From Pseudodesulfovibrio sp. S3 (GTDB lineage: Bacteria; Desulfobacterota; Desulfovibrionia; Desulfovibrionales; Desulfovibrionaceae), in the NCBI RefSeq assembly GCF_004025585.1, contig NZ_QTZO01000004.1, forward strand, positions 62,001 to 126,000: a stretch of DNA of 64,000 nucleotides. Reading direction: 5' to 3'. A program made the translations under genes and the position numbers. A model generated the notes under the pieces. The model was not told where the DNA came from. It made no database searches and was given only the letters and a program-made list of their open reading frames with translations. Below, one piece after another: positions 1-64,000 of this stretch (position 1 is its first letter; each line of letters starts with the position of its first letter).

Positions 1-2
1 TC

Positions 3-716
3 TACGAGCAGGTATTCATAAGCAACGGGAGCGTGAGCAATTTTGAATACCGACTCCAGCGTAAGAACGGGGAGGTCATCTGGTGCTCTGAAAGCTCCAG
101 AATGGTTCAGTCCTACGCGGGAGAGGGCTTCATAGAAGGCGTTCTCGAAGACATCACCGAACGCAAGCGGGCCGAGTTGGAGCTCAAGCGACTGGCCACC
201 GTGGACAGTTTGACGGGCATCGCCAACCGTCACCGGTTTTTCGACAGGCTTGAGCATGCCCTGGCCGTTGCCAAGCGGTACGACAACCAGGTGGCTGTCC
301 TGTTTGTCGATCTCAATGACTTCAAGAGCATCAACGATACCCATGGTCACCAGACTGGGGACGAACTCCTGTGCATGGTCGCCGAGCGGTTGCAGCAGCG
401 CACCCGTGAGTCCGATACCCTGGCCCGGCTGGGCGGTGACGAATTCGGCATCTTTCTGACGGATATCCAGGAAGAAGGGAGCGCCTTGGCCGTGACACGC
501 GATTTATTGGAGGTCGTCAAGCGCCCCTATGCCATTCAAGGGCACGACCTCACCATCGGGGCCACCATCGGCATCAGTTTTTACCCTACCGACGGCAAAG
601 ACAGCGTGACCCTCATCAGCCGGGCTGACGCCGCCATGTACGGAGCCAAGAGGCAGGGCCGGGACGATTACGGGACTTATGCCGACTGCGGATCTCCCCG
701 GATTGTGTCGGAATAG
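3..716 (+). CDS. PAS-GGDEF diguanylate cyclase, 5'-truncated by window edge
   Basis: The reading frame is already open at base 3, so the N-terminus lies outside the window; 237 residues are visible. The first ~55 residues look like the end of a PAS domain with its PAC tail (the ITERKRAE stretch is typical of the PAS-to-output linker). A GGDEF domain follows, with the DSLTGIANR opening and an intact LGGDEF active site. An RESD motif five residues before GGDEF fits the RxxD inhibitory I-site that binds c-di-GMP. Family knowledge: such proteins make c-di-GMP from two GTP in response to a signal sensed by the PAS part. No EAL domain follows. A GTG at base 33 is an internal codon, not the start. 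A terminator follows at 741. Confidence 0.93.
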   Translation, partial: YEQVFISNGSVSNFEYRLQRKNGEVIWCSESSRMVQSYAGEGFIEGVLEDITERKRAELELKRLATVDSLTGIANRHRFFDRLEHALAVAKRYDNQVAVLFVDLNDFKSINDTHGHQTGDELLCMVAERLQQRTRESDTLARLGGDEFGIFLTDIQEEGSALAVTRDLLEVVKRPYAIQGHDLTIGATIGISFYPTDGKDSVTLISRADAAMYGAKRQGRDDYGTYADCGSPRIVSE

Positions 717-740
717 TATTTCCAAGTCCGTTTTTTTCAG

Positions 741-772
741 GGGCGTCCAGCATGGCTGGGCGCCTTTTTTTT
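741..772 (+). terminator. Intrinsic terminator after the GGDEF gene
   Basis: A stem GGCGTCCAG / CTGGGCGCC (one G-T wobble) with a five-base loop is followed by eight T. It separates the cyclase gene from the complex I operon. Confidence 0.85.
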
Positions 773-1016
773 GTCGTCGTTTGGAGGTGGTCGCCCTGCC
801 TGAACAGGTGGGGTGAAACACGGCAGCAGCAGTTGGAAGTCCGTCAATTCATGGATTAAAGTGAAGTGAGCAAAATTGCATACTTAGACGGTAGGTTCTT
901 TGCGAAATAATGAGCAAGGTGCTTGACTTACCCCTTTTTTAGGGGCATGGAAGTCGTTAATTCTTGAGAATCTTTAATCTCAAGATTCCCGCAAATTTAC
1001 TGCCAAAGGATGGGGT
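773..1016 (+). promoter_or_regulatory. Leader/promoter region of the nuo operon with overlapping inverted repeats
   Basis: No gene was seen here. A TTGACT hexamer at 923 lacks a convincing -10 at normal spacing. CCCCT/AGGGG arms with a 5-nt spacer lie at 931-945. Two overlapping perfect 7-bp inverted repeats follow: CTTGAGA (963-969) with TCTCAAG (978-984), and GAATCTT (968-974) with AAGATTC (982-988). They share bases and so are mutually exclusive as hairpins, ending 28 nt before the nuoA ATG. They could be a regulator site or a switching leader hairpin. The nuoA Shine-Dalgarno (AAAGGA, about 1005-1010) is just downstream. Function is inference. Confidence 0.45.
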
Positions 1017-1394
1017 ATGCTTTTTGACTGGCTGCATTTTGCAATCGTATTGTTTTTGCTCGCGGGCCTTTTGTTTGCAACTGGACCGCTAATCCTTGCA
1101 GTGCTGTTTGCCCCCAGAGCAAGGGGCGGGGACGTGGGTATGCCGTATGAGTGCGGCATGGTCCCCTACGGCAGTTCGTGGGCGAGGTGGGGGGTATCAT
1201 ATTACGTATACGCCCTGATCTTCCTGGCCTTCGATGTAGATGTCCTTTACTTGTTCCCGGTTTCCACGGCGTATGCTGATGCCGAGGGTTGGGTTCCTTT
1301 CGTAAAGGTTTTCATCTTCCTGTTCTTCCTGATTCTTTCTGTCATCTATTTTTGGGCGAAAGGGGTGTTTACATGGCCGCGCAGGATTCGGTAG
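1017..1394 (+). CDS. nuoA: NADH-quinone oxidoreductase subunit A
   Basis: The 125-residue protein has three predicted membrane helices. The loop after the first contains the family segment MPYECGM, whose Cys lies in the quinone-channel loop of NuoA/ND3. It is an inner-membrane part of complex I near the quinone site. Length and topology are normal for the family. The ATG at 1017 follows an AAAGGA Shine-Dalgarno. It is the first gene of a twelve-kilobase operon, and its 3' end overlaps nuoB by 22 bp, implying translational coupling. Confidence 0.95.
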
Positions 1395-1918
1395 TGCAAA
1401 AGGAGTTCCTGACGGCGGGCAACCATTATATGGATCCGCCTATTGTCAACCTACAACTGGCTCAGGACATATTCAACGTCTGTCGTTCCATGTCTCTGTG
1501 GCCTGTCACCTTCGGACTTGCATGCTGTGCCATTGAAATGATGGCAACCGGTATGGCGCGGTTCGATATGGCCCGGTTCGGGGCGGAAGTATTCCGGCCT
1601 TCGCCGCGTCAGGCCGATGTCATGATCGTGGCCGGTACCGTCACCAAGAAGATGGCTCCTGCGGTCGTAAGACTGTACGAACAGATGCCCGGACCCAAGT
1701 GGGTCATCGCCATGGGCAACTGTGCCATTTCCGGCGGTCCCTTCAAGATCAAGGACAACTACAACGTTGTCACGGGCGTGGATACGCTGATTCCGGTCAA
1801 CGTGTATGTGCCGGGCTGTCCGCCCAGGCCGGAAGGGCTGCTTGAGGGCTTCTTCGAGTTGCAGCGCCAGATTTCCGGAAAACGCTGGTGGCCCGTTGCC
1901 GCCAAGGTGGAGGGATAG
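1373..1918 (+). CDS. nuoB: NADH-quinone oxidoreductase subunit B (cluster N2)
   Basis: The 181-residue peripheral-arm subunit holds the terminal 4Fe-4S cluster N2. The expected ligands are present: the tandem Cys pair at 51-52 (ACCAIEMM), Cys117 in GNCAIS and Cys149 in PGCPPRP. It passes electrons to the quinone at the interface with NuoD and NuoH. I chose the ATG at 1373 (MAAQDSV), which overlaps the end of nuoA. A longer in-frame start at 1289 would run deep inside nuoA and lacks family support. Confidence 0.95.
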
Positions 1919-1920
1919 TC

Positions 1921-2448
1921 ATGCTGCAAGCTCTTGAAGGTATAGCGACCCAATGTGTCGCGAAACAGGACAAAGGCACCACAGGGCACGCCTGGTCGGT
2001 TTTTCTGGCTTCAGGTCAGATAGTCAAAGCCGCCCGGAAGCTCTATGAAGCCGGATATTCCCTCGAAGATGTCTTTGCAATGGACTTCGAAGAGGGTTTT
2101 TTGGTGCTGTATCATTTTAATAGATGGGACATTGAGGAACGTGTGGTTCTTCGGGTGCTGATCGGCAAGGATAAGCCGATCGTTCCGTCCATTGCTTCCA
2201 TTTACCACGGTGCGGAGTGGCATGAGCGTGAGACTCGCGATTTCCACGGCATCGTGTTCGAGGGCAATCCCAACCTTGTACCGCTGCTGATGGCGGCTGA
2301 AGATGTGGATGTCCATCCGCTGGTCAAAACCGACAAGGTCCGCAAATCCATTAAGGATGTGCTGGGGCTTGGCGAGGTTGTGTCCTGTTCTGCGGAATTG
2401 GAAGAATTGTTCGCGGAAGCGGAGGCCGGGGAGGCCTCCGATGCGTAG
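1921..2448 (+). CDS. nuoC: NADH-quinone oxidoreductase subunit C
   Basis: The 175-residue 30-kDa subunit of the complex I peripheral arm carries no cofactor and packs against NuoD. The signature ERETRDFHGIVFEGNP, typical of the NuoC C-terminal half, is present. The ATG at 1921 follows a GGAGG Shine-Dalgarno two bases after the nuoB stop; an upstream in-frame ATG at 1888 lies inside nuoB. It is a separate gene, not fused to nuoD as in Escherichia coli. Confidence 0.94.
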   Translation: MLQALEGIATQCVAKQDKGTTGHAWSVFLASGQIVKAARKLYEAGYSLEDVFAMDFEEGFLVLYHFNRWDIEERVVLRVLIGKDKPIVPSIASIYHGAEWHERETRDFHGIVFEGNPNLVPLLMAAEDVDVHPLVKTDKVRKSIKDVLGLGEVVSCSAELEELFAEAEAGEASDA

Positions 2449-2489
2449 GCCGGGGCAACCGGTCGGTATATAAACCGGACTGAGAGCAT

Positions 2490-3662
2490 ATGTCGGCTTA
2501 CCAGAATTTAGAACAAATGAAGGGTGATTTCTACACCCAGAAGTTCGAGGCCGGGAAGCAGGACGGCACCCTGATCATCAATATGGGTCCGCAACACCCG
2601 TCAACGCACGGCGTTTTGCGAATCGTGATCGAGGTGGACGGAGAATACATCGTCCGCGCCGAACCCGTACTGGGTTACCTGCACCGCATGCATGAAAAAA
2701 TGGGCGAGTCCCAAACCTGGGGAGGATTCATCCCCAACATGGGTCGCGTCGACTACGGACACGCCATGGCCTGGAATTGGGCCTACGTGGGCGCAGTCGA
2801 AAAACTGATGGGCATCGAGGTGCCGGAACGGGCGGAGTATCTTCGCGTCATCATGACCGAATTCAACCGCCTGGCTTCGCATCTGCTGTGGTGGGGAGCT
2901 TATATCCTCGACCTTGGCGCGTTCACGCCTATCCTGTACGCATTTGACGATCGTGAAATGATCCTGGACATCCTGCAAAGGCCCTCGGCCTCCAGGTTGA
3001 CCTACAGCAACTTCCGTGTCGGCGGCGTTCAAATGGACTTCGACGACAAGTGCATCGAGTTGATGAAGACATTCATTAAGCACTTTAGGGATAGACTGCC
3101 CATGTATCACGATCTCGTTACCGAGAACCTCATCCTGCGCCGTCGCATCGAAGGAGTCGGCATCATCGATCAGGACATGTGCCGCCGTTACGGCTGTACC
3201 GGTCCCGTGGTCCGTGGTGCGGGCGTTCCCTACGATCTGCGCAAGAGCGAGCCTTACTCGGTGTACGACCGTTTCGACTTCGAGATTCCGACTCAGGATT
3301 CCTGCTGTTCGGCAGGACGTTATCACGTCCGCATGGCCGAGATGGAGCAGAGCCTGCGCATCATCGAGCAGGCTCTGGAGCAGTTGGACGGTGCCGAGGG
3401 CGGTCATATCGTTGATAAAGCCCCCAAGCCGGCCATGAAGCCGCCGGCGGGCGAAGCCTACTTCAATGTGGAAGGCGCCCGCGGCAAGATCGGCATCTAC
3501 GTCGCTTCCGATGGAAGCAAGGTCCCGTACCGCGTCAAGTTGCGCGCACCGGGTTTCTCCAATTTGCATGCGTTCGTCGAAGCCGCCACGGGTACCATCC
3601 TGGCCGACGCCGTTGCCATTTTGGGCAGCCTGGACCTGATCATCCCTGAAATCGACAGGTAG
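2490..3662 (+). CDS. nuoD: NADH-quinone oxidoreductase subunit D
   Basis: The 390-residue 49-kDa subunit is related to the large subunit of NiFe hydrogenases and forms the quinone-reduction pocket with NuoB. Recognisable family stretches include MGPQHPSTHGVLR near residue 32, EPVLGYLHRMHEK and the C-terminal LGSLDLIIPEIDR. The HPSTHG loop supplies the quinone-pocket His. The 41-bp gap after nuoC holds a small CCGGT/ACCGG hairpin, and the Shine-Dalgarno is weak (GAGAG). Confidence 0.95.
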   Translation: MSAYQNLEQMKGDFYTQKFEAGKQDGTLIINMGPQHPSTHGVLRIVIEVDGEYIVRAEPVLGYLHRMHEKMGESQTWGGFIPNMGRVDYGHAMAWNWAYVGAVEKLMGIEVPERAEYLRVIMTEFNRLASHLLWWGAYILDLGAFTPILYAFDDREMILDILQRPSASRLTYSNFRVGGVQMDFDDKCIELMKTFIKHFRDRLPMYHDLVTENLILRRRIEGVGIIDQDMCRRYGCTGPVVRGAGVPYDLRKSEPYSVYDRFDFEIPTQDSCCSAGRYHVRMAEMEQSLRIIEQALEQLDGAEGGHIVDKAPKPAMKPPAGEAYFNVEGARGKIGIYVASDGSKVPYRVKLRAPGFSNLHAFVEAATGTILADAVAILGSLDLIIPEIDR

Positions 3663-3671
3663 GGGGAATCC

Positions 3672-4646
3672 ATGAACGCATTCTTACAACATCTGATACC
3701 TCTGCTTATAGCAGCCGTGGCGTCCATGGTCTGGCTGGGCCTCAACGCCCTGGTGTGGGTTTACTGCGAACGCAAGTTCGCTGGTCATATCCAGCGCAGG
3801 CCCGGTCCCTTCGAGGTCGGTCCTCACGGTGTATTGCAGCCGCTTATCGACGGCCTGAAACTCATGAGCAAGCAGCTCCTGACTCCGGACAATGCGGACG
3901 CGCCCCTCTATTGGCTCGCTCCGATTCTGTCCATGGTTCCCGTGCTGCTGCTCTACCTGCCCATTCCCTACGGCCCGGTGCTGACGGGCATGAACATCAA
4001 CCTCGGCCTGCTGCTGATTCTGGCGTTCTCCAGCTTCAACGGACTGGCCGTCATTCTGGCAGGTTGGGCATCCAACAACAAATGGGGCGTTCTGGGCGCG
4101 GCCCGTGCCGTTTCCCAGACCGTTGCCTACGAAATTCCATTACTGCTGACCGTGCTGGCCATATCCTTCATGACCGGCACCCTGAATCTGGTGGATATCA
4201 CCACCATGCAGGGCGGGCATATCGGCAACTGGTTCATCTGGAAGCAGCCTCTGGCCTTCCTGATCTTCCTGGTGGCCATGTTCGGTGAAACCAACCGCGC
4301 CCCGTTCGACCTGGCCGAGGCCGAGTCCGAACTGACCGCCGGTTTCCACACCGAGTATTCCTCCATGGGCTTCGGCCTCTTCTTCCTGGCCGAGTACGGG
4401 TACATGGTGGTCATGTGTTCTGTCTGCTCCGTCCTCTTTCTCGGCGGGTTCAATGGTCCCATTCCCGGTATCGAGGGGTGGTGGTGGATGCTGCTCAAGA
4501 CATATGCCCTGCTGTCGTTCATGGTATGGGTCCGCTGGACCTTCCCCCGTGTGCGGTTTGACCAGTTGCTGAATATCAACTGGAAATGGTTGCTGCCGTT
4601 GGCCACATTCAACCTGTTGGCCACCGCGCTGATCATTAAGTTATAG
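3672..4646 (+). CDS. nuoH: NADH-quinone oxidoreductase subunit H
   Basis: The 324-residue integral membrane protein (ND1 family) has about eight hydrophobic segments. It contains the conserved VYCERKFAGHIQRRPGP stretch near the N-terminus and the loop FGETNRAPFDLAEAESEL that helps form the quinone tunnel. It joins the peripheral arm to the pumping arm. It begins nine bases after the nuoD stop with a GGGGGAA Shine-Dalgarno. Confidence 0.95.
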   Translation: MNAFLQHLIPLLIAAVASMVWLGLNALVWVYCERKFAGHIQRRPGPFEVGPHGVLQPLIDGLKLMSKQLLTPDNADAPLYWLAPILSMVPVLLLYLPIPYGPVLTGMNINLGLLLILAFSSFNGLAVILAGWASNNKWGVLGAARAVSQTVAYEIPLLLTVLAISFMTGTLNLVDITTMQGGHIGNWFIWKQPLAFLIFLVAMFGETNRAPFDLAEAESELTAGFHTEYSSMGFGLFFLAEYGYMVVMCSVCSVLFLGGFNGPIPGIEGWWWMLLKTYALLSFMVWVRWTFPRVRFDQLLNINWKWLLPLATFNLLATALIIKL

Positions 4647-4656
4647 GGGTGTAGGT

Positions 4657-5244
4657 ATGGGTAAATTCAAGGAAAATGTCATTCAGCCGATTCTCGACTG
4701 CTGGAGTTTGATCGTTGGACTCAAGATCACGGGCAAGTATTTTTGCAAGCCTCTGGTCACGGTTCACTATCCGCGTGAAGTCATCGACGACGAGAATCTG
4801 CGTACATACGGCGGGCATGTCGAACTTATCGGCAAGCCCAAGGATCCGGCCACGCCCAAATGCATATCCTGCATGATGTGCGTGACCAATTGTCCGAGCA
4901 ATTGTCTGAAGGTCGTCAAGCAGAAGGCTCCCAAGCCCACGCCGGAACAAGAAGCTGCCATGAAGGCGGCCGAGGAAGCCGGGGAAAAGGTTACAGCTCC
5001 CAAGGCTCCGAAGAATCCGGCTAAGTTCACCTACGACTACACATTGTGTTCGCTGTGCGGCACATGCATAGACAACTGCCCGGTCAAGTCGCTTAAATTC
5101 TCCAATAATATTTATTGGGTGGCGACTTCCCGGAAAGAGATGAATATCGATCTTCTCGCCCGGCTCAAGGAGCAGGCCACGGAATTTCCCGCACCTGCTC
5201 CCAAAACCGAGGCCGTACCGGCTGCGGCAGAGAAGGAGGCGTAA
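4657..5244 (+). CDS. nuoI: NADH-quinone oxidoreductase subunit I (two 4Fe-4S clusters)
   Basis: The 195-residue ferredoxin-like subunit carries clusters N6a and N6b. Both 4Fe-4S motifs are intact: Cys69, 72, 75, 79 and Cys131, 134, 137, 141. Between them is a charged Ala/Lys/Pro/Glu-rich insertion (about residues 88-123) that looks flexible. With NuoE, F and G absent from the operon, NuoI is the likely first electron acceptor, possibly from ferredoxin as in photosynthetic NDH-1. That last point is inference. Confidence 0.93.
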   Translation: MGKFKENVIQPILDCWSLIVGLKITGKYFCKPLVTVHYPREVIDDENLRTYGGHVELIGKPKDPATPKCISCMMCVTNCPSNCLKVVKQKAPKPTPEQEAAMKAAEEAGEKVTAPKAPKNPAKFTYDYTLCSLCGTCIDNCPVKSLKFSNNIYWVATSRKEMNIDLLARLKEQATEFPAPAPKTEAVPAAAEKEA

Positions 5245-5245
5245 T

Positions 5246-5752
5246 ATGGAAGTCATGGCAAAAATAGCATTTGGCGTGTACACGCTCGTCATTTTAAGTG
5301 GGTCCATACTCGCGGTGACGAGCAGCAGTTTGGTGCGCGCCCTGGTGGGACTGATCACCACCTTGGTCGGTGTGGCCGGAATGTACTTGCTGCTGGCAAC
5401 GCCGTTCATGGCCTTCATGCAGCTTCTCATTTATATCGGTGCGGTCAGTGTCCTCATCTTCTTCGCGGTCATGTTGACCAGGGCGGAGAAGGGCGGCGAC
5501 GAAGGCGGCAAGGCACCCATGAAGACATATGTCTACGGGTTGGCGGCCACCATGGCTCCGGCGGCCCTGTTGGGTTGGCTGATCATGACCAAGCCCGTTG
5601 ATTCCGTGGCCGTGCCTGTGGAAGTGACCATAAAGCAGCTCGGAGACGGATTGCTTGGGTCGTACTTTCTCCCCTTTGAGTTGATCTCGGTCATCCTGAT
5701 GGTCGCCATGGCCGGAGCTGTGCTCCTGACCTGGGAAAAGAGGGGGAAGTAA
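5246..5752 (+). CDS. nuoJ: NADH-quinone oxidoreductase subunit J
   Basis: The 168-residue membrane subunit (ND6 family) has five hydrophobic segments. The family stretch QLLIYIGAVSVLIFFAVML in the third helix includes the pi-bulge region of the central hydrophilic axis. It starts one base after the nuoI stop behind a perfect AAGGAGG Shine-Dalgarno that lies within the nuoI 3' end. Confidence 0.93.
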   Translation: MEVMAKIAFGVYTLVILSGSILAVTSSSLVRALVGLITTLVGVAGMYLLLATPFMAFMQLLIYIGAVSVLIFFAVMLTRAEKGGDEGGKAPMKTYVYGLAATMAPAALLGWLIMTKPVDSVAVPVEVTIKQLGDGLLGSYFLPFELISVILMVAMAGAVLLTWEKRGK

Positions 5753-5755
5753 TAA

Positions 5756-6064
5756 ATGAGTGCTCTTACCCTGTATCAAATTGTTGCTTTGATGCTCCTG
5801 TGTGCGGGCCTGTTCGGCCTGACCCAGCGCAGGAGCCTCGTCGGTATGCTGATCTCGGTGGAATTGATGCTCAACGGCGCAGGGTTGTCCATGGTGGCAG
5901 CAGCGCAGTTGACCGACTTCAGCGCGGTCCTCGGACAACTCGGCACCCTGTTCGTCATGGGACTCGCCGCAGCCGAGGCCACGTTGGTCCTTGCAATGAT
6001 CGTGGTCGTTGCAAGGCGTTTCAAGTCCGCCAAAACCAGTGACATCACTACATTGAAGGAATAG
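5756..6064 (+). CDS. nuoK: NADH-quinone oxidoreductase subunit K
   Basis: The 102-residue membrane subunit (ND4L/MrpC-like) has three helices. Conserved acidic residues of the proton path are visible in ISVELMLNGAGL and AAAEATLVLAMIVV. It starts three bases after nuoJ with an AGGGGGAA Shine-Dalgarno. Confidence 0.94.
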   Translation: MSALTLYQIVALMLLCAGLFGLTQRRSLVGMLISVELMLNGAGLSMVAAAQLTDFSAVLGQLGTLFVMGLAAAEATLVLAMIVVVARRFKSAKTSDITTLKE

Positions 6065-6069
6065 CCATT

Positions 6070-7614
6070 ATGGAAGGTGTAACAACATATATTCCAATTC
6101 TGCTGCCGGTGGTGGTCACTCTGCTTGTACCGCTCTTCATCTACCTCTGCCGAGGCGATGAGAATCGGCGCGAGGCGGTCAGCTTCATCGGCGCATTTCT
6201 GACGTTCGCCGCAGTGGCTTCGATGATCCCGAAAGTCCTGGCTGGACAGGTCCTTTACTACAAAGTGACCACGATCATGCCCGGAATAACCATAGCCTTT
6301 GCAGCCGACGGGCTTTCCATGGTTTTTGCCCTGGTTGCCCCGTTCCTCTGGTTCTTCGTGACCAGTTACAACATCGGTTACATGCGCGGGCTCAACGAGC
6401 ACGCCCAAACCAGATATTACATCTGCTTCGCGGTGGCCATCTTCGGCGCCGTCGGCGTTGCGCTTTCGGCCAACGTGTTCACGCTCTATCTCTTTTACGA
6501 GATAATTACCGTGTTCACGTATCCGTTGGTTTATCATCATGAGGACGAGGAGGCCAAGATCGGTGCCCGCAAGTACATCGTTTACTTGATGGGTACTTCC
6601 AAGCTCTTCCTTCTGCCCGCCATGGTGCTTACCTACGTGCTGGTCGGCAATCTCGACTTCAACCTGACCGACATTCAACACGGCATGTTCTCGGCTGAGG
6701 TTATTGCCGAACATTCCAGACTGGTGTCGCTTACCTACTGGCTGTTCATCTTCGGCATCGGCAAGGCGGCCCTCATGCCTTTCCACAACTGGCTTCCGTC
6801 AGCCATGGTCGCGCCCACTCCGGTTTCGGCCTTGCTGCACGCGGTGGCCGTTGTTAAGGCGGGCGTTTTCTGTGTCTGCCGCATCGTGCTTTCGGCCTTC
6901 GGAACCAAGACTGCGGCCATGCTGACCATGAGCCAGATCTACGTGGGTTCGCCCGGTACCTGGCTTGGTGACCTGAGCCTCGGCATGGGCACGGCCTATA
7001 TTGCGGCCTTTACCCTGACCGTGGCTTCATTCATCGCCTTGACCAAGGACGACATCAAGGCGCGGCTGGCTTACTCGACTGTAGCCCAGCTCTCCTATGT
7101 CGTCATCGGCGTGACCATGCTGGTGGATTCGGGCGTGCAGGGCGGCGTCATGCACATCGCTCACCATGCCTTTTCCAAGATCACACTCTTTATGGCGGCC
7201 GGCGCCATCTATGTCGCCTGCCACCTGAAGAAAATCAGTCTGATGGACGGTCTGGGACGCAGAATGCCGATCACCTTCGGTGCGTTCGCCATTGCTTCCC
7301 TGTCCATGATCGGCATGCCGCCGGTCTGCGGTTTCGTTTCGAAATGGTATCTGGTCAACGGTACGTTGGATGCACATCAATGGCCTTTGCTGGTGGCGTT
7401 GCTCCTTTCGACGGCGCTCAACGCAGGCTATTTCGTGCCCATCACCTACAGGGCCTTCTTCAAGAAGCCTCTGCCGGAAGCCAATATCGGACAGTATAAC
7501 GAACCGTCCATGACCATGGTCATACCGCTGTGCATAACGGCATTCATCTCGGTGTTCTTGGGTCTGTATCCGCAGACATTCCTGAACTTCGTCAACGTTC
7601 TCGGCAAGTTCTAG
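6070..7614 (+). CDS. Antiporter-type proton-translocating subunit (MrpD/NuoL-like), first of four
   Basis: The 514-residue polytopic protein belongs to the proton-conducting transporter family shared by NuoL, NuoM, NuoN and Mrp antiporters. The expected channel residues are present: Glu144 in LFYEIIT (helix 5), Lys232 in GIGKAALMPFHNWLP (helix 7) and Lys263 in VVKAGVF (helix 8). It lies where nuoL normally sits, after nuoK, but it is shorter than a typical NuoL and lacks an obvious long amphipathic C-terminal helix. Its exact position in the complex cannot be read from sequence. It could equally be called a MrpD homologue captured by the operon. Confidence 0.88.
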   Translation: MEGVTTYIPILLPVVVTLLVPLFIYLCRGDENRREAVSFIGAFLTFAAVASMIPKVLAGQVLYYKVTTIMPGITIAFAADGLSMVFALVAPFLWFFVTSYNIGYMRGLNEHAQTRYYICFAVAIFGAVGVALSANVFTLYLFYEIITVFTYPLVYHHEDEEAKIGARKYIVYLMGTSKLFLLPAMVLTYVLVGNLDFNLTDIQHGMFSAEVIAEHSRLVSLTYWLFIFGIGKAALMPFHNWLPSAMVAPTPVSALLHAVAVVKAGVFCVCRIVLSAFGTKTAAMLTMSQIYVGSPGTWLGDLSLGMGTAYIAAFTLTVASFIALTKDDIKARLAYSTVAQLSYVVIGVTMLVDSGVQGGVMHIAHHAFSKITLFMAAGAIYVACHLKKISLMDGLGRRMPITFGAFAIASLSMIGMPPVCGFVSKWYLVNGTLDAHQWPLLVALLLSTALNAGYFVPITYRAFFKKPLPEANIGQYNEPSMTMVIPLCITAFISVFLGLYPQTFLNFVNVLGKF

Positions 7615-7624
7615 GGGGTTTCAT

Positions 7625-7885
7625 ATGAGTCAAAAAGGATTGGGCGAACTTCTCGCCAAATGGAGAGACAATTGGAAGGCGTGGAGGATCATCTTCTTCG
7701 TCACGTTGGGAGTGCTGTTGGTGCTCAACGTTCCCTTTGTCACTCATCACCCGCACTTTGGTCTCGATAAGTACCCCGGGTTCTTTGCCGGATTCGGTCT
7801 TATCGTCGGGCTGGGAATGGTCATCATCATGAAGAAGATCATCCAGCCGTTCATTGCCCGCAAGGAGGACTACTATGGAGACTAG
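7625..7885 (+). CDS. Small two-helix membrane protein inside the nuo operon
   Basis: The 86-residue protein has a basic N-terminus, a first membrane helix (about residues 20-38) and a second (about 52-72), ending in a charged tail. I do not recognise a named family. It lies between two antiporter-type genes, and its last 11 bp overlap the next start, so it is translated with them. It may be an accessory or bridging subunit of this complex I variant. It has an ordinary start with a GGGGG Shine-Dalgarno. Confidence 0.82.
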   Translation: MSQKGLGELLAKWRDNWKAWRIIFFVTLGVLLVLNVPFVTHHPHFGLDKYPGFFAGFGLIVGLGMVIIMKKIIQPFIARKEDYYGD

Positions 7886-9674
7886 TGTGTTCTACCACCC
7901 CTCCATGGCCTTCCTTGCATTGGCCCTGTTGGTGCCGTTTGTTCCCACGAGTTTGTGGAAGAACAAGGCATTTCGTGGAGCCCTGGCACTGATTGCACCG
8001 CTTATCGCGCTCTATTCCATCTTTACGGTGGAGCCGGGCATGTACGGTTCGATAGAATACCTTGATCAATCCCTGCTGCTGGGGCGTGTGGACAAGCTGT
8101 CCATCGTCTTCGGCCAGGTCTTTGCGGTCATCGCCTTCATCGGTTGCATCTACGGTATGCATGTTGAAGATCGTGGTCACTACGTCTGTGGTTCGCTGTA
8201 TGTGGCGGGCGGCTTCGGCTGCGTGTTCGCGGGGGACCTGCTGACGGTCTTCCTGTTCTGGGAATTGATGTCCATCGGTTCCACGTTCCTCATCTGGCAG
8301 GCCCGGACTCCCGAGTCCGTGGGCGCCGGTTTCAGGTACTTCGTATACCATACGGTGGGCGGACTCTTCCTGCTGGGCGGCTTGCTGCTCAAGTACAAGG
8401 CCACCGGTAGCTTCGCCTTTGACGGTGTGAACCCGGCCGAGGCTCATCTCTACGACTGGCTGATCCTGATCGGCTTTTGCGTCAACGCCGCCGTGGTGCC
8501 CCTGCATGCATGGCTGCCCGATGCATATCCCCGGGCATCCATTGCCGGTGCGGTCTACATGTGTGCCTTCACCACCAAAACCGCTGTCTACGTTCTGGCT
8601 CGCGGCTTCGCCGGATGGGAAGTCCTGGCTATCGCCGGAACCTGCATGGCGATTTTCGGTGTGCTGTACGCGTGCATTGAAAACAACGCCAGACGCATCC
8701 TGTCCTACCATATCGTTTCGCAGGTGGGGTACATGGTTGCGGGTATCGGCATCGGAACGGCCATGACGCTCAACGGCGCAGTGGCCCATGCCTATGCCCA
8801 TATCCTCTATAAGGGGCTGCTCTTCATGGGCACCGGCGCAGTTCTCTACGCAGTGGGTACCGCCAAGCTGGATAAGCTGGGCGGCCTGGCCTACAGGCTG
8901 CCTTGGGTAATGGTGCTGTACATGGTCGCAGCCCTGTCCATTTCGGGTATGCCTCTGTTCAACGGTTTCATCTCGAAAACCATGACCATCGCGGGCGCGG
9001 CTGAGGCCCATCGCACTTGGCTGGCACTCGGCATGGAAGTCGCTGCCGTGGGTACGTTCATCTCGGTTGGTATCAAGCTCCCGTACTTCGCGTTCTGGGG
9101 CGGCAAGAAAGACTATACAGGTGAGATAAGATCGTTACCCTTTAATATGTATGTGGGCATGGCCCTCTGTGCCTTGCTCTGCATCGCCCAGGGCGTCTAC
9201 CCCGAAATGCTGTATCACTACCTGCCCATGGCGGTTGAGGAACACGCATTCGTGCCCTGGACCCTCGACAAGGTCATCAACTCCGGCCTGCTGCTCGGTT
9301 TCTCCGGCCTGGCCTTCTATCTGACCCGCGAGATCATCACGCCGCACGCAAAGCTCAATCTGGACTTCGACATCTTCTATCGGCTCATCGGCAAGGTTCT
9401 CATGCGTGCCGTGTGCTGGCCGATCTCGAAGGTCGATGACGTCTGGACCGAGGTGTACAACACCGTGGGCCTGCGTTCGCTTATCGGCATGGGGAATGGC
9501 ACTTCTTGGTTCGACAAGAAGGGCATCGACACAGTGGTGGACGGCAGCGCTTACACCGTCAGGAATATCGGCAGGGTCGGGGCCAAGGTCCAGACCGCAA
9601 ATCTGCAGGATTACCTGGCTCTGGCAGCCGTTCTCGGCTTGGGCATTTTCGCCCTTGTATGGTACTTCGGCTAA
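7875..9674 (+). CDS. NuoL-like antiporter-type subunit, second of four
   Basis: The 599-residue polytopic protein of the proton-conducting transporter family has a NuoL-like tail: after the core it continues with a segment ending in a last helix (about residues 575-597), as NuoL does. Glu130 in LFWELMS (helix 5) and Lys235 in TTKTAVY are present. The position matching the helix-7 Lys of its paralogues is Asn204 (GFCVNAAVVPLHAWLP). The ATG at 7875 follows a perfect AAGGAGG and overlaps the upstream gene by 11 bp; an in-frame ATG at 7854 has no such site. It is probably the distal pump of the complex. Confidence 0.88.
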   Translation: METSVFYHPSMAFLALALLVPFVPTSLWKNKAFRGALALIAPLIALYSIFTVEPGMYGSIEYLDQSLLLGRVDKLSIVFGQVFAVIAFIGCIYGMHVEDRGHYVCGSLYVAGGFGCVFAGDLLTVFLFWELMSIGSTFLIWQARTPESVGAGFRYFVYHTVGGLFLLGGLLLKYKATGSFAFDGVNPAEAHLYDWLILIGFCVNAAVVPLHAWLPDAYPRASIAGAVYMCAFTTKTAVYVLARGFAGWEVLAIAGTCMAIFGVLYACIENNARRILSYHIVSQVGYMVAGIGIGTAMTLNGAVAHAYAHILYKGLLFMGTGAVLYAVGTAKLDKLGGLAYRLPWVMVLYMVAALSISGMPLFNGFISKTMTIAGAAEAHRTWLALGMEVAAVGTFISVGIKLPYFAFWGGKKDYTGEIRSLPFNMYVGMALCALLCIAQGVYPEMLYHYLPMAVEEHAFVPWTLDKVINSGLLLGFSGLAFYLTREIITPHAKLNLDFDIFYRLIGKVLMRAVCWPISKVDDVWTEVYNTVGLRSLIGMGNGTSWFDKKGIDTVVDGSAYTVRNIGRVGAKVQTANLQDYLALAAVLGLGIFALVWYFG

Positions 9675-9700
9675 GCCGGACAATCTAAGGAGAGCTCATT

Positions 9701-11233
9701 TTGGACTTCGGATATCCGGTACTTACAATATTGATCGCATTCCCGCTCATCGCGGCGTGCGGACTCTTCTTCCTGCGGGCTCCGCAGGTGGTGAGATATT
9801 ACACCATGGCGGTGTCCCTCATCGAGTGTCTGCTTGCAGTGCCGCTCTTGGGCTTCAAATTGAACGCTGAATTCCAGTTCGTCGAACAGATCGACTGGGT
9901 CCACCAATGGGGACTCCAGTATTATCTCGGCATCGACGGGATCAGCATACTCATGGTCCTCCTGACCATCGCGGTTCTGCCGCTGTGTGTCATGTGTTCC
10001 TGGACCTACATAGGCAAACGCGAGAAGGAATTCCACTTCTGCCTGCTGTTCATGACCTCTGCGGTGCTCGGCGTTTTCTGCGCACTGGATCTGGTCCTGT
10101 TCTACGTGTTCTGGGAAGCCATGCTCATCCCCATGTACCTGCTCATCGCAGTATGGGGCGGAGACGATCGCAGGTACGCCTCGCTCAAGTTCTTCCTGTA
10201 CACCTTGGCGGGTTCGACCCTGCTTCTGGCTGCCATCGTGGCCTTCAGGGTCACGGGCGGCACCTTCTCCATTCCGGAATTGATGGATATGAACTTCAGC
10301 TTCCGCTTCCAGTTCTGGGCTTTCCTGGCCATGGCGCTTGCCTTTGCCATCAAGGTCCCCATGTTCCCGTTCCACACATGGCTGCCCGCAGCGCATGTCC
10401 AGGCGCCTTCGGCCGGTTCCGTCATTCTGGCGGCCGTCCTGCTGAAGATGGGAACTTACGGTTTCCTGCGTTTCTGCCTGCCGCTGACTCCGGCTGCCTC
10501 TGAATACTTCGCCCCCATGATGATCGCGATTTCCATCGTGTCCATTCTGTACGGCGGAGCCATTGCCCTGGGACAAACCGACATCAAGAAGCTGGTCGCC
10601 TACTCTTCAGTGGGCCATATGGGCTTCGTCACCCTGGGCATATTCCTGTTCAACCAACGCGGCGTAGAGGGCGCGCTCTTCCAGATGCTCAACCACGGTA
10701 TCGTCACGGGTGCACTCTTTATGATGATCGGCGCGGTCTACGAACGCAGCCACAGCCGCGATATCAAGGACAACATGGGCCTGGGCAAATACCTGCCGGC
10801 CTTCATGTTCTTTTGGGGCATGATGGCCCTGGCGTCCTTCGGATTCCCCGGAACCAACGGGTTCGTGGGCGAGATTCTGGTGTTTGTCGGTGCCTTCCAG
10901 AAATCCACCATCATCGGTATGTTCTGCGTACCCGGTGCGCTTCTGGCCGCTGCCTACATGTTCCGCGTCTCTCTGAAGATGGCCTGGGGTAAGCCTTCAA
11001 AGGCTGCCAAGTGGCGGGACTTGAACGCGCGTGAGTGGATATACCTGTCCATCCCTGCAGTGTTCGTGTTCTGGATCGGCCTGGCGCCAGCGCCGTTCTT
11101 CAATATCATCGACCCCTCCGTCGACAAGCTGCTCAACGACTTCGACAAGCGCAAAGTAGCGTCTGTCGAGTCCGAGCAACCGATGCAAACCGCTGCCCAA
11201 GACGTCCTTGATGTCTTGGCAGGCAAGAAATAG
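9701..11233 (+). CDS. nuoM: NADH-quinone oxidoreductase subunit M
   Basis: The 510-residue membrane pump subunit has about fourteen helices. The key residues Glu139 (FWEAML, helix 5) and Lys218 (AIKVPMFPFHTWLP, helix 7) are both present, with a further Lys in LLKMGTYG. The signature LIAVWGGDDRRYASLKFFLY is typical of NuoM/ND4. It uses a TTG start at 9701 behind AAGGAG. It runs with nuoN 12 bp downstream. Confidence 0.93.
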   Translation: MDFGYPVLTILIAFPLIAACGLFFLRAPQVVRYYTMAVSLIECLLAVPLLGFKLNAEFQFVEQIDWVHQWGLQYYLGIDGISILMVLLTIAVLPLCVMCSWTYIGKREKEFHFCLLFMTSAVLGVFCALDLVLFYVFWEAMLIPMYLLIAVWGGDDRRYASLKFFLYTLAGSTLLLAAIVAFRVTGGTFSIPELMDMNFSFRFQFWAFLAMALAFAIKVPMFPFHTWLPAAHVQAPSAGSVILAAVLLKMGTYGFLRFCLPLTPAASEYFAPMMIAISIVSILYGGAIALGQTDIKKLVAYSSVGHMGFVTLGIFLFNQRGVEGALFQMLNHGIVTGALFMMIGAVYERSHSRDIKDNMGLGKYLPAFMFFWGMMALASFGFPGTNGFVGEILVFVGAFQKSTIIGMFCVPGALLAAAYMFRVSLKMAWGKPSKAAKWRDLNAREWIYLSIPAVFVFWIGLAPAPFFNIIDPSVDKLLNDFDKRKVASVESEQPMQTAAQDVLDVLAGKK

Positions 11234-11245
11234 GGGGCTTAAGTC

Positions 11246-12703
11246 GTGAACTTCGATATCACTGCACTTGTCCCGGAGCTGTTCTTCTTCTGTGTGGTGC
11301 TGGCTCTCATGATCCAGTCCCTTGGCAACAAGGAGTGGAAACCGCCGGTTGAAAGATGGTTGCCGTTCGGCGCATGCGCCGCCTTCTTCGTGACCATCAC
11401 AGGTTTCCATTTGCATGGCAGCATGTTCTGGGATGTCTACAAAGTGGACCTCATGTCCCAGTTCTTCAAGATCGCCATCACTTTCGGCTTCTATGTGACC
11501 GTGCTCAATGCGTCGCGTCAGCCGACCTTGGATGAAGGAAAACGGGCCGACTACTACATGCTGCTCGGCTTCTCCACTCTGGGCCTGATGCTGCTCGCCT
11601 CCTCGGTGGAGTTGATCACCATCTACCTGGCGCTGGAATTGGCTTCCTACTCCATGTATGCCGTCATCCCGCTGCGCGCCAAGAGCAAGGGCGCGGCCGA
11701 GGCAGGCGTCAAATACATCATGTTCGGTGCCGTGGCCACGGCGCTGGCCCTGTACGGCTTGTCCTACATCATGGCCAGCCAACACACCACGTACATCGCT
11801 GAACTCATGAACAAATCCTGGTCGTTCGCAGACCAGCCCATGGCCGTTGTCGGACTGTCCCTGTTCCTGGCAGGCATGTTCTTCAAGCTGGCCTTGTTCC
11901 CGTTCCACTTCTGGTGCCCGGACGTCTATCAGGGTGCCAGCAACGAAACTGCGGCCTTCGTGGCCACCATGCCCAAGATGGGTGCCATCGTGGTCCTGTG
12001 CCGTTTGGCCGTGCTCCTTAAGCCCGGCCTGGAGATCACCACCATCCTGGCGGTGCTCGGTGCACTTTCCATGACCTTCGGCAACCTCTCTGCCCTGGCC
12101 CAGACGGACATCAAGCGACTGCTCGGTTTCTCGTCCGTGGCTCATGCCGGGTATATCATGGTCGGTCTGGTCTCGGGCACGCCCGAAGGTCTGGGCGCAG
12201 CCGCCTTCTATGGCCTGGCCTATCTGGTCATGAACCTGCTGGTGTTCTGGGTTGTCTGCCGCATATCCACCGATGGCCGCAACCTGCAGTTGTCCGATCT
12301 GAACGGCTTGTACAAAAAAGCCCCGGTGCTGGCGTTCTCGCTGGCCGCCGGAGCGTTCGCCCTTGTCGGCCTGCCGCCGACCATGGGCTTCATGGGCAAG
12401 TTCTTCCTGATCACCTCTGCCTGGGATCATGGATACAACTGGTTGGTCATCACCCTGGTGGTGAACTCGGCTATCGCCATCTACTATTACCTGGGCCTGT
12501 TCAGACATGCCTTTACTGAAGAGACTGCGCCCGGCAAGGTTGCGGCTCCCGACAACGGCTGGTTTGCTTCGGCGGGCGCAGGCATGCTTGCGGCGGCGGT
12601 GCTGCTTATCGGCATGGTTCCGGCTCCGCTGTTCAACTTTGCCATCAATGCGGGCAAGACCCTGTACGGCATCACCGTCCACTTGGGTGGCGGCGGTCAC
12701 TAG
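11246..12703 (+). CDS. nuoN: NADH-quinone oxidoreductase subunit N
   Basis: The 485-residue membrane pump subunit (ND2 family) is the last gene of the operon. Glu131 (LALELASYSMY) and Lys214 (FFKLALFPFHFW) match the functional helix-5 and helix-7 residues. The CPDVYQGASNETAAF loop is diagnostic for NuoN. It uses a GTG start at 11246 after a GGGGG Shine-Dalgarno and is followed directly by a strong terminator. Confidence 0.94.
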   Translation: MNFDITALVPELFFFCVVLALMIQSLGNKEWKPPVERWLPFGACAAFFVTITGFHLHGSMFWDVYKVDLMSQFFKIAITFGFYVTVLNASRQPTLDEGKRADYYMLLGFSTLGLMLLASSVELITIYLALELASYSMYAVIPLRAKSKGAAEAGVKYIMFGAVATALALYGLSYIMASQHTTYIAELMNKSWSFADQPMAVVGLSLFLAGMFFKLALFPFHFWCPDVYQGASNETAAFVATMPKMGAIVVLCRLAVLLKPGLEITTILAVLGALSMTFGNLSALAQTDIKRLLGFSSVAHAGYIMVGLVSGTPEGLGAAAFYGLAYLVMNLLVFWVVCRISTDGRNLQLSDLNGLYKKAPVLAFSLAAGAFALVGLPPTMGFMGKFFLITSAWDHGYNWLVITLVVNSAIAIYYYLGLFRHAFTEETAPGKVAAPDNGWFASAGAGMLAAAVLLIGMVPAPLFNFAINAGKTLYGITVHLGGGGH

Positions 12704-12726
12704 GCCACACTTGAACTGATACATTG

Positions 12727-12769
12727 AACCGCCCGGTTCGGCTGACGCCGATCCGGGCGGTTTCTTTTG
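12727..12769 (+). terminator. Intrinsic terminator of the nuo operon
   Basis: A 15-bp stem (AACCGCCCGG... paired with ...CCGGGCGGTT, one internal mismatch) with a 6-base loop is followed by TTTCTTTT. It also lies at the 3' side of the convergent DUF2867 gene. Confidence 0.9.
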
Positions 12770-12816
12770 TACTTAATGCTTATCTCATAATTACTTCCGT
12801 GATTGAAAGGAGATGG

Positions 12817-13332
12817 TCACTCCGGGAGTTGTTTCAGGGCATGTCTGGTCATGCAGTGGATGACCAGGTGGTGAAACGGGCGGATGACGTTGAAGTATAT
12901 GCGTGCTGTCCAACGGAGATATGTGGCCGTGGTGACCACATGGAATCGGTTTGTTCCGTGTTGGGTAGGTTCACAAACCATCCCCAGGCATCCAGCGATC
13001 ATGTCGTCTTTTGCTTCACCTAACCAATACAGATTTTCTTTGCCCGCCAAAACAGTGAAGAACGATCCGGGATCTCCTGGCGTGAAGGATAGGTCTTGGG
13101 GGGACATGGGCAATTGCCTGGGAATTTCATCCTGGCGTGTGCCCAGCATCAGCACGAAGTATTCGCGGACGCGATAGAGAAACCGCATCCAGCCCGGCAT
13201 GTAAGCAAGGCAGTTCGTTACGAATTCCCGCAATGTGGCTGGTGATTCGACTGTTTTTACATGATAGTAGTCAATTTTTCCTATGGCTTTCACTATTTCG
13301 GCAAAAGCGTCATCGGTAGAATCATTGGTCAT
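12817..13332 (-). CDS. DUF2867 family protein
   Basis: This 171-residue soluble protein of unknown function resembles the DUF2867 domain often fused to, or encoded near, short-chain dehydrogenases. The family-like C-terminal stretch TARIYFNVIRPFHHLVI and the central VLAGKENLYWLGEAKDD region are visible. Biochemical role is unknown. It is transcribed divergently from the TetR gene at 13465 with 132 bp between, and starts behind a GGAGG Shine-Dalgarno, so the TetR regulator may control it. No active site is evident. Confidence 0.75.
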   Translation of the reverse strand: MTNDSTDDAFAEIVKAIGKIDYYHVKTVESPATLREFVTNCLAYMPGWMRFLYRVREYFVLMLGTRQDEIPRQLPMSPQDLSFTPGDPGSFFTVLAGKENLYWLGEAKDDMIAGCLGMVCEPTQHGTNRFHVVTTATYLRWTARIYFNVIRPFHHLVIHCMTRHALKQLPE

Positions 13333-13421
13333 TTCAGCCTCCGTACGACGTTGTGTGAGGTGTTTTCGAGTTGGTTATTTGGCCATGCCTCTTGACCGCA
13401 ATCTAAAACTGCTATACAAAA

Positions 13422-13441
13422 AAAGCAAGTTTAATTGCTTT
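13422..13441. promoter_or_regulatory. Candidate TetR operator (20-bp perfect palindrome)
   Basis: Perfect 7-bp arms AAAGCAA (13422-13428) and TTGCTTT (13435-13441) are separated by 6 bp. The site lies 23 bp before the TetR start, in the divergent region shared with the DUF2867 gene. Size and placement fit an autoregulatory TetR operator. Assignment is inference. Confidence 0.5.
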
Positions 13442-13464
13442 AATCAATAGCAAGGCTGGAAAAA

Positions 13465-14202
13465 ATGAAAATTAGCGCAGGAAAAAAGACAGAGAACAGA
13501 CGCGCCATCCTTGAAGCTGCTGTGGATCTGTTGATCGAGTCCGGTTTCAAATCCATGAGTATGCGGGCGGTTGCCCGCAAGGCCGGTGTCGGGGACGCCA
13601 CCATCTACAGCTATTTCCCCACGAAGGACGCCTTGATCTACGGGTATTACGAGGAGTCGCTGGAGGGTGCCGTTCGGAGCATGGCGGAGATCGACGACTT
13701 CGAACGTTTTGATCTTCGAGAAAAGTTGCAGTTGTTATTCGAGACTATTCTGGAAGGGTATCTGGCCGATCGTGAATTTGTGAGCGAGACATTTTCTTCG
13801 GTCTTTTTCCGTCCCGTCCCCGGCGGAAAGGGGGTGCGTGCCATTCGTTCACGGTTCCTGGAAATCGTTCGGGAACAATTTGACATTGCCACGGAGGCTG
13901 GCGAGTTGCCCGACATCATTCTCAAGGATTTGGTGTACCAGTGCATCTGGGATTATTTCATCGCCACCATACTGTATTGGCTTAAGGATGACTCGGAGCA
14001 ATTTTCCAATACCACGTTGTTCATCGATAAGAGTCTGGACCTGGGCTATGTCATGCTGAAATCCGGGGTACTGGACAAGGTCACTGGGTTGGCTTCGTTT
14101 CTTTTCAAGTCGCATGTTTTGAGCCGGATCGAGATGATCATGGACGAGCGGGATACCTTTTCCCGTATCAAAGAGGAGTTCATGAGCCATGACGCCACGT
14201 GA
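13465..14202 (+). CDS. TetR-family transcriptional regulator
   Basis: The 245-residue protein has a typical N-terminal TetR helix-turn-helix domain (about residues 10-60). MSMRAVARKAGVGDATIYSY is the recognition region, followed by a C-terminal all-helical ligand domain of about 180 residues. The Shine-Dalgarno is weak (AGGCTGG region). The gene overlaps the ABC1 kinase gene by 14 bp and so is translationally coupled to it. It probably represses its own operon and perhaps the divergent DUF2867 gene through the palindrome at 13422. The ligand is unknown. Confidence 0.9.
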   Translation: MKISAGKKTENRRAILEAAVDLLIESGFKSMSMRAVARKAGVGDATIYSYFPTKDALIYGYYEESLEGAVRSMAEIDDFERFDLREKLQLLFETILEGYLADREFVSETFSSVFFRPVPGGKGVRAIRSRFLEIVREQFDIATEAGELPDIILKDLVYQCIWDYFIATILYWLKDDSEQFSNTTLFIDKSLDLGYVMLKSGVLDKVTGLASFLFKSHVLSRIEMIMDERDTFSRIKEEFMSHDAT

Positions 14203-15493
14203 TGACACTCCCCAGGGGAGAATGGGCCGAGGGCTGGTCTATGGGGGTATGGCGGCACGTATGGGCGGAACATATCTTAAGTACGCAGCCCAAAAGCCGT
14301 TTTTTTCGATGGATGGGAAGACCCAGGCCAAGCGTACCATGAATGAGAAGAATGCGGAGGTCTTGTTCGGCGGACTGAGTCGGCTCAAGGGCACGGCATT
14401 GAAGATTGCCCAGTTGCTCAGTTTGGAGTTGGACATCTTTCCGCCTGAGATTCGTGCTCAATTGGAGAAGTCCTACACGGACGTTCCGCCCATGAACAGG
14501 GCCATGGCGCGCAAGGTGCTTATCAACGCGTATGGGACACGCCCGGAAAAAATATTCGAATCGTTCGAGTCCACGGCATTTGCCGCTGCCAGCCTCGGAC
14601 AGGTACACCGGGCCGTGGATTTCGAGGGCAATGCGCTTGCCTTGAAAATCCAGTATCCGTCAATCCGGCAGACCATCCATGACGATATTCGCCTGCTCCG
14701 GGGACTGCTTCGTCCTTTTGCGGAGTACAGGACATTGGAACCGACCATAGAGGAGATTGAAACCCGTTTCATGGAAGAGACCGACTATTTGGCTGAAGCC
14801 GCAAATATACGTTTTTTCAGGAATAATCTCATATTGGATGCCATTACTGTACCTCATGTGTTCGAAGACCTGTGTACAGACCGGGTTTTGTGCATGTCGA
14901 TCATGGAAGGACAGACGCTGAACCATTGGCTGGCGTCAAATCCGTCACAGGATGATCGGGACACCGTGGCCCGGCGGCTCAACCGGATTTTCCTGAAAAG
15001 TCTGTATGAGTTGGACTGCATTCATGCCGATCCGAATCCAGGGAATTTCATCATAGGAAACGATCTTACCATCGGGCTGGTGGATTATGGTTGCATAAAG
15101 CGGTTCACCCACGAGTTTGTGCTTATCTATAAAAAGCTCCCGCAGATCATCATCCGGGGAGATAAAGCTGCCTATTTTGATGCGCTGCGAGGCATGCAGA
15201 TCGTTGACAAGGAGCTGAGTCCTGCGGTGGAGGAAGCGATTTTCGAGTGTGCCTACGCCGTTGGGAAGTGGCTCGGACGCCTGTATGAATCCGAGTTCTT
15301 CGATTTTGGCGCAGAGAGCGGCTTCATCAGTGAAGGAAAGGAGACAATGCGGGCCATGCTCAAGCAGCGCAGGCACTTCACCATGAATCCGGATTTGATT
15401 TTCTTGGACAGAACCCGCTACGGTTTGTTGCGTATCTTTGAGCAACTCAAGTGTCGGATATCCCTTCGCAACCCTTATGAAAATGATGATTGA
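14189..15493 (+). CDS. ABC1/UbiB-family atypical kinase
   Basis: This 434-residue member of the ABC1 (ADCK/UbiB) atypical kinase group has the KxGQ-like motif as KIAQ (72-75, Ala for Gly). It also has the A-rich loop AAAS (132-135), a VAIK-type Lys at 153, the catalytic HADPNPGNF (279-287) and the metal-binding VDYG (298-301). Family members support isoprenoid-quinone or lipid biology through ATPase activity. This lineage is expected to use menaquinone, so a direct ubiquinone role is unlikely. It is the second gene of a TetR-led operon, followed by a Cys-rich membrane protein. No C-terminal membrane anchor is obvious. Confidence 0.88.
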   Translation: MTPRDDTPQGRMGRGLVYGGMAARMGGTYLKYAAQKPFFSMDGKTQAKRTMNEKNAEVLFGGLSRLKGTALKIAQLLSLELDIFPPEIRAQLEKSYTDVPPMNRAMARKVLINAYGTRPEKIFESFESTAFAAASLGQVHRAVDFEGNALALKIQYPSIRQTIHDDIRLLRGLLRPFAEYRTLEPTIEEIETRFMEETDYLAEAANIRFFRNNLILDAITVPHVFEDLCTDRVLCMSIMEGQTLNHWLASNPSQDDRDTVARRLNRIFLKSLYELDCIHADPNPGNFIIGNDLTIGLVDYGCIKRFTHEFVLIYKKLPQIIIRGDKAAYFDALRGMQIVDKELSPAVEEAIFECAYAVGKWLGRLYESEFFDFGAESGFISEGKETMRAMLKQRRHFTMNPDLIFLDRTRYGLLRIFEQLKCRISLRNPYENDD

Positions 15494-15519
15494 AGAGTGT
15501 CCTAACATGGAGGTGACGA

Positions 15520-16029
15520 ATGAAAATAACTGACCATGGCGGATGCGGTACCGTCTGCACTTTCAGCTTCACGGATAAACTGCTTGCCAGAACGACCTTC
15601 TCCCTGGGAATGGCGGTCGGCATGTACGGCATCTGGTTGTCCAGTCCGACCTTTGCTTTGGCGTATCTCGTTTACGCCGTAGGGAGTTATTTCCTGCTCA
15701 TGCGATACACGGTCTGCGCGCGTTGTCCGCATCTTTTCCAGGCCAATGACTGCCTGTTCGCTCCTGCGTCGTCGGTAAAGCGCTTTGTTGCGCCAAGGTC
15801 CGGGCCGCTCACTGTCCGGGAACGCCTCATTCTCGTCTGTGCCGTTTTCGGGACCGCGGCCATCCCGGTCTATTGGCTCGTGTTCAGCCCATGGCTGTTG
15901 GTCCTCTATGCTCTTTTGGCCGGAGGCTGTTTCCTGGGGCTTGTCATGCGAATCTGCAGGAAATGCCAGGTTGAGGTCTGCCCCATGAACCGCAATGTGG
16001 ATATCGTCCGTACACCCGGAAGCCCTTGA
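15520..16029 (+). CDS. Cys-rich four-helix membrane protein downstream of the ABC1 kinase
   Basis: The 169-residue protein has four predicted membrane segments in two pairs (about residues 28-46, 47-63 and 104-122, 125-143). Each pair is followed by a paired-Cys segment: CARCPHLFQANDC and CRKCQVEVCPMN. Those cysteines could bind iron-sulfur or zinc, or form disulfides. The family is not recognised. It starts with a near-perfect GGAGGTGA Shine-Dalgarno 26 bp after the kinase stop, so it is very likely a functional partner of that operon. Confidence 0.75.
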   Translation: MKITDHGGCGTVCTFSFTDKLLARTTFSLGMAVGMYGIWLSSPTFALAYLVYAVGSYFLLMRYTVCARCPHLFQANDCLFAPASSVKRFVAPRSGPLTVRERLILVCAVFGTAAIPVYWLVFSPWLLVLYALLAGGCFLGLVMRICRKCQVEVCPMNRNVDIVRTPGSP

Positions 16030-16237
16030 GCCGGGAGAGCGGTTGCTTTCCGGATGCCAGGGAAGGCGGATGCTTTTCCGGGCTGAAATGAACGCCATTA
16101 TGTTGTCCTTGGAGTTCTTGTCCTATACAGGTGAAAGTGAGCGGATGGCGTGATCGTCATAATCGCCCCGAAACCGGTGATTGGTTTTCGTATCCGGTAC
16201 CGGTCGCGATTCCATAGGGAAAAAAGTAGGAGTGATC

Positions 16238-17053
16238 ATGGACAGTCTTATTCTGAAGCACCTCGTGCCCGAATTCGCCCCTGTTGCGATTGTCTGGAGC
16301 GACACCGTTCCCGCTGATGCATTTCAATTCAAAGAGGGCAGATTCGGTTGCGTTCTCTATCTCTTTGCCGAGGCATCCAGGCGAGGGAAGACCGCTGCCG
16401 GCTGCCGTGAAAACATACAATGTCCGGGCGGACGCGCCGCTTTGGGGCTTGGTATCGGCTTTGACGCCTCCGAAGCCATACTCGATCAACATGCTGCTTT
16501 GTTCAGTAAGGGGCTTTGCTCGGCGAGGAACCAGGAGGCCTACGAAAAGATAATGGCGAATTCGCCCCGGAATTGGCAGGAGATGTATGCATTCGGAGAA
16601 CGCAGGCACGCCAGCGGCGATCTGGCCCGGGAGTGGATTCTTCACGGATTGCCACGGTACGATATCCCGAACAAATACGTCCTTTTTAAACCATTGAGTC
16701 GAGCGGAAGCCGGAGAGAATATTCGCGCAGTCATTTTTCCAGTAAATCCCGTCGAGCTTTCCGGCCTGGTCACCCTTGCGGGTTCGGTCATGTCCGGGAC
16801 AGATCCCGTCCAGGTTCCCCAAGGCACGGACTGTACCAGCATAGCCGCTTTCCCCTATGCCCAGGCGGAATCGCCCGAGCCCCGGGCGGTTTTGGGCATG
16901 ATGGGCCTTGATGGCCGGGAGATGATGCGCAAGCGGTTTCGGGATGATGTCTTGACGCTTACCGTGCCCATGCCTCTTTTCGAGCGCATGGAGGCCGAGG
17001 CCGCCGACAGCGTGTTTCAACTCTCATCCTGGGAAAAATTGCGCGGGCAGTGA
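16238..17053 (+). CDS. DUF169 family protein
   Basis: The 271-residue soluble protein matches the DUF169 pattern, including the Cys-containing ARRAAL-like stretch (here CPGGRAALGLG) and the central YVLFKPLSR segment. DUF169 proteins are common in anaerobes and methanogens, and their function is not established. The ATG at 16238 follows AGTAGGAG; a longer frame from 16181 is less likely. It appears monocistronic: 208 bp of non-coding sequence precede it and a terminator follows. Confidence 0.75.
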   Translation: MDSLILKHLVPEFAPVAIVWSDTVPADAFQFKEGRFGCVLYLFAEASRRGKTAAGCRENIQCPGGRAALGLGIGFDASEAILDQHAALFSKGLCSARNQEAYEKIMANSPRNWQEMYAFGERRHASGDLAREWILHGLPRYDIPNKYVLFKPLSRAEAGENIRAVIFPVNPVELSGLVTLAGSVMSGTDPVQVPQGTDCTSIAAFPYAQAESPEPRAVLGMMGLDGREMMRKRFRDDVLTLTVPMPLFERMEAEAADSVFQLSSWEKLRGQ

Positions 17054-17092
17054 CGTTGTTTTTGAGATATCGTAGCCTTTGCGGCCAGTTCG

Positions 17093-17132
17093 ACTCCCTT
17101 CCCTTGCATCATGCGGGGAGGGGAGTTATTTG
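17093..17132 (+). terminator. Intrinsic terminator after the DUF169 gene
   Basis: Stem ACTCCCTTCCC / GGGGAGGGGAGT with an 11-base loop, followed by the T-rich TATTTGTT. The tract is weaker than ideal. Confidence 0.6.
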
Positions 17133-17154
17133 TTGAGAACAAGGAAGTGGTTCT

Positions 17155-17721
17155 ATGCACGAAACAAGTTTGGGCGGCACGCTCCGGGATTATCTGTCAG
17201 GCGAAGAGATCGACGAGACGACCTTTGAGGAATTCCGTCAGCTACTGGTTAAGTTGTTGGTGGAGGAAAAGGGGTACCCAAAGGACCGGTTCAAGGCCAA
17301 GGTTCCGATCAAGTATTGCGTGGATGGGGAGGATTATGAGCGGCCCATCGACTTTGTGCTCTATGACGGGCAAGGAAAGCCCGTCTTTATCATCATTTTT
17401 TGTGCGGGCAATGTGGCCACCTTTGAGCGGGAGACCGTGTGCGCGGGCAGACTCATCGAAGGCGGCCCGGTTCCCTTTGCACTGGTCACCGACACCATGG
17501 AGGCCTCGCTCATGGATGTGCGCACCGGAGAGCGGATCGCCCACGGCATGGATGCGGTCCCGGATTTCGATCGGCTGATGAAAATGGCGGATGACGCCGA
17601 GATCAAGCCCCTGACCGAAGAACAGCGCGAAAAGCAGACCCGTGTGTTCCACGCCTACTGCGGCTTCGTGTGCGGTGATCACTGCGAGTGTTCGCTGCCG
17701 CCCATGCCGGGGAAAAAGTGA
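17155..17721 (+). CDS. HsdR N-terminal-like protein with degenerate nuclease motif and Cys cluster
   Basis: The 188-residue protein resembles the N-terminal domain of type I restriction R subunits (HSDR_N fold) but stands alone, with no HsdM or HsdS nearby. Asp66 of the PD-ExK motif is present in RPIDFVLYD, but the ExK strand reads IIIFCAGN, so the catalytic Glu and Lys are missing. The C-terminus has Cys169, Cys173, Cys177 and Cys179 with His176, a plausible metal site. It is probably not an active nuclease. It is followed 8 bp later by a small membrane-protein gene. Confidence 0.7.
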   Translation: MHETSLGGTLRDYLSGEEIDETTFEEFRQLLVKLLVEEKGYPKDRFKAKVPIKYCVDGEDYERPIDFVLYDGQGKPVFIIIFCAGNVATFERETVCAGRLIEGGPVPFALVTDTMEASLMDVRTGERIAHGMDAVPDFDRLMKMADDAEIKPLTEEQREKQTRVFHAYCGFVCGDHCECSLPPMPGKK

Positions 17722-17729
17722 GGTCGTAG

Positions 17730-18305
17730 ATGGGCCAATTGCAGGAAATTGTCATTGATCACGTGAGCAGATTTCTCTCAAGGTTGTTCGCGATAGTGGG
17801 CCTCCTGTTTTCTCTTGGGTTCCTGATTTGGTTCTTTTTTGCCGATTCCCAGGAGGTGGCTCACCCTTTCGATTTCAGGTTTGCAGCGCTTTGCATGCTC
17901 GTTGTCGTCGCCTCGTCGCTCTCCCTGTATTCATTGGCCGCTGACAAACCCTATCTGGAGACGAGCAAAGACGGCCTGATGGTCGGGGAGTTCGTCCGTT
18001 GGTATTGTCCATGGTCAAACGTGCGGGATATCGCCGTTATCGGAGTCGGTAAAAGGATAGGTAGGAGTGTTTTAATTCCAAGCCCGACGGTCACCGTATC
18101 GGAGTTGGTTGTGGAGTTTTATGCTCCCGAAGACCTGCTCTTCGACAGCCGGTTGTTTGCCTTGTTGAGCGGAATCGTGATTAAGGATGGTCGGGCCGTG
18201 CTTGAGCTGGCAACGAGAACGACCATGACCAAGGAAAAGCTGTGCGGCCTGCTGCGGGAACGATGGCAGCAGGCCATAGGTGACAACGAGGAAATCCGGG
18301 CATAG
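17730..18305 (+). CDS. Small membrane protein with PH-like C-terminal part
   Basis: The 191-residue protein has two adjacent membrane helices (about residues 19-37 and 47-66). A cytosolic beta-rich part follows whose start, KPYLETSKDGLMV then WSNVRDI, resembles bacterial PH-like domains seen in small membrane proteins. No enzymatic motif is visible. It is probably co-transcribed with the HsdR_N-like gene 8 bp upstream. The family assignment is tentative. Confidence 0.6.
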   Translation: MGQLQEIVIDHVSRFLSRLFAIVGLLFSLGFLIWFFFADSQEVAHPFDFRFAALCMLVVVASSLSLYSLAADKPYLETSKDGLMVGEFVRWYCPWSNVRDIAVIGVGKRIGRSVLIPSPTVTVSELVVEFYAPEDLLFDSRLFALLSGIVIKDGRAVLELATRTTMTKEKLCGLLRERWQQAIGDNEEIRA

Positions 18306-18341
18306 ACCCGGCTTTTTCATGTGGAAAGGGTGTGGATGGGA

Positions 18342-18560
18342 TCAGTCATCCACAAAGATTATGCAGCCTTCGGGGCAAGTGTTCATGATGTCCCGAACCT
18401 CTTCTTCCGTAACCTCTGAACGGCAGACATAGGGCATGTCCAGAGCCTCGTCCCATTGGAATACATCGGGGTTCAGGTCAATACAGCCCTGGCAGGAGCG
18501 GCAGTCGCCCAACTCAATGGCCACCTCTCGGTGCTTTATACAGGTATTGGTGTTGTTCAT
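18342..18560 (-). CDS. Single-cluster ferredoxin
   Basis: The 72-residue protein has a mono-cluster pattern: CRSCQGC near residues 20-26 and the distal CPEGC near residue 65, followed by a typical IIFVDD end. This fits the small 3Fe-4S/4Fe-4S ferredoxins with a C-x2-C-x2-C...C-P arrangement. It would be a soluble electron carrier. I chose the ATG at 18560. A longer frame reaching 18725 would translate through the ychF terminator and is rejected. It lies downstream of the YchF-like gene but behind its terminator. Confidence 0.85.
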   Translation of the reverse strand: MNNTNTCIKHREVAIELGDCRSCQGCIDLNPDVFQWDEALDMPYVCRSEVTEEEVRDIMNTCPEGCIIFVDD

Positions 18561-18597
18561 ATTTTGATAATAATTACTAGTAGTGTCTTTGGCAAGA

Positions 18598-18625
18598 AAA
18601 AAACCGCCCTTAAAAGGCGGTTTTG
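18598..18625 (-). terminator. Intrinsic terminator of the YchF-like gene
   Basis: Stem AAAACCGCC / GGCGGTTTT around a short loop. On the minus strand the stem is followed by a run of T, directly after the YchF-like stop. Confidence 0.88.
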
Positions 18626-18645
18626 TTGCGAGAAGTGAATTGGGC

Positions 18646-19659
18646 CTAAACATTGAATCGAAATTCAATGATGTCGCCGTCCCGGACGATATATTCCTTG
18701 CCTTCGAGACGCGCTCGTCCGGCATCCTTGACCTTTTTGAAATCGCCGTGCTTCAGGAAGTCCTCGAAAGCGATGACTTCCGCTCTGATAAAACCTTTTT
18801 CAAAGTCGGTATGAATGACCCCTGCGGCCTGGGGGGCGGTGGAACCCGCGCGCAGGGGCCATGTGCGGCATTCGTCGTCGCCTGCGGTCAAAAACGAGAT
18901 GAGTCCGAGGAGGTGGTAGGTCTTGGCAATGACCTTGTCCAGGGCTGATTCGGTGATGCCGAGATCCTCCAGGAACATGGCTTTTTCTTCGGGATCGTCG
19001 ACCTCGGCCAGTTCGCGCTCCAGCTTGGCGGAGACTGCGATATGCGTCATGCCGAGGGTGTCCTCGGGCAGGGGTTGGTCGGCCTCCTCACCTTCGGGGC
19101 AGTTCCAGGCGTAGAGTATGGGGCGGGCCGACAGGAATTTATAGCCTTTGAGTTCCGGCATGGACGTGACTTCCTCGTCGGTACGCAGGGGGCGTTCCTC
19201 CTCAAGCAGGGCCAGGGCGCGTTTGAGTGCGGCTTCTTCCTTGGGGTCCACCAGGGTCTTGTTCTTCTTGCCGTCCGCTTCCAGTTTTTCCAGCCGTTTT
19301 TCGATGACCGCCATGTCCGAGACCATCATGTCGGCCTCGATGGCCTGCCATTGCTGTTTGGGATCGTTCATGCCGGAGAATGCGTCGAGCACCCCGATGA
19401 GGCAATCGTAAGGGCGGACTTCGTTGAGCACGCGTTCGCCCAGACCGGTGCCTTTGCCGCCACCGCCCGGGATGTCCAGATATTCTATTTCACTGTAGGT
19501 GACCTTTTTTGGGCTGAAGAGCTCGATCAGCGGATCCAGCCGTTTGTCCGGGACCTTGACCATGGCCCGGTTGCCTGCGGCAGCCGCAGCGGGACCGGCC
19601 AGAGCGGCGAAGAGGTCGGTTTTCCCGGAGCCGGAGAATCCGAAAATAGCGGTTTTCAT
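18646..19659 (-). CDS. Divergent YchF/OLA1-like P-loop ATPase
   Basis: This 337-residue protein (E. coli YchF has 363) has a P-loop GFSGSGKT (about residues 7-14), DIPG as G3 and NCPE where YchF has NKPE; the acidic residue fits ATP rather than GTP preference. The C-terminal TGS-like part is strongly YchF-like (TAPQAAGVIHTDFEKGFIRA). The N-terminal G domain is more diverged than the C-terminus, so this may be a paralogue of a canonical YchF elsewhere in the genome. The ATG at 19659 follows GGGAG. Cellular role is probably ribosome- or stress-linked, by family. Confidence 0.85.
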   Translation of the reverse strand: MKTAIFGFSGSGKTDLFAALAGPAAAAAGNRAMVKVPDKRLDPLIELFSPKKVTYSEIEYLDIPGGGGKGTGLGERVLNEVRPYDCLIGVLDAFSGMNDPKQQWQAIEADMMVSDMAVIEKRLEKLEADGKKNKTLVDPKEEAALKRALALLEEERPLRTDEEVTSMPELKGYKFLSARPILYAWNCPEGEEADQPLPEDTLGMTHIAVSAKLERELAEVDDPEEKAMFLEDLGITESALDKVIAKTYHLLGLISFLTAGDDECRTWPLRAGSTAPQAAGVIHTDFEKGFIRAEVIAFEDFLKHGDFKKVKDAGRARLEGKEYIVRDGDIIEFRFNV

Positions 19660-19804
19660 AGGGTGCTCCCTTGCTGATGATCGATTCAAAGGTGAGGTTG
19701 CTGTTGAGCTTGGCGGAAGTTATCAGCATTTGTCTCGAATGCAAAGTGTATGTGCCTGCAACCGGGCATTGAACGCGGACGCTTTTTCCACTAGGGTGCC
19801 ATTC

Positions 19805-20326
19805 ATGCAGCCGCACAAGAACATATATCTCATCGGGCCGCGCGCCTGCGGCAAGACCAGTGTGGGACAAGCCTTGGCCGATCGGCTCGGCAGGGAGTTC
19901 GTTGATACTGATCATGCTTTTGTCGCGACCGCGGGTATGGGGATTGCGGACTATGTCCTGCAGTATGGCTGGGATGCTTTTCGGGACCGCGAGGTCGAGA
20001 TTCTTCAGCGGGAGTCATTGGCCGGTGGCCGGGTCATCGGATGTGGCGGCGGCATAGTGTTGCGTCAGGAAAACCGCACCGTTTTGAAGAAAGGCATCAC
20101 CATCTATCTCAAAGCCGCGCCGGAAGAACTGGCCCGACGGCTTATGGCTGACCCTCTTGAAGCCCAGCGTCCGTCTTTGACCGGCAAGTCCCTGATGGAC
20201 GAGGTTCGGGATGTGTTGGCCCAGCGCGCACCCTTGTATGAAGGATGCGCGGACAGCGTCGTTGCCGGGGTTGATCTTGACGAGACGGTCGGGATGGCCC
20301 TGCACGAGATTGAAAATCTTTCCTGA
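19805..20326 (+). CDS. aroK: Shikimate kinase
   Basis: The 173-residue enzyme phosphorylates shikimate at O3 with ATP. It has a P-loop GPRACGKT (11-18), the substrate-binding DTDHAF, FRDREVEIL and the GCGGGIV glycine loop. The Arg-rich lid is partly visible. The style is AroL-like. The ATG at 19805 is preceded by AGGGTG, a modest Shine-Dalgarno. A possible TTGAAC-17-TAGGGT promoter at 19769-19797 would leave almost no leader. It lies in a cluster with trkH, trkA and aroC. Confidence 0.93.
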   Translation: MQPHKNIYLIGPRACGKTSVGQALADRLGREFVDTDHAFVATAGMGIADYVLQYGWDAFRDREVEILQRESLAGGRVIGCGGGIVLRQENRTVLKKGITIYLKAAPEELARRLMADPLEAQRPSLTGKSLMDEVRDVLAQRAPLYEGCADSVVAGVDLDETVGMALHEIENLS

Positions 20327-20332
20327 ACATTT

Positions 20333-20361
20333 TTGACAGGTTGTGCAGTCAGGCATATAAG
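20333..20361 (+). promoter_or_regulatory. Strong sigma70-type promoter of trkH
   Basis: Consensus -35 TTGACA (20333-20338), an exact 17-bp spacer and -10 TATAAG (20356-20361). The expected start is near 20367-20369, only about 4-6 nt before the trkH ATG at 20373, so the message would be nearly leaderless. Confidence 0.75.
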
Positions 20362-20372
20362 CGGAATCAGTC

Positions 20373-21737
20373 ATGCGCACTAAACTCTTTTCTCCATACC
20401 TGCTGCCGGTCTGGTTTTTTGCCGGAGCCATCGTGTGCGGCGCATTCATTCTGCACCTTGATGTAAGTCATCCCGGCGGCTCGCTGACCTTTCTCGACGC
20501 CCTGTTCACGGCTACGTCCGCCATGTGTGTGACCGGTCTGGCTGTGGTTGATACCGGTTCCTATTTTTCCACCCTCGGGCTGGATGTCATCCTGGTGCTC
20601 ATCCAACTCGGCGGGCTGGGCATCATGACCTTTACCACGCTCGTCATCCATCTGCTCGGCAAGCACGTGTCATTGAGTGACCGTATTGCCGTGGGGCAAA
20701 GTCTTTTGCGCGATCCTTCATTCAGTCTTCCCATTTTTCTGGTTCGGGTGGTGTGCGGTACGCTGGCCATTGAAGGACTCGGCGCCTTGGGGCTGTGGTT
20801 GATGGACCCGGTTGGCTTTGCGCCGTACTCGGCGGTGTTCCATTCGGTTTCGGCCTTTTGCAACGCCGGTTTTTCCCTGTATCCAGACAGCTTGACCCGG
20901 TGGGCGGGACACGGCGGGGTCAATTCGGTTTTCATTCTGCTCATCACGGCCGGAGGGCTCGGCTTCTATGTGCTCAATGAATGTGCGACCGTTCTGGTGA
21001 AGCGCGTTGCGCATTACAAGGTGAAGTATCATGAGAAACCGAAGCTCAGCTGGTATTCGCTCATAGTCCTGAAGACCTCGGCGTTTCTTGTCATCGTGGG
21101 CACCATTGTCATTTTCTTTGCGGAAGGTGCGGCCGGGAACGCTCCCGAAAGCTGGTTCGAGCATTTCTGGACCGCACTGTTTCAGTCGGTGACCTGCCGT
21201 ACCGCCGGATTCAATACCGTCGATATCGGCGGTATGACCAATGTTTCATTGGCGTTCATGATGCTGCTCATGCTCATCGGCGGCTCGCCGGGATCAACCG
21301 CCGGCGGCATCAAGACCACGACGTTCAGGGCCTTGTGCGGATTTGTCTGGTCCCAGTTCAGGGGGCATGGTCAGGTCAGGCTCGGCAAGTTTGCGCTGGA
21401 TCAGCGGGGGTTGAACAAGGTCGTTTCCCTGGTCACCATGACGTTTGTTCTTGTCGGGACCGGGGTCATGGTGCTGACCGCCCTTGAGAGTGGGAGCAGT
21501 TCATATCTTCTGGCCAGAGGGGAATTTCTGGAAAACATGTTCGAGTCCATTTCCGCTTTTGCCACGGTGGGTTTGTCCACCGGACTGACGCCGCTGTTGG
21601 ACAATGTGGAAAAGGGCACGGTCATTGTGCTCATGTTTGTCGGACGTCTAGGGCCGATATGGCTGCTTTCAGCCTTGCAGAGCTGGCAGGTGGAGTCGCG
21701 TTACCGTGTCCCCACGGCTGAACTGCCGCTGGGATAG
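20373..21737 (+). CDS. trkH: TrkH/KtrB-type potassium uptake channel subunit
   Basis: The 454-residue membrane protein has four M1-P-M2 repeats. The selectivity-loop stretches are visible as TSAMCVTGLAV, SAFCNAGFSL, SVTCRTAGFNT and SAFATVGLSTG. The intramembrane gate region after the third repeat (GGSPGSTAGGIKTT) is typical. It forms a potassium-selective pore regulated by the RCK subunit encoded next. The length fits KtrB/TrkH of the short type. Only the first ATG suits the first helix. A consensus promoter sits immediately upstream. Confidence 0.93.
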   Translation: MRTKLFSPYLLPVWFFAGAIVCGAFILHLDVSHPGGSLTFLDALFTATSAMCVTGLAVVDTGSYFSTLGLDVILVLIQLGGLGIMTFTTLVIHLLGKHVSLSDRIAVGQSLLRDPSFSLPIFLVRVVCGTLAIEGLGALGLWLMDPVGFAPYSAVFHSVSAFCNAGFSLYPDSLTRWAGHGGVNSVFILLITAGGLGFYVLNECATVLVKRVAHYKVKYHEKPKLSWYSLIVLKTSAFLVIVGTIVIFFAEGAAGNAPESWFEHFWTALFQSVTCRTAGFNTVDIGGMTNVSLAFMMLLMLIGGSPGSTAGGIKTTTFRALCGFVWSQFRGHGQVRLGKFALDQRGLNKVVSLVTMTFVLVGTGVMVLTALESGSSSYLLARGEFLENMFESISAFATVGLSTGLTPLLDNVEKGTVIVLMFVGRLGPIWLLSALQSWQVESRYRVPTAELPLG

Positions 21738-21753
21738 ATCGAAGGAGAGAGGC

Positions 21754-22413
21754 ATGGCGAATAAAAAGGAAATCGGTGTCATCGGGCTTGGCAAGTTCGG
21801 GTTTTCCCTTGCGCGGGCCCTGACCGAACTTGGCCATGCGGTTGTCGGCGTGGACCGCAATCCGGACAATGTCCGCAAAGCGCAGGACATCATGGCCCAG
21901 GTCTACGAGGCCGATGCAACGGATGAAAAGATGCTCGTTCAGACCGGGTTCGGGGACTTGGACAAGGTGATTGTTTCCACTGGAGATTCCATGGAAGCGA
22001 GCATTCTCGTGGTGCTCAATCTGCAAGCCATCGGCGTGAAGAATATCTGGGTCAAGGCCATCAGCGAGGAGCACGAGCGGGTTCTCTACAAGCTCGGGGT
22101 GCCTTTCGTGGTTTTCCCGGAGGCCTTTGTGGCGTTCCAGTTGGCCCATCGCATCGCCATGCCAGGAATTCAGGAGTATTTCGGCATGGGCAAGGATGTG
22201 GTGACCCGTGAGATCATCGTCGACGCCTGGGCGGGAAAGACCTTGCGTGATCTGAATTTGACCAATACCTATAATGTGCAGGTAGTCGCCTTCCGGCAGG
22301 CGGGTGATTCGGATTTCCACTTTGTTCCGCAGGCCGACAGAATCATGGAAGCGGGAGACGTTCTGGTGCTTCTCGGAAAGACCTCGAACGTTATGCAGAT
22401 AGAAAAGTTTTAG
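21754..22413 (+). CDS. trkA: TrkA/KtrA-type RCK regulator of potassium uptake
   Basis: The 219-residue cytosolic protein has a Rossmann RCK_N domain opening with GLGKFGFSLA (about residues 11-20) and an acidic VDRNPDN after beta-2. An RCK_C domain follows from about residue 140. It binds NAD(H) or adenine nucleotides as a ring and gates the TrkH/KtrB pore. The single RCK unit makes it KtrA-like rather than the doubled E. coli TrkA. The ATG at 21754 follows GAAGGAGAG and is 16 bp after trkH. Confidence 0.92.
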   Translation: MANKKEIGVIGLGKFGFSLARALTELGHAVVGVDRNPDNVRKAQDIMAQVYEADATDEKMLVQTGFGDLDKVIVSTGDSMEASILVVLNLQAIGVKNIWVKAISEEHERVLYKLGVPFVVFPEAFVAFQLAHRIAMPGIQEYFGMGKDVVTREIIVDAWAGKTLRDLNLTNTYNVQVVAFRQAGDSDFHFVPQADRIMEAGDVLVLLGKTSNVMQIEKF

Positions 22414-22422
22414 GGAGCGGAC

Positions 22423-23487
22423 ATGAGCGGCAACACCTTCGGAGACATATTTCGGCTGACCACTTTCGGTGAATCCCACGGCCCGGGCCTGGGCGGAGTC
22501 GTGGACGGATGCCCGGCGGGTATCCCGTTGGACGAGTCTATCCTTCAGTTGGAGCTGGACAAGCGCAAGCCCGGTCAGGGCGGTTTGGCGTCCACCACGC
22601 GCAAGGAACCGGATCAGGTGAAGATCCTTTCCGGCGTTTTCGAGGGAAAGACCACCGGCACGTCCATCGGCTTTTATGTGGAAAACACCAATCAGCGTTC
22701 CCATGACTATTCCAAGATCAAGGATGTGTTTCGGCCCGGCCATGCGGATTTTACCTATAATGCCAAGTACGGATTTCGCGACTATCGCGGAGGCGGTCGT
22801 TCTTCCGGGCGTGAGACCGTGTCCCGTGTCGCGGGTGGCGCCATTGCCCAGGAACTGCTGCGTACCGAAGGCATCTGCGTGTACGCCTATACTGTGGAAT
22901 TCGGCGGCATTCCCGCCGAGATCAAGGACTATGCGGGTGCGCAGGACAGACCGTATTTCAGCCCGGACCCGGACATCATCGAGACCTGGAACGATCGGGT
23001 GATCGAGGTGCGGGACGACGAGGACACGCTGGGCGGCGTTGTCGAGATCAGGGTTACGGGATTGCCCGCCGGTCTCGGTGAACCCGTATTCGGCAAGCTT
23101 GACGGTCGGATTGCCCAGGCTCTCATGTCCGTCGGTGCGGTCAAGGGGGTGGAGATCGGTTCCGGTATGCAGGCGGCGCGTTCCCTTGGCAGCCTGAACA
23201 ATGATCCCATTGGACCGGACGGTTTTCTTTCCAACAATGCAGGCGGCATTCTGGGAGGTATTTCCTCGGGCCAGGATGTGATTGCCCGTGCCTATGTCAA
23301 GCCGATCCCGTCCATCCTTCAGGAACAGCAGACCATCACCACCACGGGCGAACCGGCCTTCATCATGGTCGGCGGCCGCCACGACATCAGCGCCATTCCG
23401 CGCATCAACCCGGTGCTCAAGGCCATGATGGCGCTGACCGTTGCGGATATGCTCCTGCTCGATAGAAGATTGGGACTTCGGGACTAG
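22423..23487 (+). CDS. aroC: Chorismate synthase
   Basis: The 354-residue enzyme converts EPSP to chorismate using reduced FMN. The family signatures are present: GESHGPGLGGVVDGCPAG near the start, RPGHADFTYNAKYGFRDYRGGGRSS in the middle, and RHDISAIPRI near the C-terminus. It starts 9 bp after trkA, so the potassium genes and aroC appear co-transcribed. Its 3' end overlaps the convergent DUF2238 gene by 4 bp. Confidence 0.96.
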   Translation: MSGNTFGDIFRLTTFGESHGPGLGGVVDGCPAGIPLDESILQLELDKRKPGQGGLASTTRKEPDQVKILSGVFEGKTTGTSIGFYVENTNQRSHDYSKIKDVFRPGHADFTYNAKYGFRDYRGGGRSSGRETVSRVAGGAIAQELLRTEGICVYAYTVEFGGIPAEIKDYAGAQDRPYFSPDPDIIETWNDRVIEVRDDEDTLGGVVEIRVTGLPAGLGEPVFGKLDGRIAQALMSVGAVKGVEIGSGMQAARSLGSLNNDPIGPDGFLSNNAGGILGGISSGQDVIARAYVKPIPSILQEQQTITTTGEPAFIMVGGRHDISAIPRINPVLKAMMALTVADMLLLDRRLGLRD

Positions 23488-24092
23488 CTCTCTTCGGCCC
23501 TGATCCCGGAAAAAGCGAAGAGGATCAAGACGGTAACGGCCCCCAGCGTATCGGCCAGCATGTCGGTCTGGGCATCCCATATGTCGCCCTGGGACCCGAG
23601 GAATTCGATACCCGCTTCGCCGCCAGCCAGAACGGCGTACCACCATTCAATGATTTCATAGGCCGCAGCCAGCGCCATGATGGCGAACAGCCCGAACAGG
23701 TAGACCACCACCGGCCTTGCCAGCCGTTTGCGCGTCAGCAGTTCGGCTATGGGAAAGGCGTAGAATCCGATGGAGTAGTGCCCGAGCCTGTCAAAGTGGT
23801 TTCGCTCGAATCCGAAGAGATCGGTCACGAAATCAAAGGGCACGCTGGCAAAGGTGTAGTGCCCGCCGATGGTGTGCAAAATCAGCCAGCAGGCCATGAG
23901 GCCGTAAGCGAGATTGGAGAAACGAAAGACTCGGTAGGTGGATGCCAGGAGCAGAAAGACGGCCATGACCGGCAGGTTTTCGGCCCACCACACGTCGCGC
24001 ATGACCGGGTCGATGGCAAGCACGGTCCACAGGATGAGGAATGCAACGGCCAGGCCGTGCGGGAAGTACCGGGACAGAGGGGAATCCTCCAT
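23484..24092 (-). CDS. DUF2238 (YjdF-like) membrane protein
   Basis: The 202-residue inner-membrane protein has about six hydrophobic segments and acidic/His residues between them (HTIGGHYTFASVPF, HFDRLGHYSIGF, YEIIEWW, GDIWDAQTDMLADTLGA). This pattern matches the YjdF/DUF2238 family. Function is not established. The conserved polar residues facing the membrane suggest metal binding or a transferase activity, but nothing is proven. It is transcribed with the YbjQ-like gene 3 bp upstream. Confidence 0.8.
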   Translation of the reverse strand: MEDSPLSRYFPHGLAVAFLILWTVLAIDPVMRDVWWAENLPVMAVFLLLASTYRVFRFSNLAYGLMACWLILHTIGGHYTFASVPFDFVTDLFGFERNHFDRLGHYSIGFYAFPIAELLTRKRLARPVVVYLFGLFAIMALAAAYEIIEWWYAVLAGGEAGIEFLGSQGDIWDAQTDMLADTLGAVTVLILFAFSGIRAEES

Positions 24093-24095
24093 GGG

Positions 24096-24434
24096 TTATT
24101 TGATCTTTTTCATACGCACGGCAGTGCCGTAGCAGGAGTAGTACTTGTCGCCTTCTGGATGGAAGGAGACGGTTTCGCGATAGCCGACGACGGCATCGGC
24201 GTTGACGTCCACGGCCTGGGCCATGAGACCGTAAAAGGCGTTGTCGAAGACATAGCTGCGGCAGACGATAAGACCGAACGCGGACTGGATATCCCGGCCC
24301 GGAATGCCCTCGGTGGTCATGATTTTAATCTTGCCCGCCATATACATGTCCTTGGCAAGCGTCAGCCGGTGATCGGTTTTGGTATCGTCCCTGTCCGCAA
24401 TCTGCCTTTTGGGCGAACCGAATATGAGCGCCAT
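24096..24434 (-). CDS. YbjQ-like (heavy-metal-binding domain family) small protein
   Basis: The 112-residue protein ends with a segment typical of the YbjQ/DUF74 family: VNADAVVGYRETV then YYSCYGTAVRM. Family members form pentameric rings with an unproven link to metals or membrane proteins. I chose the ATG at 24434 with GAGGGG upstream. The frame extends to 24506 without a good start. It is coupled to the DUF2238 gene. Confidence in the family is moderate because the N-terminal 30 residues do not align well. Confidence 0.65.
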   Translation of the reverse strand: MALIFGSPKRQIADRDDTKTDHRLTLAKDMYMAGKIKIMTTEGIPGRDIQSAFGLIVCRSYVFDNAFYGLMAQAVDVNADAVVGYRETVSFHPEGDKYYSCYGTAVRMKKIK

Positions 24435-24536
24435 GCGAGTCCCCTCGATGTGATTGACTGAATGTTGATGTTCAGGATTTGTAACGCACCACGAAGACGG
24501 GGGCAAGTCTTTGAGAAGGTAGGCGGGAACGGAATG

Positions 24537-24570
24537 CGGAGGGCCGGTGTTGTTCCGGCCCTCCGTTTTT
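24537..24570. terminator. GC-rich hairpin between the carboxymuconolactone-like and YbjQ-like genes
   Basis: Perfect stem CGGAGGGCCGG / CCGGCCCTCCG with a 7-base loop. The T run lies on the plus-strand side, although both flanking genes run on the minus strand, so its strand of action is unclear. Confidence 0.5.
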
Positions 24571-24572
24571 GT

Positions 24573-25088
24573 TTACTTGGCCGCAAAGGTGCGGAAGACG
24601 ATGCCCAGGGTCGCCATCTGCGCGGCATAGGCCGTGGCTTCGAAGATGTGCTGGTCTGACCACCCGGCCTTGCGCGTCGCGTCGATGTCGGCCTGGTTCA
24701 CCGCGTCCGGGGTGCTGATGGACTTGGCCACAAAGGACAGAAGGGCGGCATCCTTCTCCTCGAATGCCTTGGACGGTTCCGATGCCAGAGCATTGATCTC
24801 CTCTTCGGTCAATCCCATGGAAGTGAGCATTCCCTTGTTGAATTCCGTGCAGAAACCGAAGCAGGCAGTCGAGGCTCCGATATAGCGCAGGGCGGCCAGC
24901 AGGCTGCTTTCAAACGCATCGTCCTGCATCAGAGCTCCGGCGATCTCCATCTGTTTGGTCAGGTATCTCGGGCTGGCGCTGAACAATTGGATCGGGTCGG
25001 GAACGGGCATTTCTGCGGGAAAGATGCTGTAGATAGCCTTTACTGCGCCTTCAGCCTTATCCGGGGTGACATAATCGATCATGAACAT
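24573..25088 (-). CDS. Carboxymuconolactone decarboxylase/AhpD-like protein
   Basis: The 171-residue helical protein of the CMD/AhpD superfamily has a Cys76-x3-Cys80 pair (CFGFC) at the position where redox members carry C-x2-C, and no following conserved His. Disulfide reductase activity is therefore uncertain. It resembles peroxidase-related CMD proteins induced by reactive electrophiles. It lies downstream of a TetR gene and has its own copy of that regulator's palindrome. AGGAGAG precedes the ATG at 25088. Confidence 0.78.
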   Translation of the reverse strand: MFMIDYVTPDKAEGAVKAIYSIFPAEMPVPDPIQLFSASPRYLTKQMEIAGALMQDDAFESSLLAALRYIGASTACFGFCTEFNKGMLTSMGLTEEEINALASEPSKAFEEKDAALLSFVAKSISTPDAVNQADIDATRKAGWSDQHIFEATAYAAQMATLGIVFRTFAAK

Positions 25089-25108
25089 GGTTCTCTCCTG
25101 GTGTTTGT

Positions 25109-25137
25109 AGTAGACCGGTCGTCTACAGGTTGAGCAA
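25109..25137 (-). promoter_or_regulatory. Promoter of the CMD-like gene with TetR operator copy 1
   Basis: Reading the minus strand: TTGCTC (25137-25132), 17 bp, TCTACT (25114-25109). The palindrome GTAGAC-N5-GTCTAC (25110-25126) lies between -35 and -10. Its core TAGACCGGTCGTCTA is identical to the copy at 25754. Confidence 0.65.
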
Positions 25138-25157
25138 AAAAAGGGGGAATCTGTCGG

Positions 25158-25736
25158 TTACTTCAGTATTTTTTCGAAAATGAATTTGGAAAAGAGTTCA
25201 AGCGGTTCCGGGGAGTTGGTCACTTTCATCCTGATGATGGCTCCGTGCCATGCTTCGACCATGAAGATGGCGGTTTCACGGCTATCAAGATCCGTAGGAA
25301 TTTCTCCAAGAACCTTGGCTTCATCCAGTATGCTTGCAAAGGCGGCAATCATGCCGTCCATGGCTGCAAGGAGTTTTTCCCGAAAGGGTTTGCTCAAGTC
25401 GCCCATCTCCTGGGCAAGGTTTCCTATCGGACAGCCTCGGGTGTAGCCGTGGGTTTTGAAGTGGCTCTGGAAGGCGGCAAAAATATGCCGGACCTGTTCC
25501 AGTGGGGACAGCGAGGCATTCCTGCGGACCTCCTGGATCAATGCCCTGAACTGGCTGCCGTAATAGTCCACCATCTCTATGCCGAACGTCTCCTTGTTGT
25601 CGAAATAGAAATAGAATGATCCCTTGGGAACTCCTGCAGCTTGCAGGATGTCCTTGAGTCCGGTGTTGTTGAAGCCCCGTTGGTGTACCAGTTCGGCACC
25701 GGCTTCGATAAGGCGTTGCTTGGTGTCTTCGCTCAT
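25158..25736 (-). CDS. TetR-family regulator of an electrophile/redox-type regulon
   Basis: The 192-residue regulator has an N-terminal HTH (about residues 8-54; LKDILQAAGVPKGSFYFYF is the recognition region) and a helical ligand domain with a Cys in TRGCPIGNLAQEM. That Cys-Pro-x-Gly-Asn feature recurs in AcuR/NemR-like TetR proteins that sense reactive carbonyl or acrylate-type compounds. Its promoter and that of the CMD-like gene share an identical 15-bp operator. Ligand assignment is inference. Confidence 0.88.
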   Translation of the reverse strand: MSEDTKQRLIEAGAELVHQRGFNNTGLKDILQAAGVPKGSFYFYFDNKETFGIEMVDYYGSQFRALIQEVRRNASLSPLEQVRHIFAAFQSHFKTHGYTRGCPIGNLAQEMGDLSKPFREKLLAAMDGMIAAFASILDEAKVLGEIPTDLDSRETAIFMVEAWHGAIIRMKVTNSPEPLELFSKFIFEKILK

Positions 25737-25749
25737 AATGTCGAGACAA

Positions 25750-25779
25750 GAAATAGACCGGTCGTCTACCGGGTGTCAA
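25750..25779 (-). promoter_or_regulatory. Promoter of the TetR gene with operator copy 2
   Basis: Minus strand: TTGACA (25779-25774), 18 bp, TATTTC (25755-25750). The operator TAGACCGGTCGTCTA (25754-25768) fills the spacer, 17 nt before the ATG. This is a textbook autorepression layout. Confidence 0.7.
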
Positions 25780-25811
25780 GGTGTTTTATCGTCAGGATGG
25801 GACAAGAAGAA

Positions 25812-25838
25812 AGGGGAAGCCGGATCCCGGCTTCCCCT
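25812..25838 (-). terminator. Intrinsic terminator of the M16 protease gene
   Basis: 12-bp perfect stem AGGGGAAGCCGG / CCGGCTTCCCCT with a 3-base loop. On the minus strand it is followed by the T-rich TTCTTCTTGTC, directly after the protease stop. Confidence 0.8.
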
Positions 25839-25847
25839 CGGGGTGTA

Positions 25848-28544
25848 TTACGGGGTGACCTTCATGATGTAGGCCTTGTCAGGCGTCAGATACTCTGCCA
25901 CCAGTGCCTGTATTTCCTCGGCGGTGACGGTCTTGGCCCGTTCGATGACGATTGTCTCGTAGTCGGGGTCGAATCCGCGCGCCGAGAGGCTTGCAGCCTG
26001 ACGGCTGCGGGAGAGCAGGGACTGATGCTCCTGATAATAATCGCCCGTCAGGATGTTTCCGGCCCGGTCCAGTTCTTCCTTGGGAAGCGGGTTGGCTGCC
26101 AGGTCGGCGAGTACGGTCCTGAAGCCGTTCAGGGACTGTTCCACCTTGTCCGGGCCGGTTCCGATGTACAGGGCCATGAATCCGGTGTTGCGGCTCTGCC
26201 AGAGCATGGCCGTGACCGTGTAGGCCAGCCCCTGCTTGTCGCGCAGGTCGCGGAAGAGCAGGCCGGATTGGCCGGACAGGGCGGCTTGGAGAAGTTCCAG
26301 CTTGGCCGAGGTCTCCAGGTCGATCTTGCCCGGTGTGGGGAAGGTCATGAGGATATGCGCCTGGTTGCGGTCCGGCAGGTGCAGGTCGGCTTCGCGCTCC
26401 TGGCCCCATTCAGGGGTGCTGAAGGTGTATTCGCCCGTCGGTGCGGTCAGGGATTTCGCTATCTTGTTGGCAAATCCCTCAATGGCGGCTTGATCGAACT
26501 GACCGCATACGGCCAGGGTGAAGGGCTGCATGGACTGGCGGCTCCAGAAACGGATGATGTCTTTGGTGTCGAAGTTGTCGACGCTTTCGGGTGTTCCCGT
26601 GTGCAGCAGGGCGTAGGGACCGGTCTTGTACAGGAACGGGAAGAGGTTGCGGAAAGCCAGTCCCAGGGGGCGGTCCTCGCTCTGTTTGATGTCCGCTATC
26701 TGGTCCTGCTTGGACCGTTTGACTTCTGTTTCGCTGAAGGCCGGGGCGGTCAGGGTGTCTGCAAAAACCGGCAAAACCTTGTCAGTGAATCGGGTGGGGA
26801 ACTTGGCCTCAACGGCAAAGACGTTGCGCCCGGCCGTGGAACCCAGGCTGGCGGCGTGATCCGACAGGAAGTCCTGCATCTCCGTGGCCGACATGTTTGT
26901 GGTGCCTCGGGTCAGAGCCGTGGCCGTCAGGGCTGCCAACCCCTGCTGTTCCCGCGTCAGTTCGCCGTCGCCGCCTGTCCAGTACATGCTCATGGCGGTG
27001 TAGGGCAGGGTGTCGTCGGGCAGGAGCATCAGTTTGCTTCCGCCGGGCAGGGCAATGGTCGTGGGTTCCGTTGCAGACGCTGCGGTCAGCAGTTCCTTGT
27101 GGCTGTTCCTGGCAGGCCATTTGTCATTGGTGATGGCGGTCAGGGTCTCGGCGGATACGCCGCTGCCTTCCGGCACCAGCACGGCCAGGGCGAGTTGGTC
27201 AGGGCGGACGTATTCGTCGAACAGGTCTTTCATTTCGTCCCTGTCCACCTGGCTCAGGGCAAAGAGGTAGTTGCGTTCCGCCTGCTCACCGCCGTCGAAG
27301 AATTGGAAGTATCCGACCTTTCCGGCCAGGCCGGAGAGGGTCTCCTTGGCCAGGAATAGTGAGTTCTCCAGGTTCAGCCGGGCGCGTTCGATCTCGCGGT
27401 CCGTGAAGTCGGCAGGATCGAAATTGGCCAGTTCCGTGTTCAGCTCCGCCCAGAATGTTTCCACTTTGTCTGCGTCAAGAATGGCGTGGATGTACAACAT
27501 GCCGCCGCGTTCAAGTGAGAGCGGCGAAACAGAGATGTCGTCCACCAGTTGTTTGTCGTATTTGAAGGAACGGTAGAGCCGGGAAGTGTCGTCGCCGCCC
27601 ATGAGTTGGGCGAGCATTTCCAGTCCCGGGATCTTGGCGGACGCGCTGTGCGGGATGGGAAAGGCCGCGCCCATGTATACCTTGTTCCATTTGCCGGACA
27701 TCTCGACCACGCGGGGTCCGTTGCCGGTTTCGGGAATGGGCAAAGGTTCCGGCGGGATATACGATCGGGTGTTTTTCAAGGAGCCGAGCAGCTTGTCCGC
27801 TTCGGCCAGAATCTGATCGGGATTGACTTTGCCCACCACGGTCAGGAGCATAGACTGCGGCTGGTAATGGGTGGCTATGTAGTCCTTTATGTCATTCCGG
27901 GTGAAGGAGGAGACGGTTTCCCGGTAGCCGATGATCGGCCATTCGTAGCTGGAATCCTTCCAGACCATGGATTGCAGGGTCTTGAAAAGTTTGCTGCTGG
28001 GCGTGTCCTCGCCACGTTCCAGTTCTTCGAGCACAACCTTCTTTTCGTTCTCAAGCTCGGTTGAATTGATGGTCTGGTTGAAGGCCATGTCCGTAACCAC
28101 ATCCATGCCGAGTTGCCATTGGTCTTCGGGCACTTCCACGTAGTAGACAGTGTAGTCGAAGCTGGTGGCCGCGTTCAGGCTGCCGCCCACGGATTCGATC
28201 TCGCGGGCGGTTTCACCCGGAGCGCGTTTGTCGGTCCCTTTGAAGACCATGTGTTCAAGCTGGTGACTGATGCCCGCAATCTCGGGCGTTTCATAGGCAC
28301 TGCCCGCATGGACATAAAGGCGCACGTTGACCAGGGGGAAACGGTCGTCTTCCTTGATGAGTATGGTCATCCCGTTCTTGAGCTTGACGATATGGGGTGC
28401 TCCCATGGCGTTATCCGTCAAGGTCGGAAGGTGGATGGCCGGGATCGGGGTCGATGGTGTCTCGTTTCGTTTATTCATATTTGCGGTTTGGCAGCCGGGC
28501 AGGAGCAAGAGAAGGCCTGCCAGCAGTAATAATTGTCGGAACAT
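25848..28544 (-). CDS. M16-family zinc metalloprotease, lipoprotein form
   Basis: The 898-residue protein has a lipoprotein signal (LLLLLPGC, Cys18) and two tandem M16 halves. The first half carries the inverted zinc motif HQLEH (94-98) and the distal Glu in VVLEELERGED (about 173). The second half lacks HxxEH and is the usual inactive, substrate-shaping half. The size fits PqqL/pitrilysin-like proteases that digest peptides in the periplasm. It is transcribed alone from 28544 with a GGAGT Shine-Dalgarno and ends at a strong terminator. Target peptides are unknown. Confidence 0.92.
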   Translation of the reverse strand: MFRQLLLLAGLLLLLPGCQTANMNKRNETPSTPIPAIHLPTLTDNAMGAPHIVKLKNGMTILIKEDDRFPLVNVRLYVHAGSAYETPEIAGISHQLEHMVFKGTDKRAPGETAREIESVGGSLNAATSFDYTVYYVEVPEDQWQLGMDVVTDMAFNQTINSTELENEKKVVLEELERGEDTPSSKLFKTLQSMVWKDSSYEWPIIGYRETVSSFTRNDIKDYIATHYQPQSMLLTVVGKVNPDQILAEADKLLGSLKNTRSYIPPEPLPIPETGNGPRVVEMSGKWNKVYMGAAFPIPHSASAKIPGLEMLAQLMGGDDTSRLYRSFKYDKQLVDDISVSPLSLERGGMLYIHAILDADKVETFWAELNTELANFDPADFTDREIERARLNLENSLFLAKETLSGLAGKVGYFQFFDGGEQAERNYLFALSQVDRDEMKDLFDEYVRPDQLALAVLVPEGSGVSAETLTAITNDKWPARNSHKELLTAASATEPTTIALPGGSKLMLLPDDTLPYTAMSMYWTGGDGELTREQQGLAALTATALTRGTTNMSATEMQDFLSDHAASLGSTAGRNVFAVEAKFPTRFTDKVLPVFADTLTAPAFSETEVKRSKQDQIADIKQSEDRPLGLAFRNLFPFLYKTGPYALLHTGTPESVDNFDTKDIIRFWSRQSMQPFTLAVCGQFDQAAIEGFANKIAKSLTAPTGEYTFSTPEWGQEREADLHLPDRNQAHILMTFPTPGKIDLETSAKLELLQAALSGQSGLLFRDLRDKQGLAYTVTAMLWQSRNTGFMALYIGTGPDKVEQSLNGFRTVLADLAANPLPKEELDRAGNILTGDYYQEHQSLLSRSRQAASLSARGFDPDYETIVIERAKTVTAEEIQALVAEYLTPDKAYIMKVTP

Positions 28545-28987
28545 GGGAAGACTCCGTATGATTTGATGGTATGGTCGTTGTTAGCTGTTTTCATTTCGTT
28601 CATTGTCAAAGTTGAAGATAAGGCTGAAAAGTCGGCTGGCAAGCAGCGAACGGATTTAATGGCTGGAGCAGAAACGGACCCTAACCGAGCAGAGACGAAA
28701 TGAAAACCATTATTGGTTATGGATTCATTCTGGTTTTTTGCTTTCTCCTGTCGGGTGCGATTACTGGACAGGATTTTTTTTGGCAAAAGTCCAATTTGTA
28801 TTTTCCGGCCCCGTGAGTGTTGTTTGACCGTGCAATCAATAACCTTTTTCCTGTTTGCAGCGCGTGGAACGCGAGGCCCAGCCTTGTGAGAGCTCGTTGG
28901 AGATATTGACAAAATTCTCTTGGCGGGCATAGGTTTAGTGATTGATTGTCCAGGGTACTTCTGTGTTTAACCAAACGGAGGAATTGA
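28545..28987. other. Divergent intergenic region between the M16 protease and frdC
   Basis: This 443-bp region holds the divergent promoters. On the plus strand a consensus TTGACA (28906-28911) has TAGGTT at 18-bp spacing, a weak -10 candidate for frdC. A 38-codon ORF (28700-28816) is listed separately. GTTT-AACC-AAAC just before the frdC Shine-Dalgarno is a minor hairpin. Nothing else was recognised. Confidence 0.4.
28700..28816 (+). CDS. Possible 38-residue small membrane or secreted peptide
   Basis: An ATG at 28700 opens a 38-codon frame ending with TGA at 28814. The peptide begins MKT, has a hydrophobic run (about residues 4-20) ending in LLSGAITG, then a short polar/aromatic tail. It looks like a signal peptide or single helix. 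The Shine-Dalgarno is poor (AGAGACGA). It lies in the frd promoter region and could be chance. No family was recognised. Confidence 0.25.
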   Translation: MKTIIGYGFILVFCFLLSGAITGQDFFWQKSNLYFPAP

Positions 28988-29638
28988 ATGTCCATCAGTT
29001 ATGCACCAGCTGGCAAATCCGGCAAGTGGGATGGCGCATTGGATTGGCTGCAAATGCTGTCCGGCGTCAGCCTGATTTTGTTCATGTGGTGTCACATGCT
29101 ACTGGTTTCCAGTGTTGTCATCAGCCCCGCCCTCATGAACGGTATCGCATATTTTTTTGAGATGACCGGCATGGCTCAGGTGGGTGGTCCGCTTATCTTT
29201 CTCGTCTTTCTGACGCACTTTGTCCTGGCAGCCCGGAAGATTCCCTTCCGTTTTGACGGCCAGAAAACCATCTGGCAGCACGCCCGGATGATGCACCATG
29301 CCGATACCTGGCTGTGGGTGGTCCAGGTCGTGTCCGCCATGCTTATTCTGGTCATGGGGTCCATCCACATGTGGGTTGTGCTGACCGACCTGCCCATCAC
29401 CGCGGCCAAATCCGCTGCCCGCATCCAGGGCGGCTTCTGGGCTGTGTTCTATCTGTTCCTCCTCCCCCTGGCCGAGCTGCACGTCGGCATCGGTTTCTAT
29501 CGCATCGGCGTGAAGTGGGGTTTCGTGAAGGATAGGGAGCGGGGCAAATTCAAGCGGGGCGAAAACATGATTACTCTCATGTTCATCTGTATCGGGTTGA
29601 TCACCCTGATCCGCTTCATGTTTTTAAGCATCAACTAA
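28988..29638 (+). CDS. frdC: Fumarate reductase/succinate dehydrogenase diheme cytochrome b
   Basis: The 216-residue five-helix membrane anchor is of the Wolinella QFR type. Axial-ligand candidates His36, His77, His127 and His165 are spaced 41, 50 and 38 residues, close to the Wolinella pattern, so two hemes b are expected. Glu58 (22 after the first His) and Glu163 (two before the last His) match the positions of Wolinella Glu-C66 and Glu-C180, used for menaquinol oxidation and the E-pathway. It anchors FrdAB and oxidises menaquinol or reduces menaquinone. It starts behind GGAGGAA, first of frdCAB. Confidence 0.93.
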   Translation: MSISYAPAGKSGKWDGALDWLQMLSGVSLILFMWCHMLLVSSVVISPALMNGIAYFFEMTGMAQVGGPLIFLVFLTHFVLAARKIPFRFDGQKTIWQHARMMHHADTWLWVVQVVSAMLILVMGSIHMWVVLTDLPITAAKSAARIQGGFWAVFYLFLLPLAELHVGIGFYRIGVKWGFVKDRERGKFKRGENMITLMFICIGLITLIRFMFLSIN

Positions 29639-29651
29639 CGGAGAAAATGCC

Positions 29652-31487
29652 ATGCAGACTATCTACACCGATTTTCTTGTTGTCGGAGCAGGTCTGGCGG
29701 GCGAGCGTGCAGCCGTTGAGGCGGCCGACGCCGGTTTCTCCGCCATCTGTTTGAGCCTGGTTCCGGCCCGCCGGTCACATTCCTCTGCCGCACAGGGCGG
29801 TATGCAGGCCTCTTTGGGCAATTCCGTCATGGGCGAGGGCGACTGCCCGGATGTTCACTTTGCGGATACGGTCAAAGGCTCCGACTGGGGTTGCGACCAG
29901 GAGGTCGCCCGCATGTTTGCGGACACCGCACCCATTGAAATGCGCCGTCTGGCCCATTGGGGTGTGCCCTGGAACCGCGTTGTGCCTGGCAAGTCCATTT
30001 ACTACAAGGGCGGCAAGCAGTTCGAGAAGGTCGAAGCCAAGGAAAAGGAAGGGTTGATCATGGCCCGGTCCTTTGGCGGCACGGCCAAATGGCGCACCTG
30101 TTACACCTCGGACGGCACCGGTCATGCGGTCATGTGCACCATGGACAACCGCTGTGCCCAGGTGGGCGTCGAGGTCCATGACAAGACCGAAGCCATATCC
30201 CTGATCCAGGACGGTGACACCTGCTACGGCGTGGTGGCCCGCTGCCTGAGAACTGGTGAATTGCGCGTCTACCTGTCCAAGGCGACCATGATTGCCGCCG
30301 GCGGGTTCGGCCGCATCTATCCCAATACCACCAATGCGGTCATCTGTGACGGCGGGGCACACACCATGTGTGTCGATACAGGCGTTGTCCCCATGGGCAA
30401 CATGGAAGCCGTTCAGTTCCACCCGACCGGCATCGTGCCCACGGACATCCTGGTTACCGAAGGGTGTCGCGGTGACGGCGGAACCCTGCTCGACGTCGAT
30501 GAAAAACGTTTCATGGACATATACGAGCCTGAAAAGGCCGAGTTGGCCTCCCGCGACGTGGTCTCCCGCTGGATGACCCATCACATGCGCGAGGGGCACG
30601 GCGTCAAGTCGCCTTATGGCGAACACCTCTGGCTGGACATCCGCCATTTGGGCGAAGAGCATATCACCGGCAAGCTCCGTGAAGTGTACGAAATATGTAC
30701 CTACTTTCTGGGCGTTGATCCCATTCATCAGCTTATTCCGGTCCGGCCTACCCAGCACTATTCCATGGGCGGCGTGCGGACAAATAGGGATGGCGCGGCC
30801 TACGGTCTCAAAGGGCTGTTCGCCGCAGGCGAGGCCGCGTGCTGGGATATGCACGGCTTCAACCGTCTGGGCGGTAACTCCCTGGCGGAAACCGTGGTCG
30901 CCGGCGGTATCATCGGTCGAAAGATTGCCGAGTACCTTCAGGGCAGCGAGACCGAATTCAAGACCGGACTCATCAATGACGAGGTCAAGAAACAGCAGTC
31001 CCGCATCAACGCACTGATCAATGGCACCAACGGTTCGGAAAACATCTACAAGGTTCGTGCAGCCATGCAGGACGCCCTGCACAAGGGCGCGAACATCTTC
31101 CGTAACCAGGACGGGTTGGAGACTTGCGTGGCTTCCCTGCAGGAAGCCCTGGTCCGTTCCAAGAAAGTGGGCCTGCGTTCCAACGGCAAGGGCGTCAATC
31201 CCGAACTGGCCGCAGCCCTCAAGCTTGAAGGGCAGGTCAAGATGGCCCTGATGGTCGCCTATGGCGCGCTCATGCGTACCGAGTCCCGCGGTTCCCACAA
31301 CCGTGAGGATTTCACCGCCCGTAATGACCGCGATTGGCTCAACCGTACACTGGCGTATTGGAAAAAGGCCGACGACACCTTGCCGACGCTCGACTACGAG
31401 CCTGCAACCGAAGTCGTGGAGATTCCTCCAGGAGACCGTGGCTACGGCAAGTCCGAAATCATTAGCGCCGACGACAAAAAGGAATAG
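29652..31487 (+). CDS. frdA: Fumarate reductase/succinate dehydrogenase flavoprotein subunit
   Basis: The 611-residue flavoprotein has an N-terminal dinucleotide fold (VVGAGLAGERAA), the FAD-linking His in RRSHSSAAQGGMQAS, the substrate motifs QFHPTGI and RPTQHYSMGGV, and the catalytic Arg region SRGSHNREDF. It interconverts fumarate and succinate on the cytoplasmic face, exchanging electrons with FrdB. The length is slightly short of Wolinella FrdA. It begins 13 bp after frdC. Confidence 0.95.
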   Translation: MQTIYTDFLVVGAGLAGERAAVEAADAGFSAICLSLVPARRSHSSAAQGGMQASLGNSVMGEGDCPDVHFADTVKGSDWGCDQEVARMFADTAPIEMRRLAHWGVPWNRVVPGKSIYYKGGKQFEKVEAKEKEGLIMARSFGGTAKWRTCYTSDGTGHAVMCTMDNRCAQVGVEVHDKTEAISLIQDGDTCYGVVARCLRTGELRVYLSKATMIAAGGFGRIYPNTTNAVICDGGAHTMCVDTGVVPMGNMEAVQFHPTGIVPTDILVTEGCRGDGGTLLDVDEKRFMDIYEPEKAELASRDVVSRWMTHHMREGHGVKSPYGEHLWLDIRHLGEEHITGKLREVYEICTYFLGVDPIHQLIPVRPTQHYSMGGVRTNRDGAAYGLKGLFAAGEAACWDMHGFNRLGGNSLAETVVAGGIIGRKIAEYLQGSETEFKTGLINDEVKKQQSRINALINGTNGSENIYKVRAAMQDALHKGANIFRNQDGLETCVASLQEALVRSKKVGLRSNGKGVNPELAAALKLEGQVKMALMVAYGALMRTESRGSHNREDFTARNDRDWLNRTLAYWKKADDTLPTLDYEPATEVVEIPPGDRGYGKSEIISADDKKE

Positions 31488-31490
31488 AAC

Positions 31491-32228
31491 ATGTCCAGAT
31501 TACTGAAATTCAATATATTCCGGTATAATCCCGAGGACGACCAGTCTACGCCGCACATGCAGGAGTTCGTGCTGGAGGAAACCGACTCCATGACCCTGTT
31601 CATCGCGTTGAATCGTATCCGCGAAGAGCAGGACCCTGCATTGCAGTTCGATTTTTGCTGCCGAGCGGGCATTTGCGGATCCTGCGGCATGGTCATCAAC
31701 GGTCGTCCCGGATTGGCCTGCCACACCAAGACCAGGGACCTGCCCGGCGAGATCACGTTGTTGCCCTTGCCGGTCTTCAAGCTGGTAGGCGATTTGTCCG
31801 TGGACACCGGTACCTGGTTCCGCGACATGTACACCGCCACCGAGTCCTGGATTCATACGACCAAGGAGTTCGATCCGGATGCCCTTGAAGAGCGTATGGA
31901 CAACAAGGATGCCGTGGCCATCTACGAGTTGGAGCGGTGTGTGGAGTGCGGTTGCTGCATCTCGGCCTGCGGTACGGCTCGCCTGCGTGAGGATTTCATG
32001 GGAGCTGCGGCGCTCAACCGGGTGGCCCGTTTCCTCATTGATCCCCGTGATCAGCGGACCGAGAACGATTACTATGAGATCATCGGAAATGATATGGGTA
32101 TCTTCGGCTGCATGGGGCTGCTGGCCTGTGAGGACGTCTGTCCCAAGCACCTGCCGCTGCAAAATCAGCTCGGCTTCCTGCGTCGCAAAATGGGCATCAC
32201 TTCGTTGAAGCGGATCTTCAGGAAGTAA
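31491..32228 (+). CDS. frdB: Fumarate reductase/succinate dehydrogenase iron-sulfur subunit
   Basis: The 245-residue subunit has a plant-type 2Fe-2S domain (CRAGICGSC near 57-65 with Cys77). A C-terminal bacterial ferredoxin domain follows with CVECGCCISAC and CEDVCPKHLP, binding the 4Fe-4S and 3Fe-4S clusters. It relays electrons between the FrdC hemes and FrdA FAD. It begins three bases after frdA. A 147-bp gap with a hairpin element separates it from the fumarase genes. Confidence 0.95.
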   Translation: MSRLLKFNIFRYNPEDDQSTPHMQEFVLEETDSMTLFIALNRIREEQDPALQFDFCCRAGICGSCGMVINGRPGLACHTKTRDLPGEITLLPLPVFKLVGDLSVDTGTWFRDMYTATESWIHTTKEFDPDALEERMDNKDAVAIYELERCVECGCCISACGTARLREDFMGAAALNRVARFLIDPRDQRTENDYYEIIGNDMGIFGCMGLLACEDVCPKHLPLQNQLGFLRRKMGITSLKRIFRK

Positions 32229-32267
32229 ACGCCCAGGCTGTCGGATGATAGGTTTGATTAATATTAG

Positions 32268-32375
32268 AACAAGTTCGCAACGCCCCGAGCGAAGCGAGCG
32301 GTAAAAAGTTTTGAAGGGGAGTCCAGAGGGGAGACGTTTTCAAAAGTTTCCCCTCTGGCCGCCAGAGGCAAAGTT
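32268..32375 (+). repeat. Desulfovibrio-type intergenic hairpin element carrying the fumarase RBS
   Basis: The core is a 10-bp perfect stem CCAGAGGGGA (32323-32332) / TCCCCTCTGG (32349-32358) with an inner TTTT/AAAA pairing. It is preceded by CGAGCGAAGCGAGCG and an AAGTTTTGAAGGGGAGT lead, and followed by GCCGCCAGAGGC. I recall similar hairpin elements as abundant before genes in Desulfovibrio genomes; that needs a genome search. AGAGG in its last part is the only good Shine-Dalgarno for the fumarase gene at 32376. Confidence 0.6.
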
Positions 32376-33215
32376 ATGAGAGAGATACAAGCAGCGGATG
32401 TTGTGGAAGCCGTGGCCCAAATGTGCATGAAGGGCAACACCGAGCTTCCGCAGGATGTCCGCAGGAAATTCGAGCAGGCCATGGCCGAGGAGACTTCTCC
32501 GGCGGCCAAGGAAGTCCTGCGCCAGTTGTTGGAAAACGCCGATCTGTCCCTGGAGACCAAGCTGCCGTTGTGCCAGGACTGCGGGCTGGCCGTTTTTTAC
32601 GTTGAAGTGGGCGATGACTGCAAGGTCGTCGGCGGCAATCTGCGCGAGTTGATCAACGAGGGCGTTCGCAAGGGATATGCCGACGGCTATCTGCGCAAGT
32701 CCGCCTGCGATCCTCTTACCCGCGCCAATACCGGTGACGGAACTCCGGCCATCATCCATTTTGATATGGTGCCGGGCGATCGATTGAAGATTGCCTATAT
32801 GGCCAAGGGCGGTGGTGCGGAAAACATGTCTCGCGTCACCATGCTGGCTCCGGCCCAAGGATGGGAAGGCATTAAGAAGTTTGTCGTCAACCGGGTGGCC
32901 GAGGCCGGTCCCAACCCGTGTCCCCCGACCGTCATCGGCATCGGCGTGGGCGGCACTTTCGAACACGCTGCCAAGATCGCGAAGAAGTCGCTGTTGCGCA
33001 CATTGGACGATACGCATCCTGATCCGAAGATTGCGGCTTTGGAAAAAGAATTGGAAGAGGCTCTGAACGGCCTGGGCATAGGTCCCATGGGCTTGGGCGG
33101 CAAGACCACCGTGCTCGGCGTGAAGATAACCATGGAGCCGTGCCATCTGGCCAGTTTGCCTTTGGCCGTCAATGTCCAGTGTCATTCCCAGCGCCACGAG
33201 GAGGTCGTACTGTAA
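32376..33215 (+). CDS. Class I fumarase (Fe-S hydratase) alpha subunit
   Basis: The 279-residue N-terminal-type subunit belongs to the oxygen-sensitive class I fumarase/tartrate dehydratase family. It holds the 4Fe-4S ligands: Cys in LCQDCGLAVF, in SACDPLTRANTGDG and in NPCPPTVIGIGVGG. With the beta subunit it hydrates fumarate to malate. The stop overlaps the beta start by one base (TAATG), so the subunits are translationally coupled. Position after frdCAB fits a fumarate/malate module. L-tartrate dehydratase (TtdA) is the alternative, less likely here. Confidence 0.92.
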   Translation: MREIQAADVVEAVAQMCMKGNTELPQDVRRKFEQAMAEETSPAAKEVLRQLLENADLSLETKLPLCQDCGLAVFYVEVGDDCKVVGGNLRELINEGVRKGYADGYLRKSACDPLTRANTGDGTPAIIHFDMVPGDRLKIAYMAKGGGAENMSRVTMLAPAQGWEGIKKFVVNRVAEAGPNPCPPTVIGIGVGGTFEHAAKIAKKSLLRTLDDTHPDPKIAALEKELEEALNGLGIGPMGLGGKTTVLGVKITMEPCHLASLPLAVNVQCHSQRHEEVVL

Positions 33216-33766
33216 TGGCTGAATATAAATTGACCACTCCGTTGACCGATGAGGATATTGAGCAACTGAAGGCGGGCGATGTCGTTTTTCTGTCCGGCAC
33301 CATCCATTCCGCTCGTGATGCAGCCCATAAAAAGCTTTTCGACCTGCTTGATGCGGGCAAGGAACTGCCGTTCGAGCTGGAAGGATCGGCCATCTACTAC
33401 GTCGGTCCCAGTCCGGCCCCTCCGGGGCGTCCCATCGGGTCCGCCGGTCCGACCACCAGTTACCGCATGGATACCTATGCGCCCCGACTGCATGCGCTCG
33501 GCATGAAGGCGTCCATCGGCAAGGGCAAGCGTTCCGATGAGGTCAAGGCAGCCATGAAGGAACACAAGGGCGTGTACTTCGGTGCCACCGGCGGTGCAGG
33601 GGCATTGCTCTCCAATTCCATCGTGGAATCCACGGTGATCGCCTTCGAAGAACTGGGCCCTGAGGCCATTCGTGCCATGAAAGTCAAGGATTTTCCGTTG
33701 TTGGTAATCAATGACTGTCACGGCGGTGAATTGTACGTCAAACCCAAGCTTGACACTGCTGAATAA
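33215..33766 (+). CDS. Class I fumarase (Fe-S hydratase) beta subunit
   Basis: The 183-residue C-terminal-type subunit has the family motifs GTIHSARDAAHKK near residue 28, YVGPSPAPPGRPIGSAGPTT (substrate loop) and FGATGGAGALLS. The ATG at 33215 overlaps the alpha stop. GGAGGT within the alpha 3' end is the Shine-Dalgarno. The longer frame from 33140 lies inside alpha and is rejected. Confidence 0.92.
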   Translation: MAEYKLTTPLTDEDIEQLKAGDVVFLSGTIHSARDAAHKKLFDLLDAGKELPFELEGSAIYYVGPSPAPPGRPIGSAGPTTSYRMDTYAPRLHALGMKASIGKGKRSDEVKAAMKEHKGVYFGATGGAGALLSNSIVESTVIAFEELGPEAIRAMKVKDFPLLVINDCHGGELYVKPKLDTAE

Positions 33767-33802
33767 TTGGTTCACGAAGGGGGCTGGACAGGGGCCGTCC
33801 AA

Positions 33803-33826
33803 CCTCAAAATGATATTCATTTGAGG
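33803..33826 (+). other. Hairpin after the fumarase operon
   Basis: CCTCAAAATGA / TCATTTGAGG (one bulged A) with a 3-base loop and no T run. It lies between the fumarase stop and the small acidic ORF, and may be a 3' end stabiliser or weak terminator. Confidence 0.4.
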
Positions 33827-33858
33827 TAAGCAACTGACCTGAATATCAGAGGTTTGTC

Positions 33859-34029
33859 ATGGAAAAGGCGTATTTCGAAAATGTTGATTGCCATCGAGGC
33901 GATGCAAAGGACGAAAAGATTTATACTCCGTACCCCGGTGCGGACGAAAAGTATGATGACGGTTCTGATTGGCGTCTCTACAATCCCGACAAATATCGCG
34001 ACCCGAACTGGTCACCTGATAAGGAATAA
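33859..34029 (+). CDS. Small acidic Tyr/Asp-rich protein (56 residues)
   Basis: An ATG at 33859 with AGAGG seven bases upstream opens a 56-codon frame ending TAA at 34027. A strong intrinsic terminator follows five bases later, which supports a real transcription unit. The peptide is rich in Asp, Tyr, Pro and Lys (segments YTPYPGADEKYDD and YNPDKYRDPNWSPDKE). It has one Cys, no hydrophobic helix and no known domain I recognise. Its role is unknown. Confidence 0.6.
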   Translation: MEKAYFENVDCHRGDAKDEKIYTPYPGADEKYDDGSDWRLYNPDKYRDPNWSPDKE

Positions 34030-34034
34030 ATGAC

Positions 34035-34060
34035 AAAGGGGCCTTTTGGCCCCTTTTTTT
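34035..34060 (+). terminator. Intrinsic terminator (bidirectional) after the 56-residue ORF
   Basis: Stem AAAGGGGCC / GGCCCCTTT with a TTTT loop and a seven-base T run. The A run on the other side would also serve the convergent gene ending at 34088. Confidence 0.93.
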
Positions 34061-34087
34061 ATTCCTTTATTGATCCGGTTCGATGTT

Positions 34088-34858
34088 TCAGTTTCGGGAA
34101 AACCGGTCTGTGAACATCCTGTCGAACTGGCTCAGTCCTCCCTGCCCCGTCGCCTTGAGATCCTTGAGCGCCTTGTTCAACCTGGCTATGAGCCTGTCGT
34201 CCGTATCTTTGCTGAAAGCGAAATAGAGCGGTTCTTCATCGAATGTGAAATAGACCGTATAGTCATCCTGTCGCATTCCCAGTCCCTGCATCAGGCAGTT
34301 GGCTCCGAGGTCTGTGAAGGCGAACAAATCCACTTCGTCATTGTCAAGCCGCCGGAGGGCCTGTACGTGCGAGGGGCTTCGGTGCAGTTCGGAGGCGGTG
34401 ACGCCTCCAGCGAGCAGAGCCTTTTCCGGCCGGCTCCATCGGACAGTGGCGATGCGATATCCCTTCAAATCCGATTTGTTCGTGATGAAGAACTTATGTT
34501 TCTTCTTGCCGATGAGCACAATGTTGGTTGTGGTAAACGGCCCGACCCATTTGTAGAGGTGTTCGGTTTTTGTCGTACGTTGGGCATTGAGCATGATGCT
34601 TGCCGGGCTGTGCGCTGTCGTCTCGTAGGCATAGGCCCAGGGTGTCAATTTTATTTCCTTGTCAACGATGGGTGTTTCGCACATGTCCATGATGGTCGTC
34701 AGTGTGGAGACGGACATCCCCGTGACTTGCAGGCCATTGCTGACGGTATATGGGGGATACGGTGCAGTCATGGCTATAAACTTATCGGCATTGCACGGAA
34801 GAACCGTGACGGAAATCAGAAACAGTATGAAAAGAAGCGAATTGAATATGCGTTTCAT
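34088..34858 (-). CDS. Periplasmic amino-acid-type substrate-binding protein
   Basis: The 256-residue protein has a cleavable signal peptide (hydrophobic residues about 5-20) and the two-lobe SBP_bac_3 fold pattern. The start FIAMTAPYPPYTV, the hinge region YRIATVRWSRPEK and the late VDLFAFTDLGAN are as in amino-acid-binding or sensor proteins. No permease or ATPase gene adjoins it, so it may serve an ABC system or a sensor encoded elsewhere. It converges on the small acidic ORF. Confidence 0.8.
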   Translation of the reverse strand: MKRIFNSLLFILFLISVTVLPCNADKFIAMTAPYPPYTVSNGLQVTGMSVSTLTTIMDMCETPIVDKEIKLTPWAYAYETTAHSPASIMLNAQRTTKTEHLYKWVGPFTTTNIVLIGKKKHKFFITNKSDLKGYRIATVRWSRPEKALLAGGVTASELHRSPSHVQALRRLDNDEVDLFAFTDLGANCLMQGLGMRQDDYTVYFTFDEEPLYFAFSKDTDDRLIARLNKALKDLKATGQGGLSQFDRMFTDRFSRN

Positions 34859-34967
34859 GATGCACCACCGGTTGATATTATTGACAAAGTCATCCGTTGA
34901 CTAGCAACATTCGTACCGGAAAAATAGTCCTTTTTTGCCTGTTTCGGAGAGTGTTATTGAAATAGTG

Positions 34968-34995
34968 TTGACATAAATCAGATAATAGTTATTTT
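34968..34995 (+). promoter_or_regulatory. Sigma70-type promoter of the small RNA/leader
   Basis: Consensus -35 TTGACA (34968-34973), 16-bp spacer and TATTTT (34990-34995) within an A/T-rich stretch. The predicted start is near 35002. Confidence 0.6.
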
Positions 34996-35001
34996 TATTT
35001 T

Positions 35002-35128
35002 ATTAGGTGCAGATACGACCGCGGGAGCGTGTCCCGTTGCGTTTCGTGTCCGCAAGGCCTGATGGTAAATGCATATTCTCCTCTTCTTGCTCCCTGAGGA
35101 CCGGATTGATCCCCGGTCCTCTTTTTTT
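35002..35128 (+). ncRNA. Candidate small RNA or structured leader ending at an intrinsic terminator
   Basis: A promoter (34968) and a strong terminator (stem GAGGACCGG / CCGGTCCTC, seven T, 35096-35128) bound about 125 nt. The RNA would carry hairpins CGGGA/TCCCG (35022-35036) and TTGCG/CGCAA (35037-35055). A CU-rich single-stranded stretch, TTCTCCTCTTCTTGCTCCC, is complementary to Shine-Dalgarno sequences. It also contains an 11-codon ORF (35062-35097) whose stop touches the terminator stem. It could be a trans-acting sRNA or an attenuating leader of the aminotransferase gene 109 bp downstream. Confidence 0.45.
35096..35128 (+). terminator. Intrinsic terminator upstream of the aminotransferase gene
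   Basis: 9-bp stem GAGGACCGG / CCGGTCCTC around an 8-base loop, followed by seven T. No annotated gene ends here on the plus strand, so it ends a non-coding transcript or acts as an attenuator. Confidence 0.88.
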
Positions 35129-35236
35129 ATATGAGAGTCTGCGTATTGGCCGAGGAAATTGCCTGTTATCCCTCTCCTGTCCCTCTTGCATCGGCTCGGC
35201 TTTCAGAGTATCTCAAGTGGCCTAAAGGAGAAAAAC

Positions 35237-36412
35237 ATGTCTAATAAATTTGCCCGGAGAATGGGAACGGTTCACCGCTCATTCATCCGGGAAATTCTGA
35301 AAGTCACGGCAAATCCGGAAATCATTTCCTTTGCGGGCGGTCTGCCCAACCCCGAACTTTTTCCCGTCAGCGCAATGGATTTGGCATCCCGCGAGGTCTT
35401 TGCGGACATCGGCGCGAGCGCTCTTCAGTATTCCACAACAGAGGGTGATGCCGGTCTGCGGGCCATCATCTCTGCCCGATACCAGAAGCGTGGGCTTGCC
35501 GTGGACCCGGATTCCATTCTGATCACCACCGGATCCCAGCAGATTCTCGATATTGCAGCCAAGGTCTTTCTGGACAAGGGAGACAAGGTCGTCATCGAAC
35601 GGCCCGGGTATCTTGGTGCCATCCAGGCTTTTTCCATCTTTGAGCCTGAGTTCGTGACCGTGTCCCTGGAGGACGACGGACCCAATTTGCAAGAACTGGA
35701 AGCCGTTTTCAAGGCCGGAGCAAAGTGTTTTTATGCTGTGCCCAATTTTCAGAATCCTTCAGGTGTCAGTTATTCTTTGGAAAAACGGAAGGCAGTCGCG
35801 GAATTGACGGACAAGTATGATGTCCTTTTCGTTGAAGACGACCCCTACGGCGAACTCCGTTTTCTGGGAAAGGATCTGCCGAGCGTTTATTCCTTCTGCA
35901 AGAACCCCAGCATCCTGTGCGGTTCCTTTTCCAAGATTGCCGCGCCCGGCTTCCGTATCGGCTGGGTCGTGGCGGAGAAGGAAATCTACGACAAGCTGGT
36001 CATCGCCAAGCAGGCGTCCGACTTGCATACTTCCACCGTGGCCCAGGCGATTATGCGCCGCTATCTGGAGAAGAACGACATTGAGGCCCATGTGGAGCTG
36101 ATCAAAGAGCGCTACGGCCGTCAGCGTGAGTGCATGGTGGAGATGATCGGGAAGTATTTCCCGGATTGTGTTTCCATAACCAAGCCCGAGGGCGGCATGT
36201 TCCTTTGGGCGACCATGCCTGAAGGGTTTTCGAGCATGGATCTGTTCGACAAGGCCATCAAGGACAAGGTGGCTTTTGTGCCGGGCAGGCCGTTCTTTGT
36301 CGACGGCTCCGGCGAGAATACCCTGCGCCTCAATTTTTCCAATTCGGACGAGGCTCGTATTGAAGAGGGCATTAAGCGCCTGGGCAGGAGCATAGATTCA
36401 TTTTTGAAGTAA
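35237..36412 (+). CDS. PLP-dependent aminotransferase, fold type I (aromatic/2-aminoadipate type)
   Basis: The 391-residue class I/II aminotransferase is similar to LysN/aromatic aminotransferases and the catalytic part of MocR proteins. PLP Lys233 lies in CGSFSKIAAPGFRIGW. The substrate and phosphate residues are seen in TTGSQQILD, NFQNPSG and VEDDPYGELRF, and the Arg in NTLRLNFSN. It transfers amino groups from aromatic, branched or aminoadipate-type donors to 2-oxoacids. The ATG at 35237 follows AAAGGAG. The structured RNA with terminator upstream may regulate it. Confidence 0.9.
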   Translation: MSNKFARRMGTVHRSFIREILKVTANPEIISFAGGLPNPELFPVSAMDLASREVFADIGASALQYSTTEGDAGLRAIISARYQKRGLAVDPDSILITTGSQQILDIAAKVFLDKGDKVVIERPGYLGAIQAFSIFEPEFVTVSLEDDGPNLQELEAVFKAGAKCFYAVPNFQNPSGVSYSLEKRKAVAELTDKYDVLFVEDDPYGELRFLGKDLPSVYSFCKNPSILCGSFSKIAAPGFRIGWVVAEKEIYDKLVIAKQASDLHTSTVAQAIMRRYLEKNDIEAHVELIKERYGRQRECMVEMIGKYFPDCVSITKPEGGMFLWATMPEGFSSMDLFDKAIKDKVAFVPGRPFFVDGSGENTLRLNFSNSDEARIEEGIKRLGRSIDSFLK

Positions 36413-36460
36413 CGCCTCGGGCCGGGAGGCCGATCCGGGAGCAAGATACAAAGGTTGATT

Positions 36461-38170
36461 ATGTCTCAGCATATTGTTGTCATTGGCGGCGTGGCCCTCG
36501 GGCCCAAGGCCGCCTGTCGTTTCAAGCGGTTGGAGCCGGCTTCCAGAGTTACCATGATCGAACAGACCGACATGATATCCTATGGCGGTTGCGGTATCCC
36601 GTACTATGTTTCCGGCGATGTTTCGGACGCCACGGAACTGTCCACCACCAGTTTTCATATGGTTCGTGACCCCAAGTTCTTCAAGGAAGTCAAAGGGGTT
36701 GACGTCAAGGTCTTGACCAAGGCCACGCGCATCGACCGCGAGAAGAAGTGCGTCGAGGTCGAGAACGTGAAGACGGGCGAAAAGGACTGCATAGGGTACG
36801 ACAAGTTGGTCATTGCTACCGGGGCTTCTCCGCGCAAGCTCGGTCTGCCGGGTGAAGAGCTGGAAGGCGTCAATTACGTGTGCAACCCCGGAGATGCGAC
36901 CCGTATCCGTGAATCCATTTCCAAGGGCGAAGTCAGCAACGCCGTGATCATCGGCGCAGGCTTCATTGGTCTGGAAATGGCCGAGGCCTTTGCCGACATG
37001 TGGGGCATCGAGACTTCGGTGGTTGAGATCACCGACCAGATCCTGCCGCGGCTGGTCAGCCCGGCCCTGGCCACCATGGGCCAGAAGCACATGGAAGAAA
37101 ACGGCGTGGTTTTCTATTTCGGCGAGACGGTCAAGGCCATTGAGGGGGAAAACGGGCGCGTCACTAGAGTGGTCACTTCAGCCCGGACTTTGGATGCCGA
37201 TGCGGTTATCATTTCGGCGGGCGTTGTTCCCAATTCCGACTTGGCCAAGGAGGCCGGTCTGGCCGTGCATGAGCGGGGCGGCGTGTATGTTGACGAACTC
37301 ATGCGGACCAATGACCCGGACATCTATGCAGGCGGCGATTGCTGCATCATCAAGAACATGATCACCGGCGGGGACGCCTTTCTTCCCCTGGGTTCCATGG
37401 CCAATCGCCAGGGGCGGATCATCGGCACCAATCTGGCCGGCGGCAACGCCCGCTCCGATGGTGTTGTCGGCTCTTTTGTGGTCAAGCTTTTCGAATCATC
37501 CATAGCCGGAACCGGGTTGAGCCTGGGGGCTGCCAAGGCTGCCGGTTTCGATGCCATGAGCGTGCTGCTCATTCAGCTTGATCGGGCTCATTTTTATCCG
37601 ACAAAGGAACTGATGACGCTGGAAATGGTCGTGGACAAGTCCAACCGGCGCGTTCTCGGCGTGCAGGGATTCGGCTCATCCGGCGATGCCCTGGTGGGAC
37701 GTATCAATGCGGTGGCAGCCATTCTCAAGTCTGCGCCCACCGTTGACGATATCTCCAACATGGAGCTGGCCTATTCCCCGCCCTTTGCGGCTGCCATGGA
37801 TATCCTCAACTCACTGGCCAACCTGGCGGACAATGCCCTTGCCGGGATCAATCGCGGCGTGGGTCCTGACGGTTTCAAGGAGCTTTGGGAAAAGCGTGAT
37901 CAGGAGACGTGTTTCTTCCTGGATTGCCGCGAAAACGCCGATGCCGCTCCATACATGGAGCGCAATCCTGAAATATGGCACAATGTACCTCAGGGAGAAA
38001 TCTACGATCGGCTCGATGAAATCCCTGAAGACAGGCCTATCGTGCTCATTTGCAACACCGGTGCCCGTTCCTATGAGGCTCAGATCATGCTTGATGCCAA
38101 AGGGTATAAGGATGTAACCAACATTCAGGGCGGCATGGCTGCCATCAAGAAATTCGGGGTCGATCTATAG
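36461..38170 (+). CDS. CoA-disulfide reductase/polysulfide-type flavoprotein fused to rhodanese
   Basis: This 569-residue fusion has an N-terminal FAD/NAD(P)H disulfide oxidoreductase with the redox Cys44 in YGGCGIPYYV, the NAD fold GAGFIGLEMAE and the C-terminal dimer domain. A rhodanese domain with active-site Cys531 (CNTGARS) follows from about residue 470. This architecture fits CoADR-Rhd or NADH-dependent polysulfide/persulfide reductases. It probably handles CoA persulfide or sulfane sulfur in the cytoplasm, a fitting role in a sulfur-reducing lineage. The ATG at 36461 is used; a TTG two codons upstream is less likely. Confidence 0.9.
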   Translation: MSQHIVVIGGVALGPKAACRFKRLEPASRVTMIEQTDMISYGGCGIPYYVSGDVSDATELSTTSFHMVRDPKFFKEVKGVDVKVLTKATRIDREKKCVEVENVKTGEKDCIGYDKLVIATGASPRKLGLPGEELEGVNYVCNPGDATRIRESISKGEVSNAVIIGAGFIGLEMAEAFADMWGIETSVVEITDQILPRLVSPALATMGQKHMEENGVVFYFGETVKAIEGENGRVTRVVTSARTLDADAVIISAGVVPNSDLAKEAGLAVHERGGVYVDELMRTNDPDIYAGGDCCIIKNMITGGDAFLPLGSMANRQGRIIGTNLAGGNARSDGVVGSFVVKLFESSIAGTGLSLGAAKAAGFDAMSVLLIQLDRAHFYPTKELMTLEMVVDKSNRRVLGVQGFGSSGDALVGRINAVAAILKSAPTVDDISNMELAYSPPFAAAMDILNSLANLADNALAGINRGVGPDGFKELWEKRDQETCFFLDCRENADAAPYMERNPEIWHNVPQGEIYDRLDEIPEDRPIVLICNTGARSYEAQIMLDAKGYKDVTNIQGGMAAIKKFGVDL

Positions 38171-38194
38171 GATTGAAAAACAGAGGACGGGGTA

Positions 38195-38596
38195 ATGGCT
38201 TTGCGGTTTCTGATTGTCGATGATGACGAGAGTGTGCATCTCTATCTTCAAGCCGTACTGGCTTCCTACGGAACCTTTGTCACAGCCATGAGCGGAGAAG
38301 AGGCGGTGGATAGGTATTCGCTTGCCTTGAAGGAGGGCCATCCCTTCGATGTGGTCATGATGGATATCGTCATGCCCGGAATGGATGGACACAAGGCCTC
38401 TGAAATAATGCGCGCACGAGAAAAAGCGGCGAGCATAGCCGAATCCGACAGGTTCAAGCTCGTCATGATCACGGGCCTGGTGGACAAGGTCAATGTCGAC
38501 AAGGCGTTTTCAGACTCCGGCGCTGATAGTTATATCGTCAAGCCTCTGGACAAGGATAAGATCATTATTGAACTGAAAGGCAAGCGCATCATCTAG
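38195..38596 (+). CDS. Stand-alone response-regulator receiver protein
   Basis: The 133-residue protein is a single CheY-like receiver domain: acidic pocket Asp9-Asp10-Asp11, phospho-acceptor Asp57 in MMDIVMPGMDG, Thr93 in MITG and Lys116 in YIVKPLD. There is no output domain. The partner kinase is not in the immediate neighbourhood, though an Hpt protein is encoded at 57772. It is 24 bp after the CoADR-rhodanese gene. Confidence 0.92.
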   Translation: MALRFLIVDDDESVHLYLQAVLASYGTFVTAMSGEEAVDRYSLALKEGHPFDVVMMDIVMPGMDGHKASEIMRAREKAASIAESDRFKLVMITGLVDKVNVDKAFSDSGADSYIVKPLDKDKIIIELKGKRII

Positions 38597-38623
38597 ACCG
38601 TTGGGCGCAACGCATGAACAAAC

Positions 38624-38664
38624 AGACGGCGTACCGTGTTTTTACTTGGTACGCCGTCTTTTTT
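38624..38664. terminator. Bidirectional terminator between the receiver gene and the peptide ABC operon
   Basis: 12-bp perfect stem AGACGGCGTACC / GGTACGCCGTCT with a 12-base loop and six T on the plus-strand side. It separates two convergent units. Confidence 0.88.
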
Positions 38665-38679
38665 CTGCGTTTGGGGAGG

Positions 38680-39687
38680 TTAGACCCGGCCTTCCTCGAC
38701 GCCGTGACAGGCCACGACTGTGCCGCTTTCCAGGCAGCGCTGCTTGGGGATTTCCTTTGAGCAGCGTTCGGTGGCGTGCGGACATCGACCGTGGAAGACA
38801 CAGCCGGTGGGCAGTTGGATCGGGGTGGGGACATCGCCGGAAAGTCTGACGTGCCCCCCTGCCTGACCGCCGAGCTTGGGAATGGCCGAGAGCAGGGCCT
38901 GGGTGTAAGGGTGCCTGGGACTGGTGAAGAGTTCTTTGGCCGTGGCCAGTTCGCAGACGCAGCCGAGATACATGACGGCCACGCGGTTTGAGATGTGCTC
39001 GACCACACTCAGGTCATGGCTGATGAACAGGTAAGTCAGTCCGCGCTTTTCCTGGGCGTCCATGAGCAGATTGAGTATCTGCGCCTGGATGGACACATCC
39101 AGGGCCGCGATGGGTTCGTCGGCCGCGATGAATTCAGGGTCCACGACCAGGGCGCGTGCAATGGATATCCGTTGGCGCTGGCCTCCCGAGAATTCGTGCG
39201 GGTAGTTGGTGGCCCATACAGGGTCCACGCCCACCTGGAGCATGACTTCGGCCACCTTGTCCTGGATTTCGTCCTGGTTGAGTCCCGGGTTGTGAAAGCG
39301 GACCGGCTCTTCCAGGATCTGGCGCACGGTCATGCGCGGGTTCAGCGAGGCATATGGGTCTTGGAAGACCATTTGCATCTTGGTTCGGTAGGGGAGCATC
39401 CGGACAGAGCTCAAGTTGTCGATACGTGAGCCCCTGTAGTGGATTTCGCCCTTGTTGGGGCGGTACAGGCCTAAAACCGTGCGGGCCAGGGTGGACTTGC
39501 CGCAGCCGGATTCCCCGACCACGCTCAAGGTTTCACCGGGCTGGACATCCAAGGTGACATTGTTGACAGCCTTGACCACGGTTTTCTTGCGCTTGAATTT
39601 GCCGTCGATGAATTTGATCTGGTCGATTATTGAACCGGAGATGTCGAAGTGTTTGTCGACGTCTCTGATTTCGAGGATGGCACTCAT
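38680..39687 (-). CDS. dppF: Oligopeptide/dipeptide ABC transporter ATPase (DppF/OppF type)
   Basis: The 335-residue ATPase has Walker A GESGCGKST, signature SGGQRQR, Walker B FIAADEPIAALD and the switch His in FISHDLSVVEH. The C-terminal oligo_HPY region has Cys-rich TGCVFHGRCPHATERC, which in OppDF-type ATPases can bind a 4Fe-4S cluster. It is the last gene of the importer operon and energises uptake of peptides. It is 2 bp from the DppD-type gene. The symbol denotes type, not proven substrate. Confidence 0.9.
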   Translation of the reverse strand: MSAILEIRDVDKHFDISGSIIDQIKFIDGKFKRKKTVVKAVNNVTLDVQPGETLSVVGESGCGKSTLARTVLGLYRPNKGEIHYRGSRIDNLSSVRMLPYRTKMQMVFQDPYASLNPRMTVRQILEEPVRFHNPGLNQDEIQDKVAEVMLQVGVDPVWATNYPHEFSGGQRQRISIARALVVDPEFIAADEPIAALDVSIQAQILNLLMDAQEKRGLTYLFISHDLSVVEHISNRVAVMYLGCVCELATAKELFTSPRHPYTQALLSAIPKLGGQAGGHVRLSGDVPTPIQLPTGCVFHGRCPHATERCSKEIPKQRCLESGTVVACHGVEEGRV

Positions 39688-39689
39688 GA

Positions 39690-40661
39690 TTATTCGCCTC
39701 CTTCGCGCATGAAACAGGCGACCTGCGTTCCATTTTCAAGGGTGGTCAGCGTGGGAATCAGGGTCTTGCATTTTTCCACACAGATGGTGCAACGTGGTCC
39801 AAAGGGGCAGCCTGTGGGCATGTCCAGCAGCGACGGCATCATGCCGGGGATCTGGTTCAGCCGCTTCTCGCCGCCGGCCATTTGCGGCAGGGCCTTGATC
39901 AGCCCTTGTGTATAGGGATGCTGCGGGTTGGAAATGATCTGGTCTGCGGTCCCAAGTTCCACGACCTTGCCGGCGTAAAGCACCGCGATTCGTTGGGTGA
40001 CCTCGGAAACCACGGCCAGGTCATGGGTGATCAGGATGAGTCCCATGTTTTCGGTCTTGCACAGTTCCAGCAACAAATCCATGATCTCGGCCTGAATGGT
40101 CACGTCCAGCGCGGTTGTCGGTTCGTCTGCGATGATCAGTTTGGGGCTGGTCAGCAGGGAGATTGCGATGACGATGCGTTGGCGCATTCCGCCGGAGAAT
40201 TCGTGCGGATACTGCTTCAGTCGTTTTTCAGGGGAAGGGATATAGACCTTGCGCAGTTTTTCCAGGCAGATGGCCTCGGCTTCTTTGTCCGAGACGTTCA
40301 TGTGCGCGAGGACGGTCTCCTTCATCTGGGTGCCGATGGTCAGGACAGGATTGAGGGTCATCATGGGATCCTGGAAGATCATGGCGATGTCGTTGCCCCG
40401 GATGGTGCGCATCTGGTCGTCGTTGAGTTTGGTCAGATCCTGACCATTGAAGATGATCTGACCCGCAGTGATTTTTCCAGGTTTGGAGATGAGATTGATG
40501 AGGGAAAAGCCGAGCACGGATTTGCCCGCGCCGGATTCGCCGACAATGCCGAGGCGTTCGCCTTTGTTTATGACCAGGCTGACGTCGCGCACTGCCCGGA
40601 CCGTACCGGATCTGAGGGCGAATTCGACGCGCAGGTTTTTGATGTCGATAAGTTGTTCCAC
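39690..40661 (-). CDS. dppD: Oligopeptide/dipeptide ABC transporter ATPase (DppD/OppD type)
   Basis: This 323-residue partner ATPase has Walker A GESGAGKSV, signature FSGGMRQR, Walker B LIIADEPTTALD and ITHDLAVVSEV. The C-terminal oligo_HPY region has Cys in TGCPFGPRCTICVEKC. It forms the heterodimeric motor with the DppF-type subunit. It is separated by 3 bp from the permease gene upstream. Confidence 0.92.
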   Translation of the reverse strand: MEQLIDIKNLRVEFALRSGTVRAVRDVSLVINKGERLGIVGESGAGKSVLGFSLINLISKPGKITAGQIIFNGQDLTKLNDDQMRTIRGNDIAMIFQDPMMTLNPVLTIGTQMKETVLAHMNVSDKEAEAICLEKLRKVYIPSPEKRLKQYPHEFSGGMRQRIVIAISLLTSPKLIIADEPTTALDVTIQAEIMDLLLELCKTENMGLILITHDLAVVSEVTQRIAVLYAGKVVELGTADQIISNPQHPYTQGLIKALPQMAGGEKRLNQIPGMMPSLLDMPTGCPFGPRCTICVEKCKTLIPTLTTLENGTQVACFMREGGE

Positions 40662-40664
40662 GCC

Positions 40665-41582
40665 TTACCCCTTGTACAGTTTGGGGTTGAGGAAGTCCCG
40701 GATCCAGTCGCCCAGGAGATTGATGACCAGAATCAGGGTAACCAGCAGGATGCCGGGGAAGATGGTGATCCACCAGGAGCCGGAGAAGATGTATTCGAAT
40801 CCGGCGGTGATCAGTGATCCGAGCGAGGGCTTGGTTACAGGCATGCCCAGTCCGAGGAAGGACAGGGCCGCTTCGCTCATGATGGCGTTGGCCACCTGCA
40901 CGGTGGAGATGACCAGCACGGGCGAGAGCGTGTTGGGCAGGATGTGCCGCCACATGATGCGGACCTTGGAAAGGCCGATGACCCTGGCTGCCTCAACGTA
41001 TTCCTTGCGCCGTTCCGCCAGTACCGATGCCCGTACCGTACGGGCGTATTGTGGCCATTCGGCCAGTCCGATGATGACGATGATCAGCGGGACCGCCACC
41101 TTGTCGTAACCGGCTACGCCGAATGCGGTCTGGACGATGGCGCCGATGAAGATCGCCACCATGTAGGTGGAGAAGGACAATTGTACGTCCGCGATGCGCA
41201 TGAGAATAGTGTCCAGCCGTTTGATGTAGCCGGACAGCAGTCCCACCACGATGCCGATGAACGCCTGGAGACAGACCGCTCCCACGCCGATGATGATGGA
41301 TACGCGCATGCCGTAAAGCATGGTGGAGAGCATGTCCCGGCCTTGGGCGTCCGTGCCGAGAAAGAACTTGGAGTTCCCGCCGTCAGACCAGGCGGGAGGG
41401 ACCTGGGCGTTCATGATGTCGATGGTGGTCGAGTTGTACGGGTCATGCGGCGCGATTATCGGCGCGGCAAAGGCAGACAAGACCAGCAGTGCCAGGATGG
41501 TGAAACAGGTCATGGCTACCGGATCTCGAAGGAAGCTGTAGAGCATGTAGGAATCTTTGAATCGTTGCCAGCGGGTTTTCAT
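40665..41582 (-). CDS. dppC: Oligopeptide/dipeptide ABC permease (DppC/OppC type)
   Basis: The 305-residue inner-membrane permease has an N-terminal DppC-type leader helix and about five further helices. The EAA coupling loop is visible as EYVEAARVIGLSKVRIMWRH. The periplasmic loop HDPYNSTTID is typical of the family. It pairs with the DppB-type permease, 1 bp upstream. Confidence 0.92.
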   Translation of the reverse strand: MKTRWQRFKDSYMLYSFLRDPVAMTCFTILALLVLSAFAAPIIAPHDPYNSTTIDIMNAQVPPAWSDGGNSKFFLGTDAQGRDMLSTMLYGMRVSIIIGVGAVCLQAFIGIVVGLLSGYIKRLDTILMRIADVQLSFSTYMVAIFIGAIVQTAFGVAGYDKVAVPLIIVIIGLAEWPQYARTVRASVLAERRKEYVEAARVIGLSKVRIMWRHILPNTLSPVLVISTVQVANAIMSEAALSFLGLGMPVTKPSLGSLITAGFEYIFSGSWWITIFPGILLVTLILVINLLGDWIRDFLNPKLYKG

Positions 41583-41583
41583 G

Positions 41584-42561
41584 TTATTGCCTCCCTGCCA
41601 CGCGGACCGTGGGATTGACGAGGCCGTAAATGATGTCGACGAAGGTGTTGACCAGCACGAAGACGATGCCCACGAAGACGAGATAGGCGACCATGAGCGA
41701 GGTGTCTGAGCGTTCCACTGATTCGATGAACATGGAGCCCATGCCCTGCCACTGGAATACGGTCTCGGTCAGGATGGTGAAGGCCACCATGATGCCGAGT
41801 TGTACGCCGCCCACGGTGATGACCGGGAGCAGGGTGTTCTTGAAGGCGTGGACCAGCCATACGCGGCTGGGCTTGATACCCTTGGCCCAGGCAAACTTGA
41901 CGTATTCGCTTTGCAGCACTTCCATCATCTCGGATCGGATGAGCCGGATGAACAGCGGGAGCATGATGGAAGAGAGGGCTATGGACGGCATGATCAGGTG
42001 CTTGAGCCCGTCAAGGGTGAGCAGGCCGCTGTCCCACCAGCCGAAGATGCGCACGGTTTCGCCCCGTCCATAGGACGGGAGCCAGTGCAGCTCGACGGAA
42101 AAGATGTATATGAGGAGGATGGCCGTCAGGAAGACCGGCATGGATACCCCGACGATGGAGCCGCCCATGATGAAACGGCTGAACCAACTTCGCGGCTTGA
42201 TGGCCGAGTATATGCCCATGGGTATGGACAGGACGACAATGATCAAGGCAGCGCAGAAGACCAGTTCAAGGGTGGCCGGAGCCTTGTTGATGATGACTTC
42301 GGCAGCCGGTTTCTTGAAGAAGTAACTCTGGCCCAAGTCGCCCTGGAGCGCGTCGTGAAGGAAGCGGGCGTATTGGATCATGAAAGGGTCGTTGAGGCCG
42401 AGGTTGTCGCGGATAACAGCCCGCTCTGCCGCAGTGACCCTCTGCCCCACGAGGTCGCGGACCGGGTCTCCGAAATTGTGTTTGATGGCGAATCCGATGA
42501 AGCTGATAATCAAGATGACTATCAAGGCCTGGAGGATTCGTTTTACCGTAAATGCAAACAT
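41584..42561 (-). CDS. dppB: Oligopeptide/dipeptide ABC permease (DppB/OppB type)
   Basis: The 325-residue inner-membrane permease has six helices. The N-terminal segment FTVKRILQALIVILII and the GDLGQSYFFKKPA region are typical of DppB, and the EAA loop is EYVKFAWAKGIKPSRVWLVH. The Shine-Dalgarno is weak (GAG). It is preceded by a 177-bp gap with a hairpin that separates it from the binding-protein gene. Confidence 0.92.
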   Translation of the reverse strand: MFAFTVKRILQALIVILIISFIGFAIKHNFGDPVRDLVGQRVTAAERAVIRDNLGLNDPFMIQYARFLHDALQGDLGQSYFFKKPAAEVIINKAPATLELVFCAALIIVVLSIPMGIYSAIKPRSWFSRFIMGGSIVGVSMPVFLTAILLIYIFSVELHWLPSYGRGETVRIFGWWDSGLLTLDGLKHLIMPSIALSSIMLPLFIRLIRSEMMEVLQSEYVKFAWAKGIKPSRVWLVHAFKNTLLPVITVGGVQLGIMVAFTILTETVFQWQGMGSMFIESVERSDTSLMVAYLVFVGIVFVLVNTFVDIIYGLVNPTVRVAGRQ

Positions 42562-42738
42562 GATTACTCGTTGACGCTCTTACGTTAACTGATCACGGGA
42601 TTGTGAATCAGCGTTGAATTCATTGACGCTAATTAATAGACGCAGCGTGTGCGTTCCATTGCATTAAAGGGGAACCCAGGTAGATCCGGGGTTCCCCTTT
42701 TAATGGTATTTTTCCTAACTTGCAAGCGGCGGGTAGTG
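42562..42738 (-). promoter_or_regulatory. Intercistronic hairpin between dppA and dppB
   Basis: A 12-bp perfect stem AAAGGGGAACCC (42666-42677) / GGGTTCCCCTTT (42689-42700) directly follows dppA and lacks a strong minus-strand T run. Such hairpins usually protect the 3' end of the abundant binding-protein mRNA and lower permease expression. Nearby TTGACGCT occurs at 42571 and 42623, the second inside AGCGT...ACGCT arms (42610-42630). The function of those repeats is unknown. Confidence 0.5.
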
Positions 42739-44361
42739 CTACTTGATGACCAGGTCGCCGAAGTACGGGAAGTTCATGACGTTCACGATATCTTCGGTGT
42801 TCATGTTGGACTTGGAAGCCCAGGACAGATTCTGCCAGTGCAGCGGGATGAAGCCGGCTTCGTCGTACTGGATCTTTTCCACTTCCTGGCATTGCGCGGC
42901 ACGCTTGGCCGGGTCGGTTTCGACCTGAGCGGCCAACGTCAGTTCGTCGACCTTGGCGTTGCAGTAGTTGCCGGAGTTATACTGGCCGTAGCCGGTTTCG
43001 GAGTTGCGGCACATGGACAAGAACTCGTAATAGTTGCCGGAGTCTTCGGTGTCCGAGTGCCAGCCGATCATCTGGATGTCGGCAACCTGGGCGTCGAACT
43101 GATCCCAGTACTGCGCCTTGGGCATGGTCTTCAAGGAGATCTTGATGCCGATCTTGGACATCATGGAGACGAAGGCTTCCGCGATCTTCTCGTCGTTCAC
43201 GTAACGGTTGTTGGGGGCGATCATGGTGGCTTCGAAGCCATCGGGGAAACCGGATTCAGCCATCAGGCTCTTGGCCTTTTCGAGGTCGAAGCGGGGAGCC
43301 AAGGCTTCATCGTAGCCGACATAGCCCTTGGGGGACATCTGTCCGGCCGCAGTGGCGAAGCCGTTCATGATCTTTTCGACAACGCCGTTGTTGTCATATG
43401 CGTAATCCATGGCCAGGCGGACCTTGGGGTCGGCCAGGGCAGGGTTGCTCTTCTGGTTGAGCTGGAAGGTGATGATCCTGGAGCCGGACATGGTGACCAG
43501 CATCAGGCCGTCGGTGGTCTTGATGCGCTCGAGATCCTGGGGCGGCACGGGCATGATGAAGTCGACGTCGCCGGACAGCAGGGCTGCAACGCGGGTGGCG
43601 TCATTCTTGATCGGAGAGAGAACGATCTCTTCGACGTTGCCGGTCTTGTCCCAGTAGTCAGCAAAACGCGTGAAAACGGTCTTCACGCCCTGTTCACGAT
43701 GGGTCACGGCAAAGGGCCCGGTGCCGGATTCGTTTTCATTGGCAAAGGAAGAGTCGGTCTTGATGATCAGGTCTTTTGCCTTGCCCTTGTCGTCGGTGCC
43801 GGAGTAGAATTTCCTGTCCATGGGGAAGACGTAAGTGGCCATGTTGAGCACCAGGCCGTAGGGCTGCTTGGTGACCAGGTCAACGGTGTAGGCATCAATT
43901 GCGGTGGCGCCGACGAAAGGCTCGAAAAGCCCCTTGTAGTCATCGGATTTCTTCAGGCGTTCGACGGTAAAGACAACGTCATCAGCAGTAAAGTCGTTGC
44001 CGGAGTGGAACTTGACGCCCTTGCGCAGATGAAAACGCATGGTCAGGTCGTCGATGCGCTCCCACTTCTCGGCCAGGCGCGGAACAAAATTCATGTCCTT
44101 GTCGTAGCGGACAAGGCTGTCGAAGACCATGTGGGAGTACTGGAGCATACCGCCGGACAACTGAACATGGGGGTCCAGAGAAACCGGGTCGGCGTCCATG
44201 GCAAGTTTGAGAGTGGTTTTTTCAGGGGTAGCAGGGGCGGTTTCCTCGCCTGCTTCTTTCTTGTCATCACTGCCGCATCCGACCAACAACAGGGCGGAAA
44301 CGAGCAGCGTGAGAAGGAGCAGGGAGAATTTGCCGGCGGATTTGAACGTCGACATTTTCAT
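42739..44361 (-). CDS. dppA: Oligopeptide/dipeptide ABC substrate-binding lipoprotein
   Basis: The 540-residue protein has a lipoprotein signal (LLLVGC, lipid Cys near residue 29) and the SBP_bac_5 fold. The opening LKLAMDADPVSLDPHVQ, RFHLRKGVKFHSGNDFTADDVV and LRLAMDYAYDN-like segments are family-typical. It captures peptides, or possibly nickel or other ligands, in the periplasm. The ATG at 44361 follows GGAGG; an ATG five codons upstream overlaps that site and is rejected. It is the first gene of the operon. Confidence 0.93.
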   Translation of the reverse strand: MKMSTFKSAGKFSLLLLTLLVSALLLVGCGSDDKKEAGEETAPATPEKTTLKLAMDADPVSLDPHVQLSGGMLQYSHMVFDSLVRYDKDMNFVPRLAEKWERIDDLTMRFHLRKGVKFHSGNDFTADDVVFTVERLKKSDDYKGLFEPFVGATAIDAYTVDLVTKQPYGLVLNMATYVFPMDRKFYSGTDDKGKAKDLIIKTDSSFANENESGTGPFAVTHREQGVKTVFTRFADYWDKTGNVEEIVLSPIKNDATRVAALLSGDVDFIMPVPPQDLERIKTTDGLMLVTMSGSRIITFQLNQKSNPALADPKVRLAMDYAYDNNGVVEKIMNGFATAAGQMSPKGYVGYDEALAPRFDLEKAKSLMAESGFPDGFEATMIAPNNRYVNDEKIAEAFVSMMSKIGIKISLKTMPKAQYWDQFDAQVADIQMIGWHSDTEDSGNYYEFLSMCRNSETGYGQYNSGNYCNAKVDELTLAAQVETDPAKRAAQCQEVEKIQYDEAGFIPLHWQNLSWASKSNMNTEDIVNVMNFPYFGDLVIK

Positions 44362-44450
44362 GGGTAATTCCTCCATAAATTAAAACATTTACGCCCAAAA
44401 AAGGCGTTTCTATACCTCTCCAGTATCCAAAAGGATACACATCCTTCCGC
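44362..44450 (-). promoter_or_regulatory. 5' leader of dppA with two hairpins
   Basis: On the minus strand GTATCC-TTTT-GGATAC (44423-44438) and ACGCC-loop-GGCGT (44391-44407, T-rich loop) lie within 80 nt of the start. Possible regulatory leader; no known riboswitch was recognised. Confidence 0.3.
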
Positions 44451-44588
44451 GAGACGTCTTCCCGGGGGTTGCACCAACCACCGATCACAGCGTAGTTACG
44501 GACGGACTAAAGCGGAATATTCATACACTCTTCGTTTCATTTTAACAATAGCGTAATGCATTTGTGTGCATAGATCGCAGGATGAATT

Positions 44589-45005
44589 ATGTTCATGAAA
44601 AACGGTATTATTGTTATAATTTCGATTTTTGTTCTTTTTGTGGGTGGGTGTGCCGGATCATTTTCGGAAGATGGCGGTTTGGAACCAGTTGAAACAATTG
44701 TTTTAGATGATGACTTTGCAGCTCAAATATCCGTTGCCCGTGCCGATGTCTTTGCGTTGGACATGATCAATCCGGTGCATAAGGGGCACCGGATTTCCGG
44801 GGCTTTCTTCGATCCGTCCATGCTCAGGATGGAGCGGTTCATTGAATATGATAATGAAGGAGAGTTGCGCGCACGCTATCTGTTCTCTGCCCTGGCAGAT
44901 GGCAGCAGCGATGTGCTTATCAAGATGGTTCCGGTTTCCGGCGGTGATCAGGTGGTTTTCAAGCAGGTCAGCGTCAGTGTCAGTGGCGGCGGCTGGCTGG
45001 ACTGA
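44589..45005 (+). CDS. Small lipoprotein of unknown function
   Basis: The 138-residue protein has a signal peptide ending in the lipobox FVGGC (Cys21). A mature domain of mixed beta character follows, about 115 residues with no recognised family. AGGA precedes the ATG at 44589. It is transcribed alone between the peptide importer and the radical SAM gene, convergent with the latter. Likely envelope-associated. Confidence 0.72.
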   Translation: MFMKNGIIVIISIFVLFVGGCAGSFSEDGGLEPVETIVLDDDFAAQISVARADVFALDMINPVHKGHRISGAFFDPSMLRMERFIEYDNEGELRARYLFSALADGSSDVLIKMVPVSGGDQVVFKQVSVSVSGGGWLD

Positions 45006-45037
45006 TCTGTTTCTCTTGTTTCCGATGAAGGTTAGGG

Positions 45038-47563
45038 TCAGGCAAATCGTTGGGCTGTCTTGACCAGGGCGAAGTCGAGCTGACTTGCGCCGTCCATTAC
45101 AGCAAGACACAGGCTCAGGGGACTCATGTACTGACTTCGCCAGTCCAGTACCAGAGTCAGGCCGTTTTCTATTTCGACCATTTCCGTGACCAGCGGGCGG
45201 ATATCCATTGGTTGCATTCCGCGCTTCTTGGTCCTTTTTTCGATGATGAACTTATCCTTGACCATGAAGCTGCGCCATTGTTCCAAATGGAGTTCAGCTT
45301 CCCTGAGAAAGCGGAGTTCAAATATTTCTTCAACCGATTGGGGCTGCTTCCTGCCCATGTCCAATCTGTCCGCCTTGAGTGGTGCGAGGCCGATGGGCAT
45401 GTTCACGAGAAGCCGCCTGACCACTTCAGCGGGTTCAAAATCCTTGCGCAGAAAAATGTTGATCCATTCGGCGCGGCTTTCCACCCCTACGGGCAGTGCC
45501 ATGCCAAAGGAAAGCCTCGGCATGGGGTGGAAGCCAGCGGAAAAGGCCATGGGCAGACCGGCCCGCCTGAAGGCGCGTTCAAATACGGCCTGGAGTTCCA
45601 GTTGGCTCAGATAGGCGGCCGGACCGGTTTTTTCAAACCAGAGGCGGTAGTGGGCGGCCTTGACGGTCAGGTCCGGTGTCTCCACTGAATAGGCGGGCTG
45701 TTCGCCTTCCTGGTCCCGTTGTTGAAAGACCAGTTTGGGCCGGATGTCCTTGTCCTTGGACTGGCGGGACAGGGTCGATACCTTCCCGTCGAATTCGCAC
45801 ACACCGCAGTTGCGGCATGCTCCGTACCGGCAGTCTTCCGTGATTTTCCCGGACAGGGCGCGTTCTCGTTCCCTGAGCAGGAATTTCTTGGTCAGGCCGC
45901 AGGAGAGATGGTCCCAGGGCAATGGGCCTTCCGGGTTCCTCGGGCCTGTGTACGCATCCCAATTCAGTCCGGCTTCATCCATGGCTTCCTTGTAGGGTGC
46001 GAGGCGCAGGTGGTCTTTCCAGCTGGAAAAAAGTGCGCCCTTGGCATAGGCCCGTTCCACGACTTCGGCCAGCCGCCGGTCTCCTCGGGAGAACACGCCT
46101 TCCAGTGAGGTCATTTCCGGTTCGTGGTACTTTATGCTGATGCGTTTGTGTGGCCTGAATTTGTCGCGCAGGTAACTGATGCGCCGGTATATTTCATCAA
46201 AGGAAATTTGCGGTTCCCACTGGAACGGCGTCTGCGGTTTCGGCACAAAGGGGGAGACCGCCGCCGTGACCTGCAATCGCTTTATGTGCCGACCGGCGGA
46301 GTCGCGCACCTTGAGGCAGAGGTCGACTATGGCGTCCAGGTCCTCGTCCGTTTCCGTGGGTAGACCGATCATGAAGTAGAGCTTTACGCCCTGCCAACCA
46401 TTATCAAAGAGCAGTCTGACATGGTCGATGAGGCCTTGTTCATCCACGCCTTTGTTGATGACGTCGCGCAAACGCTGGCTGCCTGCTTCGGGAGCCAGGG
46501 TTGCGCCGGTTCTCCGGATGGAGGAGATGCGCTCCATGATGGGGGAGGACAGGGAGCCTACGCGCAGGGAAGGCAGGGAAATGGAAATCTGTTCTGCGGC
46601 GCATTTGTCGAAGCTGCGGGTGAAGAGTGTGTCCAGGCCGGAGAAGTCGCCGGTGCTCAGGGAGAGCATGGAGGTCTCCTCGTAGCCGGTCTGGGCCAGG
46701 CCTTCGGTCAGGATGCGGTCCAATTCGTCCAGGGAGCGTTCGCGCACCGGGCGGTAGATCATGCCTGCCTGGCAGAAGCGGCAGCCACGGGTGCAGCCCC
46801 GGGCAATCTCCATGGTCAGCCGGTCATGTATGGCTCCGAAGGGAATGACCTGGCCCGTGGGAAATCCGGCCGTGTTGAGATCGTCCACCACGGCCTTTTC
46901 CACGGTCTCGTACCCCTCGCGCAGCGCCCTGAGAGGCTTGCCCGGTCCCTGGTCTTCGAAGAAGGCGGGGACGTAGATACCTGGAACGGCGGCAAGGGCT
47001 TCGAGCAGTCCGGCGCGGGAAAAGTTGTCCTTTTTGGCTTGTTCGATGACGGAAAGGACCTGCGGCATGGCCTCCTCGCCGTCGCCGATGACCATGGCGT
47101 CGAAGAAGGGAGCCATTGGCTCGGCGTTGAAGGCCGCGCCGCCTCCGGCCATGATCAGCGGATGCGAATCATCCCGATCCGTGCTGCGGAACGGGATGCC
47201 TGCCAGGTCAAGCATGTAGAGCACGTTGGTGTAACAAAGCTCATGGGTCAGGCTGAATCCGATGATGTCCATGTCGCCCAAGGGAGTGTCCGATTCCAGT
47301 GTGGCCAGGGGAACCTTGTGTTCGCGCATGATGGCGGCGGTTTCCTCGCATGGAGTGAAAACGCGTTCGGCCCAGAACTGCGGCTGGGAGTTGATGGCCC
47401 GGGCCAGAATCTTCTGGCCGAGGTAGGACATGCCCACCTCGTACATGTCGGGAAAGGCCAGGGCACACCGGACGGTCACGGTGTCCAGATCCTTGAACAC
47501 GGTTCCCCATTCGCTTCCGATGTAGCGGGATGGACGGGGGAGAATGGGCAGCAGTTCTTTCAT
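45038..47563 (-). CDS. B12-binding-type radical SAM protein fused to a DUF2344 domain
   Basis: This 841-residue protein looks like a fusion of two modules often encoded separately (the TIGR03960 and TIGR03936 pair). The first ~220 residues resemble a B12-binding-like domain. The radical SAM core carries Cys257, Cys261 and Cys264 (GCTRGCRFC). A Cys-rich CRYGACRNCGVCEF segment near 600 may bind another cluster. DUF2344 occupies the C-terminal ~230 residues (RLWFEKTGPAAYLSQLEL onward). In other bacteria the pair sits near ribonuclease E/G and ribosomal genes, suggesting RNA-related chemistry. The reaction is unknown. Confidence 0.88.
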   Translation of the reverse strand: MKELLPILPRPSRYIGSEWGTVFKDLDTVTVRCALAFPDMYEVGMSYLGQKILARAINSQPQFWAERVFTPCEETAAIMREHKVPLATLESDTPLGDMDIIGFSLTHELCYTNVLYMLDLAGIPFRSTDRDDSHPLIMAGGGAAFNAEPMAPFFDAMVIGDGEEAMPQVLSVIEQAKKDNFSRAGLLEALAAVPGIYVPAFFEDQGPGKPLRALREGYETVEKAVVDDLNTAGFPTGQVIPFGAIHDRLTMEIARGCTRGCRFCQAGMIYRPVRERSLDELDRILTEGLAQTGYEETSMLSLSTGDFSGLDTLFTRSFDKCAAEQISISLPSLRVGSLSSPIMERISSIRRTGATLAPEAGSQRLRDVINKGVDEQGLIDHVRLLFDNGWQGVKLYFMIGLPTETDEDLDAIVDLCLKVRDSAGRHIKRLQVTAAVSPFVPKPQTPFQWEPQISFDEIYRRISYLRDKFRPHKRISIKYHEPEMTSLEGVFSRGDRRLAEVVERAYAKGALFSSWKDHLRLAPYKEAMDEAGLNWDAYTGPRNPEGPLPWDHLSCGLTKKFLLRERERALSGKITEDCRYGACRNCGVCEFDGKVSTLSRQSKDKDIRPKLVFQQRDQEGEQPAYSVETPDLTVKAAHYRLWFEKTGPAAYLSQLELQAVFERAFRRAGLPMAFSAGFHPMPRLSFGMALPVGVESRAEWINIFLRKDFEPAEVVRRLLVNMPIGLAPLKADRLDMGRKQPQSVEEIFELRFLREAELHLEQWRSFMVKDKFIIEKRTKKRGMQPMDIRPLVTEMVEIENGLTLVLDWRSQYMSPLSLCLAVMDGASQLDFALVKTAQRFA

Positions 47564-47588
47564 GGGTGCGGGTAATCCTATGGACGTA

Positions 47589-47624
47589 AAAAACGGGGGT
47601 GGCTCCTGTGAACCAGCCCCGTTT
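47589..47624 (-). terminator. Intrinsic terminator after the 108-residue gene
   Basis: Stem AAACGGGG(C)TGG / CCACCCCCGTTT on the minus strand with a 9-base loop, followed by a T run. It lies between the 47651 gene and the radical SAM start. Confidence 0.75.
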
Positions 47625-47650
47625 CAGATATCAGTTTTCGTTGTCGACGA

Positions 47651-47977
47651 CTAGCCCAGATCGAGGCCGCCGCCCATGCCGCCGGACAGGTCGAGACCGC
47701 CGCTGGACATGGAGATGTTGGTCAGGGCTTCGATGTATTTGGTCTTCAGTTCTTCCGGGCAGTTCTTGTACTCGAACAGGACGTGGACCATGGGGATATG
47801 GCCGTGCATGTCCTGGTCGAAAGGGTAACCGAAGGGCAGCAGGACCATTTGGGTTCCCTGCTGGGTGGGCATGGCCTGGATGGAAGCGGGATCGTCTATC
47901 TTGTTGCCGACGGCATCGAATTTGCCGACGACCATGTCGCCGCTGATCAGTTTGACCAGCCGAATGTCATAACTCAT
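47651..47977 (-). CDS. Small protein with possible Sm-like N-terminus and Gly-rich tail
   Basis: The 108-residue protein opens with SYDIRLVKLISGDMVVGKFDAV, which resembles the first strands of Sm/LSm folds. The C-terminal ~18 residues are Gly/Ser/Met/Asp-Leu rich (GGLDLSGGMGGGLDLG), probably disordered. No named family was recognised. It starts with AAGGAG and has its own terminator. RNA binding is only a guess from the strand pattern. Confidence 0.65.
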   Translation of the reverse strand: MSYDIRLVKLISGDMVVGKFDAVGNKIDDPASIQAMPTQQGTQMVLLPFGYPFDQDMHGHIPMVHVLFEYKNCPEELKTKYIEALTNISMSSGGLDLSGGMGGGLDLG

Positions 47978-48079
47978 GGGGATGTCTCCTTGGGTTGAAG
48001 TGGCTCTCTAAGTATGTACGGGCATTCGGACTGTCAAGCCGCAGTTGCGTTTTTCACGCAGACGGGGTTCATCAAACGG

Positions 48080-48106
48080 AAAAGAGGAGAGGCGGATCGC
48101 CCCTCC
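48080..48106 (-). terminator. Intrinsic terminator of the OFA transporter gene
   Basis: On the minus strand GGAGGGGCG-ATC-CGCC-TCTCC (one mismatch) is followed by TCTTTT, just after the MFS stop. Confidence 0.65.
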
Positions 48107-48131
48107 TTTTGCCGCGCCGGGAAGAGAATGT

Positions 48132-49454
48132 TTATTCGCTTTTGGCGGGAGCCTGCGCTGCAGCCAGCCTGCGCGCAATGGGTTTAAAACCCGAGAGTTC
48201 ATGCTCCTTTGCGTTGAGGGCATTGCAGTGCCACGTCAGCACTGAACCGACCAGGCAGAGTACGCCGCAGGTGGTAAAGGCCATCGGGAAGTTGCCCAGG
48301 TCGCCGAGGTAGCCGCCGAGGATGGGACCGCCGATGCCGCCCACTCCGTAGGCGAGGAAAACGAAGGGATAGTTCAGGCCCACGTTTTTGACGCCGAAGA
48401 TGTCAGCGGTCAGGGTCGGGAACAGGGAGAATATGCCGCCGTAGTTGAAGCCGATGAAGGCCGCACCCACATACAGAATCAACTCGTTGCCCGCCATGGT
48501 TGGAAAGGCGATGACGCACAACCCTTGAGTTGCGGTGAGGATGATGAGGGATACCTTGCGCCCCATGAGGTCGCTTATCATGCCCCAGGCAATGCGGCCG
48601 ATGCCGTTTGCCAGGCTGAAGAACACGGCCATGGCGGTACCGGCAATGGCACTGGCCTCGGCAGTGGTGTATCCGGCTGCCTGGAGCGCCTCCATAGGGT
48701 AGAGCTTCATCAGTCCGATGGACATGAGGCCCGCACCGGCGCTGAAGACAAATGTCAGAAAGATGAGTTTGAACTGATAGGTTTTGATGATCCCGATGCC
48801 CTTGAGGCCTTCTTCGGCGGCCTCGGAAGCGGCGGTTGTTTCCGGGGGAATATAGCCTTCGGGCACCCATCCTTCGGGCGGAAAAACCATCCACAGTCCG
48901 CCGAGGACCACCAGCGAGGTGAAAATGACGCCGTAGACGACGAATGTCGTGGACAGCCCGTAGTCGGCGATAAGGTGGCCCCACGAACCTGCCAGCTTGA
49001 CCCAGCCCATGGCTCCGAAACCGAAACCTGCAACGGCCAGGCCGGTGATCATGCCTTTCTTGTCCGGGAACCAGCGCATGCCCACCGCGATGGGCACCAC
49101 GTAGCCGATTCCGATGCCGGTGCCGCTGACAAAACCGATGAAGAGCAGCAGGCTCCAGAAATTTGTTCCACCGAAAATTCCTGCCATGGCGTACCCCGCG
49201 CCGAGGATGATGCCGCTCGCCATGGTCAGTTTTCTGGGGCTCCATGTGGCAAGTTTCTTGCCCGCCAAGACCATGACGATGGCAAATACCGCCGACCCGA
49301 CAGCAAACACGATTTGGGTGTCCATTTTGGTCCATCCGGCGGTCTTCAATGCCGGGGTGAAAACGGACCATGCATATAAAGCGCCCAGGCAGAGTTGAAT
49401 GAGGATCGCCCCGAGAACCACCAGCCAGCGGTTCATTACCTTTTCCTTTGTCAT
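48132..49454 (-). CDS. OFA-family MFS carrier (oxalate/formate antiporter type)
   Basis: The 440-residue, 12-helix MFS protein of the oxalate:formate antiporter family opens with NRWLVVLGAILIQLCLGALYAWSVF. It has the family's charged loop WFPDKKGMITGLAVAGFGFG between helices 4 and 5, and a second-half loop DLMGRKVSLI. It probably carries a small monocarboxylate or dicarboxylate; oxalate, formate or pyruvate cannot be separated by sequence. The ATG at 49454 follows AAGGAG. It is transcribed alone. Confidence 0.88.
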   Translation of the reverse strand: MTKEKVMNRWLVVLGAILIQLCLGALYAWSVFTPALKTAGWTKMDTQIVFAVGSAVFAIVMVLAGKKLATWSPRKLTMASGIILGAGYAMAGIFGGTNFWSLLLFIGFVSGTGIGIGYVVPIAVGMRWFPDKKGMITGLAVAGFGFGAMGWVKLAGSWGHLIADYGLSTTFVVYGVIFTSLVVLGGLWMVFPPEGWVPEGYIPPETTAASEAAEEGLKGIGIIKTYQFKLIFLTFVFSAGAGLMSIGLMKLYPMEALQAAGYTTAEASAIAGTAMAVFFSLANGIGRIAWGMISDLMGRKVSLIILTATQGLCVIAFPTMAGNELILYVGAAFIGFNYGGIFSLFPTLTADIFGVKNVGLNYPFVFLAYGVGGIGGPILGGYLGDLGNFPMAFTTCGVLCLVGSVLTWHCNALNAKEHELSGFKPIARRLAAAQAPAKSE

Positions 49455-49711
49455 GTCATTCTCCTTGTCATTCTCAATGTGTTCTATTTGTGTGTCCGGC
49501 GTCAAATGCGTCAAAACGTCCACCCCATGCAGTCGGGTGGCCGTTTGGTCCGCTGAAAAAGATGTGTGTGCGGAAATGTGCGGTTTTGACCGCGTGAAAA
49601 AGCGATTTCGTCGTCATTGGTGTTGTGGCGGCAGTTTCCTTTTTGTGTATAGGGGGGCGGAGCTGTTTCGAGTCAGCCCCGCCCCCCGTACTGGGAAGGA
49701 AGGAGTTCGGT
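49455..49711 (-). promoter_or_regulatory. Region between the symporter and OFA genes, with a strong GC hairpin
   Basis: A 14-bp stem, GGGGGGCGGAGCTG (49652-49665) / CAGCCCCGCCCCCC (49674-49687), lies 24 bp past the symporter stop and has no T run on the minus strand. Closer to the OFA gene, TTTGACGC occurs twice in tandem on the minus strand (about 49498-49516). TGTGCGG occurs twice near 49567-49582. Possible regulator sites. Confidence 0.35.
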
Positions 49712-51286
49712 TTAGGCCTTTTCAGGGCCGTGCAGTATGGCCATGACTTCCATGGTATCCGGCGGCAGGGCGGCTTCGCCCTTGGCTGCGTATTCCATCT
49801 TGGAAATCACGTAGATGGCGGCGAAGCTCAGGATCATGACGAATCCGCCGGGATTGTTGAATTGCAGGACCTCGGGCAACAGGCCCTTGCCCAGGATCAT
49901 GAAGAAGGAGCCGACGATACCGGTGATCAGTCCGGCGCAGGCACCGTTCTTGGTCATCTTCGGCCACCACACTCCCATGACGAGCACCGGGAAGAAGGTG
50001 GAGGCGGCAATGGCGAAGGCCAGGCCCACCAGGATGGCGATCTGCATGGATTCCGCCCAGAAACCGAGCGGGATGCCGAGCAGGCCGACGAAGATGGAAG
50101 CGATGCGGGCCACCTTGACGCGGGAGCGTTCGGGCATGTCGGGGTTGAAGACGTTGACCACCAGATCGTGACCGATGGCACCGGCACAGGCGATGATCAG
50201 TCCGGCCACCGTGGACAGGATGGCGGCAAAGGCGCCGGCCACCACGATGCCGAGCAGGATTTGGCCGCCGAAGTAGGAACCGGCGACCGGCACGGCCAGG
50301 TTCTTTCCGTTGTCAGCCAGCCATTGCATCAGGTGCGGGGAAACGCCCATGGACTCGCCCTGCAGGAAGGCATAGCGGATCACGTGACCGACGTAGGGGC
50401 TCATGATGTAGAACATGCCGATCAGGAAAAGCACATAGATAACGGTCTTGCGGGCGGCCTTGCCGTCTGGAGCGGTATAGAAGCGCACCAGAATGTGCGG
50501 CAGACCGGCCGTTCCGAACATCAGGGCCAGGAGCAGGGACAGGGTGTCCTTGAGGCTGGTCAGCCAATAGGCCGGGCTGGTGTAGGCCGCGCCGTCGAAT
50601 TCCTTGCCAGTGATGGGAACGGTCCCCTTGAACTCGCCAAGGAACTTGACCACGTCGGTGTAGGTGTATCCTTTGATCACGAACGGTATGAAGGCCAGCA
50701 GGAACATGGCACCGAACAGGATCCAGAATTGGACCAGTTGGTTGACGGTGGTCGCCTTCATGCCGCCCACGGTGACGTAGGTGGTGATGATGCAGGCGAT
50801 GATGACGATGCTGGTCTGATACTCGATGTTCAGGAGCAGTCCCATGACCTTGCCTGCGCCCAGCATTTGCGGGGCCATGTAGAAGAGTGAGATGAACAGC
50901 ACGCCGATGACGCCGAGCACGCGTGCCCGCTTCGAGTGGAACCGCTCCGAAACGAAGTCGGGCACGGTGTAACGGCCGAATTTCCTGAGCGGACTTGCCA
51001 GGAACAGGAGCAGGGCTATGTAGCCCACGAAAAATCCCAGGGCGTAGATGATGCCGTCGAATCCGAAGAGGAACGCGACACCGGCAACGCCCAGGAAGGA
51101 AGCGGCTGAAAGATAGTCCGACGAAATGGCCGAGGCGTTGATGAAGGAATTGACCTTGCGCCCGGCCAGGTAATAGTCGGCAGACGTTTTCTGGCTGCGG
51201 AACATGAATGTGGTGACGATGGTAAAGGCCAGCATACACCCTATCAAGACAAGGGCTGTGACCGGGATCTGGTATCCGATTTCCAT
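49712..51286 (-). CDS. Sodium:solute symporter (SSS family, ActP-like)
   Basis: The 524-residue, ~13-helix sodium symporter has family segments YLAGRKVNSFINASAISSDYLSAASFLG near the N-terminus (Na+ site helices), GLPHILVRFYTAPDGKAARKT and GIVVAGAFAAILSTVAGLI. The layout with a small two-helix protein encoded 1 bp upstream matches the acetate permease ActP-YjcH pair. Substrate is probably acetate or another short carboxylate. Divergent from a DUF294 protein that commonly accompanies this transporter type. Confidence 0.9.
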   Translation of the reverse strand: MEIGYQIPVTALVLIGCMLAFTIVTTFMFRSQKTSADYYLAGRKVNSFINASAISSDYLSAASFLGVAGVAFLFGFDGIIYALGFFVGYIALLLFLASPLRKFGRYTVPDFVSERFHSKRARVLGVIGVLFISLFYMAPQMLGAGKVMGLLLNIEYQTSIVIIACIITTYVTVGGMKATTVNQLVQFWILFGAMFLLAFIPFVIKGYTYTDVVKFLGEFKGTVPITGKEFDGAAYTSPAYWLTSLKDTLSLLLALMFGTAGLPHILVRFYTAPDGKAARKTVIYVLFLIGMFYIMSPYVGHVIRYAFLQGESMGVSPHLMQWLADNGKNLAVPVAGSYFGGQILLGIVVAGAFAAILSTVAGLIIACAGAIGHDLVVNVFNPDMPERSRVKVARIASIFVGLLGIPLGFWAESMQIAILVGLAFAIAASTFFPVLVMGVWWPKMTKNGACAGLITGIVGSFFMILGKGLLPEVLQFNNPGGFVMILSFAAIYVISKMEYAAKGEAALPPDTMEVMAILHGPEKA

Positions 51287-51287
51287 G

Positions 51288-51554
51288 TTATTCTCCTCCC
51301 ACCGTTTCAGCTATTTCGTCTTCGATGGCGTTGGCCTTGCCCACATACCAGATGAACAGGACCCAGGTGATGGGATAGATGGCAATGGCCACCAGCCAGT
51401 AATGGAGCGGAAAGCCCATAATGCTGATCTGGGTTACTGTTGCGCTTGCCAGGTAGACGAGAAGAAAAATGCCGATGACGAAGGCAAAGTATGGAATGCC
51501 AATGCCCAGAGCAAATTTGAGTTGTCGTGTCCGAATCCTTTCGATCTGATCCAT
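51288..51554 (-). CDS. Small membrane subunit of the sodium symporter (DUF485/DUF4212 type)
   Basis: The 88-residue protein has two membrane helices (about 17-37 and 51-71) and the connecting segment IMGFPLHYWL. It is analogous to YjcH, encoded just before actP in other bacteria. It is presumed an accessory subunit of the symporter encoded next. Which of the two DUF families it belongs to is not certain. It is first in its operon. Confidence 0.8.
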   Translation of the reverse strand: MDQIERIRTRQLKFALGIGIPYFAFVIGIFLLVYLASATVTQISIMGFPLHYWLVAIAIYPITWVLFIWYVGKANAIEDEIAETVGGE

Positions 51555-51633
51555 GATACTACCCCCTATCCTGTTGAAAGTTTGCCGTTACAATCCTTTT
51601 ACAGTAGGGAAAATGGAGAGACATTTCTTTTCA

Positions 51634-51771
51634 GGTAAACGGTCAAACTCGTTAGGTCGCGGGTTTGGTCCATGGTGAACAGACGGCAAACGGGTGGTTT
51701 TTTCCGGTCAACGGTCAGGGAAAAACGCTTCGGAGTGTGCAGTGAGCAGCGAATCAGACGGTAAACGGTCC
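51634..51771. repeat. Three 12-bp direct repeats GGTNAACGGTC(A/C)
   Basis: GGTAAACGGTCA (51634-51645), GGTCAACGGTCA (51706-51717) and GGTAAACGGTCC (51760-51771) share orientation in the divergent region between the symporter operon and the DUF294 gene. Spacings are 72 and 54 bp. They are likely binding sites for one regulator of this carboxylate-uptake locus. The third copy would lie inside the coding region if the GTG at 51742 is the start. Confidence 0.5.
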
Positions 51772-52806
51772 ATGAACGGTGGTCTGGGGATACCCAGGGG
51801 ACTTGATGCCGAGCTGTTGATCATGGCCCGTGAGGGCAAATTGGTCGGCATCAGTAGAACCCGTTTGGAGCTGGTGCAGGAGTGGCTTGACCAGGGAATG
51901 ACCGCTGAACAGACCTGCAAGCGGCTCACCCTGTTCAACCGTGACGTGATCATGGCTGTGCTTGAGGCGCACGCCCTGGAGTATCCTTGGCTCAGGGAAT
52001 GCACTTTCCTGGAATTCGGTTCCGGTGGCCGCGAGGAGCAGGTTCTCGGATCCGATCAGGACAACGGGTTGCTCATGGCGGTTTCTCCCGATCCCGAAGA
52101 ACTGGATGACTGCACCCAATCCGTTGTCATTGCCCTGGACGGCGCGGGGCTGTCGCTCTGTGACGGCGGGGTGATGATCAGCAATGAAGAGTGGAGAGGG
52201 GACTTTGATGTCTGGTTGGCCAGGTTGACCAACTGGTTGTCCAATCCGGCGGAAAAGGGACCGTGGCAATCCGGCCTCATCCTTGACTTCAAGGCTGTTT
52301 TCGGCGCGGAAGAGGACGTCAGGCGTCTGCGTGAACGGTTATGGGAATACGTGCGCGCCAAACCCATTGCCGTTTCCCTGCTCATCCGGGAATTGACCGA
52401 CTATCGGCTGCCCCTGACCTTTTTCGGGGCGTTCGTCACGGAGAAGGAGGGGCTGTGGCACGGGTTTCTCAACATCAAGAACAGCGTGCTGGCCCACCTG
52501 ACCAACAGCGCTCGTATCCTGGCGCTCAAATATAATCTGTTTCCTGCCAATACCTGCGACCGTATCCGCGTCCTGGCCGAGGCCGGGCATGTTTCGAAAC
52601 GGCATGGAGAGGGACTGCTGGACGCCTGGGAATATCTTCAGCGGAAGCGGTTGGAGATCGGGCTTGAGTGCGACCGGGCAGGCGTTCCGCCGCATAACTA
52701 CGTGAACCCCACGGCCCTGGATGCCGAAGAAAAACAGCGACTCAAAGCAGCTATTCAGGCCGTGGAGAAGTTGGTTCGCCTGGTTCAGGCCGGGACCGGA
52801 CTGTGA
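51742..52806 (+). CDS. DUF294 nucleotidyltransferase-like signalling protein, short form
   Basis: The 354-residue protein has a GlnD-like putative nucleotidyltransferase core: FGSGGREEQVLGSDQDNGLL (about 93-112) contains the G-S-x-G-R and D-x-D motifs. A DUF294_C helical domain follows to the end. The cNMP-binding and CBS domains common in this family are absent; only ~60 helical residues precede the core. The family is repeatedly found beside acetate-type symporters, as here. I chose GTG 51742, which has GGAG six bases upstream; ATG 51772 is the alternative. Confidence 0.85.
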   Translation: MSSESDGKRSMNGGLGIPRGLDAELLIMAREGKLVGISRTRLELVQEWLDQGMTAEQTCKRLTLFNRDVIMAVLEAHALEYPWLRECTFLEFGSGGREEQVLGSDQDNGLLMAVSPDPEELDDCTQSVVIALDGAGLSLCDGGVMISNEEWRGDFDVWLARLTNWLSNPAEKGPWQSGLILDFKAVFGAEEDVRRLRERLWEYVRAKPIAVSLLIRELTDYRLPLTFFGAFVTEKEGLWHGFLNIKNSVLAHLTNSARILALKYNLFPANTCDRIRVLAEAGHVSKRHGEGLLDAWEYLQRKRLEIGLECDRAGVPPHNYVNPTALDAEEKQRLKAAIQAVEKLVRLVQAGTGL

Positions 52807-52885
52807 AATAGGCTTTAATATTGCAACACATGTTAGAACGGCAACTTTTCGACGGTGTTAAGTATATAATGTAAGGATACGGATC

Positions 52886-54436
52886 GTGAATGTTCTGCTT
52901 ATCAATCTGACCCGATTCGGCGACCTGATCCAGACGCAGCCCGTGATTGCAGGCCTCAGGGAGCGCGGTCATCGGATCGGGCTGGCCTGTCTTGAAAATT
53001 TCGTGTCGGCCACATCCCTGCTGAAAGGGGTGGAACGGGTCTTTTCCTTTCCCGGCGCCGGACTGCTTTCCGGGCTGGACAGTGATTGGCGGCTGGCTGT
53101 CCGGGATGTTGCGGCGTTCAGGCAGCATGTTTTTGATACGTTTTTACCTGATATTACCATCAATCTGACGCCCTCGGTGGCATCCAGACTCCTGGCGTTC
53201 GACCTGACGCCGGAAAGCGGTGTGACCAGGGGATTTACGGTGGACGAGTTCGGATTCAACGCGGACACCTCATCCTGGGCCGCCTTCCTCCAAATGGCCG
53301 GAGCCAATCGTGGAGCCAGCCCGTTCAACATCTGTGATCTTTTTCGGCGAACGGCAGGATTGGACCGGGAAGGGAATTCTCTGAATTTGGCCGTACCCGA
53401 TGAAGTCGCGCTGGCACGGGCTGACCAGTTGTTGGGACAGGCTGTGGACAAGGGAACAGGATTTATTGCCTTGCAGATGGGGGCCAGTGAAGATCGTCGC
53501 CGCTGGCCCGTGGAGAATTTCGCGGCTGTTGCCCGCATGTTTCACGAGCGGGACGGATTGATACCTGTCCTGCTTGGCACGAAGGCCGAAACGGCGTTGG
53601 GCGGCCGGTTTGCCGGACAGGTTGATTTTCCCTATATCAATTGTATCGGACGGACCTCTCTGGCCGAACTGGCTGGCATCCTGGTCAGGTCCAGGATGTT
53701 GCTGACCAACGACACCGGCACCATGCATCTGGCTGCGGGGTTGGGTGTGCCTTTGTGTGCGGTTTTTCTGGCAACGGCTCAGCCGTGGGATACCGGGCCG
53801 TATCGTTCCGGCAATATCTGTCTGGAGCCGGACATGGACTGTCATCCCTGTGAATTCGGCAAGCCGTGTCTTCATGGAGAGTCCTGTCGCAGGGCCGTGA
53901 AACCCGAAGCCATGTATGCGTATGCGGCCTCGTTGCTTGGTGGCGATAAGGTGGACTCGTCCCTTGGCGCCAGGGCTTGGTGCACCCGAACAGGCGAGGA
54001 CGGTTTCATGGAACTCGTTCCGCTTTCGGGGCACGACGCAACGGACCGGGCCGCCTGGATCGGCTTGCAACGGGTTCATTTCAGCGCATTCCTCGATGGT
54101 CGGGTCAAACCGGCAAGAACAGGTCTAGGCGGGTGCATTCGGCCGGAAATGCGAGCGGAAATATCCAAAACATTGACGAATGCGCGGGACATGCTTTTTC
54201 TGCTTTCCCAGCAGGGTATGCTATTGCAAAAGAATCCCCGCCCTCAGGCAAAAAACAAATTTCTGGCTTCCTGGCAGCGTTTGCAGTCCATTTTCTCATC
54301 GAATAAGTCGTTGAATATCCTTGGATTGTTGTGGGTGTTTCAGACGCAGCAGCAAGGAGGCGATTTCGGTGCGCTTCTTGATCTTGCCGAACGCTACTCG
54401 GCGTTGATGTCCTCTCTGCTTGATGAGTTTTCCTAG
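52886..54436 (+). CDS. Glycosyltransferase family 9 (heptosyltransferase-like) with C-terminal extension
   Basis: The 516-residue protein has a GT9/GT-B fold over the first ~350 residues: VLLINLTRFGDLIQTQPV at the start, ALQMGASEDRRRWPVENFA and TNDTGTMHLAAGLGVP for sugar-nucleotide binding. A Cys cluster CHPCEFGKPCLHGESC lies near 325-338. A further ~170 residues, partly helical, have no recognised homology. GTG start at 52886 after AAGGA; a TATAAT hexamer lies at 52865. Followed by two flagellar-export-like genes, so a role in surface or flagellar glycosylation is possible. Confidence 0.82.
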   Translation: MNVLLINLTRFGDLIQTQPVIAGLRERGHRIGLACLENFVSATSLLKGVERVFSFPGAGLLSGLDSDWRLAVRDVAAFRQHVFDTFLPDITINLTPSVASRLLAFDLTPESGVTRGFTVDEFGFNADTSSWAAFLQMAGANRGASPFNICDLFRRTAGLDREGNSLNLAVPDEVALARADQLLGQAVDKGTGFIALQMGASEDRRRWPVENFAAVARMFHERDGLIPVLLGTKAETALGGRFAGQVDFPYINCIGRTSLAELAGILVRSRMLLTNDTGTMHLAAGLGVPLCAVFLATAQPWDTGPYRSGNICLEPDMDCHPCEFGKPCLHGESCRRAVKPEAMYAYAASLLGGDKVDSSLGARAWCTRTGEDGFMELVPLSGHDATDRAAWIGLQRVHFSAFLDGRVKPARTGLGGCIRPEMRAEISKTLTNARDMLFLLSQQGMLLQKNPRPQAKNKFLASWQRLQSIFSSNKSLNILGLLWVFQTQQQGGDFGALLDLAERYSALMSSLLDEFS

Positions 54437-54516
54437 ACGGCATGGATTTTGAATGATCCGGTCAACACCGGATTAAACGGCAAATATTGTCATACCCTTT
54501 GGAGAAGGAGATCAAC

Positions 54517-55119
54517 ATGATCATTATTGACGGCAAACAATATGACATTGGTTCGCAGAATTTCGAGAACCTGGAACAGGTTTTCAATAAAGTGGTCGAA
54601 GACGGTCACCTTGAGGATCGTATCGTGACCGATGTCAAGGTCAACGAACAACCCTTTACCGAAATCTATCCTCACCAGGCCGAGGACATCGAGATGTCCG
54701 AAGTGGAAAGCGTCGAGATCGTGACCATGGCCACTGAAGACATGGCCGTGGAGATTACTCTTGAACTCTACAAGGTCGTGAACATCATGGCTGAGGGCGG
54801 CAAGCGCGTGACCCAGCTTTTCCGCCAGGCAGACGATGCCGAGGCCCTGGAGACGTATCAGGATCTCATTGATGTCATTCGTAATTTCCTGAACATGATC
54901 GGCGTCCTGCGTGACGAATATTCCCTGAAGGATCATGTTGATTATTTGCAGAATGCCGAAGAGTTGAACACTCTGTTTACCGAAATGGGAACTGTCCTGG
55001 AAAACGAGGACTGGATTCTGCTGGCCGATCTGATTGAATACGAATTTCTGCCTGCGGTGGAAAAATGGAAAAAAGTCATCAAGCACATTCGAGACGATAT
55101 CCGAACCGCGAAGAGATAG
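54517..55119 (+). CDS. Unknown acidic helical protein upstream of a FlgN/FliT-like gene
   Basis: The 200-residue soluble protein has a short beta-rich N-terminal part (MIIIDGKQYDIG...) and a mostly helical, acidic remainder. No named family was recognised. The ATG at 54517 follows GAAGGAG. The next gene starts 2 bp after its stop, so the two are translated together. The helical C-terminal part might interact with that small helical protein. Not enzymatic by any visible motif. Confidence 0.65.
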   Translation: MIIIDGKQYDIGSQNFENLEQVFNKVVEDGHLEDRIVTDVKVNEQPFTEIYPHQAEDIEMSEVESVEIVTMATEDMAVEITLELYKVVNIMAEGGKRVTQLFRQADDAEALETYQDLIDVIRNFLNMIGVLRDEYSLKDHVDYLQNAEELNTLFTEMGTVLENEDWILLADLIEYEFLPAVEKWKKVIKHIRDDIRTAKR

Positions 55120-55121
55120 AT

Positions 55122-55478
55122 ATGAGACAGCGCCGCCAGATGCTGGAAAAAGCCATGTCCATTGGTCAGAAGGAGCTCCAATTGCTGATCAAGGGGGACG
55201 TGTTCGAAGCGGAGAAGCTTGCCGAGTCTCGTGGGCAGATTGTTGATGAGGCCGTCAAAGGGTTGTCTCGTGATAATCTGAACGATCTGGCTGACACGCT
55301 AAGAGCGCTGAAATCCCTTCATGAAGAAATTACCGGTGAAGCCAAACGGCTGCATAAGAGCTTGAGGCAGGATTTGACCAGCATGAAAAAACAGAATCGT
55401 CGTATTGCCGGTTACAGTGTCGGTTCCGGTAATATCCCGAAATTGGCTACTGAACGATTCGTCAGCAAGAAAGGTTGA
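55122..55478 (+). CDS. Small helical protein, possibly a FlgN/FliT-like export chaperone
   Basis: The 118-residue protein is almost entirely helical, with coiled-coil-like stretches. The KELQLLIKGDVFEAEKLAESR pattern resembles the first helices of FliT/FlgN flagellar chaperones, and the C-terminal tail is basic. The AAGAGA Shine-Dalgarno lies inside the previous gene. Assignment rests on length, helix pattern and context. No flagellar structural gene is in the window. Confidence 0.5.
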   Translation: MRQRRQMLEKAMSIGQKELQLLIKGDVFEAEKLAESRGQIVDEAVKGLSRDNLNDLADTLRALKSLHEEITGEAKRLHKSLRQDLTSMKKQNRRIAGYSVGSGNIPKLATERFVSKKG

Positions 55479-55495
55479 TCTTCGTATACATCCAA

Positions 55496-55532
55496 AAGAC
55501 AAAGCCCCGGTCAATGGCCGGGGCTTTGTCTT
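55496..55532. terminator. Bidirectional terminator between the small helical protein and the PilZ gene
   Basis: 13-bp perfect stem GACAAAGCCCCGG / CCGGGGCTTTGTC with a 7-base loop, flanked by A- and T-rich tracts. Confidence 0.9.
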
Positions 55533-55553
55533 TGTTGTCAGTATTGTCGGTTT

Positions 55554-56483
55554 CTACATGTCGCCCCAGAGCAGTCGGCCCGTGGTCGGGTCGGCCTGGG
55601 CCGTAGCCGTGAATTCGATGCCGATGCGGGTGAAGCCGGGACGGCCTTCCTCCATGGAGCGGACAAGTCCGGCATACCAGTATGGCTTGAAGGTCTTTTC
55701 CCTGAAGTTGAACATGAACAGGTTCATGACCACGGGGGTATCCTGGGTGCACGTTTCAGGCAGCAGTCGGTTGAGAACGTTCAATCCGATGCCGCCGTCG
55801 GAGATGTTGATGACAGCATTGGCGTTCTGGTCCTTGCCGCCCGAGGCAAAGGAATTGACACCGATCTGCGGCATGGCGTCTTCGAACTCAAGGTCTGATG
55901 ATTCCGGGTTTTCCATCCAGAGTTTGACCCTGATGAACTGTTGGTCGGCCACGCGTTTGCGGCTGTATTTGCGTCTGGGAATCATGGCGAAGTCCGTGGG
56001 ACCGGACAGAATCAGTTGATTTTTCGAACGCCCTGTTCGGTCGGATTCAACAAGCAAGGCGGTGAAGGAGTTCACCTTGCCGTCTCTGGTCTTCAATGGA
56101 GCGAATACACAGACAAGGTCATTGCCTGGGCGTGTTTTGATCACGTCGAGACGCTCGATGATTTCGCATTTGATCTTGCCGGATTTGGCCGAGGTTATGA
56201 CGCATCTTACTGAAACGGTTTCGTCGTCAGGACCCGCCTGCACGTCGATCACAACTCCTTTCTGTTGGAGCAGGTGAGGGATGGCGGATCGGGTTGAATG
56301 GATGTTTCGTGCCTTGGGGCGAGCCAGAAGGCGCAGTGCGACGATGAGCAGGGTCAGGGCCAGGAAAGCCAGCAGCCCGGCCCCGGCATAGCGGATGTAT
56401 TCCGGCGGCATACCTGGAAATAAATCGTTGATCAACTCGGTGATCCGAAGTCCGATGGACGTGAGTGTTTCTTGTATGGGCAT
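55554..56483 (-). CDS. Membrane-anchored PilZ-domain protein
   Basis: The 309-residue protein has one membrane helix (about residues 33-52). A central beta-rich YcgR-like region (about 65-170) is followed by a PilZ domain. The c-di-GMP-binding residues are present as RRKYSRKRV (RxxxR) and NISDGGIGLNV (N/DxSxxG). It probably couples c-di-GMP to motility or surface functions. mltC lies 12 bp upstream; no Shine-Dalgarno is evident, so it may depend on coupling. The GGDEF protein at the window start is a possible c-di-GMP source. Confidence 0.85.
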   Translation of the reverse strand: MPIQETLTSIGLRITELINDLFPGMPPEYIRYAGAGLLAFLALTLLIVALRLLARPKARNIHSTRSAIPHLLQQKGVVIDVQAGPDDETVSVRCVITSAKSGKIKCEIIERLDVIKTRPGNDLVCVFAPLKTRDGKVNSFTALLVESDRTGRSKNQLILSGPTDFAMIPRRKYSRKRVADQQFIRVKLWMENPESSDLEFEDAMPQIGVNSFASGGKDQNANAVINISDGGIGLNVLNRLLPETCTQDTPVVMNLFMFNFREKTFKPYWYAGLVRSMEEGRPGFTRIGIEFTATAQADPTTGRLLWGDM

Positions 56484-56495
56484 GGTGTGGGGTGA

Positions 56496-57653
56496 CTAGA
56501 AGTTGACGAACTGCTTCTTGGCTTCAAGAACCTTGCCAAGATAGCGTTTTGTTTCGTCATGGGGAAGCTGTGAGCGCAGGGTGTCGTAAACCTTGGCTGG
56601 TGGCAGGCTGTTGATGGTTGAAGCCGCGCGCTTCTTGTTCTTGTCGAATGTTCGCAGAACCGAGCCGGCCCCGCCGTTGTATCCGGCGATCATGCAGTAC
56701 TCCCGAGACACGGGGTCATTTATATCCGCCAGAAATCGGGTCTGGAGCAGGTGGAGATAGGCCGTGCCGTAGGTAATGTTGGTGGTTGGCCGGAACAGGT
56801 CGTCCCGCGAGGGCTGCCCCTGCTTGCCGTGCAGGTAGTTGTAAACGTCGCTTCCTGCGGTGGCAGGGACCACCTGCATGAGACCCACGGCCATGGCCGG
56901 ACTGATGGCAAACGGGTTGAAGTCCGATTCCACCTGCATAATCGCATAGATCAGGTTTTTACTGACGTTGAATCGTTTTGCCGCACTTGTGACCAGATTC
57001 CGGTATTTGCCCGCTCTGATGTTCAGGTGATCCCTGACCATGGGAATGGTCACGTAATGGGCGGTTTTCCCCTTGACGGTGCGGGTCCTGAGGTCATGCC
57101 CAATGAGGTGATCGGCAAATTGTTCAGCCCGCCAGGCCCATCGGATATTCTTGTTCTCAGAGTCCTTGACTTCGCCCAGGAGAAACGGGGTGTCGCCGAG
57201 TTTGACGGTTTTGGCGGAATAGAGGTCAACGGCGCGCGGGTCGCCAGGGGTGAGCAGGGTGGTGACGATGGCGTTTCGCAGGCTTCCAAGGGGGTTCTCG
57301 GTGGCCAAGGTTTCTACGGTGATTTGTCCGGTGTCAAAGTCCACACTGGCACGGGACAGGTAATTGTCCGTGTATTTCACGTACTGTTTTGGTTCGGGAA
57401 TTCGTACGTTGTCGTCACCCCAGACCCCTGCGATGGATTCGATGAAGGATTCGATCAGTTTTGAAAAATTCTTCAGATCGTTGCCGAGCGCAGCCGGATT
57501 GGTGGCATAGCCCACGGCCTTGTCGCGGGCCAGTGCCTCGGCAGCCGCTGCCGGGTTGCCGGTGGCGGCGGCCCGAGCCAGGCGTACGGCATCATACCTT
57601 GTGCAGGAGCCCGTAAGGATAAGAAGTATGGTTAGGGCAACGGATCGCAGCAT
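56496..57653 (-). CDS. mltC: Membrane-bound lytic murein transglycosylase C
   Basis: The 385-residue lipoprotein (LLILTGSC, lipid Cys near residue 17) has the MltC N-terminal domain (YVKYTDNYLSRASVDFDTGQ near residue 90) followed by an SLT domain. The catalytic Glu is in IMQVESDFNP, with the conserved AVGLMQVVP and AGYNGGAGSV motifs. It cleaves peptidoglycan glycan strands to 1,6-anhydro products at the outer-membrane face. It lacks an evident Shine-Dalgarno. It is co-oriented with and 12 bp from the PilZ gene. Confidence 0.93.
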   Translation of the reverse strand: MLRSVALTILLILTGSCTRYDAVRLARAAATGNPAAAAEALARDKAVGYATNPAALGNDLKNFSKLIESFIESIAGVWGDDNVRIPEPKQYVKYTDNYLSRASVDFDTGQITVETLATENPLGSLRNAIVTTLLTPGDPRAVDLYSAKTVKLGDTPFLLGEVKDSENKNIRWAWRAEQFADHLIGHDLRTRTVKGKTAHYVTIPMVRDHLNIRAGKYRNLVTSAAKRFNVSKNLIYAIMQVESDFNPFAISPAMAVGLMQVVPATAGSDVYNYLHGKQGQPSRDDLFRPTTNITYGTAYLHLLQTRFLADINDPVSREYCMIAGYNGGAGSVLRTFDKNKKRAASTINSLPPAKVYDTLRSQLPHDETKRYLGKVLEAKKQFVNF

Positions 57654-57740
57654 AGTGGATTAATTCTGTTTATAATTGACTGGCACTAAATGACTGCTAA
57701 TAATTAATATTTATATATTCTAATTTTCAGAAACTCAACC

Positions 57741-57760
57741 AAGTGCATTGAACTGCACTT
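57741..57760. promoter_or_regulatory. Perfect inverted repeat upstream of the Hpt gene
   Basis: AAGTGCA (57741-57747) / TGCACTT (57754-57760), 6-bp spacer, ends 11 bp before the Hpt ATG and abuts its CGGAAG ribosome-binding site. It could be an operator or an RNA hairpin controlling translation. Confidence 0.4.
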
Positions 57761-57771
57761 CGGAAGCATGA

Positions 57772-58101
57772 ATGCCGAAATATCCGATAATAGAACGTAT
57801 AGATCCTGATCTCGGAGAATTGCTGGATCGTTTCTTCGATGTCTCGCACAAGGATCTGGAAGCAATGCAGGGAGCGCTTGCCGTCCTGGATTTCGAAGAG
57901 TTGGTTCGGTTGGGCCACACTGCAAAGGGAACCGGTAGCGGCTATGGGTTCAAGGGGATGGGCGACATCGGTCATGGGATCGAGCTTGCTGCCAATGCTC
58001 GGGATTTGCAGGCGGCAAAGGAGCAGGTTGAGCATTTGGCCCGGTATCTTGATACCGTCCAGGTTGAGTTCAATGACTATCCGGGTGGTAATAAAAAGTA
58101 G
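57772..58101 (+). CDS. Hpt-domain phosphotransfer protein
   Basis: The 109-residue four-helix Hpt protein has phospho-acceptor His49 in RLGHTAKGTGSGYGF (H-x2-K-G pattern). It relays phosphate between a hybrid kinase and a response regulator. It stands alone, divergent from mltC and convergent with the heptulosonate synthase gene. The single-domain receiver at 38195 is a candidate partner only by type. An out-of-frame ATG at 57768 would give just 13 codons. Confidence 0.9.
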   Translation: MPKYPIIERIDPDLGELLDRFFDVSHKDLEAMQGALAVLDFEELVRLGHTAKGTGSGYGFKGMGDIGHGIELAANARDLQAAKEQVEHLARYLDTVQVEFNDYPGGNKK

Positions 58102-58168
58102 TTTCCGTTACCCCGGTTGCCGCCGCAGGCTTCAAGCCTACGGCAGCAGCCGGAACGACATGGAACGG

Positions 58169-58960
58169 TTACAGTAATTCCATGGCGGCATCCACATCCC
58201 AGTTTTCGTGCACTACCTTGTTCAGCGCGGCCACAATCTTGGATGGGGCAGTGTGCTGGAAGATGTTTCTCCCCACCGAGAGGCCGGAACCGCCGGCCTG
58301 GATCGAATCGTAGACCATCTGTACCAGGTCGCGTTCGCTTTCGAGCTTCGGGCCTCCGGCTATGACTACGGGGACACAGCAGCCTTCCACCACTTTCGAG
58401 AATGATTCAGTGTCGCCGGTGTAGTTGACCTTGACAATGTCCGCACCCAACTCCACGCCCACGCGGGCGCAGTGCGCCACTATCTGCGGGTCGTATTCAT
58501 TTTTAATTTTTGGGCCGCGCGCATATACCATGGCCAGTACCGGCATGCCCCATTCCGACGCCTCGGAGCAGAGAGAGCCCAGGTCGGACAACATCTGCAT
58601 TTCGGTCTCGTCGCCCAGGTTGACGTGTATGGATACGGCATCCGCACCGAGTTTGATGGCGTCCGTGACCGAGCCGACCAGGGTCTTGGCATTGGGGAAC
58701 GGGGACAGGACTGTGGATGCGGACAGGTGAATGATCAGCCCGATGTCTTTACCGCCGGCACGGTGGGAACAGCGGGGAATACCCTTGTGCATGAGCATGG
58801 CATTGGCACCGCCTTCGGCCACTTGGTTGACGGTGTCGCGCAGGTCGATAAGTCCGTAGATGGGGCCCACAGTGACGCCGTGATCCAGAGGGACCACGAT
58901 GGTGCGGCCGTTATTGCGGTTCATGATCCTTTCGAGACGAATGGCTTTTCCGAGATGCAT
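58169..58960 (-). CDS. 2-amino-3,7-dideoxy-D-threo-hept-6-ulosonate synthase (class I aldolase family)
   Basis: The 263-residue enzyme is closely similar along its length to the Methanocaldococcus ADTH synthase as I recall it. Shared segments include VRLERI-like start (IRLERI), PLDHGV with the catalytic Asp, [31 protein letters not shown] with the acid/base Tyr, the Schiff-base Lys in [11 protein letters not shown], and [11 protein letters not shown]. It starts the alternative aromatic amino acid pathway that bypasses DAHP synthase. Class I fructose-bisphosphate aldolase is the alternative. The ATG at 58960 follows AAGGAG. A Phe leader peptide and attenuator lie just upstream. Confidence 0.88.
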
Positions 58961-58996
58961 GGTGCTGCTCCTTGCTTTTTGGCCGGGTTGCGGCCC

Positions 58997-59036
58997 AAAA
59001 TAAAAGAGGCCGCGGATTTCCCCGCGGCCTCTTTGG
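58997..59036 (-). terminator. Attenuator terminator upstream of the heptulosonate synthase gene
   Basis: 13-bp perfect stem AAAGAGGCCGCGG (59003-59015) / CCGCGGCCTCTTT (59022-59034), 6-base loop. On the minus strand it is followed by TTTTATTTT. It lies 26 nt after the leader-peptide stop and 42 nt before the structural gene. The 5' arm (CCAAAGAGGCCGC, 59036-59024) can instead pair with GCGGTCTTGG (59080-59071) in the leader coding region as an antiterminator. Confidence 0.85.
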
Positions 59037-59060
59037 TTGTGTTTTTTCGTTTGATTAAAA

Positions 59061-59138
59061 CTAGCGCACACCAAGACCGCAGGTGTTTCTGAAATAAAAG
59101 CTAAAAAAGAAAAAGAAACGGGCGGTGATGTTGTGCAT
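59061..59138 (-). CDS. Phenylalanine-rich leader peptide (attenuator)
   Basis: The 25-codon ORF starts at ATG 59138 and stops at TAG 59061-59063. Residues 8-16 read FFFFFSFYF: seven Phe, one Tyr and one Ser. This is the hallmark of pheL-type leader peptides. The context fits transcription attenuation: control codons, then the segment GCGGT that can pair either with ACCGC in codons 5-6 (59126-59122) or, as GCGGTCTTGG, with the terminator 5' arm. The Shine-Dalgarno is poor. A perfect TTGACA at 59174-59169 would place the start close to the ATG, so translation may be nearly leaderless. Confidence 0.8.
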
Positions 59139-59166
59139 GTTTTTTGGGTATCCGTTTTCACAAAGC

Positions 59167-59193
59167 CCTGTCAAGTAAACTTTCCGTGACAGG
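59167..59193 (-). promoter_or_regulatory. Inverted repeat overlapping the leader promoter -35
   Basis: CCTGTCA (59167-59173) / TGACAGG (59187-59193), 13-bp spacer. On the minus strand it contains TTGACA (59174-59169) with GATACC 16 bp on. It may be an operator over the promoter, or the ridA 3' hairpin. Confidence 0.4.
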
Positions 59194-59212
59194 CCTTGGC
59201 TTGTGAAGGGTT

Positions 59213-59596
59213 TTAGTCTGTTGTCGCCACGCATTTGAGTTCTACCAGGCCGCCCAGGGGGAGTCCGCCCACCTGTATGGCTGCGCGGGCAGGTTTGTGG
59301 TCGGTGAAATATTCGGAATAAATGGCGTTGAGGTCTGCAAAGCGGCCCATATCCATGACGAATACGTCGACTGCCAGAACTTTGTCCAGGGAGGATCCTG
59401 CTGCCTCGACGATGGTCTTCATGTTTTCCAGGGCCTGTCGGGTCTGGGCCTTGAATCCTTCAGCCAGTTTGCCCTGGCCGGGGATGATGCCGAGCTGGCC
59501 GGACACGAACAGCAAGCCGTTGGCAGTGGTTGCCTGGGAATAGGGACCGACCGCAGCCGGAGCGTTTTCGGTATGGATGAGTTTGATTTGCGACAT
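59213..59596 (-). CDS. ridA: RidA-family enamine/imine deaminase
   Basis: The 127-residue protein has family-typical AVGPYSQATTANGLLFVSGQ at the N-terminus and the substrate-binding Arg in KPARAAIQVGGLP, followed by the conserved Glu in LVELKC. RidA hydrolyses reactive 2-aminoacrylate and related enamines released by PLP enzymes, protecting other enzymes. The position upstream of the aromatic pathway enzyme may reflect co-regulation, but the attenuator region lies between them. It starts with AAGGAGAT and is 24 bp after the nucleoside-recognition gene. Confidence 0.94.
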   Translation of the reverse strand: MSQIKLIHTENAPAAVGPYSQATTANGLLFVSGQLGIIPGQGKLAEGFKAQTRQALENMKTIVEAAGSSLDKVLAVDVFVMDMGRFADLNAIYSEYFTDHKPARAAIQVGGLPLGGLVELKCVATTD

Positions 59597-59620
59597 GGAT
59601 ATCTCCTTGCGGTTAAAGGT

Positions 59621-60580
59621 TTATTTTTCCACCCATAAGTAGGTGGTCTGTATATGCTTCGGCATTTTGCGAACGATCTGGACGGTGCCGGCCATGGCTA
59701 TGATGGCGAATATGAGTCGACCCCAGAAAATCCCGCTCATATGGCCCCCTATGAGTATGAGGAGCAGGGTGTCTTCGATCAGGGAATGGCACAATCCCAT
59801 GAGCGTGAGAGAGTAGAAAATGTCTTCCTTGCTCACCTTGCCGTTCCTGGCTTCGTTGATGATCAGTCCGCCGCCGTAAGAAAGACCCATGGTCAGGCCT
59901 ATGACCGTGATGGCGGAGGCCTTGGGACCAATTCCGATGAAGTTGAGCAGCGGGCGCAAAATCCTGTTCATGAGGTCGATGGCCTTGATGGCGTAGAGAA
60001 CGCGCATCAGGGCCAACAGGCCAAGGATGATGAACATGATGGAGACCATGTTTTTCACTTGTCCGATGATCCAGGCCGTAATTGACGGGTCGGCTGTTTC
60101 TACCGTGAACAGCATCTTGGCTGGGGTCTGGAGGGTGCCGGTGGCGGAATAGATCAGGTGGAGCAGCCAGGCGAGAATAAAGGCCCCTGCCAGACGGGCA
60201 ACCGCCTGAAACAGGAATCTCGCTCCTGATTTGCGGGAAATGGCGCATTCGACCGGCAAACCGTGCGCCACCAGCATGAGCACGGCGAGGACGGTGGCCT
60301 GGGCCGCCGTCAAAGGGGTGTCGCCTGTAAGGGAGGCCAGGACGATCATGCCGGTGTATATGTTGTTGATGATGGCGGAAGCCCAGACAAGGCCCATCTC
60401 GGCGGGAAGGCCCACAAGCCTCATGACGGGCTCAAGAGGCCAGGCGAGATACGTGATCAGTCCCAGTTCCTGAAGGATTTTGACCAAGATGAGGATCGGG
60501 ACCATGACTTTGAACAGCTCCAGGCTGGCGGCGACCGCATCGTGCAGGAGTTCTTTCAGTATTAGAATGATTTTGGCCAT
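59621..60580 (-). CDS. Nucleoside-recognition (Gate) domain membrane protein
   Basis: The 319-residue polytopic membrane protein has about eight to nine helices and two Gate-like repeats, typical of the nucleoside-recognition domain family (related to SpmA/YjiH and parts of FeoB). Conserved polar segments include NNIYTGMIVLASLTGDTP, LPVECAISRKSG and GLSYGGGLIINEARNGKV. Substrate is unknown; transport of a small solute is likely. AAGGGAA precedes the ATG. It lies between a glycosyltransferase gene and ridA in the same direction. Confidence 0.8.
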   Translation of the reverse strand: MAKIILILKELLHDAVAASLELFKVMVPILILVKILQELGLITYLAWPLEPVMRLVGLPAEMGLVWASAIINNIYTGMIVLASLTGDTPLTAAQATVLAVLMLVAHGLPVECAISRKSGARFLFQAVARLAGAFILAWLLHLIYSATGTLQTPAKMLFTVETADPSITAWIIGQVKNMVSIMFIILGLLALMRVLYAIKAIDLMNRILRPLLNFIGIGPKASAITVIGLTMGLSYGGGLIINEARNGKVSKEDIFYSLTLMGLCHSLIEDTLLLILIGGHMSGIFWGRLIFAIIAMAGTVQIVRKMPKHIQTTYLWVEK

Positions 60581-60602
60581 TATTCCCTTGCCTTGTGCCG
60601 GT

Positions 60603-61661
60603 TCAGATGCATTGTTCCAGCCAGGTCAGGAGTCGTTTCGCTTGTCCTTCCTGGGAGAACGTCTTGCCGGCATGGGTGTGAAAATCCCGCTTTAATGCCA
60701 GAAGGTCCACATCAGCCATGTCCAGCAACCCGGCAATGGCTTGTTGGAATCCTATTTCGTTACTCAATGGTTCAATGAGCAGATTGGTCCATTGAGGATG
60801 CCAGATTTCCGTGGGGCCGCCGATGTTGCGCGCTATCGGGACCAAGCCGTTTGCCATGGCTTCCTCCAGGGCGATGCCGAGCGGTTCGCAGCCGGTGGGC
60901 AACACGAATATGTCGGCCCGTTGCAGTTGCGCACGCACGTCCGTGACGAATCCTGTCCATTCAACGAGTTCGTCCAGTCCGAGCCTGTGGCAGGCTTGTT
61001 TGAGGTTGTATTCGTCTTTGCCTGTGCCGACGATTATACAACGGAATTCGTAGCCGTTTTTGTTGAGTGCGGCTAGCGCTTCAAGCAGATCCATATGCCG
61101 CTTGTCTTGGTTGAGCTGACTGGTGGCGATGATTACTTTGGGCGTCCGAACTGTTTCTGGTGGGACGGGATTGATCCGGGTGCCGGGAAAGATATAGTCG
61201 AATATACAGGACTGGTAGAGGGGGACGGATTGCAGCAGCCTTTGACGGACATAATCGCTACATGCCAGGAGGCATGGTCGCAATAGCCGTTGGGTCAGTC
61301 TGGTTTTGAAATTGTTTTTCACATCGCCGGGAGATCCCAGGTGCTGGATTATGGGGATCCCGGCAAGCCGTGCCGCGACACCAGCTGTCCGCAGATCTTT
61401 TGAGATATTGCAGACGACTGCATCTGGTCTTTGTTTTTTGAACAGGTTGAGGAAAAAGGCTATGGAGGCTGGATTGAAGTCGAAGCCGAATGCATGGTCC
61501 CAGGCCGAAATCTCTAGGCTGCGGGCTTTGTCTACGAATGGACCGGGTCTTCCGACAATACCGCTCTTGTGACCCATCTGGCGAATGGCTTGTGCCATAT
61601 CGATAGACCATGTTTTGACCCCGCCCCATTTACGTGTCGAATTGACGAAAATTACGTTCAT
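60603..61661 (-). CDS. Glycosyltransferase family 4
   Basis: The 352-residue GT-B fold enzyme has an N-terminal acceptor domain starting NVIFVNSTRKWGGVKTW and a C-terminal nucleotide-sugar domain with IATSQLNQDKRHMDLLEA, GTGKDEYNL and the E-x7-E motif in GCEPLGIALEEAMANG. It probably adds a sugar to lipopolysaccharide or another glycan. No other glycan genes adjoin it. No Shine-Dalgarno is visible before ATG 61661. Confidence 0.88.
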   Translation of the reverse strand: MNVIFVNSTRKWGGVKTWSIDMAQAIRQMGHKSGIVGRPGPFVDKARSLEISAWDHAFGFDFNPASIAFFLNLFKKQRPDAVVCNISKDLRTAGVAARLAGIPIIQHLGSPGDVKNNFKTRLTQRLLRPCLLACSDYVRQRLLQSVPLYQSCIFDYIFPGTRINPVPPETVRTPKVIIATSQLNQDKRHMDLLEALAALNKNGYEFRCIIVGTGKDEYNLKQACHRLGLDELVEWTGFVTDVRAQLQRADIFVLPTGCEPLGIALEEAMANGLVPIARNIGGPTEIWHPQWTNLLIEPLSNEIGFQQAIAGLLDMADVDLLALKRDFHTHAGKTFSQEGQAKRLLTWLEQCI

Positions 61662-61803
61662 ACGATTGATTTTGTTTTATTGATTGTAGGAGGAGTGGTT
61701 TTGTCTCTACGCTGCCGTTGCTATGGCTGTTTTTGGGGTCGGGCAGTTTTTGAAAGCGTATGTATACAATTTTTACAGAGCGGACCATAGGGGATATTTT
61801 GCC

Positions 61804-61833
61804 AAAAGAAAAGGGAGCCCCGAGGGACTCCCT
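61804..61833 (-). terminator. Intrinsic terminator of feoB
   Basis: On the minus strand GGGAG-TCCC-TC-GGGG-CTCCC forms a hairpin followed by TTTTCTTTT, 22 bp after the feoB stop. Confidence 0.82.
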
Positions 61834-61854
61834 GAATGCCATATGGTGAGGAGG

Positions 61855-63990
61855 TTACAAGAATGCCTTGGAAACGTTGAAGGCCAGGACCGCCATGCCG
61901 AAGGCCAAGGTGGTGGAGCCGATTACGCTGAACGCGGCCCAACCCCAGCTCGATTCACGGGCCATGGTAACCACGGTCACGAAGCAAGGCGCATAGAGCA
62001 TGGTGAATATGATGAGGGCAATGGCCGAAGCTGGGGTGAACAGGGGGTCGGCCACCAGCTTCATCGCCAGGGGTTGGGAATCCTCCGCATCGACTTCTCC
62101 CAGAGAATAGGCTGTTCCCAGGGTGGAGACAATGACTTCCTTGGCCGCAACGCCGCCGGTCAGGGCAATGTTCACACGCCAGTTGAATCCGGCCAGTTGG
62201 GAGACTGGTTCAAGAGCGGTTCCCACTCGTCCGGCCGCAGTATGGCGGATGGCCTCTTCGGCTTCGGCGTTGTCGATGTCTGTGACCTGCTCCCCGGACT
62301 GGGCAGAGGCCCGTTGGGCTTCATAGTAGGCGAGACGGTCCTCGGGCAGTTGCGGGAAGGTCATCATGGCCCAGATGAGAATGGAGATGCCGAGGATGAC
62401 GGTACCCGCCTTCTTGGCATATTCCCAGGTACGCTCCCAAGTGTGGATGAGCACGCCCTGCAGGGTGGGCATCCGGTAGGGCGGCAATTCCATGACGAAC
62501 GGAGTGGATGCGCCTTTGATGACCGTGGAGCGAAGGACTCGGGCCACTATCAGGGCCATGGCCCAGGCGCTCAACGTGATGACCAGCATGACCGTGGCGG
62601 AATGGTTCGGGAAAAAGGCCGCGGCCAGCATCAGGAAGACAGGAACTTTTGCGCCGCAGGTCATGTATGGAGCCACGAACAAGGTGGCCAGCTTTTCCTT
62701 GGGGCTGCGCAGGGTGCGGGCAGCCATGACGCCGGGGACGGCGCAGCCTCCGGCAATGCCGCCTGAGACGATGAAGGGCAGCACCGAGGTGCCGTGCAGA
62801 CCGAAGATTTTGAACACGCGGTCGAGCATGTAGGCCATTCTGGCGATGTACCCGGAATCTTCAAGGGCGGAAATCATCAGGAACATCAGCATGATCAGCG
62901 GTACGAATCCGAGCACCCCGCCTACGCCGTCGATGATGCCGGAAACGATAAGGGACTGCAGGAGTCCTTCCGGCAGGGCGGCCGTTGCTGCATCGCCTAG
63001 CCAACCGAAGAACATTTCCAGCCAGCCCATGGGTATTTCGCCGAGGGAAAAAGTCACCTTGTAGATCAGGTAGACGATGCCGAGCATGATGGCCGGGCCG
63101 AGGAACTGGTGGGTCAGCACCTTGTCCATCTTGTCGGAGCGCGAGATGCGGTCGGCGTCCAGAATCGGATAGGAGACCACGTCCTTGATTATGCTGGCGA
63201 TAAAGCCGTAGCGGTGGTCGGCGATCAATGCGTCGGGTTTGGCGTTGAGGGTTTTTTCCGTGTGTGCCGACACTTCCTTGGCCATGGCCTCTAGCTTGTC
63301 GGACAATCCGGTGTTGGCCATGCGTCCTCGGATAATCACGTCTTCGTCCCGTTCCAGATATTTGATGCCGGTCCAGCGGGACGGGACCTTGTCGGTCAGG
63401 AAGTTCTCGGCTTCGATGAGTTTTTGCATTTGGTCGAGGACCGGGTCCAGGTCAGGGCCGTAGGTGATGTTCAGGGGAGTCCACTCGCCCTGGTTGTTCC
63501 TGGCCAGTTCCAAGGTGGCTTCAAGGAGGTGGGAAGCACCCTGACCGCTGCGGGCCACGGTTTCGACCACGGTGCACCCGGAAAGCTTGGCCAGTCGTTC
63601 GCTGTCGATCTGTTTTCCCGATGTGTGCACCTCGTCCATCATGTTCAGGCCGAGGACTAGCGGGACTCCAAGCTCCATTATCTGGACGGCCAGATAAAGG
63701 TTCCGTTCCAGGGCGTTGGCGTTCATGACGTCGATGACGGCAGCAGGCCGTTCCTCCACCAGGAAATTGCGGGCCACCAGTTCTTCCTGTGTATAGGCGG
63801 TCAGGGAATAGGTGCCGGGGAGGTCCACCAGTTCAATGGAATCGATTCCGGTTTTGATGTGGCCGACTTTTTTCTCGACGGTTACCCCCGGCCAGTTGGC
63901 AACATGTTGCCGTGCGCCGGTAAGGGCGTTGAACATGGTGGTCTTGCCGCAGTTTGGATTGCCCGCGATGCCGATGATATATTTACCCAT
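61855..63990 (-). CDS. feoB: Ferrous iron transporter FeoB
   Basis: The 711-residue protein has an N-terminal G domain (G1 GNPNCGKT at 10-17, G3 DLPG at 56-59, G4 NMMD) and the GDI-like helical segment. The membrane core has two Gate regions, including SGGIAGGCAVPGVMAARTL and YMTCGAKVPVFLMLAAAFF. A charged cytoplasmic insertion lies near residues 560-600. It imports Fe(II), driven or gated by GTP hydrolysis. The start at 63990 is complete, but its ribosome-binding site and any upstream feoA or Fur box lie outside the window. Confidence 0.95.
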   Translation of the reverse strand: MGKYIIGIAGNPNCGKTTMFNALTGARQHVANWPGVTVEKKVGHIKTGIDSIELVDLPGTYSLTAYTQEELVARNFLVEERPAAVIDVMNANALERNLYLAVQIMELGVPLVLGLNMMDEVHTSGKQIDSERLAKLSGCTVVETVARSGQGASHLLEATLELARNNQGEWTPLNITYGPDLDPVLDQMQKLIEAENFLTDKVPSRWTGIKYLERDEDVIIRGRMANTGLSDKLEAMAKEVSAHTEKTLNAKPDALIADHRYGFIASIIKDVVSYPILDADRISRSDKMDKVLTHQFLGPAIMLGIVYLIYKVTFSLGEIPMGWLEMFFGWLGDAATAALPEGLLQSLIVSGIIDGVGGVLGFVPLIMLMFLMISALEDSGYIARMAYMLDRVFKIFGLHGTSVLPFIVSGGIAGGCAVPGVMAARTLRSPKEKLATLFVAPYMTCGAKVPVFLMLAAAFFPNHSATVMLVITLSAWAMALIVARVLRSTVIKGASTPFVMELPPYRMPTLQGVLIHTWERTWEYAKKAGTVILGISILIWAMMTFPQLPEDRLAYYEAQRASAQSGEQVTDIDNAEAEEAIRHTAAGRVGTALEPVSQLAGFNWRVNIALTGGVAAKEVIVSTLGTAYSLGEVDAEDSQPLAMKLVADPLFTPASAIALIIFTMLYAPCFVTVVTMARESSWGWAAFSVIGSTTLAFGMAVLAFNVSKAFL

Positions 63991-64000
63991 GCGTTAATCC

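Follow-up and report, generated by a model that had tools for sequence, protein, structure and literature searches.

The pheA attenuator of E. coli is built from a Phe-rich leader peptide and from an antiterminator and a terminator that have a common arm. Entry into the aromatic pathway of the same bacterium is split by aromatic end product among the DAHP synthase isozymes AroF, AroG and AroH, and it is controlled by allostery and by TyrR and TrpR. For a sulfate reducer, Table 7 of a 2005 paper (PMC1173090), which lists Merino's predictions, places a putative attenuator before the aroA' supraoperon of D. vulgaris, with the gene order aroA', aroB', aroQ-pheA, aroF and tyrA followed by the trp operon; attenuation on an operon for ADTH synthase (2-amino-3,7-dideoxy-D-threo-hept-6-ulosonate synthase) is already in print there as a prediction. 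The trpLE(G) attenuator of S. meliloti is described with a leaderless trpL (PMC7298713).

We analysed a stretch of 64,000 nucleotides from Pseudodesulfovibrio sp. S3 (the window), in which an initial annotation had proposed a phenylalanine attenuator ahead of a heptulosonate synthase gene. The best explanation of the element, judged from its anatomy, its conservation, its covariation and the clade structure of its specificity, all of which can be read in the sequences, is that it very probably acts as a ribosome-mediated, Phe-responsive transcription attenuator on a dedicated ADTH synthase paralog. As shown in Table 1, the leader ORF with FFFFFSFYF at residues 8-16 lies exactly where it had been placed; its run has one Tyr codon beside seven Phe codons, and the Tyr count is two or zero in some orthologs. 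The T tract and the gap of 42 nt between the end of the terminator stem and the ATG of the gene at 58960 also stood, while the stem, given before as 13 bp, was counted by the terminator scan as 14 pairs including one G.U. Folding of the RNA had been suggested as a check, and the RNA from the leader start to the gene indeed folded beyond chance (z = -4.58; 0 of 200 dinucleotide shuffles as good). At the presumed leader promoter the -10 box is poor, and a consensus promoter scan reported no site there.

Table 1. Features of the attenuator locus in the window and of its relatives in the same genome (window positions unless a contig is named)
Feature	Position	Strand	Remark
-35 box TTGACA of presumed leader promoter	59169..59174	-	first base 36 nt before leader ATG
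Weak GATACC-like -10	about 59152-59147	-	
Leader peptide ORF, 25 codons	59061..59138	-	stop TAG 59063-59061
Sensor codons, residues 8-16 FFFFFSFYF	59091..59117	-	7 Phe + 1 Tyr
Possible region 1 (GCACA...ACCGC)	59122..59136	-	pairs with 59080-59066 in minimum-energy structure; partly conserved
Region 2, antiterminator left arm CCTGCGGTCTTGGTGTG	59067..59083	-	within leader ORF tail
Region 3, antiterminator right arm CACAACCAAAGAGGCCGCGGG	59021..59041	-	overlaps terminator 5' arm
Intrinsic terminator hairpin	59003..59034	-	14 pairs, loop 4; terminator scan
Terminator T tract TTTTATTTT	58997..59005	-	
Shine-Dalgarno AAGGAG of structural gene	58968..58973	-	
Predicted ADTH synthase gene	58169..58960	-	263 aa, stand-alone paralog
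Second Phe leader MNSLQNRFSFFFFFSFRFFRSACGLGVCV with terminator (L140)	contig C3:102529 region		ahead of symporter genes
Operon leader AYFSNFYFWYWYNHARGLGRGAV with terminator (L004)	contig C6, 9632-9537		Phe, Tyr and Trp codons; ahead of aro-trp supraoperon

The window gene is predicted to encode an ADTH synthase. Its product scored 398.9 bits against TIGR01949, above the curated equivalog cut-off of 299.45, and also matched NF005556. The closest solved structure was MJ0400, with which the Asp of DHGV, the Tyr of YxRG and the Lys of DIVK aligned, and we take these to be the catalytic residues. Three ADTH synthase paralogs were found in the genome. The window copy stands alone, with ridA on one side and a lytic transglycosylase gene on the other, and a plus-strand ORF with an Hpt domain in between. 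The second copy is the first gene of an aro-trp supraoperon and is followed by genes for DHQ synthase II, chorismate mutase/prephenate dehydratase, AroA, a TyrA-like protein, a TrpE-like protein, TrpG and TrpD (all matches of the TyrA-like protein, and the TrpE-like protein, scored below cut-off), and the third (L003/L005, contig C22) lies apart on another contig. DAHP synthase was not found in the genome, with 0 matches to PF01474 and a single match to PF00793, which was KdsA (TIGR01362, 406.9 bits, cut-off 314). ADTH synthase, the sole kind of aromatic pathway-entry enzyme found in this genome, therefore plausibly replaces DAHP synthase, as had been assumed at the outset.

Conservation was examined in a genus set of 36 genomes, mostly Pseudodesulfovibrio, all of which had at least one ADTH synthase match. 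A window-type ortholog was found in 33 of them, with a Phe-rich leader at 33/33, the shortest run being RFFCAFIF at L031. These leaders end 93-113 nt before the gene, except L032 at 173. An operon-type paralog turned up in 34 genomes, and 34/34 carried a Phe/Tyr/Trp leader, typically YFSNFYFWYWYSHARGLGRGAV. No leader was seen at any of the 25 third-type loci examined in the genus (33 such loci were listed). A detector requiring six or more aromatic residues among twelve, and a terminator within 110 nt, accepted 32/33 window-type loci (L031, with its weaker run, was missed), 34/34 operon-type loci and 0/25 third-type loci, and it accepted 0 of 535 mononucleotide-shuffled upstream regions. A terminator was present at all 105 leader loci of the genus and family. 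Retention of the gene with loss of the Phe run or the terminator, which the initial annotation had named as the outcome that would speak against an attenuator, was looked for in the relatives, and all 33 keep both.

To follow the specificity of the leaders, a tree was built from 101 ADTH synthases, including 13 of the 33 window-type, 10 of the 34 operon-type and 6 of the 25 third-type proteins; it came from a short search with midpoint rooting, and 40 of its 98 inner branches are open, which leaves the deep branching unsure. Four leader labels required 15 changes on this tree versus 40 for shuffled labels. Two rows are mis-tagged through a Trp in the tail, namely L074, which is effectively Phe, and L132, which is effectively a Tyr run. 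Phe-only leaders fell on one branch (SH-aLRT 98) that holds 19 of the 20 Phe-labelled rows together with L074, covers the window type and genera g13, g20, g24 (on a long branch) and g28, and is nested among mixed leaders; a separate Phe-only case, L123, stands outside it. Another paralog clade has Phe/Tyr leaders at L126 and L128 (G037 and G079; NFFGFYYF) and the Tyr run of L132 (G070; AYAYYYYYATG), which suggests further specificity switches. This distribution bears on the possibility that the leader responds to aromatic amino acids at large, or to the speed of translation, and not to Phe in particular, as might be supposed from the mixed Phe/Tyr/Trp leaders of its operon relatives and from the single Tyr codon in the window run. 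We consider this unlikely, since Phe-only composition is nearly a property of one clade and the run holds no Trp codon in any of the 33 genus orthologs.

The pairings that would make the Phe-rich leader an attenuator were then compared across loci. The antiterminator arms named earlier, GCGGTCTTGG and CCAAAGAGGCCGC, sit in place and their pairing is right, but the helix had been drawn too short: nascent folding lengthens it to 17 bp, made up of CCUGCGGUCU/AGGCCGCGGG, UGGU/ACCA and GUG/CAC. Stated generally, the leader tail carries (X)GCGG and the terminator arm CCGC(Y). Exact GCGG and CCGC motifs occurred together at 75/105 loci, and at 30/105 an exact copy of one or the other was lacking. The permutation test used the 44 of these 75 loci that are not of window type and set aside the 31 that are. 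X and Y could form a standard pair at 43 of the 44, and at 36 the pair was a Watson-Crick one, versus 20.6 expected by permutation; the 44 loci are related, so that this gives no strict probability. In a 45-locus alignment the nine-pair antiterminator core was paired in 96.0% of cells with a covariation of 0.289, which none of 500 shuffles reached (shuffled covariation 0.232) and which slid versions fell short of (0.10-0.12). The key pair was UA at 19 of these loci, CG at 15, UG at 9, AU at 1 and another combination at 1. Conserved Phe codons and covariation of the antiterminator against the terminator, the result that the alignment proposed in the initial annotation was meant to look for, were thus both found. 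The terminator core was paired in 100% of the 45 sequences and nearly invariant; its covariation was 0.037, below some slid versions (up to 0.165).

Tail and arm also matched each other in predicted duplex energy. With one representative for each of 27 genus-level types, the matched duplexes summed to -914 kcal/mol, while permuted partners gave a mean of -774 kcal/mol (sd 18), and 0 of 20,000 permutations were as low. For the window itself, 19 of the 26 other arms bind its tail better, so its own arm ranks 20th of 27, and four other tails bind its arm better, its own tail ranking 5th of 27. Pairing between tail and arm was poor at L120, L124 and L132. A 13-pair version of the antiterminator was 87% paired in the genus. 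A second antiterminator helix, UUGG:CCAA, was 61.8% paired on the gapped genus alignment, which counts against that helix as aligned.

Pairing between the start of the leader and its tail was less well kept. The ACCGC (59126-59122) and GCGGT (59080-59076) segments of the initial annotation are in place, and the helix they form is the weakest of the three pairings proposed there, only partly kept, with 88.5% of cells paired in the genus and one pair broken in 9/33. For the 1:2 helices tested, covariation was weak or absent, and it was absent for an alternative hairpin, ACACC:GGUGU. The 1:2 hairpin is visible in the full-length window fold. Folded alone, the window leader gave z = -4.06 versus mononucleotide shuffles; leader ORFs of window type had a mean z of -2.85 in the same comparison, with z below -1 in 31/33, and those of operon type less, with a mean of -1.04.

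To see how ribosome position might decide between the structures, nascent window RNA ending at the terminator loop was folded, with masking of the leader that ran to 15 nt past the A site. The antiterminator core had a probability of 1.00 for an A site on Phe8, 10, 12 or 14 and of 0.56 for one on Phe16, dropping to 0 for a ribosome that had reached the stop codon. The nascent fold without a ribosome also favoured the antiterminator, a state that 1:2 pairing would be expected to prevent. With the whole terminator transcribed, equilibrium favoured it whatever the position of the ribosome. The choice must therefore be kinetic, a feature shared with classical attenuators. From these results we infer ribosome stalling and Phe-dependent termination at the window leader, with charged tRNA-Phe as the signal that would be sensed. 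When Phe is plentiful, the ribosome would pass the Phe codons, reach the stop codon and cover region 2 in the leader tail; the terminator would then form, and RNA polymerase would stop near 58997. Under Phe shortage, the ribosome would stall on the Phe codons and leave region 2 free to pair with the emerging 5' arm of the terminator, and transcription would enter the ADTH synthase gene.

Another feature of these leaders is the position of their promoters. An exact TTGACA was found upstream of the leader at 91 of the 105 genus and family loci, and a box with at least 5/6 matches at 98/105, versus 14.1 in shuffled sequence. At 79/105 loci the first base of such a box (5-6/6) lies 36-37 nt before the leader start; a few leaders (e.g. 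L096, L120 and L122) were assigned an internal start codon, which spoils their distance. Given a 17-bp spacer after TTGACA, transcription would start at or adjoining the leader AUG. Shine-Dalgarno duplexes of -6 kcal/mol or below were predicted for 10/105 leaders versus 103/105 ADTH synthase genes. Leaders from other families of the order had an exact TTGACA 36-40 nt upstream in 17 of 18 cases, and 2/18 (L241 and L245) had Shine-Dalgarno pairing below -6. The position of the -35 box and the weak Shine-Dalgarno pairing suggest that the leader peptides of Desulfovibrionales are probably translated from leaderless mRNA.

Among 15 leaders from other orders, an exact TTGACA was seen within the stretch searched in four (L285, L290, L291 and L298), at 54-55 nt before the leader start, and these four had Shine-Dalgarno duplexes of -5.9 to -8.3 kcal/mol, unlike the 36-40 nt layout of Desulfovibrionales.

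A probably leaderless ORF with a conserved tail, RNACGLGVR, recalls S. meliloti (PMC7298713), and by that precedent the terminated leader RNA or the peptide could also act in trans, in the manner of rnTrpL/peTrpL, and so explain the conservation of the leader. This seems decidedly improbable, because the tail looks conserved as RNA and not as peptide. At L130 the CCTGTGG motif is out of the usual frame, yet it forms a good duplex with the arm, which argues that the ACG/ARG peptide tail is kept through RNA pairing and not through a function of the peptide; at L124 the pairing motif is also out of frame, with a weak duplex.

The attenuator reading was further compared with what else the genome holds. 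A run of five Phe codons is not rare by itself: 12 overlapping matches were found at 8 places in the 3.68-Mb genome, versus 16 matches for the reversed control. Two of the 8 places, the window and a sodium symporter locus, combined a soon-ending short ORF with a strong terminator; the detector also accepted L142, a weak hairpin inside a 92-residue open frame. At the symporter locus (L140) the leader is followed first by the gene of a small accessory protein of symporters, which scores above the cut-off of NF045580, and then by the gene of a sodium:solute symporter, of which 404 residues were read and matched the family models with scores below cut-off. Leader and terminator were called at 27 of 30 genus orthologs of this locus; two of the misses are incomplete sequences, and L331 is complete. 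A covariance model made from ADTH synthase attenuators, whose training set was without any symporter element, gave 78 bits for the window element, 76 for the operon element and 69 for the symporter element (E 2.7e-14), and beyond these three no listed match in the genome exceeded 26.8 bits. Three homologous attenuators were thus found in this genome, with Phe codons before the stand-alone ADTH synthase gene, Phe codons before the symporter gene, and Phe/Tyr/Trp codons before the supraoperon, and the symporter becomes a candidate Phe transporter. A search of the genome with the pattern GCGGYCTTGG was uninformative, giving 96 matches versus 49 for the reversed control.

Of the weak covariance model matches (at most 26.8 bits) that were inspected, an aromatic leader was seen at a trpS case alone. 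This tryptophanyl-tRNA synthetase gene (L348/L361, contig C7:89715-89746 and upstream; TIGR00233, 248.6 bits, cut-off 176.75) was matched at E 1e-80 in merely 4 of the 36 genus genomes, and by inspection 4/4 have a Trp leader, RRWW or RRWWWQ. The copy in the genome studied here has TTGACA 37 nt before the leader ATG, and a terminator is present too. It is probably an accessory TrpRS under Trp attenuation.

The commonness of five-Phe runs, which are no commoner than the reversed control pattern, could be taken to mean that the Phe-rich ORF arose by chance where the sequence is rich in T and that the hairpin merely terminates ridA (59596-59213), which is upstream and co-directional. We regard this as very improbable, since the terminator lies about 180 nt beyond the ridA stop and past the conserved TTGACA, the leader is kept at every one of the 33 orthologs found, covariation links its tail to the terminator arm, and the aro operon and the symporter are preceded by the same arrangement. 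Translational control by sequestration of the ADTH synthase Shine-Dalgarno is hardly credible either: leader peptides can affect translation, with nothing specific to favour it here, but more than 20 nt separate the end of the T tract of the hairpin from the Shine-Dalgarno, and a terminator-like hairpin occurs at every leader locus of the genus and family.

Beyond the genus, the loci were taken as best matches and are a non-random sample. An ADTH synthase match was present in 189 of 199 genomes of the family, and an aromatic leader with terminator was found in 38 of 40 best-match upstream regions from 23 other genera, the exceptions being L129 and L135. Seventeen of 20 best-match regions from other families of the order passed the leader and terminator detector; L229 has a leader and no terminator call, and L246 and L247 were without a leader. 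At phylum level a Desulfoluna query had a match at E 0.001 in 183 of 297 genomes, many of them, at about 30% identity, probably other aldolases. Among the best 30 phylum loci, 17 had an aromatic leader with terminator, L293 among them; L295 has merely 40 nt of upstream sequence, too little for a leader call. From 80 named contigs 20 were positive, all from Desulfovibrionales or other Thermodesulfobacteriota taxa, and the 60 negative ones included some Desulfovibrionales and other Thermodesulfobacteriota as well as Spirochaetes, Planctomycetes and others. These results suggest that aromatic attenuators on ADTH synthase genes form a set spanning Desulfovibrionales and other orders of the phylum.

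Tandem ADTH synthase genes, with starts about 820-840 bp apart, were observed in eight genomes of the family (G049, G127, G055, G160, G184, G048, G044 and G084), and the first gene had a mixed aromatic leader in all seven of the eight pairs that were examined.

Looking across all these loci, we lean towards a wider view, in which entry control at ADTH synthase would be split among paralogs by attenuators with switched codon specificity: operon-type copies would keep mixed Phe/Tyr/Trp leaders, probably the ancestral state, while duplicates would have leaders with Phe only, Phe/Tyr or Tyr, and the Desulfovibrionales set would be leaderless, with its start codon at +1 and with the amino-acid-sensing ribosome loading right at the 5' end. 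Paralogs may then come to answer to different amino acids by changing a few leader codons and not allosteric sites, and the natural series from mixed to Phe, Phe/Tyr and Tyr leaders offers material on how attenuator specificity evolves. A leaderless start, if true, would provide a large conserved set for the study of leaderless initiation in an uncommon setting. The ADTH synthase route of methanogens and sulfate reducers would also gain a specific, testable form of regulation.

Among known systems the window element most resembles E. coli pheA and pheST, with their leaders pheL and pheM, in its Phe-rich leader, in an antiterminator and terminator sharing an arm, and in the transcriptional outcome. 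The initial comparison with pheA holds for these sequence-level features, although it missed that the leader start appears leaderless, which differs from pheA and pheST. The targets differ as well, chorismate mutase/prephenate dehydratase and PheRS in E. coli and an aldolase-type enzyme of pathway entry in the window. Membership in the Rfam family Phe_leader (RF01859) was rejected: the window element scored 28.7 bits, below the gathering score of 55, with Leu_leader close at 25.5, and at gathering score Rfam had no match in the window. The attenuator before aroA' of D. vulgaris (PMC1173090), a sulfate reducer related to the one studied here, has an ADTH synthase gene as its target too; it is an element of the operon type and not of the window type, and its entry there names no leader peptide, Phe specificity, stand-alone ADTH synthase or paralog comparison. 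The initial statement that no Phe attenuator was described on this enzyme must therefore be narrowed, since an attenuator was tabulated in 2005, though that entry mentions neither Phe specificity nor a leader peptide. Beyond PMC1173090, the open-access matches listed contained no other description, and the excerpts of PMC545781, PMC10102598, PMC5764234, PMC2965389 and PMC11705803 hold nothing on the window element. Like trpLE(G) of S. meliloti, as described in PMC7298713, the leader ORF would begin at the 5' end of the transcript; the S. meliloti leader belongs to an alphaproteobacterium, is specific for Trp and precedes trpE(G), whereas Desulfovibrionales have aromatic attenuators whose leaderless start is deduced from promoter position. 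As with AroF, AroG and AroH, pathway entry appears to be divided among paralogs under different aromatic end-product control, but ADTH synthase is an unrelated enzyme, and its control would be leader-peptide attenuation in place of allostery and TyrR or TrpR.
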